40,811 nucleotides of DNA from a virus: IMG/VR virus record IMGVR_UViG_3300036846_000334, positions 1 to 40,811 of that record. The stretch is one strand, 5' to 3'. Position numbers and translations under genes: made by a program. Shown in pieces: positions 1 to 40,811 of the stretch. Each line of letters opens with the position of its first letter. The stretch's first letter is position 1. Below the pieces are notes generated by a model that ran no database searches, was not told the DNA's origin, and saw nothing but the letters and a program-made list of their open reading frames with translations.

Positions 1-181
1 CTACTTGACATCTCACCCTCCGGTCTGACACTGTTTTCTACCGGACCTCCCATTAGTACCACATCGCGCGACTATCTGTCAAATATTTTCACCGGTAAAA
101 TGCCAAGGCGTTCACTAATGAAAGTATATAAGTGTTGACGATGCGCTGCGCTATATGGTTAGTGTTTGTGTTTATGGCTGC

Positions 182-212
182 TTGACATTCGACTTAACCT
201 TTGTGTTATAGG
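182..212 (+). promoter_or_regulatory. Possible promoter of left operon
   Basis: A perfect -35 hexamer TTGACA (182-187) is followed, after 17-19 bases, by GTTATA/TATAGG (205-212) as a poor -10 candidate. It is the closest promoter-like sequence upstream of the gene at 287 and just precedes the operator repeats at 224-244, so a repressor bound there would sit just downstream of transcription start. The -10 match is weak. Confidence 0.35.
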
Positions 213-223
213 CGATTGTTTGA

Positions 224-244
224 TATAGTCATAATGTAGTCAAT
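224..244. promoter_or_regulatory. Operator repeat pair (left end)
   Basis: TATAGTCATA (224-233) and TGTAGTCAAT (235-244) are two copies of one motif spaced exactly 11 bases apart, about one helical turn. They are the reverse complement of the TATGACTACA repeats at 40741-40761 and match the half-sites of the palindrome at 38083-38101. Probably bound by a phage ribbon-helix-helix regulator (inference). Confidence 0.55.
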
Positions 245-286
245 TTCACCGGGGCCGCGAGCCCCACACCATAGGAGATTCAACCC

Positions 287-514
287 ATGAGTATGAGCAA
301 GCAAGACTTTATCGCACTCGCCGAGACTATCCGCGAAGAGAACCGATTCGCAGTTGATAACCACCAACCGGCACCATTCAACGAGCAAGCTATTCTTTGC
401 CTCGCTCGGTTCTGCAAGAATCAAAATTACAATTTCATGCGCGAACGCTGGGTCGGGTATATCGCTGGTGAGAATGGGCCTTCTGGTGGCGCTGTACGCA
501 AGGGGGGCAAATAA
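287..514 (+). CDS. Small conserved-looking phage protein
   Basis: A 75-residue protein of unknown function, first gene of the rightward left-hand operon. The start ATG has an AGGAGA ribosome site eight bases upstream. A short hairpin (GGGGC, five-base loop, GCCCC) lies at about 250-264 in its leader, a looser version of the hairpin cassettes found before later genes. The sequence has an amphipathic N-terminal helix and a compact core with Phe/Trp/Tyr residues and one Cys pair too far apart to suggest a zinc knuckle. The type (a short early protein opening with MSKQDF-like residues) is familiar from many phages, but no role can be assigned. Probably expressed early under the operator at 224-244. 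Confidence 0.7.
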   Translation: MSMSKQDFIALAETIREENRFAVDNHQPAPFNEQAILCLARFCKNQNYNFMRERWVGYIAGENGPSGGAVRKGGK

Positions 515-516
515 CT

Positions 517-792
517 ATGGCTCCCATCATCGAACTCATTGACTCGACAACCGGCAACGTACCCTCATTCGCATGGCCCGGAGGCTATCCGGTCTTTTAC
601 CTCATGCATGACGGTGGAACGCTTTGTCCCCAATGCACTAACCGGGAGATCGCTCAAATTATCGAGTCAACTCTAGACGACTCGCGTGACGGTTGGAACG
701 CGGCAGGCGCGGAGGTCAACTGGGAAGATACCAGTATGTATTGTGACCATTGCGGCTCGCGTATCGCTTCGGCTTATGGCGAGTGCGACTAA
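517..792 (+). CDS. Small zinc-ribbon protein
   Basis: A 91-residue protein of unknown function. Two Cys pairs, CPQC near residue 36 and CDHC near residue 78, are placed as in a zinc ribbon, with acidic and aromatic residues between. It starts two bases after the preceding stop, so the two genes are probably translationally coupled. The reading frame is clean, and its stop abuts the first UUCG hairpin cassette (790-848). A DNA- or protein-binding early role is possible but only inferred from the metal site. Confidence 0.7.
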   Translation: MAPIIELIDSTTGNVPSFAWPGGYPVFYLMHDGGTLCPQCTNREIAQIIESTLDDSRDGWNAAGAEVNWEDTSMYCDHCGSRIASAYGECD

Positions 793-848
793 CCACAACC
801 GGGGGCGCTTCGGCGCTCCCACACCCCCAGCACCACGGAGAACATCAT
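790..848 (+). repeat. UUCG hairpin/RBS cassette, copy 1
   Basis: Between the stop of one gene and the ATG of the next. Stem GGGGGCGC (801-808) pairs with GCGCTCCC (813-820) around a TTCG tetraloop closed by C-G, the exceptionally stable cUUCGg arrangement. An unpaired CA-rich linker and a GGAGAACATC ribosome site follow. There is no T-run, so it is not a normal terminator. One G-U pair in this copy is A-U in copies 3 and 4. Confidence 0.8.
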
Positions 849-1613
849 ATGCAGCATCTCAATTCCATCAAAGCCGCAGTTAAGGGCAAGGCTCCCATCG
901 TAGCAATACCGATAGAAGGTTCGGCACCTGTTTGTGTGGACCGCAAGCGCCTCGCAGCTTGGTCTAAACGTGTAGCTATCACTCGTATCGAAGTAACCGG
1001 GGGTGACCCGTTCATCATCATCGACTACAAGCGCCCCAGCCACTATGGACGACCAGCCGAGGGACCAGTCGAGCGTATCGAGACGCATGGCACCAATCCG
1101 CGACGTCTCGTTATAGAAGGTCGCGACGGTAACGTTAAGACGCGCTGCTCCATCGTTCCAATTGACCGTCGCACGGCAGTCAAGACGCTCGCAGAATGGT
1201 CCGAGAAGGAACGCGCACGGCAGCTTAAGAAGACGTTCCTCGGAGCGCTATCCAAGGATGAAAAGAAGGTGATGAAACTGGCCAAGTTTGACGATGTAGA
1301 GGGCGCTGGCATGGTGCCGGTGATGGTGTCCCATAAGGACGGTAAGACCAAGAAACAGGTGTTCGGCGTACCGGTTACCATTCCCGAGCTGCCAGACTTC
1401 GAGCTGGTAATTCACCGTTCGGCATGGGCTGACGAAGAGGTGTGGAGCGTAACCGAGCGCTATACAGGCTCCAGCGTCGGCTCCGGCAGTAATCCCGAAG
1501 CCGCATTAGTCGAGGCTCGCACCAAGGCCTCCAAAATCACACCAGCAGGTATGGCCACGGCTCGCAAGACCGTAGACGCGGCGAAGGCAGCGCTCGAAGC
1601 CGTAGCAGCGTAA
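849..1613 (+). CDS. Unknown 254-residue protein, left operon
   Basis: The longest gene of the left operon. I chose the ATG at 849 because it follows the cassette ribosome site GGAGAACATC; the open frame reaches back to 750, but only through the previous gene's end. The protein is rich in Arg, Lys, Val and Ala. A beta-rich N-terminal half (to about residue 100) leads to a charged helical stretch around residues 115-150, and the C-terminal 50 residues are Ala/Lys-rich and helical. I do not recognise a family or catalytic motif. It may be an early host-takeover or nucleic-acid-binding protein given its basic character and position; that is inference only. Confidence 0.75.
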   Translation: MQHLNSIKAAVKGKAPIVAIPIEGSAPVCVDRKRLAAWSKRVAITRIEVTGGDPFIIIDYKRPSHYGRPAEGPVERIETHGTNPRRLVIEGRDGNVKTRCSIVPIDRRTAVKTLAEWSEKERARQLKKTFLGALSKDEKKVMKLAKFDDVEGAGMVPVMVSHKDGKTKKQVFGVPVTIPELPDFELVIHRSAWADEEVWSVTERYTGSSVGSGSNPEAALVEARTKASKITPAGMATARKTVDAAKAALEAVAA

Positions 1614-1667
1614 ACCACAACCGGGGGCGCTTCGGCGCTCCCATCACCCACTAAAACGGAGAACACT
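1611..1667 (+). repeat. UUCG hairpin/RBS cassette, copy 2
   Basis: Same layout as copy 1: CCACAACC, then stem GGGGGCGC (1623-1630), TTCG, GCGCTCCC (1635-1642), a CA-rich linker and GGAGAACACT before the ATG at 1668. It begins at the stop codon of the upstream gene. Confidence 0.8.
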
Positions 1668-1910
1668 ATGATTGAACAAACGAATGGATGCACCACAATC
1701 ACCGGCACCCACATTAGTCTATTCACCATGCTCGCGCAGCGTGGTGCGCTCAAGCTGGAGATCGCTGGTATGAAACTCTCCCGAGGCCGTAGCGCGTTCG
1801 CCATAATCAAAGAACAGTACGGCCTAAAGGGTACAAAGCAGCGCGTCCTTGAGCAGCTAGAGGCCAAGATTGAGCAGTTCAAAGCCGAGCATCCGGCAAG
1901 CGAGAAGTAA
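1668..1910 (+). CDS. Small unknown phage protein
   Basis: An 80-residue protein preceded by the cassette ribosome site. It resembles a recurring type of short phage protein: a start with Thr/Ile-rich residues (TGTHI), a Leu/Ala-rich helix containing RGALKLE, then a basic patch and a KEQYGLKG turn followed by a C-terminal coiled helix. The fold could be a small helix-turn-helix or a helical adaptor. I give no function. It shares its operon and its leader hairpin with three neighbours, so its expression is probably coordinated with theirs. Confidence 0.7.
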   Translation: MIEQTNGCTTITGTHISLFTMLAQRGALKLEIAGMKLSRGRSAFAIIKEQYGLKGTKQRVLEQLEAKIEQFKAEHPASEK

Positions 1911-1964
1911 CCCACAACCGGGAGCGCTTCGGCGCTCCCACCACCCCACACCACGGAGAACACT
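1908..1964 (+). repeat. UUCG hairpin/RBS cassette, copy 3
   Basis: Stem GGGAGCGC (1920-1927), loop TTCG, stem GCGCTCCC (1932-1939), then a CA-rich spacer and GGAGAACACT before ATG 1965. The fourth stem pair is A-U here, G-U in copies 1 and 2; pairing is kept. Confidence 0.8.
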
Positions 1965-2216
1965 ATGCTCGCAACCACCACCTCATCCGAAACATATAAC
2001 CAGCTCTGCATCGCGTCCAACCAGATCGCAGGCTATCTCATCCTCAAGGCCGCATGGCTCCACATGTGGGGCCACAATGAAGCCGCACTTGAGTTGCTAG
2101 CTACTGTAAGACGTAGCCTCACCGCTGACATGGAAGGCTCGACGCTTATCTACGCGCAGAATCTCTCCGAGCTGATTGTTGACCCTCGCTTTCATCCGTC
2201 CGCACTCGGCGACTAA
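1965..2216 (+). CDS. Small unknown helical protein
   Basis: An 83-residue protein with no recognised motif. The composition predicts mostly helix: Thr/Ser-rich first ten residues, then a Leu/Ala/Trp-rich stretch (residues 20-50) and a second helix ending in a Pro/His-containing tail. Trp and Met residues in the central helix would suit a protein-binding surface. It lies between two copies of the hairpin cassette. The frame is open between a good ribosome site and the stop that starts the next cassette, which supports it being a real gene. Confidence 0.65.
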   Translation: MLATTTSSETYNQLCIASNQIAGYLILKAAWLHMWGHNEAALELLATVRRSLTADMEGSTLIYAQNLSELIVDPRFHPSALGD

Positions 2217-2270
2217 CCACAACCGGGAGCGCTTCGGCGCTCCCACCACCCAACACCCCCGGAGAACATC
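2214..2270 (+). repeat. UUCG hairpin/RBS cassette, copy 4
   Basis: Stem GGGAGCGC (2225-2232), TTCG loop, GCGCTCCC (2237-2244), spacer, GGAGAACATC, then ATG 2271. Identical stem to copy 3. Confidence 0.8.
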
Positions 2271-2633
2271 ATGCCAAAACTAGATTCAGAGTGCTACTAC
2301 GCGAGACACAAGTTCGAGCAGTGCCGATGTGTTCGGCCTGCCTGCGGCGTCGATCAGAACAACCGGATTTTCGTGCGAGCTTCGCGCTGGTTCGCTCGCA
2401 GCTATGGCAACACCTATCACTCCGTCACCGTTACGATGCCGGACGGTACGCAGCTTCGTTGCCCATACGCCTACGGCTACGGCGAGCAGTGGAAGGACAC
2501 TGCGATGGACCTTATCCGCGAGCACCTCAAAGCTGACCGCGTGGACGGCGAGCGTCTCGAAACAATCACTCAGCGCCACGGCTACTACTTCGAATACACC
2601 GTCATAGACGTGGCCAGAAAGAAGGATTTGTAA
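2271..2633 (+). CDS. Unknown protein with Cys-rich N-terminus
   Basis: A 120-residue protein with four Cys in the first 30 residues (positions 8, 18, 20 and 25 by eye), which could bind zinc. An aromatic beta-rich core follows (many Tyr, Trp and Phe between residues 35 and 75) and then a helical C-terminus. It is preceded by hairpin cassette 4 and ends directly before the next start (TAA then ATG). I do not recognise a family. A role in early takeover or DNA metabolism is possible but not supported by a motif. Confidence 0.7.
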   Translation: MPKLDSECYYARHKFEQCRCVRPACGVDQNNRIFVRASRWFARSYGNTYHSVTVTMPDGTQLRCPYAYGYGEQWKDTAMDLIREHLKADRVDGERLETITQRHGYYFEYTVIDVARKKDL

Positions 2634-2945
2634 ATGGAGTACCCCGAAGCAATCAACCTTATGCATCGCGCTCGCCTGCACCGGCCTGCGCTGGTGTACC
2701 TGTATGGCCGGTACTGGGTTTTCTCGCGCACCAACGTACTCGGCACCGGCATCACGATACCCAAGGCGCTGGAGGACGCAGGCCTGCTCCCTGAGAAGGA
2801 ACGAGCCGAGGTGGTGCAGTTCAGCGCCATCGGCTCGGACGTCCTGCGGGGCGACATACCGGTCTGCGTGGCTCGCTCGCATAACATGGCGCTTCGCATC
2901 GCGAACGCGCTGAACGACTACACGTCGAACGAAAGAGGGTTTTGA
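2634..2945 (+). CDS. Unknown 103-residue protein
   Basis: It begins immediately after the upstream stop, with AAGGA as ribosome site inside the previous gene, so it is translationally coupled. The protein mixes beta-rich segments (LVYLYGRYWVF near residues 20-30) with helices and has a His/Arg-rich N-terminus. No catalytic or metal motif is visible. It lacks a hairpin cassette, unlike the four genes before it, and so probably shares a message with the upstream gene. Confidence 0.65.
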   Translation: MEYPEAINLMHRARLHRPALVYLYGRYWVFSRTNVLGTGITIPKALEDAGLLPEKERAEVVQFSAIGSDVLRGDIPVCVARSHNMALRIANALNDYTSNERGF

Positions 2946-2948
2946 ACC

Positions 2949-3185
2949 ATGACCTACGGAGAACTCACCAAGGCGATACGCGGCCACCGTGGAATTGTCT
3001 ACGCCTGCATTAACGCAGTGGGGTGCCAACACCACCTCCCTACCAATAAAGCCGCAGTGCTGGCGCAATTCAGTGCCGAGGCCAAACGCTACGGCAAGGA
3101 TGCCGAGACTGATCTCGGCGCGGAGCTTCGCGTTGACGGAGGCCTGTATATCGACACAGTTGATCCCAACACTGAAAACTACTAA
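2949..3185 (+). CDS. Unknown 78-residue protein
   Basis: Starts three bases after the preceding stop; a GAGGG sequence upstream could serve as ribosome site. Two Cys and two His around residues 20-29 are the only conspicuous residues and could form a small metal site or be coincidental. The C-terminal half is acidic. No family recognised. It is part of the same tightly packed plus-strand operon. Confidence 0.6.
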   Translation: MTYGELTKAIRGHRGIVYACINAVGCQHHLPTNKAAVLAQFSAEAKRYGKDAETDLGAELRVDGGLYIDTVDPNTENY

Positions 3186-3222
3186 CCGCGAACCCCGGAG
3201 CGTCATCCGGCGCAGGAGAGCT

Positions 3223-3444
3223 ATGAACACCAAGCAAGTAACCATCGACCAATTTCTTACAACCGCAGAGATCGCGCAGGCGACTCGCCTTTACCGCACG
3301 GCCAAGCCCGGAACATTTAACCGTCTACTCACCGAGCAGATCATCCAGCCGAACATCGAGCGCATTAACACGGCACTCGGTCAGGAGAACGATGCTAGCT
3401 ACCTCGCCTATGCGGTCGAGTTCGTCATCTCGAAGGCGCGATAG
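3223..3444 (+). CDS. Last gene of left operon, unknown
   Basis: A 73-residue protein. The ATG at 3223 is chosen because of the GGAGAG ribosome site just upstream; the frame is open further back only across the preceding gene. A small inverted repeat (CCGGA, loop, TCCGG) at about 3195-3210 lies in the leader, echoing the hairpins of the upstream cassettes. The sequence looks entirely helical, with a Thr/Ala N-terminal helix and a second helix from about residue 30. No motif is recognised. The bidirectional terminator follows at 3480. Confidence 0.65.
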   Translation: MNTKQVTIDQFLTTAEIAQATRLYRTAKPGTFNRLLTEQIIQPNIERINTALGQENDASYLAYAVEFVISKAR

Positions 3445-3479
3445 CCGTCCCGATCACAAACCTAGTCCCACCCAAAACA

Positions 3480-3516
3480 AAGAAAGCCTGCTGCACCACC
3501 CGCAGCAGGCTTTCTT
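3480..3516. terminator. Bidirectional intrinsic terminator
   Basis: A perfect 15-base inverted repeat (3480-3494 with 3502-3516) and a seven-base loop. The outer stem is A/T-rich, ending in TTTCTT on the plus strand and in the mirrored run on the minus strand, so it can stop transcription from both sides. It lies between the convergent left operon and the minus-strand operon ending at 3550. Confidence 0.85.
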
Positions 3517-3549
3517 GCGTCCGGGGTGACCCTCCGGCACCATCCAGAC

Positions 3550-3915
3550 CTACTGAACCGTTCTAGGGCTATCCTGAGCTTCTGGTGAGGTCTCTCCCTC
3601 GGACGTGAAAGCGAAGCGTTTCGCGTCCCGCTTGAGCTGCTCGTGGAGGCGTCTCAGTCGGCGCGTATTGACCACAAAGAAGACCACCTGCAAGAGTGCG
3701 ATGACGGCTATGGCGACGAAGCCACCTACGTTTGCTCGATGTACACCGTACCTCACAACCGCGAGATTCGTGAACGCGATCCCCACGTTCAGTCCGACCG
3801 AGATATAAACCAGCACCTCGACTACACGATGGTTCGGGTTGTAGGGCGGCTCGTGGCTGATATGTAACCATGGCCCTGACACTTCAGGCACATCTGATTT
3901 TTCTTCCGGTCCCAT
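3550..3915 (-). CDS. Small membrane protein, two TM segments
   Basis: A 121-residue protein with two hydrophobic segments (about residues 32-52 and 64-83) separated by a short basic loop, and a charged cytoplasmic-type tail. It is the last gene of the minus-strand operon. The start at 3915 has a GAGGGAAG ribosome site but overlaps the preceding zinc-protein gene by about 94 bases; a GTG just after that gene's stop is an alternative start and would remove about 30 residues. Function is unknown. A holin or superinfection-exclusion role is possible for a two-span phage protein but unsupported here. Confidence 0.6.
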   Translation of the reverse strand: MGPEEKSDVPEVSGPWLHISHEPPYNPNHRVVEVLVYISVGLNVGIAFTNLAVVRYGVHRANVGGFVAIAVIALLQVVFFVVNTRRLRRLHEQLKRDAKRFAFTSEGETSPEAQDSPRTVQ

Positions 3916-4073
3916 CCACTTCCCTCACATTCTCCGCAGGCGGTGACGATCCCGCTGCCATGACACTTTTTACACCTAGGGTCTGGCTTGCGTGTCTTGG
4001 TTCCACGCGAGCAACTACACTTCCCTTTGCCGGTCGGATTCAGCGCTGCGGCGGCTATGTCGCTAGTGTCCAT
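3822..4073 (-). CDS. DnaJ-like CxxCxGxG zinc-finger protein
   Basis: An 83-residue protein with three CxxC-type elements: CKKCHGSG, CGECEGSG and CLKCQGHG between about residues 34 and 70. This CxxCxGxG repeat is the zinc-binding signature of the cysteine-rich domain of DnaJ/Hsp40, here without a J domain. In DnaJ the repeats bind two zinc ions and help hold unfolded substrate. Its job in this phage is unknown; a chaperone-adaptor or redox role is conceivable. It overlaps the membrane-protein gene downstream and abuts the gene upstream at 4073. Confidence 0.75.
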   Translation of the reverse strand: MDTSDIAAAALNPTGKGKCSCSRGTKTRKPDPRCKKCHGSGIVTACGECEGSGWDRKKNQMCLKCQGHGYISATSRPTTRTIV

Positions 4074-4294
4074 TAGCGGAACCCCACAATCCAGCGTCTT
4101 ACCTCGACAGGGTTATCAATCCATCCGGGGAGCATCATAAAACCCACTCCCATCTCACAGCCGACATGCTTCTCCAGCTCCGGGTGTTTGTGCAGATCAC
4201 TCAGCATCGACGTGAAACCTTGTCGGGTGTCGCCAACGTCGAGGTACTCAAGCGCTCGCCTTTTGCACCATTCCAGATGTTCGTCTCGCGTCAT
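4073..4294 (-). CDS. Conserved-looking small phage protein
   Basis: A 73-residue protein that opens with the residues MTRDEHLEWCK and continues through an acidic Asp/Leu-rich middle to a Trp/Val C-terminus. From memory this pattern recurs as a small hypothetical protein in phages of very different hosts, always without known function. The ATG at 4294 shares a base with the upstream stop (TGATG) and has a GGAAGG ribosome site; a GTG one codon earlier is also possible. It looks fully helical. Confidence 0.75.
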   Translation of the reverse strand: MTRDEHLEWCKRRALEYLDVGDTRQGFTSMLSDLHKHPELEKHVGCEMGVGFMMLPGWIDNPVEVRRWIVGFR

Positions 4295-4551
4295 CACGCT
4301 ACCTTCCGATCCACCATCACGGCACTCCAGAGGCTTCTGTCGCGCTCCAGCACGGCCTTCGCACTAGCACCGAACAACACCACGCGGTGAGACACCCATA
4401 TTCCGCTGCTGCTGTCGGTGACATGCCGGAAGGCGATCACCTCCGGTGCAACCGTTTCGACCATGCCGCGAGTTGGTGCAGGCAGCGCCAGCCTCGGCAC
4501 GGCGAGCGCACCGGCGAGGCTGGCGATAAAGGATCGGCGTGATAGTTGCAT
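4294..4551 (-). CDS. Tat-signal-like exported phage protein
   Basis: An 85-residue protein whose N-terminus reads as a twin-arginine signal: SRRSF at residues 4-8 followed by a hydrophobic Ala/Leu stretch and an Ala-x-Pro-Ala-like end near residue 26. The Tat pathway exports folded proteins across the inner membrane. The remaining 55 or so residues are a small beta-rich domain with VSHRVVLFG near residue 55. No family is recognised for the mature part. It sits mid-operon with one-base overlaps on both sides. Periplasmic or surface action, such as superinfection immunity or lysis control, is inference from the signal alone. Confidence 0.6.
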   Translation of the reverse strand: MQLSRRSFIASLAGALAVPRLALPAPTRGMVETVAPEVIAFRHVTDSSSGIWVSHRVVLFGASAKAVLERDRSLWSAVMVDRKVA

Positions 4552-4781
4552 CAGTTTGCGTCCTCCGGGCCTGCGCGGGTGATCTCTTGGGGGTTTTTGA
4601 TGATCTCAATTAAAGCTTCAACGGCAACATACACCCCCATCCCAACTGTGTGAGTATTGGCGCAGTTGGTTTTGAAGTTGACGCAACCGTTCGGGTCGGT
4701 CCATACGGCAAGTATGGCTTTCGGCTCACCTTGAACCGCGAACCGCTTCAACACTTCGACCAGCATGTCGCTCCCGCTCAT
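4551..4781 (-). CDS. Unknown 76-residue protein
   Basis: Start chosen at ATG 4781, which overlaps the upstream stop as ATGA; an ATG further up would run through the upstream gene. The sequence has an N-terminal helix (VEVLKRFA), a beta strand with ILAVWTD and a C-terminal helix. Two Cys around the middle are not arranged as a zinc site. No family recognised. Confidence 0.6.
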   Translation of the reverse strand: MSGSDMLVEVLKRFAVQGEPKAILAVWTDPNGCVNFKTNCANTHTVGMGVYVAVEALIEIIKNPQEITRAGPEDAN

Positions 4782-5065
4782 GGCTGGCCCACCTGTTCGA
4801 TGCGCCGGAGCGCGTGGCGCGTGGCGATGTGAAAAGTTAACCAGCGCCACCGTGCATGTTGGGGAATATGCCGTCCCGGTTTATCGCTACAGTGTGGGCA
4901 GGTAATCGCGATACCGATGTGATTACCGTACTTGCGAGCGGTAAATAAGTGTTGCGAGCCGGGAGGCAAACATCCTCGGAGGTAGGTCGAATTCAGTCGC
5001 CATGCTCGTGCAAAATCCTTGGAACCGGCCAAGGGCAAGGGCGAGGGTGGCTTCGGGGATACCAT
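4778..5065 (-). CDS. Small Cys/His protein, start uncertain
   Basis: The C-terminal 50 residues (CPHC near residue 58, several His, many Arg) look like a genuine small metal- or nucleic-acid-binding protein and end with ATGA coupling to the next gene. The start is unclear. The ATG at 5065 has no good ribosome site and forces a 143-base overlap with the zinc-finger gene; a TTG near 4979 has GAGGA just upstream and would give a shorter protein of about 66 residues. I place the outer limit at 5065. No family is recognised. Confidence 0.45.
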   Translation of the reverse strand: MVSPKPPSPLPLAGSKDFARAWRLNSTYLRGCLPPGSQHLFTARKYGNHIGIAITCPHCSDKPGRHIPQHARWRWLTFHIATRHALRRIEQVGQP

Positions 5066-5636
5066 CTGGAGCAGCGTGGCCTTCTTGGGTGTGGTGCTGG
5101 AGGCCGTTGCTTTGGCTGGTGAGGATGGCGAAGGCTTGCGTTGGCTGTTCAATCTCTCTCCTTGTGTACTTGCGTTTGGTGGTGGGTTGGGGTTGTAGCT
5201 CCGGGGTTCCGGCTGCGGCATCCCGTTTGGCTCGGTAGTTGGGGTGGTTCTTGTTGACGTGCACGCTGAATCCAGCCTTGCTCCCAAGTATCAATCCGCA
5301 CTCCTGACACTGGAGCAGGTTGCTCGGGTCGATGGTACTTACCAGTTCGCCACGTAAAGCCATCTCTCTGCGTTTCGCGTAGACGGTGCTATGGTGCTGA
5401 CCTTCGATGCCATGAACATTACGTTTGTGAAGTCCTAGCGCCTGCGGGGTTTTGAACGTCTCGCCGCACTCGGGACACTTCACAGCTTTCGCCTGCGCTT
5501 TTTTCTGGCGGAAGTGAGCGGAGTGAGATGCTCCGGCAATACCGTGGACCGCCTTCCGGTGTCGTCCCAGCACCTGCGGGAAGTTGAATTCCTCGTTACA
5601 TTCGGGACATGTAAATTTAGCTATCTTTTGTGTCAA
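4923..5636 (-). CDS. Three-finger C2H2 zinc-finger protein
   Basis: A 237-residue protein starting at a TTG with an AAGGAGAA ribosome site inside the upstream gene. Three C2H2-like fingers occur in the first 135 residues: CPECNEEF then HRKAVH, CPECGETF then HKRNVH, and CQECGLIL then HVNKNH, each with Cys-x2-Cys and a His pair about 12 residues later. Linkers between fingers are long and basic, unlike eukaryotic tandem arrays. A disordered Gln/Thr/Pro middle is followed by a conserved-looking helical tail (about residues 200-237). Bacterial C2H2 proteins of the Ros/MucR type bind DNA; three fingers in one phage protein is unusual. Role unknown; DNA binding is likely. Confidence 0.8.
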   Translation of the reverse strand: MTQKIAKFTCPECNEEFNFPQVLGRHRKAVHGIAGASHSAHFRQKKAQAKAVKCPECGETFKTPQALGLHKRNVHGIEGQHHSTVYAKRREMALRGELVSTIDPSNLLQCQECGLILGSKAGFSVHVNKNHPNYRAKRDAAAGTPELQPQPTTKRKYTRREIEQPTQAFAILTSQSNGLQHHTQEGHAAPDGIPEATLALALGRFQGFCTSMATEFDLPPRMFASRLATLIYRSQVR

Positions 5637-5940
5637 GCGTTCTCCTTTTCATTTGTTCTCCTAGTTCGCGTCCGAGGCGAAAGGCCTCCTCGGGGGTTGG
5701 GTGGGTGCGTCCGAAGATGGGGTGCTCAGTCTCGAACAACTCCATCACCTTGTCAGCGGTCTCGTGATCGAGGTATCCGGTGTAGTAGCCGATGTTGACC
5801 AGCGTGACTCTTCGCGCTTCGGCTTCGTCGTAGTCGAGAAGTAAGGTCATCTCGGCAACATGCGCCTCTACCAGTTGCGAAGACTGTTCTTTGGTTCCGG
5901 CCTTGAGCGCCAGCTTTATCATCTCGGGCATCGACATCAT
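5617..5940 (-). CDS. Unknown helical protein, 107 residues
   Basis: An acidic, Leu/Met-rich helical protein of unknown function with a short aromatic segment (IGYYTGYLD near residue 50) and a recognisable HPTPEEAFRLG stretch near residue 85. Similar short helical proteins are common in accessory regions of phages. Its start overlaps the upstream stop as ATGA, and its end overlaps the zinc-finger gene by 20 bases, so these genes are translated from one message. Confidence 0.7.
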   Translation of the reverse strand: MMSMPEMIKLALKAGTKEQSSQLVEAHVAEMTLLLDYDEAEARRVTLVNIGYYTGYLDHETADKVMELFETEHPIFGRTHPTPEEAFRLGRELGEQMKRRTLDTKDS

Positions 5941-6152
5941 TTCTTCGCCTTTCTGAAGCGCTCGGCGACGGGGCAGGTTGCAAAATGACTGACGGCTCGC
6001 GAATCGCCATCGGGCATCGGGTCGAAAGGCAGACTCTTACCGGTCGGCGTCTTCCAGAACTCCATCGCAGCATTACAGCCGCTACAGCGGGTGTAGCAGC
6101 GCCGGTGGAATCCGGCTTCCTCTAAGGCCTCGCGGGTTCGTGGGAATGGCAA
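5937..6152 (-). CDS. Small zinc-site protein, TTG start
   Basis: I place the start at a TTG at 6152, because a perfect AGGAGGT ribosome site ends six bases upstream, immediately after the preceding gene's stop; the in-frame ATG at 6188 lies inside that gene. The 71-residue product carries CSGC near residue 25, then FWKTPTGKSLPFDP and a HFATCP motif, an arrangement of Cys/His residues seen in a widespread family of tiny phage zinc-binding proteins. Function unknown. Confidence 0.75.
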   Translation of the reverse strand: MPFPRTREALEEAGFHRRCYTRCSGCNAAMEFWKTPTGKSLPFDPMPDGDSRAVSHFATCPVAERFRKAKK

Positions 6153-6163
6153 GGTGGTACCTC

Positions 6164-6724
6164 CTAGTTCGCTGGCGTGGCATCCCACCAGTCGTCGAGC
6201 ATGAGAATTTCAGTGCGATAGTCGGTCCTCTGGACACCCCATATGATCGAGTCACCCACGCCTTCTTTGTAGTAGTGGAACCGTACCTCGGTCTGGACGA
6301 GCGGCCCCTTGATGCAGACCAGCAGGGCATCGCAAAACAGCTCGCGTGGGATGTCTCCCATCGAGCCTCCATAATTCGATTGGAGCGTCTCGATGTAGCG
6401 CTGTCGCCGCTTGTCCCAGTCTGGCTCGTCAGGTTGGTTATGGTAGGCCTCGAAGCGGGGGAGATCGACTTCCCGCGTGTCGCTCACCAGCACAACCGCA
6501 ACCGCGTTCATCTCCCGAGCCGCCTTCGCCAGCGCTTTCATCATCAGCGCCTTCATCTGGAGATCGCGGTAGGGTGTGGCGCTTATCGCCTGCTCACCCT
6601 GCGGACCTACGGCGATGGCGACCGGCAAGAACTGGCCGCTGAAGCCATACTTCTCGCGGTTCTTCTTGGCTGTGTCCATCGCGTGAGTCAGCAGCTCATC
6701 GACGTACTTATCGGTGATCTCCAT
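6164..6724 (-). CDS. Unknown 186-residue protein
   Basis: A mixed alpha/beta protein. N-terminal helix, then FLPVAIAVGPQGEQAIS (residues 32-48), a Met/Ala-rich helix and a second strand VAVVLVSDTREV (residues 74-85), ending with a Trp/Asp-rich tail. The paired strands could form a small sensor-like or nuclease-like sheet, but no catalytic motif is clear. Placed between the coiled-coil protein and the small zinc protein, it belongs to the ATPase operon. Confidence 0.65.
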   Translation of the reverse strand: MEITDKYVDELLTHAMDTAKKNREKYGFSGQFLPVAIAVGPQGEQAISATPYRDLQMKALMMKALAKAAREMNAVAVVLVSDTREVDLPRFEAYHNQPDEPDWDKRRQRYIETLQSNYGGSMGDIPRELFCDALLVCIKGPLVQTEVRFHYYKEGVGDSIIWGVQRTDYRTEILMLDDWWDATPAN

Positions 6725-6727
6725 GGC

Positions 6728-6940
6728 CTACTTCCCTTCCTCCAGACCGCTCACTCGCTCTTCCAGTGTTGCCAGTCGCTCATCGAAGCCGAGGCTATAG
6801 GCCTTATTCACCCGCAGGCTTGCGTCAATCGGAACGGCCCATTTGCGAAACTCCTTCAAAAGCGTCGTTTCGATTCGTTCAATGCGTTCCAGAAGGCGTG
6901 TCTCCATTGCCTCTAATTCAGCTTTTATCTCGTTGTCCAT
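6728..6940 (-). CDS. Short coiled-coil protein
   Basis: A 70-residue protein that is almost entirely heptad-patterned: Glu/Leu/Ile-rich from residue 3 to about 32, a Pro-containing break near residue 37, then a second heptad segment to the end. It starts right after the SMC-like ATPase stop, with GGGAG upstream. The spacing suggests co-translation with the ATPase and possibly a physical partnership; that is inference. It could also be an independent oligomeric adaptor. Confidence 0.7.
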   Translation of the reverse strand: MDNEIKAELEAMETRLLERIERIETTLLKEFRKWAVPIDASLRVNKAYSLGFDERLATLEERVSGLEEGK

Positions 6941-8305
6941 TTACAGCAGCTCCCTCTGCACGGCCTTCTTGCGTGGTGGACCGAGCGACTTCTTAAGCTC
7001 CAGAGGCTTCCTCACCTCGCCGTCGATCTTGGCGATCTCTCCGTCCACAAGGTACACGCCGAACTTGCCGGTCTTGTCCACAATCTCCATGAACACTTGG
7101 AAGTCGTTCTCGTTGGCCATGTCCTCGATCACCTTGAGCGAATCGTCATCGAGCAGGCTTCCATCCTTGATTCGCATGACGCGCAGCTTCGGGTTCAGCG
7201 CCATCCCCATCGCAACCGAGACCTTGATCTGCTCGGCGTTCGAGGCCTGCATGAACGCGAGGCCGTTGTAGGTCACCTCGTCATTGGCGAAGCCGAGTCC
7301 CGGCACCGGATAGTGCGCGGTGACGATCAGGTCGGTAGCCTTGGTGCGGTGCGCTTCCACGGCATCATCGAGCTTCTCGATGGTCTTGGCTATCGCGTCG
7401 ATCTCGGCGTCCATGCGCTCGGCCTGCGAGCGCCGGTCGATGGCTGCGTTCATGGCGCGAGCCTCGGCGATCTCCTGCGAGAGCACGGCGGCATCCTTGG
7501 CCTCGGCCACTGGCTTCCACTTGTTAATTACTCGGTCAATATCGTTCAGCTCTGCGCGATCATTCAGGATGTCAGCCTCGATGCGGCTTACCTCTACAAG
7601 AAGTTCTGCAATCCTGCGCTCGCGCTCTCCGGCGCGGAAGGCGATGGCTGCACGTTCCTCCTGCACCTTCTCGCGCTTCAGACGCTCGCGCTCGATGGCC
7701 ATGTTGAACTCGGCGACCTTGGCCAGCTCCTCGGTCATGGCGTCGAGATCGCGCTTCGACTTCGGCAGGCCTTCGGGTATGTGGATGTTGGAGCGCTGCG
7801 CCTCCAGCGTCTTGAGCAGCTTGGTTTGCTCCCGGCGCGTGGCATAGTCCTTCTCTTCGTCGGCACGGATCGCGGCCAGCACATCATCGAGGTTGAGCAG
7901 GGTTCGCAGCTCTTCGGCCTGTTGCTTGATGTTCATGCGGATGAACGCAAGCGGATCGAAACTGATCTTCCCCATCAGCTCATCCAGCATCCGCTGGGGT
8001 GTGCCGTAGCGGAGGCCGTCCTTGGCCTCGATCCACATCTCCCCCTTGCTATCGCCTCCCTCGCTCCACATGCGGGTGACCCGGATGTCGTCGAGGTCGA
8101 GTCGCACCACGCCCCGGCCAGCTCCCCGGCGCACCGGGGCGGGTGGTCCTCCACGCGCTCCAGCCAGCGCGAGCATGATGGCGTCGAGCACCGAGCTTTT
8201 GCCGCTCGCGTTCGCGCCGGTGATCTTAATGACGTTGCCTTTTGGTTCAAGGTTGAAGACCTTGATCGCCTGAAAATTCTCCACTGACATGCCAACAATC
8301 CGCAT
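6941..8305 (-). CDS. SMC/RecN/Rad50-like ATPase
   Basis: A 454-residue ABC-type ATPase. Walker A is GANASGKSS at residues 30-38, within the N-terminal half-domain (residues 1-150). A long charged coiled coil spans roughly residues 150-340. The C-terminal half-domain holds a signature-like SNAEQ and a Walker B/D-loop-like region with SLLDDDSL near residue 395. Full-length Rad50/SbcC proteins are much longer; this is a miniature form like those carried by many phages. Such proteins bind DNA ends with a nuclease partner (SbcD/Mre11), but no such nuclease is encoded here. Role in recombination, DNA protection or packaging is inferred. Confidence 0.85.
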   Translation of the reverse strand: MRIVGMSVENFQAIKVFNLEPKGNVIKITGANASGKSSVLDAIMLALAGARGGPPAPVRRGAGRGVVRLDLDDIRVTRMWSEGGDSKGEMWIEAKDGLRYGTPQRMLDELMGKISFDPLAFIRMNIKQQAEELRTLLNLDDVLAAIRADEEKDYATRREQTKLLKTLEAQRSNIHIPEGLPKSKRDLDAMTEELAKVAEFNMAIERERLKREKVQEERAAIAFRAGERERRIAELLVEVSRIEADILNDRAELNDIDRVINKWKPVAEAKDAAVLSQEIAEARAMNAAIDRRSQAERMDAEIDAIAKTIEKLDDAVEAHRTKATDLIVTAHYPVPGLGFANDEVTYNGLAFMQASNAEQIKVSVAMGMALNPKLRVMRIKDGSLLDDDSLKVIEDMANENDFQVFMEIVDKTGKFGVYLVDGEIAKIDGEVRKPLELKKSLGPPRKKAVQRELL

Positions 8306-8491
8306 CTAGTTCTCTTTCTCGCTTTTCAGCTTTTCGTTGATTCTCTTAAGTGTTTGCTCGGCTTCGTCCAGTTGGGGTTTGAACGCTCTGTATATTCTTC
8401 GATCTCGTCGGTGGTAGTAGTACAGGACGAGCGCCGATCCTATGAAGCCACCAGCCGCGCCCCATAGCAGCGCTGCGATGATGGCTCTCAT
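8306..8491 (-). CDS. Small one-span membrane protein A
   Basis: Start placed at ATG 8491, overlapping the upstream stop, instead of the far longer open frame that reaches back through the neighbour. The 61-residue protein has one membrane segment (residues 3-23) followed by a Tyr/His/Arg anchor and a charged helical tail rich in Lys and Glu. It pairs with a second membrane-anchored helical protein directly upstream. The two might form a spanin or holin-like pair, but lysis genes elsewhere make this uncertain. Confidence 0.6.
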   Translation of the reverse strand: MRAIIAALLWGAAGGFIGSALVLYYYHRRDRRIYRAFKPQLDEAEQTLKRINEKLKSEKEN

Positions 8492-8709
8492 TTCGGCTTC
8501 GTCCTTTCCTCGACTACAGCGATGCGCTCGCCATGGTCGATGTGCAGGTCGATGAGGTGCTGAATCTGGCGGCGAACGTCGTCTATGTCGCGGTGAAATT
8601 CGATACGTAGGTTGCCGAGGTCTTGCTTGTTGATAAGGATGCCGATGAGGATTACCAGACATGGGAAGAGTGCAGTCAGAAAAAACGGCCAGTAGTTCGG
8701 TGGGTTCAA
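8488..8709 (-). CDS. Small one-span membrane protein B
   Basis: Start at a TTG overlapping the regulator's TGA stop (TTGA) with AGG upstream; no ATG exists in the right place. The 73-residue product has a membrane segment at about residues 7-27 and a long amphipathic coiled coil (Ile/Leu/His/Asp heptads) to the C-terminus. That topology matches inner-membrane spanin subunits or coiled-coil membrane scaffolds. It overlaps the next membrane gene by four bases, so the two are made together. Confidence 0.6.
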   Translation of the reverse strand: MNPPNYWPFFLTALFPCLVILIGILINKQDLGNLRIEFHRDIDDVRRQIQHLIDLHIDHGERIAVVEERTKPK

Positions 8710-8897
8710 CGAGCGCCTGCTTTCTTTCGGGTGGCTAGTGGTGGTGGGCTGAGATGTCGTCCACCGTTGTCGTAATGGCGTTCGATGATCTCGATGATGA
8801 TGGAGGCTTTGGATCGGCGCAGCGCCTTCGCGTCGTCTACGACCTGATCCAAAATCTCGTTCGGGAAACGTACTGGGAGAGTTGTAGTTTTGCTCAT
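8706..8897 (-). CDS. Ribbon-helix-helix regulator 1
   Basis: A 63-residue protein. The N-terminal strand (TTLPVRFP, residues 4-11) precedes two helices, with RRSKASIIIEIIERH as the second, the layout of Arc/CopG ribbon-helix-helix DNA-binding proteins, which bind as dimers through the paired strands. A basic Pro-rich tail follows. It is the first gene of the accessory operon after a strong terminator, and one copy of the operator motif (8925-8934) lies just upstream, so autoregulation is plausible. The ATG at 8897 is used; a second ATG lies 24 bases earlier. Confidence 0.75.
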   Translation of the reverse strand: MSKTTTLPVRFPNEILDQVVDDAKALRRSKASIIIEIIERHYDNGGRHLSPPPLATRKKAGAR

Positions 8898-8938
8898 GCA
8901 TTGGAATGTATCACATTGCATCCGGTTGACTACAAGCG
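8898..8938 (-). promoter_or_regulatory. Promoter/operator of accessory operon
   Basis: Upstream of the regulator on the minus strand: TTGTAG (8935-8930) as possible -35, then 17 bases to GATACA as a poor -10. The operator-like GTTGACTACA (8925-8934, plus-strand reading, eight of ten matches to TATGACTACA) overlaps the -35. An imperfect repeat of ATGCAATG/ATGCATTG lies between it and the gene. Confidence 0.4.
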
Positions 8939-8975
8939 AAAAAAAATCCCCCCGGTGACTCCCATCGGGGGGATT
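8939..8975 (-). terminator. Strong terminator after fibre gene
   Basis: On the minus strand, stem AATCCCCCC pairs with GGGGGGATT (nine pairs, 8967-8975 with 8945-8953) around a 13-base loop and continues into a run of eight T. It stops the late transcript after the tail fibre gene and insulates the accessory operon. Confidence 0.9.
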
Positions 8976-8999
8976 GCATAAAGCAGGAACCCGGCTATT

Positions 9000-11738
9000 C
9001 TACGCCTTGGAAGAAGAGGGGTTGGGGACGTTCATCGAGGAGGTGGGGATGGGCATCACCTGTTCCGTATGGAGGTCGCGGTCAGTGACAACCTCCAGCG
9101 GGTCTATATCGGCGCGTACCGCCTTCACTTCCCAGTAAAACTTCTGCGAGGCGTATTCGGAACGCACCTTGAACGCTCCATCTTTGACGCGGGATGCGGC
9201 CAGCTTGCCGAGTTCTACGCTGTCGTCCTCGAAGAGTTCGGTGAGTTGGACGGTACGGTCAGTCGGGAGGGTGAGGGCTTCGAAGTAATCGGGCAGGGTG
9301 ATCGTCGCGGCCCCGGTGTCGTCGGTCTGTCCCTCCCCGCGATAAAAGACCGCGTTCTCGGGGCCTTCGATGGCTGTATGGGTGAGGTTCTTGGTGTCAT
9401 CCAGCGGGTGAACGATGCGGAAACTTTTGGCTCCCCCTGACGTGATGTTCCCGTTGGCGTGAAAGTTTCCCGATGAGTCGAAGGTTGCGACTGAGGAGCC
9501 AGCCCCGTTTCCAACGTTTACTGCCGCTCCACCTCCGTCCCAGTTAAGGAAAACGCTCTGCCCCGTATTGCCATTAATGATGACGCTCTGACCGTCGGTA
9601 TTAATGTTCGGGCCAGCATAGCCCAGATTTACAAGGTTTGCTCTGCTCAGGATGCCTAAACCTCCGAACACGCAAACGCCATTATTAGCAACATGGGCGA
9701 CTTCAGTACCCGCACCATTCCCGAAAATAACGTTTGCCGCGTTTCCGCTCCAATTCAATAGGATGCTTCCGGGTCCATTGCCGTTAAGGGCTAGGTTGCC
9801 TCCGCTCGATCCTGTTATCGAAGCCCCAGCGGGGAAGTTGATAGTCCCACTCGATCCGCTCTGACTCGATACCAACAGCGGGGCGAATGTATTAATCGCG
9901 GTTGGGGTATTCCCGCTTCGCGTTACATTCATAAATAGGGCATCGTTTCCCGCGTCGTCTTCAAAGCTGAAGCGCAGTTGATCTCCCCAAGCCGAAATAG
10001 TTGTTCTCTTTTGATTGGCTGGCGCACCGTTGTTGGTGAAGTATTGGATTGGAGAGTTAGCGTCGGACGCTACTCCGATGTAAACGCCTGAGCTTGAAAA
10101 ATCAGGAGTGCTGAACCCATGCGCCGTGAGTCCGTTCGACATGATAACCGGGGGAAATAGGTTAAGCGCGGTTGGCGCGGAGCCGCTTCTTACGGCTTGC
10201 AGAATGAGGTTTTCTGCGCCTGCGTCATTCTGAAAAGCCAATCGAAATTGATTCGCCCACGCGGTTAGCGTCGTCCTCTTCTGATCGGCTGGCGCAGCGT
10301 TGTCAACAAAGACGGCGGTGGGGGAGGAAGAGTCCGAACCTACACCGATGGTTATGCCTGATTTGGTGAAGTCGGGTGCAGTGTAACCTTGAGCCGCTAC
10401 AGTTCCGGTTGCAATAGTTCTCGGCGCATTGAGGACAATAGAGGTCAACGTGTTCATGGAAATGGTTTGTGCGCCGAATCCGCTCCGCGTAACCGTCATC
10501 CACTCGTTGACTTCGGTAAGGTCGTCGCTTAAAAAGCGGAGGTGTAGACCATCGGAGAAGCCTACTAAATCGGTATATTTTTGGTCGGCTGCTGCTCCAG
10601 CATTGATGAAGCTGGCTACTGGATTACCACCCGATGAAACGCGCAGCATCGTATTACTAACGTTCATTCGCTGCGCGAGGCTCGGCATGTCGCCCTGCGC
10701 TTCAATCGCTCCGGTCACTAACAGGTCATTGTTGCTATCGAGCAACGGTACAGTCGCGGGGTCAATCGACGTTGCGCTCCATGCCGTTCCTGTCGATATG
10801 CCGATACCTGCGGGTGGATAGGTGGGCGCGTCGGGCGCGTCGGGTGTGTTGGCGAAGGTGCGTATAGGTGAGTTCGCTACAAAGCCTTCGTCAAGTTCTG
10901 CGGTGGTAGCCGTGAGGTCGTCTATCAGGGTCGGGCCTATCAGGTGCGGAATCGTGGCCGAGTCAAATTCTGCGGTGTTGCCGGATAGATTGTTAATGTC
11001 GCCGGTGGTGGCCGCGAGGTTCGGTGTGGAGAGTCCACCTCCGCGTCGAATGATGGTCGCATCGGCTGTGCTGCCGCCTCCGATGTAGGTGTCGCCAAGG
11101 GTAACGCCAACAGGAACGGTGTCGTTATCCTGAATATGCACGTCGCCGGGGATACCGGGACTCCCGGCTCCTCGGCCTTCGTATCCCCCGTAAACATAAA
11201 CGTCGCCTCCGTTGCCGTTGGTGCTTCCGGCTGGTGCGTTGCCTCCATAGCCTCCGACAAGGATGGTCGGGGCTCCCTTGCCTCCCTGCTCTCCGGTGGT
11301 TCCTGTGGTTCCCTGTCCGTTGTTCGAGCCGATGCTGACCCATCCTGTCGCATCGGCTCCTGACGCTGCCGTGGCTGCGAGTGCTGTACCTGCCACGGTC
11401 AGCGTGTAGCCTTCCGGGTCGATGTTGGAGTTCTGGATGAGCTTTCCATTGAGCGCGAGGATCGGGCCGACATACTGTGCTCCGCTCCACTGGTAGATAA
11501 GCGCATTGCCGTTGCGCTGGTCGCTGATCCAGATTTGCGCTCCTCCGCGCACAATCGACGCGATGGTGTCCGCGCCTCCGTAGCCGGGAGGAATGACGAC
11601 GAGAAAGTGGGTGTCGTTGTGGGTGGCGGCAAAGTCTACGGCGTTCTGAATCGTATGCAGGAAGCCTTGGCCCACATAGAGGTAGCGGTTGATTTGCTGG
11701 GTTGCTGTCGGTCCTACTAAGGTCGGTGTGCTGCTCAT
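9000..11738 (-). CDS. Tail fibre/spike protein
   Basis: A 912-residue protein, last gene of the late region, with a strong AGGAGG ribosome site. The N-terminal 110 residues are a mixed virion-attachment-like domain. Residues about 135-220 are Gly/Ser/Asn-rich with short TGTTG and GGNG repeats. At least three copies of a roughly 90-residue unit (DQKxT near its middle) fill about residues 340-600; a Gly/Asn-rich beta region follows. The C-terminal 140 residues (HPLDDTKNLTH, IEGPE, YRGEG) resemble a fibre-tip domain found on fibres from several phyla. It is the probable host-recognition protein. Confidence 0.85.
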   Translation of the reverse strand: MSSTPTLVGPTATQQINRYLYVGQGFLHTIQNAVDFAATHNDTHFLVVIPPGYGGADTIASIVRGGAQIWISDQRNGNALIYQWSGAQYVGPILALNGKLIQNSNIDPEGYTLTVAGTALAATAASGADATGWVSIGSNNGQGTTGTTGEQGGKGAPTILVGGYGGNAPAGSTNGNGGDVYVYGGYEGRGAGSPGIPGDVHIQDNDTVPVGVTLGDTYIGGGSTADATIIRRGGGLSTPNLAATTGDINNLSGNTAEFDSATIPHLIGPTLIDDLTATTAELDEGFVANSPIRTFANTPDAPDAPTYPPAGIGISTGTAWSATSIDPATVPLLDSNNDLLVTGAIEAQGDMPSLAQRMNVSNTMLRVSSGGNPVASFINAGAAADQKYTDLVGFSDGLHLRFLSDDLTEVNEWMTVTRSGFGAQTISMNTLTSIVLNAPRTIATGTVAAQGYTAPDFTKSGITIGVGSDSSSPTAVFVDNAAPADQKRTTLTAWANQFRLAFQNDAGAENLILQAVRSGSAPTALNLFPPVIMSNGLTAHGFSTPDFSSSGVYIGVASDANSPIQYFTNNGAPANQKRTTISAWGDQLRFSFEDDAGNDALFMNVTRSGNTPTAINTFAPLLVSSQSGSSGTINFPAGASITGSSGGNLALNGNGPGSILLNWSGNAANVIFGNGAGTEVAHVANNGVCVFGGLGILSRANLVNLGYAGPNINTDGQSVIINGNTGQSVFLNWDGGGAAVNVGNGAGSSVATFDSSGNFHANGNITSGGAKSFRIVHPLDDTKNLTHTAIEGPENAVFYRGEGQTDDTGAATITLPDYFEALTLPTDRTVQLTELFEDDSVELGKLAASRVKDGAFKVRSEYASQKFYWEVKAVRADIDPLEVVTDRDLHTEQVMPIPTSSMNVPNPSSSKA

Positions 11739-11863
11739 CGGATTCCTCCTATAAAAACTGACACCAGATAGCCGAGGATGAATAGGCAGATGACGAATCC
11801 CAAGATCATCTCTGCGGGACCGAATCCCCCGCCGTTATCCGGTTCTGGTGGCTGGTATCGCAT
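11735..11863 (-). CDS. Tiny one-span membrane protein (42 aa)
   Basis: A short gene with a GGAGGTGATG ribosome region and an ATGA overlap with the fibre start, so it is likely real and co-translated. The 42-residue product has a Pro/Gly-rich N-terminus and one clear membrane segment (residues 19-38) rich in Ile, Leu, Phe and Val, with a short basic end. Such tiny single-span proteins next to virion genes are often holins or holin modulators, but the endolysin is two kilobases away. Function undetermined. Confidence 0.6.
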   Translation of the reverse strand: MRYQPPEPDNGGGFGPAEMILGFVICLFILGYLVSVFIGGIR

Positions 11864-11867
11864 CGCA

Positions 11868-12179
11868 TCACCTCCACGCTGCCGGGATGTTCGCGTTCAG
11901 GATATTGTTCGGCTGGCCGATAAAGCACTGCACACTCCTGCCAAGGGGGGCGAGGTTTATCGGCGCGGCGTTCAGACAATTGAAGGGCCAGTTGAAGGTA
12001 TGTCCTCCCACCCCGTCCTGCACGATGATGAAGACATACAACACACCGGGGATCGCGCTGCGAACCTGCGCCGTCGCCACGTTGTTGTGCATGTCCACAC
12101 GCCACGTCGCAGCGCGTAGCCCATCGAAGAGTGGAGCTGGCGAAGACGACACCGAGAGAAATGGTCTGTTCGGGATCAT
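11868..12179 (-). CDS. Tail-associated beta protein, short paralogue
   Basis: A 103-residue, largely beta protein. Its second half resembles the C-terminal part of the next protein upstream: both carry PG-LY-FI then QDG-GGH-F-WP and a later Q-F run, aligned over about 60 residues. This motif pattern is common in phage tail proteins that decorate or cap fibres. It starts by ATGA overlap with its paralogue, suggesting the pair arose by tandem duplication. It may attach to fibre or baseplate. Confidence 0.7.
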   Translation of the reverse strand: MIPNRPFLSVSSSPAPLFDGLRAATWRVDMHNNVATAQVRSAIPGVLYVFIIVQDGVGGHTFNWPFNCLNAAPINLAPLGRSVQCFIGQPNNILNANIPAAWR

Positions 12180-12880
12180 AAGGTGTAGTAGGTTCCGGCT
12201 CCGATGGCGAGCAGCGAGCCGTCATCGAGCGCAACGAAGGTTTGGGTGGTGTAAGTGTTGGGGTCGATGCTGATCGGCGTGGCACCGTAGACGTTGCTCG
12301 GCCAGACGAACGCATGGCCTCCGGTGCCGTCTTGCAGGCGAATGAAAGTGTAGAGGTTGCCGGGACTCATGTTGAGGATCGCGGCCTGCGTCACATCACC
12401 GGCGAGGGTGATGAGAAAGGCGGTGTGCTGGGAGCCGTCGAATACAGGGTTCGGAGCATAGGGGACGACCAACAATTGCGAGACGATCAGCGGCGGCAGC
12501 GGCGGCGGTGCTTGGCCGGGATCGTAAGGCTGCAAGTTAGACAAGTCCCACGATCCGGCTTGGAGGTAGTACGCCTCTACCTGCACGATATCGCCGTTCT
12601 CGTCTCGCGTGGTGATGGTGTAGTAGGTGCCAGCGGGTTCAATCAGTCGGTTGCTGTACAGAAAGACGCTCCATCCACCCTGAGCGTTAACCGGGGCGTC
12701 GATACTGGTCACACGTCCGAAGAGCGCTTCACCAGCGACACGCGGCGTCATGGGACCATAGCCACACAGAGCGATCTCTACCGTTCCCTGCTCTGGCACG
12801 GATGCAGTAGGTAGCGGCTCGAAGGCCGCGATGTTTGCAATCTTTCCGAGTACCTGTACGTCTGGTGGAATTGATGCCAT
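12176..12880 (-). CDS. Tail-associated beta protein, long paralogue
   Basis: A 234-residue protein. The N-terminal 115 residues look like a beta-sandwich tail domain (AGTYYTITTRDENGD near residue 80), followed by a Pro-rich hinge around residues 122-132. The C-terminal 95 residues are the paralogous region shared with the shorter protein downstream (NLYTFIRLQDGTGGH near residue 172). Position between the lysis genes and the fibre gene fits a fibre-network or adaptor role. The start has GAGGTAGAGAG upstream. Confidence 0.75.
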   Translation of the reverse strand: MASIPPDVQVLGKIANIAAFEPLPTASVPEQGTVEIALCGYGPMTPRVAGEALFGRVTSIDAPVNAQGGWSVFLYSNRLIEPAGTYYTITTRDENGDIVQVEAYYLQAGSWDLSNLQPYDPGQAPPPLPPLIVSQLLVVPYAPNPVFDGSQHTAFLITLAGDVTQAAILNMSPGNLYTFIRLQDGTGGHAFVWPSNVYGATPISIDPNTYTTQTFVALDDGSLLAIGAGTYYTL

Positions 12881-12889
12881 CTCTCTACC

Positions 12890-13327
12890 TCATGCGAAAA
12901 AAGTAAGCTGGCCCACTACGGCGATGTTCGGGTGACTCTTGCGGTCGGCCAGAACGTGATCTTTGAACCATTCGCTCGTTACGTTGTGCAGCACACAATA
13001 GTAGAGCGCCTTGACATCCACGCCATCTCTTATTCCCATCACCCCTGAAGCATCGGCGAGGCCATGGTAGACGTCATCTATCGACGCTAGTATCTGGCGG
13101 AATGATGGCTCCCGCGTGTCGAAGTCGTAAGGCTTCGTATAGGTGGTTCCGCGAACATTCGGTGCCTCGGCGATGACCTTGCGCCAGTCGCCTCCATGCC
13201 ATCCGGCCTCGACGCGATGGAACATGACCTGAGCCACGGCCATGGCACAATCGGTTCCACCGTAGCGGTAGCCGTCCTCGACGGCGACGTCGGCGAGCTT
13301 GGCCTTGATGTAGTTTTCGTAGGTCAT
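12890..13327 (-). CDS. Possible cell-wall hydrolase-like protein
   Basis: A 145-residue protein with a segment CAMAVAQVMFHRVEAGW (about residues 27-43) that resembles the AVAQVILNRV core of SleB/Hydrolase_2-type cell-wall hydrolases, followed by DWRKVI as in that family. The Glu normally before the core is not clearly conserved, so activity is doubtful. It lies directly after the endolysin and a small putative holin, which supports a lysis or wall-remodelling role. Alternatively it is a virion protein of unrelated type. Confidence 0.55.
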   Translation of the reverse strand: MTYENYIKAKLADVAVEDGYRYGGTDCAMAVAQVMFHRVEAGWHGGDWRKVIAEAPNVRGTTYTKPYDFDTREPSFRQILASIDDVYHGLADASGVMGIRDGVDVKALYYCVLHNVTSEWFKDHVLADRKSHPNIAVVGQLTFFA

Positions 13328-13449
13328 TGTTTAGCCTTCGTCGCCTTGTAAATCTGGTGTGCCTTTCGCAGCACAAAGAGGAGGATAACGGTCGTCTCCA
13401 CTCCAAAAAAATCTATCAGCGAGTCGGTGATAAAAGCGTCGTGGGTCAT
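13324..13449 (-). CDS. Tiny hydrophobic protein (41 aa), holin candidate
   Basis: A 41-residue gene squeezed between the endolysin and the next gene, with ATGA overlaps at both ends, which makes translation likely. The product has a hydrophobic stretch (ETTVILLFVL near residue 18) preceded by acidic residues and ends in a basic tail (QIYKATKAKQ). The hydrophobic stretch is short for a membrane span but, with the endolysin just upstream, a small holin or lysis regulator is the natural guess. Confidence 0.55.
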   Translation of the reverse strand: MTHDAFITDSLIDFFGVETTVILLFVLRKAHQIYKATKAKQ

Positions 13450-14027
13450 ACACTGCTCCATTTCTTCCACGCATTTTCGAGCTTGGTGTCGTACTGGTTT
13501 GCCGCAAACCTCGGCCCGTTATAGCCTCGCGCAAACGCGGCCCAATCATGTCGTCTGAGCGCCTCATCGAGCCGCTTGCTCTGCACGAACGAGACAAAGG
13601 CGTCGAGGTGCGCTCCAGCTCCCGAGTGCATGGCCTCGACAAACTCTCCCACGGTTGGGTGTCCCGCTGCCGCGTGGTTGCTCCCGAGTATCTGGAACAA
13701 TCCCCACGAGCAGGCCTTGAGCGCTGCATCGAGGTTATGGTTAGCTGCATCTTCGAGCCGGTCATGCTGCATCGTGCCTGCTCTGCCGTAGAGCGAGCGG
13801 TCCCACTTCGGCGTCGATAGCGCCACACCGTTGCGATCCTTCTTGTCGGCAAATGCGCCATCGGTTAGCCGGTGGAAGATGTGGGCCTCGAAGAGTATCT
13901 GCGGTCGTCCATCCACGAGGAAGCCTTTGCCTGCGGCCTCTACCTCGGCCACGGCGCGGACGGTGGCGACATCGCAACCGAGTGCGGTGGCAGCGCGGTC
14001 AAAATCTTCCTGTGTCAGAGCGTTCAT
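13446..14027 (-). CDS. Endolysin, N-acetylmuramidase family
   Basis: A 193-residue protein matching the N-acetylmuramidase (DUF3380) family of phage endolysins, which cut peptidoglycan glycan strands at the end of infection. Visible family landmarks: AVAEVEAAGKGF (residues 25-36, with the likely catalytic Glu), GRPQILFEAHIFHRL (residues 40-54), a WDRSLYG-like stretch, and a C-terminal ARGYNGP turn (about residue 172). There is no signal peptide, so a holin is needed for release. ATGA overlaps join it to the neighbours on both sides. Confidence 0.9.
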   Translation of the reverse strand: MNALTQEDFDRAATALGCDVATVRAVAEVEAAGKGFLVDGRPQILFEAHIFHRLTDGAFADKKDRNGVALSTPKWDRSLYGRAGTMQHDRLEDAANHNLDAALKACSWGLFQILGSNHAAAGHPTVGEFVEAMHSGAGAHLDAFVSFVQSKRLDEALRRHDWAAFARGYNGPRFAANQYDTKLENAWKKWSSV

Positions 14028-14755
14028 TGAATCAGTCCCATCCTTCGTTGACGATGCGTGTAGAGCTGTTGCCGGTAGTACAGGCTTACCGAGTGGAGTG
14101 GCACCGGACCAAAGGCCAGATTCACTTCGTCCTCGGTGAGAACATCTTGCATAATCATCTGCAATAGCGCCGTGCGCCAGCCACGATACTTCTCCGTGAT
14201 CGGCACATCGAACTCATCGAAGTGGATCAGGCTCCACTCGGGTCCGCAGGGATATTGCAAGGTCGTCACCTGACGGCGAACGCGCTGCTTGAGTTGCTTG
14301 TCCCACACCCACGCGCTCACACCCACGCGACCGTTGACTGCGTTGTCCGCGAGCCAGAGGCGCCCATGGGTGCGCTCGCGCCTGATCGAGATCAGCCTGC
14401 CGGTCTCGTCATCCGGCACCCACACGTAAAAGCTAGACGCTTCGATCCTCGCGTCCACACCGGCGCTTTGCAGCTTACGAAAGACGGTGTGCGGGTGCAT
14501 GATGTTCACCAGACGCATGGCCTCGTTCTCGGCACCCATGAAGCGTCCCTGATCGTGCCAGCGCTGCTCGCCTGCTGCGGCATAGTTGAACTCATACTTC
14601 TGAATCATGCCTTCCATCTCTTCGGTCGTCGCGGGGCGATCCACCACGTCGCGCCGGTTGTACTCTTCAAGTAACGCTTGAGGTATTGCCATCTCCTCGT
14701 CATAGCTGGTGGTGACGCGCTTGAGGTTGGATCGAATCTCACTCACTTGTGGCAT
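14024..14755 (-). CDS. Unknown late protein, 243 residues
   Basis: A mixed alpha/beta protein of unknown function in the late region between the ejection-type proteins and the endolysin. Landmarks include a helical N-terminus with EEYNRRD (near residue 30) and a central Trp-rich beta part (about residues 105-160, WVWDKQLKQRVRR). A C-terminal helical region with DEVNLAFGPV follows (near residue 218). Such proteins occur before endolysins in other phages of this general build, which suggests a virion or tail role. It overlaps the next start by 17 bases. Confidence 0.65.
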   Translation of the reverse strand: MPQVSEIRSNLKRVTTSYDEEMAIPQALLEEYNRRDVVDRPATTEEMEGMIQKYEFNYAAAGEQRWHDQGRFMGAENEAMRLVNIMHPHTVFRKLQSAGVDARIEASSFYVWVPDDETGRLISIRRERTHGRLWLADNAVNGRVGVSAWVWDKQLKQRVRRQVTTLQYPCGPEWSLIHFDEFDVPITEKYRGWRTALLQMIMQDVLTEDEVNLAFGPVPLHSVSLYYRQQLYTHRQRRMGLIQ

Positions 14756-17633
14756 TGGTCTCTCCCGGTGGTTGTTGTGCCATACCTGCGTGTAGCATCC
14801 CGGCGATCACGGCAGCGTAAGCGTGGGGGTCGCCTCCCGTCCTGACTGCGTTCATAAACACACGCGCCGTAGCTGGATTGCTGACGATGCGCTTGATGGC
14901 ATAGCCAGCTCCGGCGACGATGCCTGCCTTCGCTCGAATCGGCAGTGGCAACATGCGATAGAGGTCGTCGGCCATAATGACCTTCACCAAGTTCGCTGTG
15001 CTCACGGCGGTCTGCTGTTTGCCCCCGGCGCTTTGCGCGGCTCGCATCCGGGCCTGCTGTTTATACTCTCCGATGTTGGCTTGGTTGATCGCGGTGAGTC
15101 GGTCAGTCTCGGCCTTGAACTGCTTCATGTTCGCGGCATGGTCGCTTGCGATCTTGGCCTTCTGCGTGGCGTCGAGGTTCTTGGATTCGGTCATCTTGCC
15201 TGCAAATTCATCCTGCATCTGCTTCATCTGTGCGGTGCGCTCGGAGATCAGTTGCGCTCGCTGCGTCTTGGCCTGCTGGAAGGCTCTGCGGGTCTCAGCG
15301 AACTCGGCGTCCTGCGCGGCTTTCTTGGCGGCATCGAGGCTCTTGGCGTCCATCACCTGCCGCTGCCATGTCTTCATCTCCTCTTGGTGCATACTGTCCA
15401 GCTCGCCCTGCGCGGCTGAGTCCATCGCATCCTGCGTGGCCTGCCGCGCCTTGTCCAGCGTCCTCGCGCTGCTCACCTGCTGTTTCCACTGCGAGAGTGC
15501 GCCTTCGTGCGCGGTGTCGAGCGCGGCCTGAGCTGCGCGGTCTGCTGCTGGTTCCTTTACCACATCGTTGATGAAGTCATTCATTGTGTTGTAGCGTTCG
15601 GCACCGAGCGCGTTACGTACCGCAGGCACACCGTTCTTGTTGACGAAGTTTTTCCAATTGGTCTGGAGGGTATTGAAGTTCATCTCCCCGGTGCGGCCTG
15701 CTCCGGTGAAGGCCTTGGTGAAGGCATCGTCGGCACCGTCGAGGATGTCGGCCTTGGAGAGCAGGGCTTCGTGCGCGGCCCGGATCGCCGGGGTCGCGGT
15801 GTCTCCGAACTTGGCCCCGGCGAGTAGCTGGTTGAGCTGGTTGGTAAGGTCCATGCGTTTGACGACCGAGGCCGAGTCCACCTTGCCTGCGAGCTTCTCG
15901 ATCTCGTTGTTGATGGTCTCGTATGATCCCCCGGTCATGTCGTTCCATCGGGCGCGAGCCTCGGTGGGACCGGCACGGAGCGCCTCGGCAGCTTGTCCCA
16001 TGTCGCCGATGGCTGAGACTACCTCGCCTGAATCTGCCGGTGCGGTTCCGCTCATAACGTGGTCGAGCAGCTCGTCGCGCATCTTCGAGATGTCGGCCCA
16101 CTGCGAGTCGGTGAGCGATTGTCTCCACACTCGGTTGTCGCGGATCAGCGAGTTCAGATTCTCAAGGTGGGTTGCGGCCACGGCATTGTTGCCCACACCC
16201 TGCGCCACCTGTTGTTCGAGCTGCCGGAAGCGCTCTTCTGCGGGTGCGCGGTCTGGCACGTATGGCTCGGGCGGTGTGGGTGGTTCTGGTACCGGCGTGG
16301 GTTCGATGGGTGGCGACGGCTCCAGCGGCGTCGGCGCTTCGGGTCTGGCCGGGAGCGGCGAGGGTGCTATGGGTGCAGGCCGCTCGGGTGGTGGTGGAAG
16401 ATCGGGCGGCATCTCGGGAGGCGTGGGTGCCTCGGGCCTCGGCGCTGGCGTGAACTCCGCAGGCGTTGGCCGCTCGGGTAGAGGATGCTCGACGGGTGGC
16501 GGCAGCGGTTCGCCTGCGGCTGCGGCTTCGGCTGCGGCTGCGGAGGATGAGGCTCGCGAGCGGTTGAGATAGCTGGCTGCGCCTGCTGCGGCTTCGTTGG
16601 CGGCGGCGGCGGTTCCGGCACCGAGGGCTGCCCCCATGGCGATTGACCTTGGGTTGCCTTCAGACTCGATACCGGCCTGTGTGCCTCCGATAATTCCCTG
16701 CTCGGCAACGGGTCCACCCTCGGCGACCGAGTGCGCCACTCGCGTACCAAGCGCGGCCATGCGAGCCAGCACCGGATAGCGTTCGAGGACGTCTCCTACC
16801 GTTCCGGCTTTTTTGAGCTGCGCGGCTGTACTCATTGCGGTGCGAGCGGCACCGGCAGCTTCCTCGGGTGTGGCTGCTAATTTGAGCAGGCCTTCGAGTC
16901 CGAAGTATTGCGCGAGGTCGGTACCGAGGCCACCGGCATGTTGCGCTGCTCCACCTATCGGTGACAGTGGTGTGGACTCGGTGATCCCCGGCATCTTGGC
17001 TTTGCTCGCCAGCCATGTCGATGCATCGGAGAGATGCTGTCGAGCGTCGAGGGCTTTCTGTGGCATCCATGGCGCGACGGCTTTTCCATCCGGTCCCACG
17101 CCACGGATCGCGTCCCACGCCTGCGTTGCGGTTGCGCCGGGATGAGTGCGCTGGTACTCGGGGATGTCTACTAGGTCGCCACCGTAGCTGTCATGCACCA
17201 TGTTGATGACATGCGAGAGCTGCTCGGCCACTCGCTTGGCTGCTCCCACCTGCGCTTCGCTCGCGGTGCCGTAGGCCAGATCGAAGGCGCTCGATAGCGC
17301 ATCTCTTATGCTGCCCAATGTGCTCGATGGTTTTTCTTCCGTGGTCTTTGTCGGTGTTGGCACCAGACCATCGGCCAGATCTGGTGGTGGTGCTGCTGCC
17401 GCTGTCGGTACCAGACCATCGGCCAGATCATCCCCGGAAGCCGGTCCATGGAAGTGTGCGCCTGCTGGCAGCGCTCCAGCCGATGCACCGGTCGAAGGGT
17501 CGGTCATGTTGCCCCTTGCGTCGAGGACGACGGGACGACCGTTGACCGAGGCCGTCATCGTTGGTCCGCTCGGCGCTGCCGGTGGTGGCATCGGCGGTGG
17601 AGCTGCTCCGGGTTCGATAGGCTGCGGGTCCAT
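14739..17633 (-). CDS. Large internal virion/ejection protein
   Basis: A 964-residue protein. An Ala/Pro-rich N-terminus contains a repeated ADGLVPT motif (about residues 70-95). A helical and Ala-rich part follows to about residue 370, then a Pro/Glu repeat tract (about 375-460, PxPPE-like units). The C-terminal 500 residues are coiled coil, with three copies of a roughly 35-residue unit (LDxAxxAxQDA) near residues 700-790. The combination, and the three large neighbours, fit DNA-ejection (internal core) proteins of short-tailed phages. No lytic transglycosylase or protease motif was found. Confidence 0.65.
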   Translation of the reverse strand: MDPQPIEPGAAPPPMPPPAAPSGPTMTASVNGRPVVLDARGNMTDPSTGASAGALPAGAHFHGPASGDDLADGLVPTAAAAPPPDLADGLVPTPTKTTEEKPSSTLGSIRDALSSAFDLAYGTASEAQVGAAKRVAEQLSHVINMVHDSYGGDLVDIPEYQRTHPGATATQAWDAIRGVGPDGKAVAPWMPQKALDARQHLSDASTWLASKAKMPGITESTPLSPIGGAAQHAGGLGTDLAQYFGLEGLLKLAATPEEAAGAARTAMSTAAQLKKAGTVGDVLERYPVLARMAALGTRVAHSVAEGGPVAEQGIIGGTQAGIESEGNPRSIAMGAALGAGTAAAANEAAAGAASYLNRSRASSSAAAAEAAAAGEPLPPPVEHPLPERPTPAEFTPAPRPEAPTPPEMPPDLPPPPERPAPIAPSPLPARPEAPTPLEPSPPIEPTPVPEPPTPPEPYVPDRAPAEERFRQLEQQVAQGVGNNAVAATHLENLNSLIRDNRVWRQSLTDSQWADISKMRDELLDHVMSGTAPADSGEVVSAIGDMGQAAEALRAGPTEARARWNDMTGGSYETINNEIEKLAGKVDSASVVKRMDLTNQLNQLLAGAKFGDTATPAIRAAHEALLSKADILDGADDAFTKAFTGAGRTGEMNFNTLQTNWKNFVNKNGVPAVRNALGAERYNTMNDFINDVVKEPAADRAAQAALDTAHEGALSQWKQQVSSARTLDKARQATQDAMDSAAQGELDSMHQEEMKTWQRQVMDAKSLDAAKKAAQDAEFAETRRAFQQAKTQRAQLISERTAQMKQMQDEFAGKMTESKNLDATQKAKIASDHAANMKQFKAETDRLTAINQANIGEYKQQARMRAAQSAGGKQQTAVSTANLVKVIMADDLYRMLPLPIRAKAGIVAGAGYAIKRIVSNPATARVFMNAVRTGGDPHAYAAVIAGMLHAGMAQQPPGETNATSE

Positions 17634-19324
17634 TATGGTTGCACCTGATAGTTCAAGCCCTGCGCCTGCTTAACCATCCTGTCCAGACCGACAAGATCGC
17701 CGGGGTGTTTACCGAGCCATGCCGACTTGGAGAAGACATGTGTTGCTGGAGATGGTGGGGGAGCAGCATTAGGCCTCGCGGGGAAGTCGGCCTGCGGAAT
17801 ATCGCCGCTCGCTCCTCCTGCCGGTTGTGCTCTGGCTATCGGTGGCAACATTGCCCTGCCGTTCTGATCGACCGTGATCCCCTTGGACCTAGCGAGATCG
17901 TTCATGGTGGCCACGATCTGCTGGCGTTGTTCCGGTGCGAACCATGTGCCGTTTTTCGCGTGATACGCTTTGCCTTCAGCCGAGTTGAGCCAACTGCGCG
18001 AGTCTTGCAGTTGATTAATCTGTGGCTGCGTCATCCTGAATCCGGTCGATGGCTTGGCCAGCTCAAAGAACTTTTCTTGTAGTGCCTCATCCGATGGACC
18101 GGTGAATACACCACGGCTCAAATAGTCGTTGGCATAATTGAGAGAGTCCCGCGCTGGTCCGATAGCCTTCTCCTGCGCGGCCTCCATCTTGTCTGAGGCG
18201 GCTTGGTTTTTAGCTGCGGTTCCAACTCTCTGAATTCCACCTGTCGGAATATGAGGCGCTGTTGGATTTCTCGGATCGGCCCATTCCTGCTCTCCGGTTT
18301 GGGAATTTTCCACCAGTTCATATGCCGGTCCCGGTTTGTTCTTCGCGGCTTCCGCTTCTGCCGCTGCCTTCTTTCCTGTGATGGATACCTCCACGGCCTT
18401 CAGCGCTTGGTTGTTCTCGGCTGTGAGTCTCAGGGCTGTAGTCATTCCATCTTCGCCAGCCGCGACGGTGTAGGGGTCTTTGATTACCTTGTAAGTGTCG
18501 GGGTCCACTCGGTACCGGAAGCCTTGCTGCTCGTTGGGATTCTGCTTGGTGAGTGCATCTTCCGGCACGATGTAGGCGTGTGGTGGCTGGTTAGCGGAGT
18601 GATGAATCATCAGTACACCACCCTTGCCCACCATGGCCTGCTGCACTGCCGGATTCCCGTTATAAATGGTCGAGGCCTGTTCTACGTCTTTGGCTGGACC
18701 GACATCTATAAGGTGATGCTGTTGTCTGTAAGTATCAAACTGTTGATCTCGATCTTCCTCATGCTCTCCCAACATCTCTTTGTTATTAGCGAGCGCCCAT
18801 GATGCTTCGAGGTTGCGGGTGTTGAGGTAGGCGAGGTTGGCGTTGGCCAGCATTTTCTTCTGGTTCTGATCGTTGTACTTTGCTGCCGTGGCCATGGTCT
18901 GGTCCTGTTGCGCCTGCGGCATGGCCATGCCGGACGCGATCCCGGCTGCGGCTGCGCGTTGCGCTCCTCCCGGTCCCTGACCTACGGCGAATCCCTTGGA
19001 CGCGCCGGAGAGGGCTGCGGCTGCGATCTGTCCCCACTTCTCACCATGGCTTAGTGCCATGGGGGTTGCGTCCACGCTGCCGTCCGCGTTCTTCACCAGA
19101 CGCATTGCGGTGCGCGGTCCCAGAATATCGGCAACCTTGTTGAGCGCATCGGCGATGCGAACATGATGCACGGCTGCGGCCTGCAACTCGGGGTCTTGGC
19201 TGGGATCGGGTCCGGTCGGCTGCGGTGCCTGCGGCTGCTGCGACGGATCGGTCGAGGCGTCGTCGGGCTGCATCGGGGGCGGCATATCGGGATTGCCTGC
19301 AAGAGTTGGAGATGCTGCGTCCAT
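17633..19324 (-). CDS. Internal virion/ejection protein 2
   Basis: A 563-residue Ala/Gln/Pro-rich protein with a disordered N-terminus to about residue 45, a Gly/Ala-rich segment (residues 95-135) that could insert into membranes, a long helical middle and a Pro-rich region near residue 510. Its start is two bases away from the previous stop. Composition and position between portal-side proteins and the endolysin suggest an ejection protein. No enzymatic motif is visible. Confidence 0.65.
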   Translation of the reverse strand: MDAASPTLAGNPDMPPPMQPDDASTDPSQQPQAPQPTGPDPSQDPELQAAAVHHVRIADALNKVADILGPRTAMRLVKNADGSVDATPMALSHGEKWGQIAAAALSGASKGFAVGQGPGGAQRAAAAGIASGMAMPQAQQDQTMATAAKYNDQNQKKMLANANLAYLNTRNLEASWALANNKEMLGEHEEDRDQQFDTYRQQHHLIDVGPAKDVEQASTIYNGNPAVQQAMVGKGGVLMIHHSANQPPHAYIVPEDALTKQNPNEQQGFRYRVDPDTYKVIKDPYTVAAGEDGMTTALRLTAENNQALKAVEVSITGKKAAAEAEAAKNKPGPAYELVENSQTGEQEWADPRNPTAPHIPTGGIQRVGTAAKNQAASDKMEAAQEKAIGPARDSLNYANDYLSRGVFTGPSDEALQEKFFELAKPSTGFRMTQPQINQLQDSRSWLNSAEGKAYHAKNGTWFAPEQRQQIVATMNDLARSKGITVDQNGRAMLPPIARAQPAGGASGDIPQADFPARPNAAPPPSPATHVFSKSAWLGKHPGDLVGLDRMVKQAQGLNYQVQP

Positions 19325-19327
19325 GGG

Positions 19328-20080
19328 TTAGCCTCCGAACGATGGAACACCGGTTGCCATACCCGAGCCGGTAGGCATGAAGGGTGCCGGTAGATTTTGA
19401 AGAGCGTTGTAGTTGCCGATGATGGGGTTGGAAGACGCGATCTGCGGTATAGAAGGCGTCCTTGGGAGGAATCCCGATATCCCACCGCTCAATGCAGTGC
19501 CACCCACCGAGCCGAGCGCACCGATGGCTGCGTTCCAGATGGAGTTCTGTTGCGATGCGATCTGGTTGGCGGTGGTCGCGGCTGCGGTACCTGCATTGGT
19601 CGATGCCCCGGCATAGCCGAGCGGGTTGATGAGCTGCGCGGTGTTGTTGAGTACTTGAGCTGCCTGTTGCCAGTTGGAATAGCCCTGCGCGTAGTTGGCC
19701 TGCTGGATGGTGTTCTCTGCCTGCGAGCGTTGCTGCGCGGCTTGGTTGGTGTTCTGCGCGAGGATGTTGGCCGAGATGCTCGACGGGATCAGGGTGTTTC
19801 CACCTCCGCGAGCGGCGAGCACCTGCGCCGTCGCCCTCTGCGCTGCGGCGTAGTTCTGCGCGATGTTCTCCCCCGCCGAGGTATTGAGGTTCGTCAGCTC
19901 GCCTTGGGAGAATCCGGTCTGGCTCGGGCCTGCGGCCAAGATGGGTTGAAACTGCGCCGTCAGCGCCGAGGTGATGGCCTGATCCTGACCGAAAGTGGTC
20001 TGGAAGTTCTGGTTGAGGGTCTGGTACATCTGCTGTTGCGAATTCGAGATGTCTTTTTGCTGCTGATTTGACCCGCACAT
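19328..20080 (-). CDS. Internal virion/ejection protein 3
   Basis: A 250-residue protein starting at ATG 20080, with an AAGGG ribosome site; a GTG nine bases further up is less well placed. The N-terminus MCGSNQQQKD recalls the MCG/GSxxQ starts of phage ejection proteins such as P22 gp7, though this is a weak analogy. The rest is Gln/Asn/Ala-rich helix with Gly-rich ends (GALGSVGGTALSGGISG near residue 190). The third of three likely ejection proteins in a row. Confidence 0.65.
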   Translation of the reverse strand: MCGSNQQQKDISNSQQQMYQTLNQNFQTTFGQDQAITSALTAQFQPILAAGPSQTGFSQGELTNLNTSAGENIAQNYAAAQRATAQVLAARGGGNTLIPSSISANILAQNTNQAAQQRSQAENTIQQANYAQGYSNWQQAAQVLNNTAQLINPLGYAGASTNAGTAAATTANQIASQQNSIWNAAIGALGSVGGTALSGGISGFLPRTPSIPQIASSNPIIGNYNALQNLPAPFMPTGSGMATGVPSFGG

Positions 20081-20085
20081 GGGCG

Positions 20086-20574
20086 TCACCCTTCTCTTTC
20101 GATCAGATGTTGACGGTGGTGCAACACCCTATTCATGGTCTCGGGGGGCATTGGCGCTGGTAAGGCCTTCACCAGCTCTTCCGTTGAGTCCTTGAAGCCG
20201 AGTCGCCGTTTCGCCATCAGGCGTAGTTCCCTGCCCTTGGTGTCGAAGATCATCTGGTGAAAACGGTTCTGCACCAGCATCCCTTCGAGCCACTCCATAC
20301 CCTCACTCAAAACCTCGCGATTCAGCTCCCGGTTGTCGCCGGTAAATTGCAGGCTTATACGTGCGACGTTCTGCGTTTTGAAGTAGAGGGCCACGTTGCC
20401 GAGTTGGTCTTCGACGGCCCACGCTGCTTCGCCGGGGAGCAGCTTCAGAAAGAAGTCGGCGTCCATGACGCCATGGTGGTAGGGATCGGCGCTGGTGATC
20501 TGCTGAAGGTACTCGCGCTCGCGCTCTTCGACGGGACGGACGATGTATCTCCCAAAACGAAAAAAGAGTCTCAT
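20086..20574 (-). CDS. Unknown late protein, 162 residues
   Basis: A mixed alpha/beta protein with a basic N-terminus, a strand-helix-strand pattern (WAVEDQLGNVALYF near residue 52; ARISLQF near residue 71) and a basic helical tail. The pattern recalls GNAT-like acetyltransferase folds, which appear in the same place in some short-tailed phages, but the acetyl-CoA motif is not evident. Possible assembly or host-modification role. ATGA-style overlaps join it to the neighbours. Confidence 0.6.
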   Translation of the reverse strand: MRLFFRFGRYIVRPVEEREREYLQQITSADPYHHGVMDADFFLKLLPGEAAWAVEDQLGNVALYFKTQNVARISLQFTGDNRELNREVLSEGMEWLEGMLVQNRFHQMIFDTKGRELRLMAKRRLGFKDSTEELVKALPAPMPPETMNRVLHHRQHLIEREG

Positions 20575-20813
20575 CGCTGCCCCCCGGTAGCTGGAAGAAT
20601 CCTGTACGTCGGAACATTCTTGCCTCCGTAAAACTGCCGCTGAAGCGCATCGTTGGTGGATGCGATCAGAGGCATCGCGGCCAGCATGTTCGGGTTGCGC
20701 TGGGTGCGCGTATCCTGTGGCGCTGAGGTCTTGGCCGGTTGCGCCTGCGGCTGTGCCGGGGCCGGTTGCCAGCCCTGCATGTTCACGCCTCGGAGCTGTT
20801 TGAGAGTTGGCAT
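20571..20813 (-). CDS. Small Pro/Gln-rich late protein
   Basis: An 80-residue protein starting at ATG 20813, which shares its A with the upstream TGA (TGATG); the longer frame upstream runs into the nozzle gene. Mostly disordered: Pro/Gln/Ala repeats between residues 14 and 35, then a short helix (LIASTNDALQRQFYGG near residue 50). It is probably a minor virion or assembly protein between the nozzle and ejection genes. No family recognised. Confidence 0.55.
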   Translation of the reverse strand: MPTLKQLRGVNMQGWQPAPAQPQAQPAKTSAPQDTRTQRNPNMLAAMPLIASTNDALQRQFYGGKNVPTYRILPATGGQR

Positions 20814-23404
20814 CACTGGCTCCTCATCTCCTGCCATGTCTCGCCGAAGACGGTGAACGTGAGCAGCTCGTTCGCGGCGTCCTCCTCCGGCCAGTCGATT
20901 GCGAACTGGAAGTGTCGGCACCACACCGGCTGCTGGTTCTGCAACATCGAGTGGCGGTTGCTGTAGATGCTTTGGCTCGGCGGCAGGTTAGGCGGGTCTT
21001 GGCGGGTGCGCGGCACGGCTTCGAACTCACCCTCGATCTCCTGCAAGAGCACGGAGAGCGCCGGTGGTGTGCCTACCGGTTCGGCCTCCAGTGTCATCCA
21101 CGCCATGCCTGCCATCTGTCCCGGCTCGGCCAGCACTATCGAGCCGATTTCTGTGTGCACCGGATAGGTCGCTCCGTTGTCGGTGTTCACGGTCATGTCG
21201 CGCTTGAGGATCGGTCCACCCGAGGTCGGGGGGCCGAGCAGAAGGTTGTACTCTCCCGGCTCCACTTCCACCGACTGCACGGCGCTCATGCCACCTTCGA
21301 TCAGCGCCGGTGTACTCCAGTTCGCTCCCTGCTCCGGTGCCGAGGTAGGTGCCATGCGGTACCAGAGGCTTGCGCCGTCCGAGACATACAGCGCCGTGTC
21401 TTCGCTCGATTCGGAGTGGAAGGTGACATAGGCCGAACGTGGGTCCAAATCCTCCACGAGATCGGCGATGGGGAAGCTGGCCTCCACGATGCCAGCCGAG
21501 GGATCGAGCGCACCCACCATCTTTTTCCCGGTCAGCAAGTAAGGCGTCGTCAGGAAGATTCCGAAGGCGTCGTAGTTCAGCAGTGGAACATTATCTATAT
21601 AGCGAGTCATCACCAGAGGTGTACCCCCGCTCGCTGCCGGTGCGCCGTCGCCGGTAATCCTGTAGATGTCGCGCACGGTGAACACGAGCAGGCCCACCGA
21701 ACTCACCCAAAAACGAATGATCTTTGACTGCGCGGTGAAGGTGATGTCGAAGCCTGCATTGCCGCTCGATCCACTGGCCACGGCGTCGGGTCCGCTCGAT
21801 ACCCACACCACGTTGCCCACGGCTGCAAAGATGCGGCCTACGTGGTATTCCATGCACGTAGCCCCCGATGGCAACGGTGTACCTTCTCCGTTAACCTGCG
21901 CCTGAATTGATATGTTCAATCCGCTGTCCGGTGTCGTATCGTTATAGGTCCACGTTCCTTGGCTCGGCGTGACCGCGATCTGATCGAGATAGAGAAACGT
22001 CGAACCGTTCTGCAAGATGCGGTAGAGCACGACCGTATCTATGTCGGGATTGCTCGACACCGGCCCTTGTATGACCACCTGATTCCCTTCGGCCAGTGTT
22101 ATAGGTGCCGATGGTGGTGACATATTACTTATGTCGAGGGTCTTTGAATTTTCGTAGGCGTAGCCATACTGCGTGGGGTAGTCGGCAGAGATGGCGACCG
22201 GCCCCTTGTTGATCCACACCACGCCACCGTCCTGCGTCAGACCACCGGTGCTTTGATTCCACGGATTCCCCGGCGAGGTCGGCGGTACGGCTCCCGTCTT
22301 GCCACCCTGCTTCACCTGCTGCAAATACCCGTTGGGATCGAGGATCGTATAAGCGTCTTGGTTAAGCTGCGCTCCCGGCACGACGTGGATTCCCGGCCCT
22401 ATGTCTGACCATGTATGCACCACGCCCATGTTCGTCCACTGCATCGAATTGTCGGTGCTGTCGTGGGTGATCGTGCCGATGCCGTTTTGCCATGCCGGAA
22501 GGGTGAGTCCGCTTATGCCGGTGGTGCCTTCATTGAACAGGCCGAAAAGCTGCGGCTCCGTGGTCGTCGGCCCCGTCGCAACCTGCCCCACCACGGCATC
22601 GCCATAGCGGTAAGCGTGGTTGAACTGCCACGCCTGCGACGACGATCCCGTCCCCATGGTATGCCAGTTCGTCGTTCCATCCGGTGTGTTGGCTCCGGGG
22701 GTGGCGCTGAAGGTTGGTTCAGCGCCTCCGGTGTTTCCCGCAATGGTGGCGCTTTGCAGGGTGTTGGTGTTGGGATCGGAGATGATAACTTCGCCCTGCC
22801 ACCAGCCTCCATAAACCGTGCTCGCGGCCCACACTGGGTAATTGGTCGGCCTTGCGATCTGCGTGACGGTGGGTGCTACGGTCGGCGCTACGATTCCCCA
22901 GCCGGAGACCTGCATCGAGGGGTACTGGAGCTGTTTGTTATCCACGCCGTTAGTGAAAAAAAGGTTATTGCCCACACCGAGGAAAAAGGTTGGTCCTGCG
23001 CCAGCGCTCTTCTGCCAGATGACCTCTTTAGTATTAAGCCTCGTTGGGCTGCTGGTGCAGTCATACACTCTCGCTGCGGTGTCGGCCAGAACGATCACGT
23101 TTTCATCGGCGAGGGTGAAGGTGTTGAACGAATAGAAGCGCTTGATGGGTTCAAAATATTGATCGTTGTATTCGTTCGTTCCCGGCCTGCGGCGAAGCGT
23201 GAGGCGGCTACTAATCTCGCTGTTGTATCCGCTGAGAATCGAGTCCTGCCGCTCGCCGTAATACTTGGCTGCGTCGGCGCTGGTGGTGCCATCGCGCAGG
23301 GGGCTGCGGTTGGAGAACAAGCCGGTGAAGATGTGGCTGGTATGGATCGGCGCGAAGTTGCTCGGCTCCGAGAGCGCACCGGCCTGCTGGAGTGCGTTCG
23401 CCAT
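20813..23404 (-). CDS. Tail nozzle/stabilisation-type protein
   Basis: An 863-residue, strongly beta protein following the head-tail genes, with many Trp, Asn and Gly and repeated strands. Its size, beta richness and position fit the tail nozzle or tubular protein B/P22 gp10-like stabilisation protein of short-tailed phages. Landmarks include TLRRRPGTNEYN near residue 70, VRDIYRITGDG near residue 580 and a C-terminal VWCRHFQFAIDWPEE stretch near residue 834. It starts by TGATG overlap with the small gene upstream. No enzymatic domain is visible. Confidence 0.7.
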   Translation of the reverse strand: MANALQQAGALSEPSNFAPIHTSHIFTGLFSNRSPLRDGTTSADAAKYYGERQDSILSGYNSEISSRLTLRRRPGTNEYNDQYFEPIKRFYSFNTFTLADENVIVLADTAARVYDCTSSPTRLNTKEVIWQKSAGAGPTFFLGVGNNLFFTNGVDNKQLQYPSMQVSGWGIVAPTVAPTVTQIARPTNYPVWAASTVYGGWWQGEVIISDPNTNTLQSATIAGNTGGAEPTFSATPGANTPDGTTNWHTMGTGSSSQAWQFNHAYRYGDAVVGQVATGPTTTEPQLFGLFNEGTTGISGLTLPAWQNGIGTITHDSTDNSMQWTNMGVVHTWSDIGPGIHVVPGAQLNQDAYTILDPNGYLQQVKQGGKTGAVPPTSPGNPWNQSTGGLTQDGGVVWINKGPVAISADYPTQYGYAYENSKTLDISNMSPPSAPITLAEGNQVVIQGPVSSNPDIDTVVLYRILQNGSTFLYLDQIAVTPSQGTWTYNDTTPDSGLNISIQAQVNGEGTPLPSGATCMEYHVGRIFAAVGNVVWVSSGPDAVASGSSGNAGFDITFTAQSKIIRFWVSSVGLLVFTVRDIYRITGDGAPAASGGTPLVMTRYIDNVPLLNYDAFGIFLTTPYLLTGKKMVGALDPSAGIVEASFPIADLVEDLDPRSAYVTFHSESSEDTALYVSDGASLWYRMAPTSAPEQGANWSTPALIEGGMSAVQSVEVEPGEYNLLLGPPTSGGPILKRDMTVNTDNGATYPVHTEIGSIVLAEPGQMAGMAWMTLEAEPVGTPPALSVLLQEIEGEFEAVPRTRQDPPNLPPSQSIYSNRHSMLQNQQPVWCRHFQFAIDWPEEDAANELLTFTVFGETWQEMRSQ

Positions 23405-23706
23405 CAGCGCACCTCCATGTAAACTGGGGAGGCCTTCTCGTAGGGCGGCACGTTTCCGGCATGAGCGCTCGAAACGATTTTTCGTCGAGAGACGAAAACA
23501 GTCGATAGCCCTTGCGGACTACCGACTGATTTCACTACGAGGAGGTGGTGCTGGATGAAGCCTGTATTTCGGCTGTCAGTGAAGCTGTCCGTTTCACTGA
23601 CCTTTGAGACAATCGTAAGCTGGATCGTCTCACTGTTCCGGTAAGCAGATAACCCTCGGTATGGTGTCCGCCATGCCGAGGCCTTTATTGTAACAAACCC
23701 TCTCAT
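23404..23706 (-). CDS. Unknown 100-residue late protein over RNA hairpins
   Basis: Start ATG 23706 overlaps the upstream stop (ATGA) and the end overlaps the next start (TGATG), so it is translated in the late chain. The product is a 100-residue, mainly beta protein, rich in Ser/Val/Thr (LTIVSKVSETDSFTDS near residue 30) with no family match. Its DNA is less GC-rich than the neighbours and contains five consecutive inverted repeats (see 23479-23681). Either the protein is real and its mRNA is also structured, or the ORF is partly fortuitous over a structural RNA; the clean overlaps favour coding. Confidence 0.6.
   Translation of the reverse strand: MRGFVTIKASAWRTPYRGLSAYRNSETIQLTIVSKVSETDSFTDSRNTGFIQHHLLVVKSVGSPQGLSTVFVSRRKIVSSAHAGNVPPYEKASPVYMEVR
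23479..23681 (-). other. Array of five RNA hairpins in coding DNA
   Basis: In mRNA (minus) order: 23654-23681, ten pairs with one mismatch; 23605-23632, nine pairs with one G-U; 23575-23601, nine perfect pairs; 23499-23528, 13 continuous pairs (left arm CAGTCGGTAGTCC, loop GCAA, right arm GGGCTATCGACTG) with two G-U wobbles; 23479-23498, eight perfect pairs. The 13-pair stem and the 23605 stem are continuous only in the minus-strand reading, since their wobbles become A-C mismatches on the other strand, pointing to function in the late mRNA. Confidence 0.7.
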
Positions 23707-24407
23707 ACCTGCCTCGCTGCGATCCCCTGCTGTGTGACCATCTGCGCCTCTTGCGGGGCGGTGATGATCTCGGTCCAGTTGCCGAGGAAGATGTTGCGCT
23801 GGGTCGCGGTCAGGCCTCCCTGAGCGCCGAGCAGGTGCGAGACGAACTTCTGGCCGAAGATGGGGAATCGAGCATCCTTGGTGAGCATAGCGACGGTGGA
23901 CAAAAATCCCCAGTCGTAGATGTAGCCGAGGAAGTCTGGTATGGGTGACCATCCGGCAGCGAGCGAGGACATCAGGATGGGTGCCTCCTGAAAGAATCCA
24001 TCGACCGTGTAGGCCTGATCGGGCATCGCGTTCATGCGGAAGATCACGGTGCCGTCGTCGTTCTGGTTCTGCATCGCGATTGACTGCGGCCTCTGCACAT
24101 GGCTCTCTGCCGCGAGCGATAGTCTTACCTTGATCTCGGTTGTGTTCCCCAGCTCGTCGGTCACCCATACCCGCTCCAGAAAGCCGAAGGTGGGGATCGA
24201 GATGATGTAGTCCTGACTATCGCCGTCGATGTCGAACTGGAATGACCCTCTGTTCCATGGCCAGATGAACGGAGGTCCGAGGATGGTTTGCTTGGTGAGG
24301 TTGGCAGCGGTGAGCGCAGGTTCGTTGTTGGATACATTCACCGGCTGGTAGCCGAGGAAGGGAAGCGAGAACAAGGCGCTCGACATGATGTTGCGGGTCG
24401 CTGGCAT
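23703..24407 (-). CDS. Head-tail protein, shorter tandem paralogue
   Basis: A 234-residue protein starting at ATG 24407, which shares its A with the upstream TAA (TAATG); a longer frame upstream is rejected. Its first 80 residues align with its upstream neighbour: EPALT-AN, then P-F-W-WNR, then QDY and a GFLE/GWLE pattern. This pair looks like tandem-duplicated head-tail adaptors or stoppers. A helical C-terminus (LTATQRNIFLGNW near residue 205) follows. Function is inferred from position after capsid genes and before the nozzle. Confidence 0.65.
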   Translation of the reverse strand: MPATRNIMSSALFSLPFLGYQPVNVSNNEPALTAANLTKQTILGPPFIWPWNRGSFQFDIDGDSQDYIISIPTFGFLERVWVTDELGNTTEIKVRLSLAAESHVQRPQSIAMQNQNDDGTVIFRMNAMPDQAYTVDGFFQEAPILMSSLAAGWSPIPDFLGYIYDWGFLSTVAMLTKDARFPIFGQKFVSHLLGAQGGLTATQRNIFLGNWTEIITAPQEAQMVTQQGIAARQV

Positions 24408-25429
24408 TAGATTCCTCCCCACTGTCGCCAGTACGGGTTGCCGGGGCCGGGATCGCTGAAGTATTCGGGAGAGAGGATGCCGTGCGCGGGGTAGAATCCG
24501 AACCATTCTTCCTCGTTCGCGCCCTGCGACATGTTACTGGCGAGATCGGCCAGCCACTCTTTCTTCATATCCATGTAGCGAGCCTTGACAGTCTGGTTCG
24601 CCGAGTAGCGGTGCGCGTAGCTGACGAAGCCTTGGCGAAAATACTTGGCGTCGTCATCGGGGATCGGGTCGAGCTTGTCCTGAAGGGTTCGAAACATGGG
24701 TGCCGGTCCCTGCGCGAAGGTTCGGATCAGCCATGTGTTTCCGCTGGAATCGGGTGGTGGTGGTGCCAGCCTGATCCCCTGCGCGAAGGGATCGGCCACG
24801 GTCCACTGCGCGGTCCCATCCTGAATCACCTGACCTATGGGCCAGTTGGGGGGTATCGGCTGGTTTGGGTCCGGGTCGGGTGCGACCGGCTGCGTCGGGC
24901 CGGTGATCCCCCACTGCGTCAGGATCAGGATGTTGCCATCGACATCGAGGATGTTGGTGGGTGGATTGCTCGGGGTCTGTACCGTCGAGATCGGGGTCTT
25001 GTATTCCTTCCCCGGTCCCGGCCACGGTCCCTGCTCTAGCTGGTTGTTGTACTGCCACGAGAGTACGCGGGGCCAACCGGCACCCACGGCCATCACCGGG
25101 AGATCGCGCACCACCCGGATCGGCCACGTCAGCGGAGGTACCTGCGTAGAGTTGGCATCCTGCCGGAAGGCGTTCTCCAGCCATCCGATTTTTTTGAAGC
25201 CAAGGGTGGCGTAGTCCTGTTGCCGTGTGATGGTGGGGAAGGCTGGTAACTTGATGCGGTTCCACTTCCACGGAAAACGGGGAGAGAACATATCGGTGGC
25301 AACGTCGTTGGCGATGGTAAGGGCGGGTTCCGAAGAGAACCCACCCGTATTGGCAAACAGCGGTTGGAGATCGCCGATAGTCGAGGCGCTATCGACAATC
25401 ATTTGCAGCGTTATGGTGCTGTTGCCCAT
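24407..25429 (-). CDS. Head-tail protein, longer tandem paralogue
   Basis: A 340-residue protein with a GGGAGGG ribosome region. The N-terminal 100 residues share the EPALT-AN, WKWNR, QDY and GWLE pattern with the protein downstream. A Pro/Asn-rich insert (residues 140-215, beta domain) is present here and absent from the paralogue. The C-terminal 110 residues are helical and Tyr/Trp-rich (KARYMDMKKEWLADL near residue 290). Probably a tail adaptor or head-completion protein. Confidence 0.7.
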   Translation of the reverse strand: MGNSTITLQMIVDSASTIGDLQPLFANTGGFSSEPALTIANDVATDMFSPRFPWKWNRIKLPAFPTITRQQDYATLGFKKIGWLENAFRQDANSTQVPPLTWPIRVVRDLPVMAVGAGWPRVLSWQYNNQLEQGPWPGPGKEYKTPISTVQTPSNPPTNILDVDGNILILTQWGITGPTQPVAPDPDPNQPIPPNWPIGQVIQDGTAQWTVADPFAQGIRLAPPPPDSSGNTWLIRTFAQGPAPMFRTLQDKLDPIPDDDAKYFRQGFVSYAHRYSANQTVKARYMDMKKEWLADLASNMSQGANEEEWFGFYPAHGILSPEYFSDPGPGNPYWRQWGGI

Positions 25430-25445
25430 CGCTCACCCTCCCGCT

Positions 25446-26021
25446 TTACTTCGCCTGCTGTTTGGCCTGCTGTGCCTGCTGTGCCTGCGCCAGCGCTTGC
25501 TGGTTATGCTTTGCGGCTAGCTCTGACGGTGGTGCCGGTGCTCCAGCGATGAAGCTGTCCTCGGGGCTGAAGCCTCCGGCTTTCAGGTGCATGGTGCGGA
25601 GGATTTGCTGCCGCTGTGCGCGAGCTGCGGCGGCATACTCGGGGGTGTGGGTGTCGATCTCATCCAGCGCCTCCTGCGTGGTCTCTTCGCGCAACCGGTC
25701 AGGATCGAGCGCTTCGACCATCACATCGGCGAGTTTGGCGTTCGCTTCTACCTGCTTCGCCTGAATCTCATCGTTGGCCGCTTGGTTCTTCTCGGCTTGG
25801 TCGATGAGATAGGCTCGCCGGTCGCGCATCGCGATGGTGTTGGGTGGACCGAAGACGGCCACTTTTTCGTCATGGCTTTCTTTGCCCTTGGCGGGATCGC
25901 CTTCTTCGAACTCCGGTCCCGGCTTGTAGCCGGTGGATTTGTTCTTGGTATCTGCGGTCATGTTGGGTCTCACTTTCTGCGGTGGTTTTTTCTGCGGTTG
26001 CCATCTGAACGAGGTAGGCAT
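25446..26021 (-). CDS. Unknown structural-region protein, Gln/Ala-rich
   Basis: Start chosen at ATG 26021, overlapping the upstream TGA (TGATG), giving 191 residues; the ATG at 25961 is an alternative that would drop 20 basic residues. The protein is charged and mostly helical with a GPEFEEGDPAKGKE acidic segment and a Gln/Ala-rich tail of near-continuous Gln, Ala and Lys. Position right after the capsid region suggests a decoration, assembly or scaffold-related role; no family is recognised. Confidence 0.6.
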   Translation of the reverse strand: MPTSFRWQPQKKPPQKVRPNMTADTKNKSTGYKPGPEFEEGDPAKGKESHDEKVAVFGPPNTIAMRDRRAYLIDQAEKNQAANDEIQAKQVEANAKLADVMVEALDPDRLREETTQEALDEIDTHTPEYAAAARAQRQQILRTMHLKAGGFSPEDSFIAGAPAPPSELAAKHNQQALAQAQQAQQAKQQAK

Positions 26022-26506
26022 CAGGCGACGGCTTCCTCCGGCTGGTTTTGCATCACGAGGAAGAGCTGCGATCCTGACGTCTCGTTGTCGGTGGGGTAGT
26101 TCACGGCTTCCTGATATTCCTTGTAGAGCCGTGCATAGAGTCGCCGGTCCTCGACGCTCGCACCTCTGCGGTTGAGCGCGGGATTGGGTGGCTCCCACTT
26201 CTTTCCGCAGCGCTGGCAGAAGACCTTGAGAACGCCGGTGGGGAAGATGTTTTTGATGACGGCATACAGGGCATCGCTGCCCTGATACATCATCTCGACT
26301 CCCTTTCCACCTTTCTTGTGCCAGCACCTCGCTTGGATGGTTGTCTCGCGTTGCATCTCGGCATTGAGCGAGCGCTCGATGGACTTCTGCCGCACGATGC
26401 GAAGCTGTTTGTGGCTCCGCATTTTATCCACGTTGTACTGCATCTCTTCGAGCTGAAGAGCAGCGAATTGTTCCGCTACCGATGGTCCATTGTTCTGTGG
26501 TGCCAT
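26021..26506 (-). CDS. Zinc-ribbon late protein, 161 residues
   Basis: A helical protein (residues 8-60) followed by a Cys/His motif: CWHKKGGKG near residue 61 and FCQRCGKKWEPP near residue 96, arranged like a zinc ribbon with two Cys from each. The C-terminal part is acidic. A strong AAGGAGAA ribosome site precedes it. It lies immediately after the major capsid gene; it might be a head-completion or small DNA-binding virion protein. Function not known. Confidence 0.65.
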   Translation of the reverse strand: MAPQNNGPSVAEQFAALQLEEMQYNVDKMRSHKQLRIVRQKSIERSLNAEMQRETTIQARCWHKKGGKGVEMMYQGSDALYAVIKNIFPTGVLKVFCQRCGKKWEPPNPALNRRGASVEDRRLYARLYKEYQEAVNYPTDNETSGSQLFLVMQNQPEEAVA

Positions 26507-26535
26507 GACGTTCTCCTTTCCCGGTTGGTTGGAGT

Positions 26536-26563
26536 GGGTGGGGATTGCGCCATCCCCCCACCC
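26536..26563 (-). other. GC-rich hairpin between capsid and next gene
   Basis: Arms GGGTGGGGAT (26536-26545) and ATCCCC then CC then ACCC (26552-26563) around a six-base loop; two extra C bulge. No T-run follows on the minus strand, so it more likely protects or punctuates the capsid message than ends it. It lies just downstream of the capsid gene in the direction of transcription. Confidence 0.5.
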
Positions 26564-26594
26564 TGCTACGCACTAGGTTTCGTAGCCTCCAGCG

Positions 26595-27758
26595 TTAGGC
26601 GATAGCCGATACCGCGTCGATGTACCGGATACGCGCAACGGGGTCCGGTGGGAGGGTGCAGACGTACATGCTGTTGTAGGAAGCGAACCCACCGATCATT
26701 CTGGAAGGGTCGTACCCTGTCGGTTCAGTGAGCCTTCTAATCCAAACCTGCAAATTGCGCCAGTCACCGTTACCTATTTCGGTGTGGTCCTTCGCGCCGA
26801 AGCTGACGCCGATGATCCCGTCGCGTCCCACAACATAAGTGCGGAGCGCGGTGCCGGTGCCAGCGTCGTAGTTCGGTGTCTTGTGAACGAAGGTTGACTG
26901 GAAGAACGTCACGCCACCCCAGTCGATGACCGTTAAGGCATCGCCGTCTGGAGCTGGCAGCTCGCGCAGCATCTCTTGGCCCTGAGCTGACCGCTTGAGC
27001 ACATCCACCATGGAGTTGTTGGTCTTGTCCGTCAGGATGTCTCCAGCCGTGAAGGGATGCATCACGCCGAAGTATTTGCCGTCCTGAATGGGGAGAGCGT
27101 TGACGCCAGCGAGCGACTGCGCTGCTGCCGTGATGTCGGTGACTTCGACTGGAGTCACGGCATCCTTGGAGAGTACGTTCACCAGAGGATCGACCAACGA
27201 AGCTGCGTCGGCGGTATTCTGGATGAGCATGTTGATGATCTGCGCCAGCCGGTACGACATCTGCACACCGAGGGCTTCGAGCGTGGGATCGATTGCGGTC
27301 CCGAGCGCGTAGTCCGAGATGTTCATGTAGTCGGCGTACTGGCCCATCGTCGCCGAGTTCTGCACGACGTTGATCGTCAGGCCGGTCTGGATGGTACCTT
27401 CCGGGGCAGTCGTTAGCGGTGGGGCTGCTAGGTTCTGGTACATGAAGAGCGCGAGCTTGTTACCTGCGCTCTCATCCAGCATCCGGCGTGAGGTGAGCCG
27501 GACCCATGGGGTGTTCCCCTTAAGGTTCTCGATGAACACCTTGTCATACGACGTGATGGTGGACTGCGGAAGGTTGGTCGTCAGGTTGGAGGCTGGAGAG
27601 ACGCCTACACCCAACACGCCGAGGGCATGGACTCTGCCCACGTTGCCGGTATAGATGAAGAACTGGCCACCGAAGGCGCAGATGAACTCTATAAACGGCA
27701 CGAAGTATTTACGGAAGAACGTTCTGCCGCGATGAGCGGCCACCGATGCTTGACGCAT
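26595..27758 (-). CDS. Major capsid protein, N4-gp56 type
   Basis: The core from NLTTNLPQ (about residue 59) reads as the N4-gp56-like HK97-fold major capsid protein: SYDKVFIENLKGNTPWVRLT, then LFMYQNL, GQYADYMNISDYAL, then a helical spine (QMSYRLAQIINMLIQ) and a C-terminal beta region. I place the start at ATG 27758, which has an AGGGGG ribosome site nine bases upstream; the longest frame reaches 27821 with no ribosome site. The first 45 residues are hydrophobic (FVPFIEFICAFGG) and look like an unusual N-terminal extension. Forms the icosahedral head shell. Confidence 0.85.
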   Translation of the reverse strand: MRQASVAAHRGRTFFRKYFVPFIEFICAFGGQFFIYTGNVGRVHALGVLGVGVSPASNLTTNLPQSTITSYDKVFIENLKGNTPWVRLTSRRMLDESAGNKLALFMYQNLAAPPLTTAPEGTIQTGLTINVVQNSATMGQYADYMNISDYALGTAIDPTLEALGVQMSYRLAQIINMLIQNTADAASLVDPLVNVLSKDAVTPVEVTDITAAAQSLAGVNALPIQDGKYFGVMHPFTAGDILTDKTNNSMVDVLKRSAQGQEMLRELPAPDGDALTVIDWGGVTFFQSTFVHKTPNYDAGTGTALRTYVVGRDGIIGVSFGAKDHTEIGNGDWRNLQVWIRRLTEPTGYDPSRMIGGFASYNSMYVCTLPPDPVARIRYIDAVSAIA

Positions 27759-27854
27759 GGGATCGTACCCCCTGAGTGAAGTAGGTTGTGCGCGGGTCTT
27801 GGCCGCTTTCGGTGGCTCCATGGCAGCGGAGCGTTGGGTGCTACGTCGTGCTTG

Positions 27855-28664
27855 CTACAGGGCGTCCACGGCTCGCCGGAAGGCGGGGTCTTGGAGGCGT
27901 TGGTTGTACTCTGCGCGTGACATGGTTTCGAGCATTGCTTTGGTGATTACCGGGGTCCGGGGCTTCGGTGCCGGTCTGCTCGCCGAAGCGTCGGAGTTTC
28001 GGAGGCCCGATGAATAACTCCGAGGGCGTGGTGCTGGTGGTGGTGCGGGTGCGGGTGGTACGGGTGGAGCGGGAGGAGTTGGCGGCTCGTCCTGCTCGTT
28101 GTCGTCATCCGGCTTCTCTACGAGTTTTCCCTGCTCATAGAGTTGCTGGAAGACAATGGCGAGATTGTTTCGGGTGAGGTCGTATTTGGCCTCCCGCAGT
28201 GCAGCGAAGAGTTTCTCTTGGTTCTCCTGCACCGGATAGTATTCGGGGTAGTCGGCGACGAAGGCCTCGGCCTCCTCGCGGTAATATTCATCGGCCTCGC
28301 GCTGGTCGAACTCGGAAAACTTTTTCCCCACCACGGCGGGAGGCGCTCCCTGCTTTGCGGTTACGATCTCATCGACTACTTCCACGATCTTGTTGGGGTC
28401 GGTGATCTCCGAAGACAGCCGGAGGCGATCAGCCGAGGTAAGTTCACGCGGCTGCATCTGCATCGGGATGCGTCCCACATCGGGATTCAGCTTACGTCCG
28501 AGCTGGCGGTTGGCGTTCACCTGCGCGTCGGCTAATTGTTCAGCTACGTCGTCAATTGTTTTTCCCCTGAAGGTTGATACCCGATTCCCCTTGTTGTTGA
28601 CTATTTCGAGAACGATGTCGCCGTTCTCATCCGGTTGCTTATTGTTCAGCCAAACATGTTTCAT
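27855..28664 (-). CDS. Scaffold-like protein before capsid
   Basis: A 269-residue, highly charged protein directly upstream of the capsid gene, where scaffolds normally lie. Domains by eye: N-terminal mixed region (1-65), helical middle, a compact unit at about residues 131-182 (PEYYPVQEN, LFAALREAK, LYEQGKLV), a Pro-rich linker (195-215) and a C-terminal capsid-binding-like helix (SRAEYNQRLQDPAF). The compact unit resembles the whole 60-residue protein encoded at 40552-40734. Strong AGGAGAT ribosome site. Confidence 0.75.
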   Translation of the reverse strand: MKHVWLNNKQPDENGDIVLEIVNNKGNRVSTFRGKTIDDVAEQLADAQVNANRQLGRKLNPDVGRIPMQMQPRELTSADRLRLSSEITDPNKIVEVVDEIVTAKQGAPPAVVGKKFSEFDQREADEYYREEAEAFVADYPEYYPVQENQEKLFAALREAKYDLTRNNLAIVFQQLYEQGKLVEKPDDDNEQDEPPTPPAPPVPPAPAPPPAPRPRSYSSGLRNSDASASRPAPKPRTPVITKAMLETMSRAEYNQRLQDPAFRRAVDAL

Positions 28665-28675
28665 GGATTTATCTC

Positions 28676-29071
28676 CTAATAAGGGCCGTAGCCGTCCGGG
28701 GTGGCCGGGATGTGATAGGTGGGATTGAGAACGTTCTCCCGCTCCATCTCTTCCTCTGTTAGCTCGGGTAGCTTTACGGGTTCGGCAACACTTGACATGT
28801 AGGAGTTAACATTTGCGTTCAATTTTTCTTGCAAGTGAGTAAAGATCATCCACGCTGCTTTAGCCATCTTGTGATTGGCCAGCACCTCAGCCTCTTTGTC
28901 GGCGTCGGTGTTGATGAGGATCGTTTCCACCTCAATGCAGCATTGCTCCATCACGTCGAGCAAGTCGGGGTAGGTTTCGCTGTTACGCAGCGCGAATAAG
29001 TTGCGAACTTGGGCAGGCGAGAGCTGTGAGGTCACTCCGAATCTTCGCTCGGTGCGGATCGCGTCATTCAC
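28676..29071 (-). CDS. Unknown helical protein near portal
   Basis: A 131-residue, mainly helical protein (QLSPAQVRNLFALRN near residue 16) with an acidic C-terminal tail ending in a Pro/Gly/Tyr-rich stretch. It lies between the portal and scaffold genes and overlaps its neighbour by four bases. In other short-tailed phages this position holds small head-assembly helpers; the function here is unknown. Confidence 0.65.
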   Translation of the reverse strand: MNDAIRTERRFGVTSQLSPAQVRNLFALRNSETYPDLLDVMEQCCIEVETILINTDADKEAEVLANHKMAKAAWMIFTHLQEKLNANVNSYMSSVAEPVKLPELTEEEMERENVLNPTYHIPATPDGYGPY

Positions 29072-29262
29072 TGAGTCAGGCTCCCTTGAAACAGGCGTTG
29101 GCTATAGCGTTCCATTGCGGCTTTGTCTTTGTTAGCGCACTCCCAGCAAACCTGCTCTTGGTTCGGCCCTGCTGGGCGGCACTCCTCTAACTTTCCGCAT
29201 AGTTCGCAGAGACGATCCTCTTCGCCACTGATAACTACGACGTCGTTAATTCTTTGTGTCAT
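29068..29262 (-). CDS. Small zinc-knuckle protein
   Basis: A 64-residue protein with two CxxC pairs, CELCGKLEEC near residue 19 and CWECANKD near residue 39, forming a likely four-Cys zinc site, with an amphipathic helix at the end. It overlaps both neighbours by four bases (ATGA), so expression is tied to the portal genes. Function unknown; probably nucleic-acid or protein binding. Confidence 0.7.
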   Translation of the reverse strand: MTQRINDVVVISGEEDRLCELCGKLEECRPAGPNQEQVCWECANKDKAAMERYSQRLFQGSLTQ

Positions 29263-29678
29263 GCGGTACCTATGACATGCTCGCGGTGTTCTGCTGTGGG
29301 TGGATTGTTGACAATTTTTAGTGGCTGCGGCTCAGGCTTCGCCAGTTCAGCGGAAAATTTCTGAAATTCCTTCTCGGTTGCTTTATGCCGGTCCTTGAGC
29401 ATCCAGCCGAAGGCGGCACACATCTTGCCTACCGGCGTGATGCGAACAAAGTACTTTCCGGCCTTGGGGCCGAAGTCGGGTGTAGAGGTCAAGTCTTCGA
29501 TCAGGCCTCGCTCCAGCAAAGGAACAAAGAGATCGTCCATCGTCCAGTCGTCATCGCCTTCGATCAGACCGCGCCATCCGATACCTCCATGCAGGTCTTT
29601 CTTCTGCTGCTCGATCAGGCGTTCCAGCAGGCGCATGTGCCGGGGAAGTATCTGCATGAAGTGTTCGGTCATCGCCAT
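29259..29678 (-). CDS. Possible winged-helix late protein
   Basis: A 139-residue protein. Residues about 15-105 look like a winged helix: helix, a DDWTMDDLFVPLLERGLIE segment near residue 43, then a beta hairpin with YFVRITPVGK near residue 75, followed by AAFGWML. The C-terminal tail is Pro-rich and disordered. It lies just after the portal gene with an ATGA overlap to the zinc-knuckle gene. It could regulate transcription or be a small terminase-like DNA-binding protein; no small terminase was otherwise identified. Confidence 0.6.
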   Translation of the reverse strand: MAMTEHFMQILPRHMRLLERLIEQQKKDLHGGIGWRGLIEGDDDWTMDDLFVPLLERGLIEDLTSTPDFGPKAGKYFVRITPVGKMCAAFGWMLKDRHKATEKEFQKFSAELAKPEPQPLKIVNNPPTAEHREHVIGTA

Positions 29679-29680
29679 GG

Positions 29681-31816
29681 TTATCCTCCGTAGCCTCCGG
29701 TTGGACCGTAGAACTGGCTGCTCTGCATCTCGTGTTCATCAGCGCTCCGCTGCGCGAACGCGCTGGCTCGGTCGAGCGGCGACTCTATCAATTTCTCATG
29801 CTGCGCTTTGACGGTGTTGACCGCCATCCGGCCCTGAATCTTCATGTCTTCGAGCTGCATGGCGTTCGATTGTTTTTGCTGGAGCTGCTGTGACTCGGCC
29901 TGCGCCTGCTGTACGGCGGGGCTGTTCTGCTGCAACATCTGTTTCTCCTCGTCGGTCATCGGCACCACGAGATCGCGCTTGTTCTTCCATTCGCTGACGT
30001 CCATGACCATCGAGGTCAGTTCCATGACGTTCACCTTCCATCCGATAGCGCTCATCTGCTGGAGGAGGGCTTGGTTGCCGAAGACTTCGAGCAGGAAGGG
30101 AAGCGCCTGCGCCATGCGAGCGCGAGCTGCCAGCCGTGTCCCGGCCAGTGTGTCAAACTTCAGCTCGGCGTTCAGAAAATCGTTGAAGTCAACCGAGATC
30201 GCTTGGGTGAGGTGGCTTCCGAGGAGACCGCGTATTTCTTCGACCGTCATCCTCTGCCGGACGTTGTACCAGACGAAGTTGAGGAAGGGGATAAGAACGC
30301 CGTCGATGATGCGTTCCACCGGCGCTTGCAAGCGGCCCTGTGAAGCTCCCTGAAGCATGGCAGCTCCGGTGCCGGAGCGCCCCACGCTACTACCACGCGG
30401 AGGGAGAGAGCCTTGCACGGCAGCTTGATCCGCGCCGGTGGCACCGTTGGCAGCGCCTCGGGAATCCTGAAGGCAGCGCCAAGCATCGGGTGGGACTTGC
30501 GGCTGGGGCACCAGCATGACGGCTTTGGTGGCGTCGGTGCCATCCACCAGCCTGATACCACCAAGACGGCGGCGCTGGTCCTGTGTAGGTACGTTTGCAC
30601 CACGAGCAACAATGGTCTCCGGCTGCACGGCGAAGGCGATAATATCAAGGGCTGCGTTCGTGATCCCGGCATCTATTCGTTGGTCGCTTCCGGCGATGCG
30701 GCCACATCCAAGTCCCCACCCCGCGTTCTCGATATTCCAGAAGTTTGAACTGACGTATGGGATGCACCCCAGCTTGTGTTTTCCGTTGCGGATAACTACC
30801 TTCTGCTGGAGGACGACGCGCACCTGCGTCTCGCTCCACCATTCGAGTACCTGCATCGGCTTTTCCAGCGGGTCTTCGGAGAAGTCTTCATCGGATGGAG
30901 CGGCATGGAAGACGGCGACGTTGACTCCGCTCATGGTGCGGGTAAGCTGGCCGATGCTGTTGGTCTGCTCGACGTCGTACATGAAAATTTGCCGGAGGGT
31001 TTCGTCATCGGGGATGTCGTAGTCTGGATTTTCGCGGAGCTTGCAGAGGTCTTCGTAATTCAGGTAGCGCTCTTCGACCACCCATCCTGACTTCCAGAAC
31101 TGGTTCGGGTTTTTCCATTGCGGTGAGGGATAGACGGTCCCGAGTTCGCATTTTTCGAAGGTTGGCCGCTTGCGGACTATCTCCTCGGTCACCTCGTTGA
31201 ACTCATCCGATTCTTTGGTAAACACCACCAGCGGATCGCCCCCCAGCGGCATGTCGATGATGTGCGGCGAGGACTTGCGTTCGTAGTGGGTGACTTCCTC
31301 GGTGTACTCCTCCCATCCCATCTTGAAGATCACGGTGCCCTGATTGCACATCCCCTCGATCCCATAACCCATCTCCGACTTGAAGTCGCACATCTCCAGC
31401 AGGATCGAGATCAGCTCTTTCCACGCTCGCGCCGAATCTTGGTGAACGTTGGGTCGAGGCCTGATCTCGAAGGGTGTGGTGTCAGAAAAAACTGCCCCGG
31501 TCATGGCCGGGGCTAGGGAATTTACTTGCGTGGCAACGTTAAATCTTGAGACGTTCGACCGTGCCACCGTCGAACCCTCGAAAGTCGCTTGTGTTCGTGG
31601 CGACTGGTAGAGCCAGTCGGACTCGCGCCAGTGCAGAACCCATAAGCGATCAGTTAACCATGCGCTTGCGCGGTTATAGTCTTTGACGACAATTGAGAGG
31701 ACGGCGGGATCGGTGTACTTGGGGTCGGTTACGACTGGACCCGCAGTGGTCTGGATGTCCTGCGGGAGTACCGGTGAACTCCAAATCCCGTCAGCAATGA
31801 GTGGGGAAGCACCCAT
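29681..31816 (-). CDS. Portal protein
   Basis: A 711-residue protein with the portal pattern of short-tailed phages: N-terminal clip/stem region with VVKDYNRASAWLTDRLW near residue 43, DFKSEMGYGIEGMCNQG near residue 145, a central wing with Trp-rich beta strands and a Gln-rich C-terminal coil (residues 640-670, QQ runs). Portals form a twelve-subunit ring at the packaging vertex. It is the first gene of the late block; its ribosome site GAGGG lies beside a hairpin at 31822-31852. An embedded terminator-like hairpin lies at 31486-31513. Confidence 0.85.
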   Translation of the reverse strand: MGASPLIADGIWSSPVLPQDIQTTAGPVVTDPKYTDPAVLSIVVKDYNRASAWLTDRLWVLHWRESDWLYQSPRTQATFEGSTVARSNVSRFNVATQVNSLAPAMTGAVFSDTTPFEIRPRPNVHQDSARAWKELISILLEMCDFKSEMGYGIEGMCNQGTVIFKMGWEEYTEEVTHYERKSSPHIIDMPLGGDPLVVFTKESDEFNEVTEEIVRKRPTFEKCELGTVYPSPQWKNPNQFWKSGWVVEERYLNYEDLCKLRENPDYDIPDDETLRQIFMYDVEQTNSIGQLTRTMSGVNVAVFHAAPSDEDFSEDPLEKPMQVLEWWSETQVRVVLQQKVVIRNGKHKLGCIPYVSSNFWNIENAGWGLGCGRIAGSDQRIDAGITNAALDIIAFAVQPETIVARGANVPTQDQRRRLGGIRLVDGTDATKAVMLVPQPQVPPDAWRCLQDSRGAANGATGADQAAVQGSLPPRGSSVGRSGTGAAMLQGASQGRLQAPVERIIDGVLIPFLNFVWYNVRQRMTVEEIRGLLGSHLTQAISVDFNDFLNAELKFDTLAGTRLAARARMAQALPFLLEVFGNQALLQQMSAIGWKVNVMELTSMVMDVSEWKNKRDLVVPMTDEEKQMLQQNSPAVQQAQAESQQLQQKQSNAMQLEDMKIQGRMAVNTVKAQHEKLIESPLDRASAFAQRSADEHEMQSSQFYGPTGGYGG
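31486..31513 (-). terminator. Terminator-like hairpin inside portal gene
   Basis: Reading the minus strand: GCCCCGG, six-base loop, CCGGGGC (seven perfect GC pairs), then AG and six T. It has the form of an intrinsic terminator yet lies in codons for the portal protein (around Leu-Ala-Pro-Ala-Met-Thr-Gly). It could attenuate late transcription or be coincidental. Confidence 0.45.
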
Positions 31817-32007
31817 AACGCAAACCCTCGCCGTAGAATCTCCGGCGGGTTTCGGACGGGATCATGCCGTCTCTGCCGCGCACACCGTAAGCGCCTGCCA
31901 AAGCGCTGTTGAATGGGAGTAACTTACACCTGTTACGAATGGATTACAAACATCTTTCGCCTCACCTTCGCTTAAATCTTCGGTATGCTTCTGGTGGAGG
32001 TTCTTTT
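31817..32007. promoter_or_regulatory. Intergenic region between portal and plus-strand island
   Basis: About 190 bases without a supported gene. Contains a hairpin (CGCCG 31829-31833 with CGGCG 31843-31847, extended by AAACC/GGTTT) right before the portal start, a small AGCGC/GCGCT repeat and a weak plus-strand promoter candidate (TTGAAT at 31909-31914 with TGTTAC 16 bases later). No convincing minus-strand promoter for the portal is visible, so the late block may be transcribed through from the terminase side. Confidence 0.35.
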
Positions 32008-32526
32008 ATGTGCTTGCCGGTCCATCCCTTCAGGGTCGAGAGAGAGTGGAAGCATAAGGGTTTATCGTGCGCCGTGGTGCAGGCGCGTGAGGGTCACCAT
32101 CGCTGCGGCTATGTGCGTGTTCCACCCACCCATCCCTATCACGGTAAGGATTACGATGGCCTCGGGCGCTTTACACCTCTAGTCAACGGTGGTCTCACCT
32201 TCGCGGAGATGGAGCCGTGCTCGGAGCATGAGGATGGACAGGGCTGGTGGTTCGGCTTCGACTACTGCCATTGTGGGGATGCGATGCTCGATCCCGATCC
32301 CGACCTTGAAGCGATGACTCCCGAGGGCCGCGAATACTGGACGAAGGTGATGGCGATTCATCAGGAGGTTCACGGTAAGGTCGCTGACTGGGCGAAGTAT
32401 CCGCTCATGGGTGAGCACTACTGGACGCAGGCCGAGGTCGAGCGGGAGTGTGAACGCTTCGCCGAGCAGCTCGCAAGAGTGAGAAGGAAGCGAGCGCCGG
32501 TGCCGGAGCTGGTCAGTGCCGACTGA
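32008..32526 (+). CDS. Conserved-looking phage protein, plus-strand island
   Basis: Start chosen at ATG 32008 because GGTGGAGG lies seven bases upstream; the longer frame to 31909 has no ribosome site. The 172-residue product contains the pattern CGYVRVPPTHPYHGKDYD (residues about 34-51), a VNGGLTFAE segment and a WWFGFDYCHCGD motif, features I recognise from a widespread family of uncharacterised phage proteins. His, Cys and Asp residues in these motifs could bind metal. It is encoded against the direction of the surrounding late genes. Confidence 0.7.
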   Translation: MCLPVHPFRVEREWKHKGLSCAVVQAREGHHRCGYVRVPPTHPYHGKDYDGLGRFTPLVNGGLTFAEMEPCSEHEDGQGWWFGFDYCHCGDAMLDPDPDLEAMTPEGREYWTKVMAIHQEVHGKVADWAKYPLMGEHYWTQAEVERECERFAEQLARVRRKRAPVPELVSAD

Positions 32527-32815
32527 GCGCGAAGCTATCCGGGCGATGCTGAAGACGAGGCCTGACATTGTTGATCTGCTCGGCTCACTGATCGAGAGCG
32601 GAAAGGTGAGATCGACCGCTGAACTTTCTCCCGGCGAGCCGATCACCATCGTTGTCGGTCCCGATCATGGTGGCGTCGTCGGATCGGTGAAGGTGGACTG
32701 CGCCTGCGGGGGATACGGCTGGCTATCCCCCTCGACGCAAGACGTTCTGAAGACGAATCCCGAGGCCACGATCCTGTGCTACCAATGCATGAAAAAGCTG
32801 ATTGCGAAGACCTAG
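32516..32815 (+). CDS. Small zinc-ribbon protein, plus-strand island
   Basis: A 99-residue protein overlapping the previous gene by 11 bases. Cys pairs CAC (residues about 63-65) and CYQC (about 89-92) suggest a zinc ribbon. The N-terminal half is a helical and beta mixture. It ends by overlapping the stop of the convergent proline-rich gene, four bases of shared sequence. Function unknown; possibly early or accessory. Confidence 0.6.
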   Translation: MPTEREAIRAMLKTRPDIVDLLGSLIESGKVRSTAELSPGEPITIVVGPDHGGVVGSVKVDCACGGYGWLSPSTQDVLKTNPEATILCYQCMKKLIAKT

Positions 32816-33405
32816 CGCTTCGGTTGTGCTGAAGGCGGTAGATCGTGATCGGGACGAGCGTGTACTGGTGGAAGGGTGTTGTCGATTCCCGGCTGATCTC
32901 CCGGCAGGCCGATGTCCGGCTTGAGGCTCGGGTCGATGACGGTCCACCGGTAGCCCACGCCGACAATCCAGACGAAGCAAAGAATCTTGCCGGTCACGGA
33001 CGGTGGAAGCGGAGGCCAGACCGAGCCGGGAGGCATGGCGATTGGGTGCTCGGGCTGATCGGTGGGGTAAATCGGGTGGGTGGGATATACCGGCTGCGGT
33101 GGAGGCCAGACATGTATCGGAGGCTTCGGCCATACTCCCGGTGTTACCGGAAGTCCATAGTCGGGATCGACGGGGTAGGTCGGGTAGATGGGATGCGCCG
33201 GACGACCGGGGATGTAGATGGGCGGCGCGGGATGTGATGGAAGTCCGTTATCAACCACTGGCGGCAGCGGGACGCCGTAACCGGGATCGACGGGGCCGAC
33301 ATCGACACCGTAACCGGGATCGACGGGACGCTCGGGGCGCGGGAGGCTGTTGTCCGGCCCACCGGGGCCGGTAATGAGGAAGCCTGAGATGTATTCACCT
33401 TGCAT
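32812..33405 (-). CDS. Proline-rich low-complexity protein
   Basis: A 197-residue protein starting at ATG 33405 with AAGGAGAAG upstream. About a third of the residues are Pro, with repeating PVDPGYG, PIYP and PxxPIYP units separated by Gly, Asp and His, a fibrous or cell-surface-like pattern. A short hydrophobic stretch with FVWIVGVGYRWTV (near residue 143) interrupts it. Possibly a virion-surface, DNA-condensing or envelope-interacting protein; no catalytic motif. Its neighbours are basic proteins and the terminase. Confidence 0.6.
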   Translation of the reverse strand: MQGEYISGFLITGPGGPDNSLPRPERPVDPGYGVDVGPVDPGYGVPLPPVVDNGLPSHPAPPIYIPGRPAHPIYPTYPVDPDYGLPVTPGVWPKPPIHVWPPPQPVYPTHPIYPTDQPEHPIAMPPGSVWPPLPPSVTGKILCFVWIVGVGYRWTVIDPSLKPDIGLPGDQPGIDNTLPPVHARPDHDLPPSAQPKR

Positions 33406-33480
33406 GGCACACTTCTCCTTCTGTGTTGTCGTGCGTTTGAGCAACTTTCACCAGTGAAACGCCGGCCTTCACCAGCGAAA

Positions 33481-33669
33481 CTAGCGTGGATAGCCTTTGA
33501 TCTTGCTGCGTTTGTTGGGCTGGACGCCGTGGGTCTCCAGCGTGTCGCCGGAGATCGCTCCGGTGACTGCCTTCGAGCGGTTCGCCATCCGTCCTCCCTG
33601 AATCCCTTTGCTGGCCGGTGGAACGGCTCGCCTATCGACGTGGCCGCGTGTGATCTTCTTGAACGCCAT
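33481..33669 (-). CDS. Small basic protein 1
   Basis: A 62-residue protein with many Lys, Arg, Gly and Ser and no Cys. It begins with a basic helix (MAFKKITRGHVDRRAV) and ends in another basic patch. Similar small basic proteins in phages are DNA-binding or virion components. First of a run of three basic proteins between the terminase and the proline-rich gene. No specific family. Confidence 0.55.
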   Translation of the reverse strand: MAFKKITRGHVDRRAVPPASKGIQGGRMANRSKAVTGAISGDTLETHGVQPNKRSKIKGYPR

Positions 33670-33690
33670 AATTCACCTCTGAGTTGAGAT

Positions 33691-33828
33691 TTACGGCCTG
33701 CGCCGTACACCGTTGGCCGTCCGCTTGCGTCGTGGCAGGCCGGGGTCTTTGGTTCGCTCCAGCGCCTTACCCGGAGCGGGTGTCTTGGTCTTCGGCAGGT
33801 GCGGATACTTTCCTGTTGAAGCTGCCAT
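33691..33828 (-). CDS. Small basic protein 2 (45 aa)
   Basis: A short gene with an excellent AGGAGG ribosome site. The product is 45 residues, rich in Lys, Arg, Pro and Thr (LPRRKRTANGVRRRP at the end), so nucleic-acid binding or virion DNA packing is likely. It is flanked by two other basic proteins. Too short for most ORF callers, but ribosome site, start and stop agree. Confidence 0.6.
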   Translation of the reverse strand: MAASTGKYPHLPKTKTPAPGKALERTKDPGLPRRKRTANGVRRRP

Positions 33829-33836
33829 GGTTCCTC

Positions 33837-34022
33837 CTATCGTTTCTTACGTCGTGCAGCTCTGGCGACGTTCTGCGCGAAGATCGCTTTCTTGGCCCGT
33901 TTGCCACCAGCTCGTTTGCCTGCGGCGATCTTCTTTTTCGTGGCTTTTCCGAAGCTGCCGAGGGTGCCTTTGCGCTTCATCTTCGAGACCGCTTTTTGAA
34001 TCCATCTCTTCTTTGTCGCCAT
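33837..34022 (-). CDS. Small basic histone-like protein
   Basis: Start at ATG 34022 with AAGGAGG six bases upstream. The 61-residue product is very rich in Lys and Ala: KKRWIQKAVSKMKRKG, then GSFGKATKKKIAAGKRAG, with KKAIFAQ near the end. This resembles the recurrent small phage protein that opens MATKKKWIQKA, probably a DNA-condensing virion protein. A second ORF in another frame covers the same DNA (see next entry). Confidence 0.75.
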   Translation of the reverse strand: MATKKRWIQKAVSKMKRKGTLGSFGKATKKKIAAGKRAGGKRAKKAIFAQNVARAARRKKR

Positions 34023-34122
34023 CCTGAACCTCCTTGCAATATCCGGTTCTCGCGCCTCGGTCCTCGTCTCGGCGTATGTGTTCGTCGGGTACTTCATCCA
34101 TACAGTCCCAGCACCAAGCCAT
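33847..34122 (-). CDS. Overlapping alternative-frame ORF (uncertain)
   Basis: Starts just after the terminase stop at ATG 34122, with GGAGAGG as ribosome site, and runs 91 residues in a different frame through the whole basic-protein gene. The first 35 residues contain CWDC and further Cys/His residues as in a small zinc protein; the rest is charged and low in hydrophobics, like a shadow frame. A short N-terminal portion may be real and the remainder read-through. Low confidence. Confidence 0.3.
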   Translation of the reverse strand: MAWCWDCMDEVPDEHIRRDEDRGARTGYCKEVQDGDKEEMDSKSGLEDEAQRHPRQLRKSHEKEDRRRQTSWWQTGQESDLRAERRQSCTT

Positions 34123-34125
34123 TGC

Positions 34126-35859
34126 TCACCTCTCCAGTCCGGGAATCAGGATGTCGAAGCCGAACTCGTTCACCTTTTGATCCTCGATCCACGGTTCTAC
34201 CACCTCAACTTCCTCTGGCTCCGGCTCCGGTGGAGCGTAGGGGCCGCGTCCGTAAATGAGATTGAAATGATCTCGTTCGCGCAGCATGTTCCACGCAGCG
34301 GCCTCTTCAGCCTGATCGTCGTTGCGGATTGAGACCGGCAGATTGTCGGCGATCCGCGAGATGACGTCGGGAAGGCCGGTCTCTTCGGTCATCCCGTACT
34401 CCACAAAGCCGGTGATGAGCGGTTTGGTCTTGATGCCGGTCGAGAAGAGCAGGCGGGAGGTGGCGATCAGCGCCTCCATGGACCGGATGCGGATGTCGCG
34501 CTCGCCAGCGTCCTCGTTGGACTCGATCCAGTCGATTGAGATGTGCCATCCGGTCGTCAGGGCGTAATTGTCGATGGCAGGCTGGAATATGCGAGCGCCG
34601 GGAGCGTCTTCTACGGCTATCCTGTGCGCTCCGTGGCTTCGGCACACCTTATGGATCAGAATTGCCATCTGCGAGGGCTTGTAGTGGCCTTGGATGGCTT
34701 CTGTGATGTACATCCGGTTGTGGTGCATGACGCCAACCGCTCCCGAGATGGTTTTCCACCCCAAAGACCGGCAGGGGAAGCGGAAGGCAACGAAGGTCTG
34801 ACCTTCCATCGGAATCTTGTCCTCGTCGATCATCACGTCAAGCATCTCGCGCTCGTCGAAGACGATCTCGGCAGCGCCGTAGCTGTCGAGCATGTACTGG
34901 GATTGGAACGAGCCAAAATCCGCTTCATATTCTTCACGCAGGAAGTCGTAGCTGAGGATGGTGGGGAAGAGCAGCTCGACGTCCTCCTCGTCGGGGAAGC
35001 CGTTGGCGTCGAGACGTTCGCCGGATAGCAATCTCATCGCCGGTTTGAACACGCGGTCGTAGCTGCCGGGGCGAGCGGTTAGGAGCTGGTCGTTGAAGAG
35101 ATCACCCGGACCATATGGGGTTCCGATGAGCATTTCGATGCCGGTCGGCTTCAGAATCTTGCGCGATAGTTTATAGGCCTTGGTTACACGAACCCTAGCC
35201 TTGAAGCTATTGCTATTCCTATTATTCGACGCATCGTCAATAATCAGCACATCGGGATGCCAGCCGGTCGTCGCCGAATCGACGGAGTTTCCCCACACCA
35301 GCGGCTCGATGATCTCGGGTTCGTATTGCCGCAGGGCTGCGGTGAACTCGCCGGAGTTTTTCTGTCGTGTAATGCATAGCTCGGGAAAGAGCGCTTGGAA
35401 GAGAGTTGCCGGTCGGTTGCCGGGACGGATGAAGAAACTGGCCACCTGATCGACAAACGCGAAGGCTAGCTCTTTCGATCCTGACATGATGAGGATGGCG
35501 ATGGTCATGTAGTAGTTCAGAATCAGTTTGACTACATTGGCGAGGTCCATCGTTGACTTGTAGGTGTTGCGGGGAAGCATCAGCGAGCGCCTTCGCTTAA
35601 TATCAACACACAGCTCTTCGACAGTTTTGTTGGGGTCAATCTCGGGGAAGAAGTCCAGCGCTTCATGGTGAACTTCTCGGGTTATGAGGCAATATCCGAG
35701 GGTATAGCAGAGGGCCAGAAGGTTCGTCTTGCACACACGCCTACCGTCTTCGCGAACGTCCTCATCCTCCAGTACTAGTGCGGTAAGCTGCGTTCTCCAA
35801 GCACGGTTATCCGCTTTCTCTTGATTGGGATCACGGAGACGCCTCCAGTCATAGTGCAT
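34126..35859 (-). CDS. terL: Terminase large subunit
   Basis: A 577-residue packaging motor. The ATPase half has PRNTYKST (residues 96-103) as a degenerate Walker A and VLIIDDAS (204-211) as Walker B. The C-terminal RNase-H-like nuclease shows IAVED (414-418) and PDVISRIAD (497-505), providing two acidic positions, but the first strand (355-377, FVAFRFPCRSLGWKT) lacks the expected Asp, an odd point. TerL packages genome DNA into the prohead through the portal. A GNRA hairpin abuts the start codon. No small subunit was identified. Confidence 0.85.
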   Translation of the reverse strand: MHYDWRRLRDPNQEKADNRAWRTQLTALVLEDEDVREDGRRVCKTNLLALCYTLGYCLITREVHHEALDFFPEIDPNKTVEELCVDIKRRRSLMLPRNTYKSTMDLANVVKLILNYYMTIAILIMSGSKELAFAFVDQVASFFIRPGNRPATLFQALFPELCITRQKNSGEFTAALRQYEPEIIEPLVWGNSVDSATTGWHPDVLIIDDASNNRNSNSFKARVRVTKAYKLSRKILKPTGIEMLIGTPYGPGDLFNDQLLTARPGSYDRVFKPAMRLLSGERLDANGFPDEEDVELLFPTILSYDFLREEYEADFGSFQSQYMLDSYGAAEIVFDEREMLDVMIDEDKIPMEGQTFVAFRFPCRSLGWKTISGAVGVMHHNRMYITEAIQGHYKPSQMAILIHKVCRSHGAHRIAVEDAPGARIFQPAIDNYALTTGWHISIDWIESNEDAGERDIRIRSMEALIATSRLLFSTGIKTKPLITGFVEYGMTEETGLPDVISRIADNLPVSIRNDDQAEEAAAWNMLRERDHFNLIYGRGPYAPPEPEPEEVEVVEPWIEDQKVNEFGFDILIPGLER

Positions 35860-35871
35860 GGGGTCGCCCCC
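35860..35871 (-). promoter_or_regulatory. Hairpin covering the terminase ribosome site
   Basis: Minus strand: GGGG, GCGA tetraloop, CCCC directly before the terminase ATG. The G-run is the only ribosome-site-like sequence, so the stem would hide it. GCGA is a GNRA loop. A simple translation-control switch is plausible. Confidence 0.5.
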
Positions 35872-35917
35872 TTAAAGTAAAATGACGACACATCAAACCA
35901 GCCGTGGAGGGCTGACT

Positions 35918-36643
35918 ATGACCAACCTGCGTAAACAGGCTGTTGTGCCGTCTGAACCATCCTACCGTTTTATTCCCCTTACTCGGGGTCAGTTTGCGAT
36001 TGTTGACGCTGCTGATTTTGATTGGCTGAACCAGTGGCAATGGAGTGCATATTGGTGTCCGCGAAACAAGTCCTACTATGCCGTTCGCAGAGATGGTCTC
36101 AGGATGCAGCGTGTTCTCATTAATGTTCCAAAGGGTAAAGTAGGTGACCATTGGAACGGTGATACGCTGGATAATCGCCGGTGCAATTTGCGATCCATCA
36201 CGCAAAAAAAGAATAGTCAGAATTGTGGCCTTAGTCGGAATAACACTTCGGGCTACACCGGCGTTTCGTACAGCAAGGTGATGTGTAAGTGGGAGGCTTT
36301 CATAACCGTGCGCGGGAGACGCACTATCTTGGGGTATTACGATCTCATTGACGATGCCGTGGACACTAGAAAGAAGGCAGAGCTTAGATACTATGGCGAG
36401 GTTATACGTTCGGGTTGCCCTGCTCGCATCTTCGAACGTCCAAGTGTGACTCCAGATCGGCCACGGCGATCCAATAACACCAGCGGGACGGTCGGCGTAA
36501 GTTTTCACCGGCAATCCGGCAAGTGGATGGCTAGAGTTTTCACCGGAAAAACTACCCGATACCTCAAACTTCATCCCACTCGGGAAGCGGCTGTGCAGGC
36601 TATCGTTGCTCATCACGCACCTGAGCCTTCAGCAGCTTCCTGA
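35918..36643 (+). CDS. HNH endonuclease with AP2 domains
   Basis: Free-standing homing-type endonuclease, 241 residues. HNH region about residues 60-95: VGDHWNGDTLDNRRCNLR keeps the DH and both Asn, but the usual His of the LHR-type start is Gln (residue 64), which may impair it. Two AP2-type DNA-binding units follow: NNTSGYTGVSY with KW (about 108-140) and NNTSGTVGVSF with KW (about 186-210). Start at ATG 35918 uses GGAGGG; the ATG at 35882 has no ribosome site. It lies opposite to and between minus-strand genes, as expected for an intergenic invader. Confidence 0.85.
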   Translation: MTNLRKQAVVPSEPSYRFIPLTRGQFAIVDAADFDWLNQWQWSAYWCPRNKSYYAVRRDGLRMQRVLINVPKGKVGDHWNGDTLDNRRCNLRSITQKKNSQNCGLSRNNTSGYTGVSYSKVMCKWEAFITVRGRRTILGYYDLIDDAVDTRKKAELRYYGEVIRSGCPARIFERPSVTPDRPRRSNNTSGTVGVSFHRQSGKWMARVFTGKTTRYLKLHPTREAAVQAIVAHHAPEPSAAS

Positions 36644-36903
36644 ACTGGCGACTCCGAGGCCTCTTCTGCTGGATTCTCACTGGCCTCTTCGGGCGGGTTG
36701 GCCTCGATGTGAGCTGCCAGCTCTTTCACGTTATCAACGCTATGCTCGCGCCGGTCACGCTGGCCATCCATGGGCGGGTTGCCGTGCTTGTCGCGGAGGG
36801 AGTGGGTGATGATGAACTTTCCATCGGCGATCTTGCGTATGTGCGTCTCATGCACATGTAGCTTCTGGCCGCGCCTGCTGAGAACATCCTTGGCTGAGTC
36901 CAT
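36613..36903 (-). CDS. Conserved-looking small phage protein
   Basis: Start at ATG 36903 overlapping the upstream TGA. A 96-residue protein with HVHETHIRKIADGKFIITH and DKHGNPPMDGQR, a pattern seen in many unrelated phages and prophages, function unknown. The C-terminal 30 residues are acidic and Ala/Glu/Pro-rich, apparently a disordered tail. Its 3' end overlaps the end of the HNH gene by 31 bases on the opposite strand. Confidence 0.75.
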   Translation of the reverse strand: MDSAKDVLSRRGQKLHVHETHIRKIADGKFIITHSLRDKHGNPPMDGQRDRREHSVDNVKELAAHIEANPPEEASENPAEEASESPVQEAAEGSGA

Positions 36904-37064
36904 CAGATTGCTCCCTTCGCGACCAGAATGACGTAAAACTCCCACAAAAAAACCACCGCGTAAACGGTGGCTTTCAGGAAGAACTTGACTCGCTCGGCTG
37001 AGATCAGGTCGATGAGCGGCGTGATGATGAAGGCGGTGAGGAGGATGACGATGATGAGCAACAT
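36903..37064 (-). CDS. Two-span small membrane protein
   Basis: A 53-residue protein with two hydrophobic segments (about residues 1-19 and 28-48) and few charges between, typical of small holin-like or membrane-disturbing phage proteins. AAGGGA lies upstream of the ATG at 37064. It could be a holin, an inhibitor of superinfecting DNA entry or a regulator; the endolysin is far away. An embedded terminator-like hairpin lies at 36946-36974. Confidence 0.6.
   Translation of the reverse strand: MLLIIVILLTAFIITPLIDLISAERVKFFLKATVYAVVFLWEFYVILVAKGAI
36946..36974 (-). terminator. Terminator-like hairpin inside membrane gene
   Basis: Minus strand: CCACCG, six-base loop TTTACG, CGGTGG then seven T; a G-U and A-T pairs can lengthen the stem. 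It looks like a true intrinsic terminator but lies within codons of the two-span membrane protein, upstream of the terminase. It may attenuate transcription into the terminase. Confidence 0.55.
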
Positions 37065-37252
37065 GGAACGTCCCTTCTCAGCCTCACGGTGTAGCGCGGG
37101 ACGCAGGCCGTGAAGCCATCTTGGAATCGGATCATGGGGAATTGGCCCGGCGAGCCGAGGATGATCTCGCAAGACTGGCCTTTACGGTTGCCGAGGAGGA
37201 GGCCTCGGTAGTACCACCGGAAAGGCGTTGGCTCAGGAACGAGCGTCTTCAT
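37004..37252 (-). CDS. Small basic protein with conserved core
   Basis: An 82-residue protein. Residues 1-56 have a compact core (CEIILGSPGQFPMIRFQDGF, then CVPRYTVR) that looks genuine. The last 25 residues are Ser/Pro runs produced by reading the start of the membrane gene out of frame, an overlap of 61 bases. Function unknown; the core resembles a small beta-barrel. Ends might differ if a frameshift or earlier stop applies. Confidence 0.55.
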   Translation of the reverse strand: MKTLVPEPTPFRWYYRGLLLGNRKGQSCEIILGSPGQFPMIRFQDGFTACVPRYTVRLRRDVPCCSSSSSSSPPSSSRRSST

Positions 37253-37493
37253 TATGCACCTCTTTCGGGGTTACGCGCATGGCTTTTCGCCACGCTCGGT
37301 AGCTGGCCTTCTCTTCGTCGGTGCAGGGCTGGCCGCAAAAACGGCATTTCTTAGCGTCGGCGCGTTTACGCAGGTATCGGTTGCGCTCGGTGGCACACTC
37401 CTTCCGGCAGGTGATCGAGCGTCGGCGCTTGCGCTCCAGCGGAACCTCATCACCACACACCACGCACCACACCTTGACATCATCGAGGCTCAT
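37233..37493 (-). CDS. Cys-rich zinc-binding protein
   Basis: An 86-residue protein starting at ATG 37493, with GAGGAAGG as ribosome site. It has CVVCGDEV near residue 10, CRKECA near residue 28 and CRFCGQPC near residue 49, six to eight Cys in three groups with many Arg/Lys between, so one or two zinc sites and nucleic-acid binding are likely. The pattern recurs in small phage proteins with Cys/Arg clusters. Overlaps the neighbours at both ends. Confidence 0.7.
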   Translation of the reverse strand: MSLDDVKVWCVVCGDEVPLERKRRRSITCRKECATERNRYLRKRADAKKCRFCGQPCTDEEKASYRAWRKAMRVTPKEVHNEDARS

Positions 37494-37647
37494 TTTTGCC
37501 TTCCTCAACCCGAACAAAGATTCCGCTCTTATTAGTCGTCCCGCATAGGTGGCAGGTTTCCTCGGTGCGGACGATGAGGCGATAGGCTACGCGGTCGCCG
37601 TTCTTTTCTTCCCAGCACTTATCGCAAATGGATCGGATGAAGATCAT
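37480..37647 (-). CDS. Small zinc-ribbon protein (55 aa)
   Basis: ATG 37647 overlaps the RusA stop as ATGA; the product is 55 residues with CDKC (residues 8-11) and CHLC (32-35), a zinc ribbon, then GIFVRVEEG. I recognise this as the common tiny phage protein with two CxxC and a GIYVR-like end, function unknown. It overlaps the next Cys-rich gene by 14 bases. Too short for the usual callers but well supported by overlap and motif. Confidence 0.7.
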   Translation of the reverse strand: MIFIRSICDKCWEEKNGDRVAYRLIVRTEETCHLCGTTNKSGIFVRVEEGKNEPR

Positions 37648-38069
37648 CGTGGCTCCAGCCTTTCTACGAAAAATTCAGTGCGTGGGTTCGAGCGTTGATC
37701 TTTGTGTGGGTTGATGGTGAACGAGGACACGAACGCATCCGAGTGGATCACACCGGCCTCCTGCAAGCCGTCGAGCACCAGCTTGCCTCCGTTATCGGCG
37801 TCCAGGCGCTGGTTGGGGCCGAGGTAGACGTCCACCACCACTTGATACTTGGCTTTGCTGCGCTGGCTGTTGGTGAGTGGGGCCACGGTACGACCGCGAG
37901 CGAAGATCGCCACGGCAAGTTTGAAGGCCTTGGCCTCGGGAGTGAGTTTCATGCCCCGGTGCATCTTGCCGTCGCGGGTCCGGTAGACGCATGGCACTTT
38001 GAAATGGTTGACGCTCTGTGGTGTGAGGTGAGGTACGGTGAAGGCGACGGTGATCTCTGAGTCTTGCAT
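37644..38069 (-). CDS. rusA: RusA-family Holliday junction resolvase
   Basis: A 141-residue protein with the RusA catalytic layout: Asp90 and Asp92 in RLDADNGGK, Lys96, and Asp111 in HSDAFV, with spacing (6 and 21 residues) equal to E. coli RusA Asp70/Asp72, Lys76 and Asp91. RusA-type enzymes cut four-way DNA junctions, resolving branched DNA before packaging. The ATG at 38069 has no ribosome site but lies seven bases after a TATAAT, suggesting a leaderless mRNA. First gene of the leftward operon that includes terminase. Confidence 0.9.
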   Translation of the reverse strand: MQDSEITVAFTVPHLTPQSVNHFKVPCVYRTRDGKMHRGMKLTPEAKAFKLAVAIFARGRTVAPLTNSQRSKAKYQVVVDVYLGPNQRLDADNGGKLVLDGLQEAGVIHSDAFVSSFTINPHKDQRSNPRTEFFVERLEPR

Positions 38070-38075
38070 GTTTGA

Positions 38076-38104
38076 ATTATAATGTAGTCTATATGACTAC
38101 ACAA
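38076..38104. promoter_or_regulatory. Divergent promoter with palindromic operator
   Basis: TATAAT occurs for both strands at 38076-38083 (minus 38081-38076, plus 38078-38083). Palindrome TGTAGTCTATATGACTACA (38083-38101) has perfect seven-base arms and overlaps the regulator's start codon at 38093. TTGTGT, 17 bases from the minus TATAAT, is a weak -35 for RusA. A repressor here would shut both directions. Confidence 0.7.
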
Positions 38105-38323
38105 AGGCGAAACACACCAATCGCACGAGCACCTAAACGTAAACGAGCAGTCTACAAAATGCAGAGTATTCGCATCGCGGTAGGTGACAACCGGAAGATG
38201 AAGCTGCTGGCCACTCGCCTCGGCGTATCGTTCAATTCATGGGCGGTGGAGACGCTCTTGGCAGAGGTGGCGCGTCAGGCGCTCGTGGCCGAGAAGATCG
38301 AGCGTGAGATGGGAGGTGGGTGA
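38093..38323 (+). CDS. Ribbon-helix-helix regulator 2
   Basis: A 76-residue protein with a basic N-terminus (residues 1-22), then a strand (QSIRIAV, 24-30) and two helices (RKMKLLATRLGVS and SWAVETLLAEVARQ), the Arc/HicB-type ribbon-helix-helix layout; GVSFNSWAVE fits the family's turn between helices. The start codon is inside its own operator (38083-38101), with TATAAT 10 bases upstream and no ribosome site, so it is probably autoregulated and nearly leaderless. An upstream in-frame ATG at 38072 is less likely. Confidence 0.75.
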   Translation: MTTQRRNTPIARAPKRKRAVYKMQSIRIAVGDNRKMKLLATRLGVSFNSWAVETLLAEVARQALVAEKIEREMGGG

Positions 38324-38670
38324 TGGACGACCTACAGAAGATCGAGCGGCTGCGGAATATGGTGCAGCGGGAGCGAGCTGAGTGCATCGCGCCGGTGTGG
38401 TGGTATCTATCGTTTGCTGGTGGGGATGATGGCTGGCGCGGTGGCGTGATCGTCATGGGCCATGGCTTCGCCACGGCGCTGCTCGAAGCGAACCGGTTGA
38501 AGATCAACCCTCACGGTGAGGTGATGGGCCATCCGGTCCCATCAGACCATACACCAGCGCCGAAGTTTCGCAACCGTCTGCTCACTAAGGCTGAGCTTGA
38601 AGAGTGCTGGGGTCCGATGGTAAGGCTTGATGGTACCGATGTTCCCATGGAGGGAAAAGACGATGCTTAA
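38323..38670 (+). CDS. Unknown protein downstream of regulator
   Basis: A 115-residue protein; ATG 38323 shares its A with the regulator stop (TGATG) and has GGGAGG upstream. Helical N-terminus (ERLRNMVQRERAE), then an aromatic beta core (APVWWYLSFAGGDDGWRGG) and a helix, with an acidic C-terminus. No family is recognised. Co-transcribed with the regulator, so possibly an early gene. The next small gene starts within its last eight bases. Confidence 0.65.
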   Translation: MDDLQKIERLRNMVQRERAECIAPVWWYLSFAGGDDGWRGGVIVMGHGFATALLEANRLKINPHGEVMGHPVPSDHTPAPKFRNRLLTKAELEECWGPMVRLDGTDVPMEGKDDA

Positions 38671-38776
38671 CCTGCGAGTGGACGACTACGACGAAGTGGA
38701 AGAGATCGAGGACGACGAGGAGGCTGACGACGACGAGCTGGAGGACGTAGAGGACGACGACGAAGAGGATGTATAG
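38663..38776 (+). CDS. Hyperacidic microprotein (37 aa)
   Basis: ATG 38663 overlaps the previous stop and has GGAGGG eight bases upstream. The 37-residue product is almost only Asp and Glu after residue 6, with one Arg, no Lys and a few Leu/Val/Ile/Tyr; I count about 25 acidic residues. Such extreme acidity is typical of DNA mimics (anti-restriction or nucleoid-protein inhibitors) or of disordered charge tails. No known mimic has this exact form. Too short for the usual callers. Confidence 0.65.
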   Translation: MLNLRVDDYDEVEEIEDDEEADDDELEDVEDDDEEDV

Positions 38777-38785
38777 TTTTGCCAG

Positions 38786-38813
38786 CCGCTATCTTGTCAT
38801 AGCGGGGTTTCTC
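38786..38813 (+). terminator. Possible terminator after acidic gene
   Basis: CCGCTAT (38786-38792) pairs perfectly with ATAGCGG (38799-38805), six-base loop, then GGTTTCTC. The T-run is short, so termination may be partial. It separates the regulator operon from the structured leader. Confidence 0.45.
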
Positions 38814-38980
38814 AGGTTGCGGGGGGTAGCATGATTCCTACCCCCGGCCCTGATTTAGGGGAATCAAGTCAATAAACCTAAAGTTGCACTTTAAGTAGTG
38901 CATTGTGTTAGCCTTTCTTTAACTTTAACGCGAGGGCGATAAAGGGGTTAGGTAAAACGTCGGCCACCTACCGGCGCAGT

Positions 38981-39029
38981 GGCAGGGGGATGCCAAAGAT
39001 TCCCCTGCCTACCTACTTTGGCTAGGAGA
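38981..39029 (+). ncRNA. H-type pseudoknot next to a ribosome site
   Basis: Stem 1: GGCAGGGG (38981-38988) with CCCCTGCC (39002-39009). The stem 1 loop contains GCCAAAG (38992-38998), which pairs perfectly with CTTTGGC (39016-39022) downstream, stem 2. An AGGAGA ribosome site (39024-39029) and ATG 39033 follow directly. The arrangement resembles pseudoknot regulators that hide or expose ribosome sites; no known riboswitch class matched by eye. Confidence 0.55.
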
Positions 39030-39032
39030 CCT

Positions 39033-39200
39033 ATGTTCTTGACTGGACTTAATTTTTCGACAGGTTTACATTCAACAACGAAACTCTTTGGCCGAGCTAG
39101 ATCATGTAGCTCAACGCCACCAGACGAACGGTTGGCCCCTTGTTCACTGACCCAAAGAAATAAGCGGAACCGATGTTCTGGTCCCGCCCATTGCTTTTAA
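39033..39200 (+). CDS. Possible 55-residue leader ORF (uncertain)
   Basis: ATG 39033 with AGGAGA four bases upstream, immediately after the pseudoknot. The 55-residue reading is Ser/Arg/Thr/Cys-rich without structure and looks non-coding apart from its ribosome site. It may be a leader peptide translated under control of the pseudoknot, or just chance. I would not treat it as a gene without ribosome profiling or conservation. Confidence 0.25.
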   Translation: MFLTGLNFSTGLHSTTKLFGRARSCSSTPPDERLAPCSLTQRNKRNRCSGPAHCF

Positions 39201-39269
39201 CCTAGATTAGTGGGTTCCACCCCACCGGTCCAATACTTATGTGCGCTTCCCCGTCAAAGGAGCATCACC

Positions 39270-40265
39270 ATGCACCTCAGTGTAGTCACGTCTGCGAAAA
39301 AAAGCAACCCCCCACAAAATAATCCTTCGTTAAAGGTTCGCCCCTTCGTCAAGCGACAACTAGACTTGCCTGACTTCATCCCCCATGGTCGCCTACGCGA
39401 TGCCTACCTCGAATGGAAGGCGACGGCGAACCCAGCTACCGGGGTGAGCATCGCCGGTGTGCGTGACATGGCCAAGCGTCAGGGTGTCGATTACAGCACG
39501 GCGTTCCGGCAGAAGAGGGAGTTGGTGAGGTTAGGGGTGATGAAATCCACTGCTCGGTGGAAAGAATCGACAACTCCGGGTTGCAGGCGGTCAAGACTAA
39601 CAAACGAATACACTTTCCCTATTTTGGATGAAAATTTTTTACTCGAAAGTTGCAGGGGGGGTACTGGCAAAGTTGCAAGGGTTAAGCAAGTACTAGATTT
39701 AAAAACAAACAACTACACAACCGCGCCCGAGGCGCGAGTATGTGGAATTTCACTAGCCAAGACTGAGCCAGAACGACCAAAGCCTGATCCCGAGGTGTGG
39801 CAGGCCGAGCAGCAGGCCGAGCAGCAGGCCCGAGAACTGCGGCAAGCGAGAGCTGCGAGGGCTGCACGGCAGGCAGTAGGGCGTCAGAGGCGCTACGCCG
39901 AGGCCAAGGTTGCGCCGAGGCCTACGGGACGCTCCAGACGCCACCAAGCGCCCCAAACCCCTGCTCAGGAGGCCGCAGGTGAGGTTTTGAGGCTATGTGG
40001 GATGTCGGAGACATGCTGGCGCTACCGGGATGCGATAGCGAGCGCCATGGAGCGATCTGGAGGCCCACCGAAGCGCCATGTCGAGAGGATGGCGACCGAG
40101 TGGCTCACCTACTGCGACGAAGGACCGAAGCTGCACATGCCGTTGGGGATGGAGCGATTTTTCAATGAAGGTCTTTGGTGCAATGCAGGCCTGTGGCGCT
40201 ATGATCGGGAGTGGCTGGCCGAGATGCGTCGAGGCGTTCATGCGCGGATCGGGATGAGGGTGTAG
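39270..40265 (+). CDS. Winged-helix replication-initiator-like protein
   Basis: Start at ATG 39270 with AAAGGAG seven bases upstream; the earlier in-frame start at 39210 lacks one. 331 residues. A helix-turn-helix (GVRDMAKRQGVDYSTAFRQ, about residues 63-81) with a following RELVRLGVMKS helix resembles the DNA-binding part of phage and plasmid replication initiators such as lambda O-like proteins. A Gln/Arg/Ala-rich linker (about 175-225) and a C-terminal helical region follow. Position after a structured leader suits an origin-binding protein. Family not certain. Confidence 0.65.
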   Translation: MHLSVVTSAKKSNPPQNNPSLKVRPFVKRQLDLPDFIPHGRLRDAYLEWKATANPATGVSIAGVRDMAKRQGVDYSTAFRQKRELVRLGVMKSTARWKESTTPGCRRSRLTNEYTFPILDENFLLESCRGGTGKVARVKQVLDLKTNNYTTAPEARVCGISLAKTEPERPKPDPEVWQAEQQAEQQARELRQARAARAARQAVGRQRRYAEAKVAPRPTGRSRRHQAPQTPAQEAAGEVLRLCGMSETCWRYRDAIASAMERSGGPPKRHVERMATEWLTYCDEGPKLHMPLGMERFFNEGLWCNAGLWRYDREWLAEMRRGVHARIGMRV

Positions 40266-40267
40266 GC

Positions 40268-40555
40268 ATGAAAGACCGTCTAGCAAGGCGCAGGCTCAGA
40301 CAGTGGCGGGAGCAGGAGGCTCTGGATATAGCCGAAATCTATCAACGCTCCACCTTAGCGGAAAGAGCGACAGTGAAACGGTTCTCCCATCTAACTGAGG
40401 ACTTAACCGATATACAAAGAGATACACTGTTGAACCTATTGTTAGCGTCTAACGATGAGACTTTAGAGGTAGAGTTTTCTGATGATCTTATGGTGTTGAG
40501 GGAACCGCTAAGAAATATGTTGTCGAGGCATAGGTCTTTAGGGGTGAAGGTATGA
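40268..40555 (+). CDS. Small helical protein after initiator
   Basis: A 95-residue protein, ATG 40268, starting two bases after the preceding stop. Rich in Arg, Leu, Glu and Asp, it is nearly all helical with a basic N-terminus and an acidic middle (HLTEDLTDIQRDTLLNLLLA near residue 40). DNA binding or partnership with the initiator is possible. The ATGA overlap joins it to the last gene. Codons are AT-richer than the surroundings, a possible sign of separate origin. Confidence 0.6.
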   Translation: MKDRLARRRLRQWREQEALDIAEIYQRSTLAERATVKRFSHLTEDLTDIQRDTLLNLLLASNDETLEVEFSDDLMVLREPLRNMLSRHRSLGVKV

Positions 40556-40734
40556 CGGAAGAGGAATACAAGGCCGAGGCTATAGCCTTCAGGGAGGCGC
40601 ACCCTGAGTACGAGCCAACAGCGGAGAACCATAAAGCTCTCTTCGCCAGACTGCGTGAGGATCGGTTTGGAGTTTGCAACCGTGAGACGCTCGCGGCGGC
40701 ATATGAGGAGTTGAAGCGTGAAGGTAAAATGTAA
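40552..40734 (+). CDS. 60-residue protein resembling a scaffold domain
   Basis: ATGA overlap with the previous gene. The whole 60-residue sequence (HPEYEPTAEN, LFARLRED, LKREGKM) matches residues 131-182 of the scaffold-like protein at 27855-28664 by eye: about 18 identical positions with one gap. This repeat-like unit is common in phage proteins. It may compete with or regulate assembly, or be an independent duplicate. Last gene in the window. Confidence 0.65.
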   Translation: MTEEEYKAEAIAFREAHPEYEPTAENHKALFARLREDRFGVCNRETLAAAYEELKREGKM

Positions 40735-40811
40735 CTACATTATGACTACACTATGACTACACCTAAAACGTATCCACTTGACATAACACACAAGAATAGT
40801 GTAGTAATTCA
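40735..40811 (+). promoter_or_regulatory. Right-end operators and promoter element
   Basis: TATGACTACA occurs at 40741-40750 and 40752-40761, spaced 11 bases apart, preceded by a partial ACTACAT at 40734-40740. TTGACA lies at 40778-40783, and the last bases contain a GTAGT half-site (40801-40805). With 1-286 this may form one control region across the window edge. Confidence 0.6.

Follow-up and report, generated by a model that had tools for sequence, protein, structure and literature searches.

A candidate type I toxin-antitoxin-like module, optionally inserted between two virion genes in uncultivated phages

A cluster of RNA hairpins in an IMG/VR virus record of 40,811 bases was analysed together with related loci from viral contigs. 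The record was used at its full length and is referred to as the window, along which all positions are counted. The hairpins are probably parts of a type I toxin-antitoxin-like module that is carried as optional cargo between two virion genes. By sequence comparison, the element was shown to contain a plus-strand peptide gene, its SD, a helix (P0) in which the SD is paired, two terminator-like hairpins and an antisense promoter motif. The same comparison established that the element is present or absent in one genomic slot and that a minus-strand reading frame, the through-frame, is preserved across it. An anatomy of the type I toxin-antitoxin kind is well supported. The features are listed in Table 1.

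Table 1. Features of the element in the window
Feature	Position	Strand	Remarks
TGTAAACT box, proposed -10 of peptide mRNA	23418..23425	plus	Conserved; putative promoter role
P0 5' arm (anti-SD), proposed mRNA 5' end	23432..23443	plus	12/12 pairs with SD arm; covariation
Hairpin H0	23479-23498	plus	8 bp; leader of peptide mRNA; strand from wobble count
Hairpin T	23499-23528	minus	13 bp, GCAA loop; U-rich tail; proposed intrinsic terminator of antisense RNA
P0 3' arm, holding the SD	23535..23546	plus	Folding and covariation
SD AGGAGG of peptide gene	23540..23545	plus	Complement is the conserved ACCTCC in minus-strand RNA
Peptide gene, 29 aa, MKPVFRLSVKLSVSLTFETIVSWIVSLFR	23555..23644	plus	SD, start and stop in 9/9 elements
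Hairpin inside peptide gene	23575-23601	not assigned	9 perfect pairs
Hairpin inside peptide gene	23605-23632	minus	One G-U on minus in the window
Hairpin H1	23654-23681	plus	U-rich tail; proposed intrinsic terminator of peptide mRNA
TTTGTTACAAT, extended -10 promoter motif of antisense RNA	23687..23697	minus	Motif in nine elements
Predicted antisense RNA, ~190 nt	23494..23681 (ends approximate)	minus	Promoter motif and terminator hairpin at its ends
Through-frame, 100 codons	23404..23706	minus	ATGA overlap with upstream gene, TGATG overlap with downstream gene

All five inverted repeats that the initial annotation had listed between 23479 and 23681 were found where it had placed them, and one further stem, the long-range helix P0, was detected that its list did not contain. 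Folding of the 203-nt stretch gave -83.4 kcal/mol (z -7.3) for the minus strand and -86.8 kcal/mol (z -6.0) for the plus strand. None of 200 shuffled sequences folded as well on either strand. When both strands of the record were scanned in 200-nt segments, the lowest z belonged to 23401-23600 on the minus strand. The reported drop in GC content was also seen (G+C 0.52-0.55 in the region, 0.58 overall), and both terminator-like hairpins, T and H1, were called independently in the window. A structured RNA does overlie an open minus-strand frame, and it matches no Rfam family: no match in the window reached the gathering score, and a relaxed threshold gave chance-level matches only (tfoR, 19 vs 70 bits). 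Elsewhere in the window, the second-lowest fold z belongs to a strong G+C hairpin with a T run (CCCCCCGATGGGAGTCACCGGGGGGATTTTTTTT) at 8890-8975 on the minus strand. This hairpin is followed by TGTGATACATT, an extended -10-like sequence just before a gene that starts near 8901.

Wobble positions were counted over the nine elements on the basis that a G-U pair becomes an A-C mismatch when the opposite strand is read. Plus-only and minus-only pairings numbered 18 and 2 for H1, 6 and 1 for H0, and 4 and 22 for T; wobbles in P0 were 16 for plus vs 1 for minus. The difference between H1 and T had a Fisher p of 5e-7, with related sequences counted separately. This places H1 and H0 in the peptide mRNA and T in a minus-strand RNA; the plus-strand copy of T lies in the peptide mRNA leader. 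The idea that all hairpins are part of a minus-strand RNA was dropped after this count. Not every stem prefers the minus strand: 23499-23528 does, but 23654-23681 has 12 pairs on plus and two A-C mismatches on minus. Details of the 23605-23632 hairpin are not conserved among the relatives. At least three helices (P0, H0 and H1) thus belong to plus-strand mRNA. This had been missed initially, as had the plus-strand gene for the 29-aa peptide and the fact that most relatives lack the element, which is optional cargo.

Peptide frames of 26-33 codons, starting with ATG or GTG, were found in nine of nine elements, each with a GGAGG-type SD 6-9 nt ahead of the start. Examples are MELDLKLRVDRRLVLLAAIALLRLLL (locus L015), MRFEVVLSEKELSLILKIAVTLVALLRLL (L058) and MKPVFRLSVKLSVSLTFETIVSWIVSLFR (window). 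The pooled pN/pS of the peptide over six pairs of relatives, which are not independent and do not include the window's own peptide, was 0.26. This is near the value of the upstream virion gene (0.31), and the other two plus frames of the identical DNA gave 1.00 and 2.26. The nine peptides have a GRAVY of 0.94-1.70, a best 14-residue mean hydrophobicity of 1.66-3.27 and a net charge of +1 to +5, the window peptide being the most diverged and the least hydrophobic among them. Membrane type I toxins are hydrophobic, shorter than 60 aa and have a putative transmembrane helix (PMC8309996); by length and hydrophobicity, the nine peptides fit this description. From these comparisons, we take the peptide frame to be a real gene. 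The proposed -10 of its mRNA reads TGTARACT in eight of the nine elements and TGCTACTCT in L017; a consensus scan called no promoter at this plus-strand position, and there is no recognisable -35. H1 and its U-rich tail stand shortly after the peptide stop, the U-tail being absent in L019. Over seven elements, H1 had a covariation score of 0.623 and was 100% paired, vs at most 0.201 when the positions were slid.

When the plus RNA was folded from just past the conserved TGTAAACT box, its 5' end was predicted to pair with the SD in all nine elements (in L017 in a shifted register), and the mean unpaired probability of the SD was 0.01-0.38. The helix formed in the window, 12 bp long, encloses H0 and T. 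In an alignment of eight elements, cut at set distances from the conserved boxes, P0 had a covariation score of 0.567 vs at most 0.165 when slid; 95% of the cells were paired, and five pairs had changed on both sides. Covariation, which the initial annotation had suggested as a check, was found in both stems tested, P0 and H1, and it amounts to strong support, short of proof because the columns were cut by hand around the proposed stems. PMC6733600 describes sequestration of the SD in the primary toxin transcript as a "major hallmark" among type I loci. For the present element it is predicted by folding in 9/9 elements, with covariation in eight. Between P0 and H0, a conserved and unpaired GGCGGCA was observed on the plus strand of L015, the window, L016, L058 and L023; this stretch of the leader is possibly a ribosome standby site.

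The minus strand appears to encode an RNA of about 190 nt that is antisense to the peptide gene and SD. Its extended -10 reads TTTGnTACAAT in seven elements, with one-base variants in L015 (TATAAT) and L019 (TATACT), and the antisense promoter of L015 also has a good -35 (11/12 consensus). Hairpin T of L017 has no U-tract. As the predicted RNA spans the whole peptide gene and its SD, its complementarity to the peptide mRNA follows from the overlap.

The neighbours of the element are virion genes on the minus strand. The upstream genes with this orientation include those for an SU10-type portal, a major head protein and terminase. Downstream stands an 863-aa gene with a weak head-closure match, and no PHROG or Pfam match was found for the upstream 267-aa gene. 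Searches of viral contigs with the upstream gene yielded 12 loci and then 49, the first set recurring in the second. The flanking genes abut, overlap or lie within 9 bases of each other in 35 of 46 scorable loci, and 11 loci have an insert. The shared element is present in the window and in eight of these 11 inserts (L014, L015, L016, L017, L019, L021, L023 and L058). Read by eye, the remaining three differ: L049 contains a DNA methyltransferase-like frame, L062 a small frame with cysteines, and L022 nothing but a small membrane protein. The methyltransferase-like frame, which has a TDPPY motif and occupies the same slot (L049:3723-4407), indicates that the slot accepts varied cargo. L022 and L023 have near-identical upstream genes and the small membrane protein in common, and the element is found in L023 only. 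Mapping the element label onto a tree of the upstream protein takes 6 changes, and well-supported branches force at least 3 of these, so the element is gained or lost often. The comparisons cover only nine elements, and some of these are close relatives of each other. Directly after the upstream gene, a further small membrane protein (about 33 aa, for example MEQPTQDSSGAVNWLIIVLILMCLAVFWFFTDH in L019) was observed. It precedes the element in 4/9 carriers (L015, L017, L019 and L023) and stands alone in L022, and the through-frame is also open across it.

Phage morons are present or absent between otherwise abutting genes and have their own promoter and terminators. The element resembles them in being an optional insert with promoter motifs and terminator hairpins, in sharing its slot with other cargo, and in separating genes that are adjacent in relatives (35 abutting loci vs nine carriers). 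Unlike morons, its cargo is an antisense gene pair, and the reading frame is uninterrupted across the module.

A composite pattern of minus promoter, H1 and ACCTCC had six matches in the whole viral collection, all of them this element in this slot; the pattern misses L017 and L019, and the collections may lack sequences nearly identical to the window's record. The same pattern had 19 matches in 84,980 GTDB species genomes, none with the stem and the peptide, which is chance level. Within the collections scanned, no copy of the module turned up outside this slot and this phage group. A profile of the upstream gene had no match in the GTDB genomes, and the 5-kb region had no DNA similarity to known phages. 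Of two peptide searches of the viral contigs, A2 missed even the known loci and so carries no information, and A3 returned only its own three sources; by tblastn, the L015 and L058 peptides were absent from phage records and the L017 peptide from plasmid records. Neither peptide nor RNA had a family match at threshold in Rfam, Pfam, NCBIfam or PHROG. The L021 peptide, the only one with a sub-threshold match to TisB, scored 12.0 bits vs a cut-off of 25 in Pfam (PF13939, E 0.3) and 10.1 bits vs a cut-off of 38 in TIGR04459, so that membership in the TisB family is not indicated. Neither the neighbouring virion proteins nor the L058 peptide gave a useful match among solved structures. A search of the record and its close relatives for tyrosine integrases and serine recombinases gave no match, a result from fragments that falls short of proving absence; the sole integrase match came from L061, a distant record.

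The minus frame of 100 codons noted in the initial annotation exists, with ATGA and TGATG junctions, and a through-frame of 94-146 codons is open in nine of nine elements, with lengths conserved modulo 3. Phase is kept in every segment in eight of them, and L017 has two compensating shifts. Dinucleotide shuffling gave a probability of chance openness of 0.002-0.03 per element; since the elements are related, the product of these values is not a probability. The pN/pS of the through-frame was 0.86 before the peptide and 0.58 after it, with lower values in the L021/L058/L023 group. The minus frame is thus strongly kept open, but it is weakly constrained as a protein (compare 0.31 for the upstream gene). 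No homologous protein of the 100-aa frame was found in viral contigs or phage records. We infer that the through-frame is selected for ribosome passage across the module in late mRNA. Under tight coupling, the ribosome prevents intrinsic terminator hairpins from forming (PMC5021804). The SD of the downstream gene was observed to lie inside an inverted repeat at 23404-23430, with counterparts in L058 (ACCTCCA-GTTTACA-TGGAGGT), L015 and L023. This repeat, whose bases also hold the proposed plus-strand -10, could hide the downstream SD unless a ribosome arrives via the open frame.

In the mechanism that we propose, the plus strand would give a leader-rich mRNA for a membrane peptide of 26-33 aa. 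H1 would end this mRNA, and pairing of its 5' end with the SD would keep it silent. The antisense RNA would run from the extended -10 beside H1 to terminator T, over the peptide gene and SD, and would block or destroy the peptide mRNA. Both transcripts are presumably made; the peptide mRNA would be activated by processing, by analogy with known type I toxins, and the peptide would be toxic at the host membrane. In late mRNA, ribosomes finishing the upstream gene would run through the module via the open frame, and their passage would melt T as well as the start region downstream, which would keep up transcription and translation of the virion genes that follow. Because the start of the short antisense RNA would lie past the ATG of the frame, this RNA would not be translated from it, and T would work. 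Taken together, we tentatively propose a new type I family nested in a through-frame that is selected mainly for openness, with late ribosomes disarming T, and with one DNA serving as peptide gene, antisense gene and translational bridge in phages with no recognised integrase. This combined proposal may be correct, and we hold it with less confidence than the module itself.

The same anatomy would also be expected if the peptide is non-toxic, an antisense-regulated small membrane protein used in infection, for example one that excludes superinfecting phages or one that times lysis. Together, the antisense RNA and the late read-through mRNA would then confine its synthesis to one infection phase. 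In favour of this explanation, addiction is an unlikely role where no integrase or recombinase was found in close relatives, and other small membrane proteins and a DNA methyltransferase-like frame also occupy the slot; against it, an antisense promoter combined with SD sequestration would seem heavy control for a harmless protein, and we consider this explanation rather unlikely.

Two further readings keep the minus strand in the foreground. In the reading of the initial annotation, a functional 100-aa protein is encoded on the minus strand and the hairpins regulate tail-gene expression. The frame is indeed open and in phase in all nine elements, the pN/pS falls to 0.58 after the peptide gene and lower in the L021/L058/L023 group, and the SD of the downstream gene is located at the element's end. 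However, most relatives do without the element, the pN/pS is 0.86 before the peptide gene, the 100-aa protein has no homologue, and wobble asymmetry and P0 put three helices on the plus strand; a dual element of this kind is quite improbable, and the element does not look like tail-gene control or a packaging signal. A trans-acting small RNA is highly improbable. It would be a minus-strand RNA exposing ACCTCC like the 16S 3' end, directed at many SD sites or at 16S-binding proteins, with the peptide frame incidental. ACCTCC is invariant in all nine elements and extends in L023 to TCACCTCCTTTCTA, which we take to be close to a typical 16S 3' end, but its conservation is explained as the complement of the peptide's own SD, and the peptide is under purifying selection. 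ACCTCC as a mimic of the 16S 3' end was dropped once the complementary SD and the peptide gene had been found.

The type I toxin-antitoxin-like module can be compared with several described systems. In its predicted anatomy, it resembles aapA/IsoA of Helicobacter (PMC6733600), which has an mRNA for a small membrane peptide, an SD sequestered by pairing and an antisense RNA from the opposite strand; no sequence similarity is claimed. In aapA3, by contrast, a stable long-distance pairing joins both mRNA ends and is released by 3' trimming (PMC6733600). The mRNA 5' end of the module would pair with the SD directly, through P0, so that 5' processing is expected instead. With tisB/IstR-1 of E. coli (PMC8309996), the module has in common a hydrophobic peptide of the 29-aa class, here a putative toxin, and a structured leader; the 5'-processed active mRNA and the ribosome standby site of tisB would also have counterparts in the module. 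IstR-1 pairs with a standby site far upstream, whereas the predicted antisense RNA of the module covers the coding region and the SD. The prophage type I modules of Clostridioides difficile (CD0977.1-RCd11 and others, PMC7699646) comprise toxins of 34-47 aa with antisense antitoxin RNAs and, like the present candidate, are carried by phages. They sit in prophages and help to maintain them, whereas no integrase was found in the close relatives studied here, so that the usual prophage-maintenance role of phage-borne type I modules is not expected. Unlike them, the present module is part of a virion operon and is spanned by an open frame that has been preserved. The parts are familiar; for the setting (a virion operon, no recognised integrase and a preserved open frame) we found no description in the open-licence literature.

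With a tiny peptide and a fast-evolving RNA, type I modules are hard to find. The present one escaped all family libraries that were tried, and only its hairpins gave it away. The combination of G-U/A-C asymmetry and the open-frame rule could find other antisense pairs hidden in phage operons. The arrangement suggests a way for a tightly coupled operon to tolerate terminator-bearing cargo, namely by keeping a frame open through the cargo. If the module is real, it would represent a new peptide family and a new antisense RNA family from uncultivated phages, and it would raise the question of the job of such a pair in phages with no sign of lysogeny.
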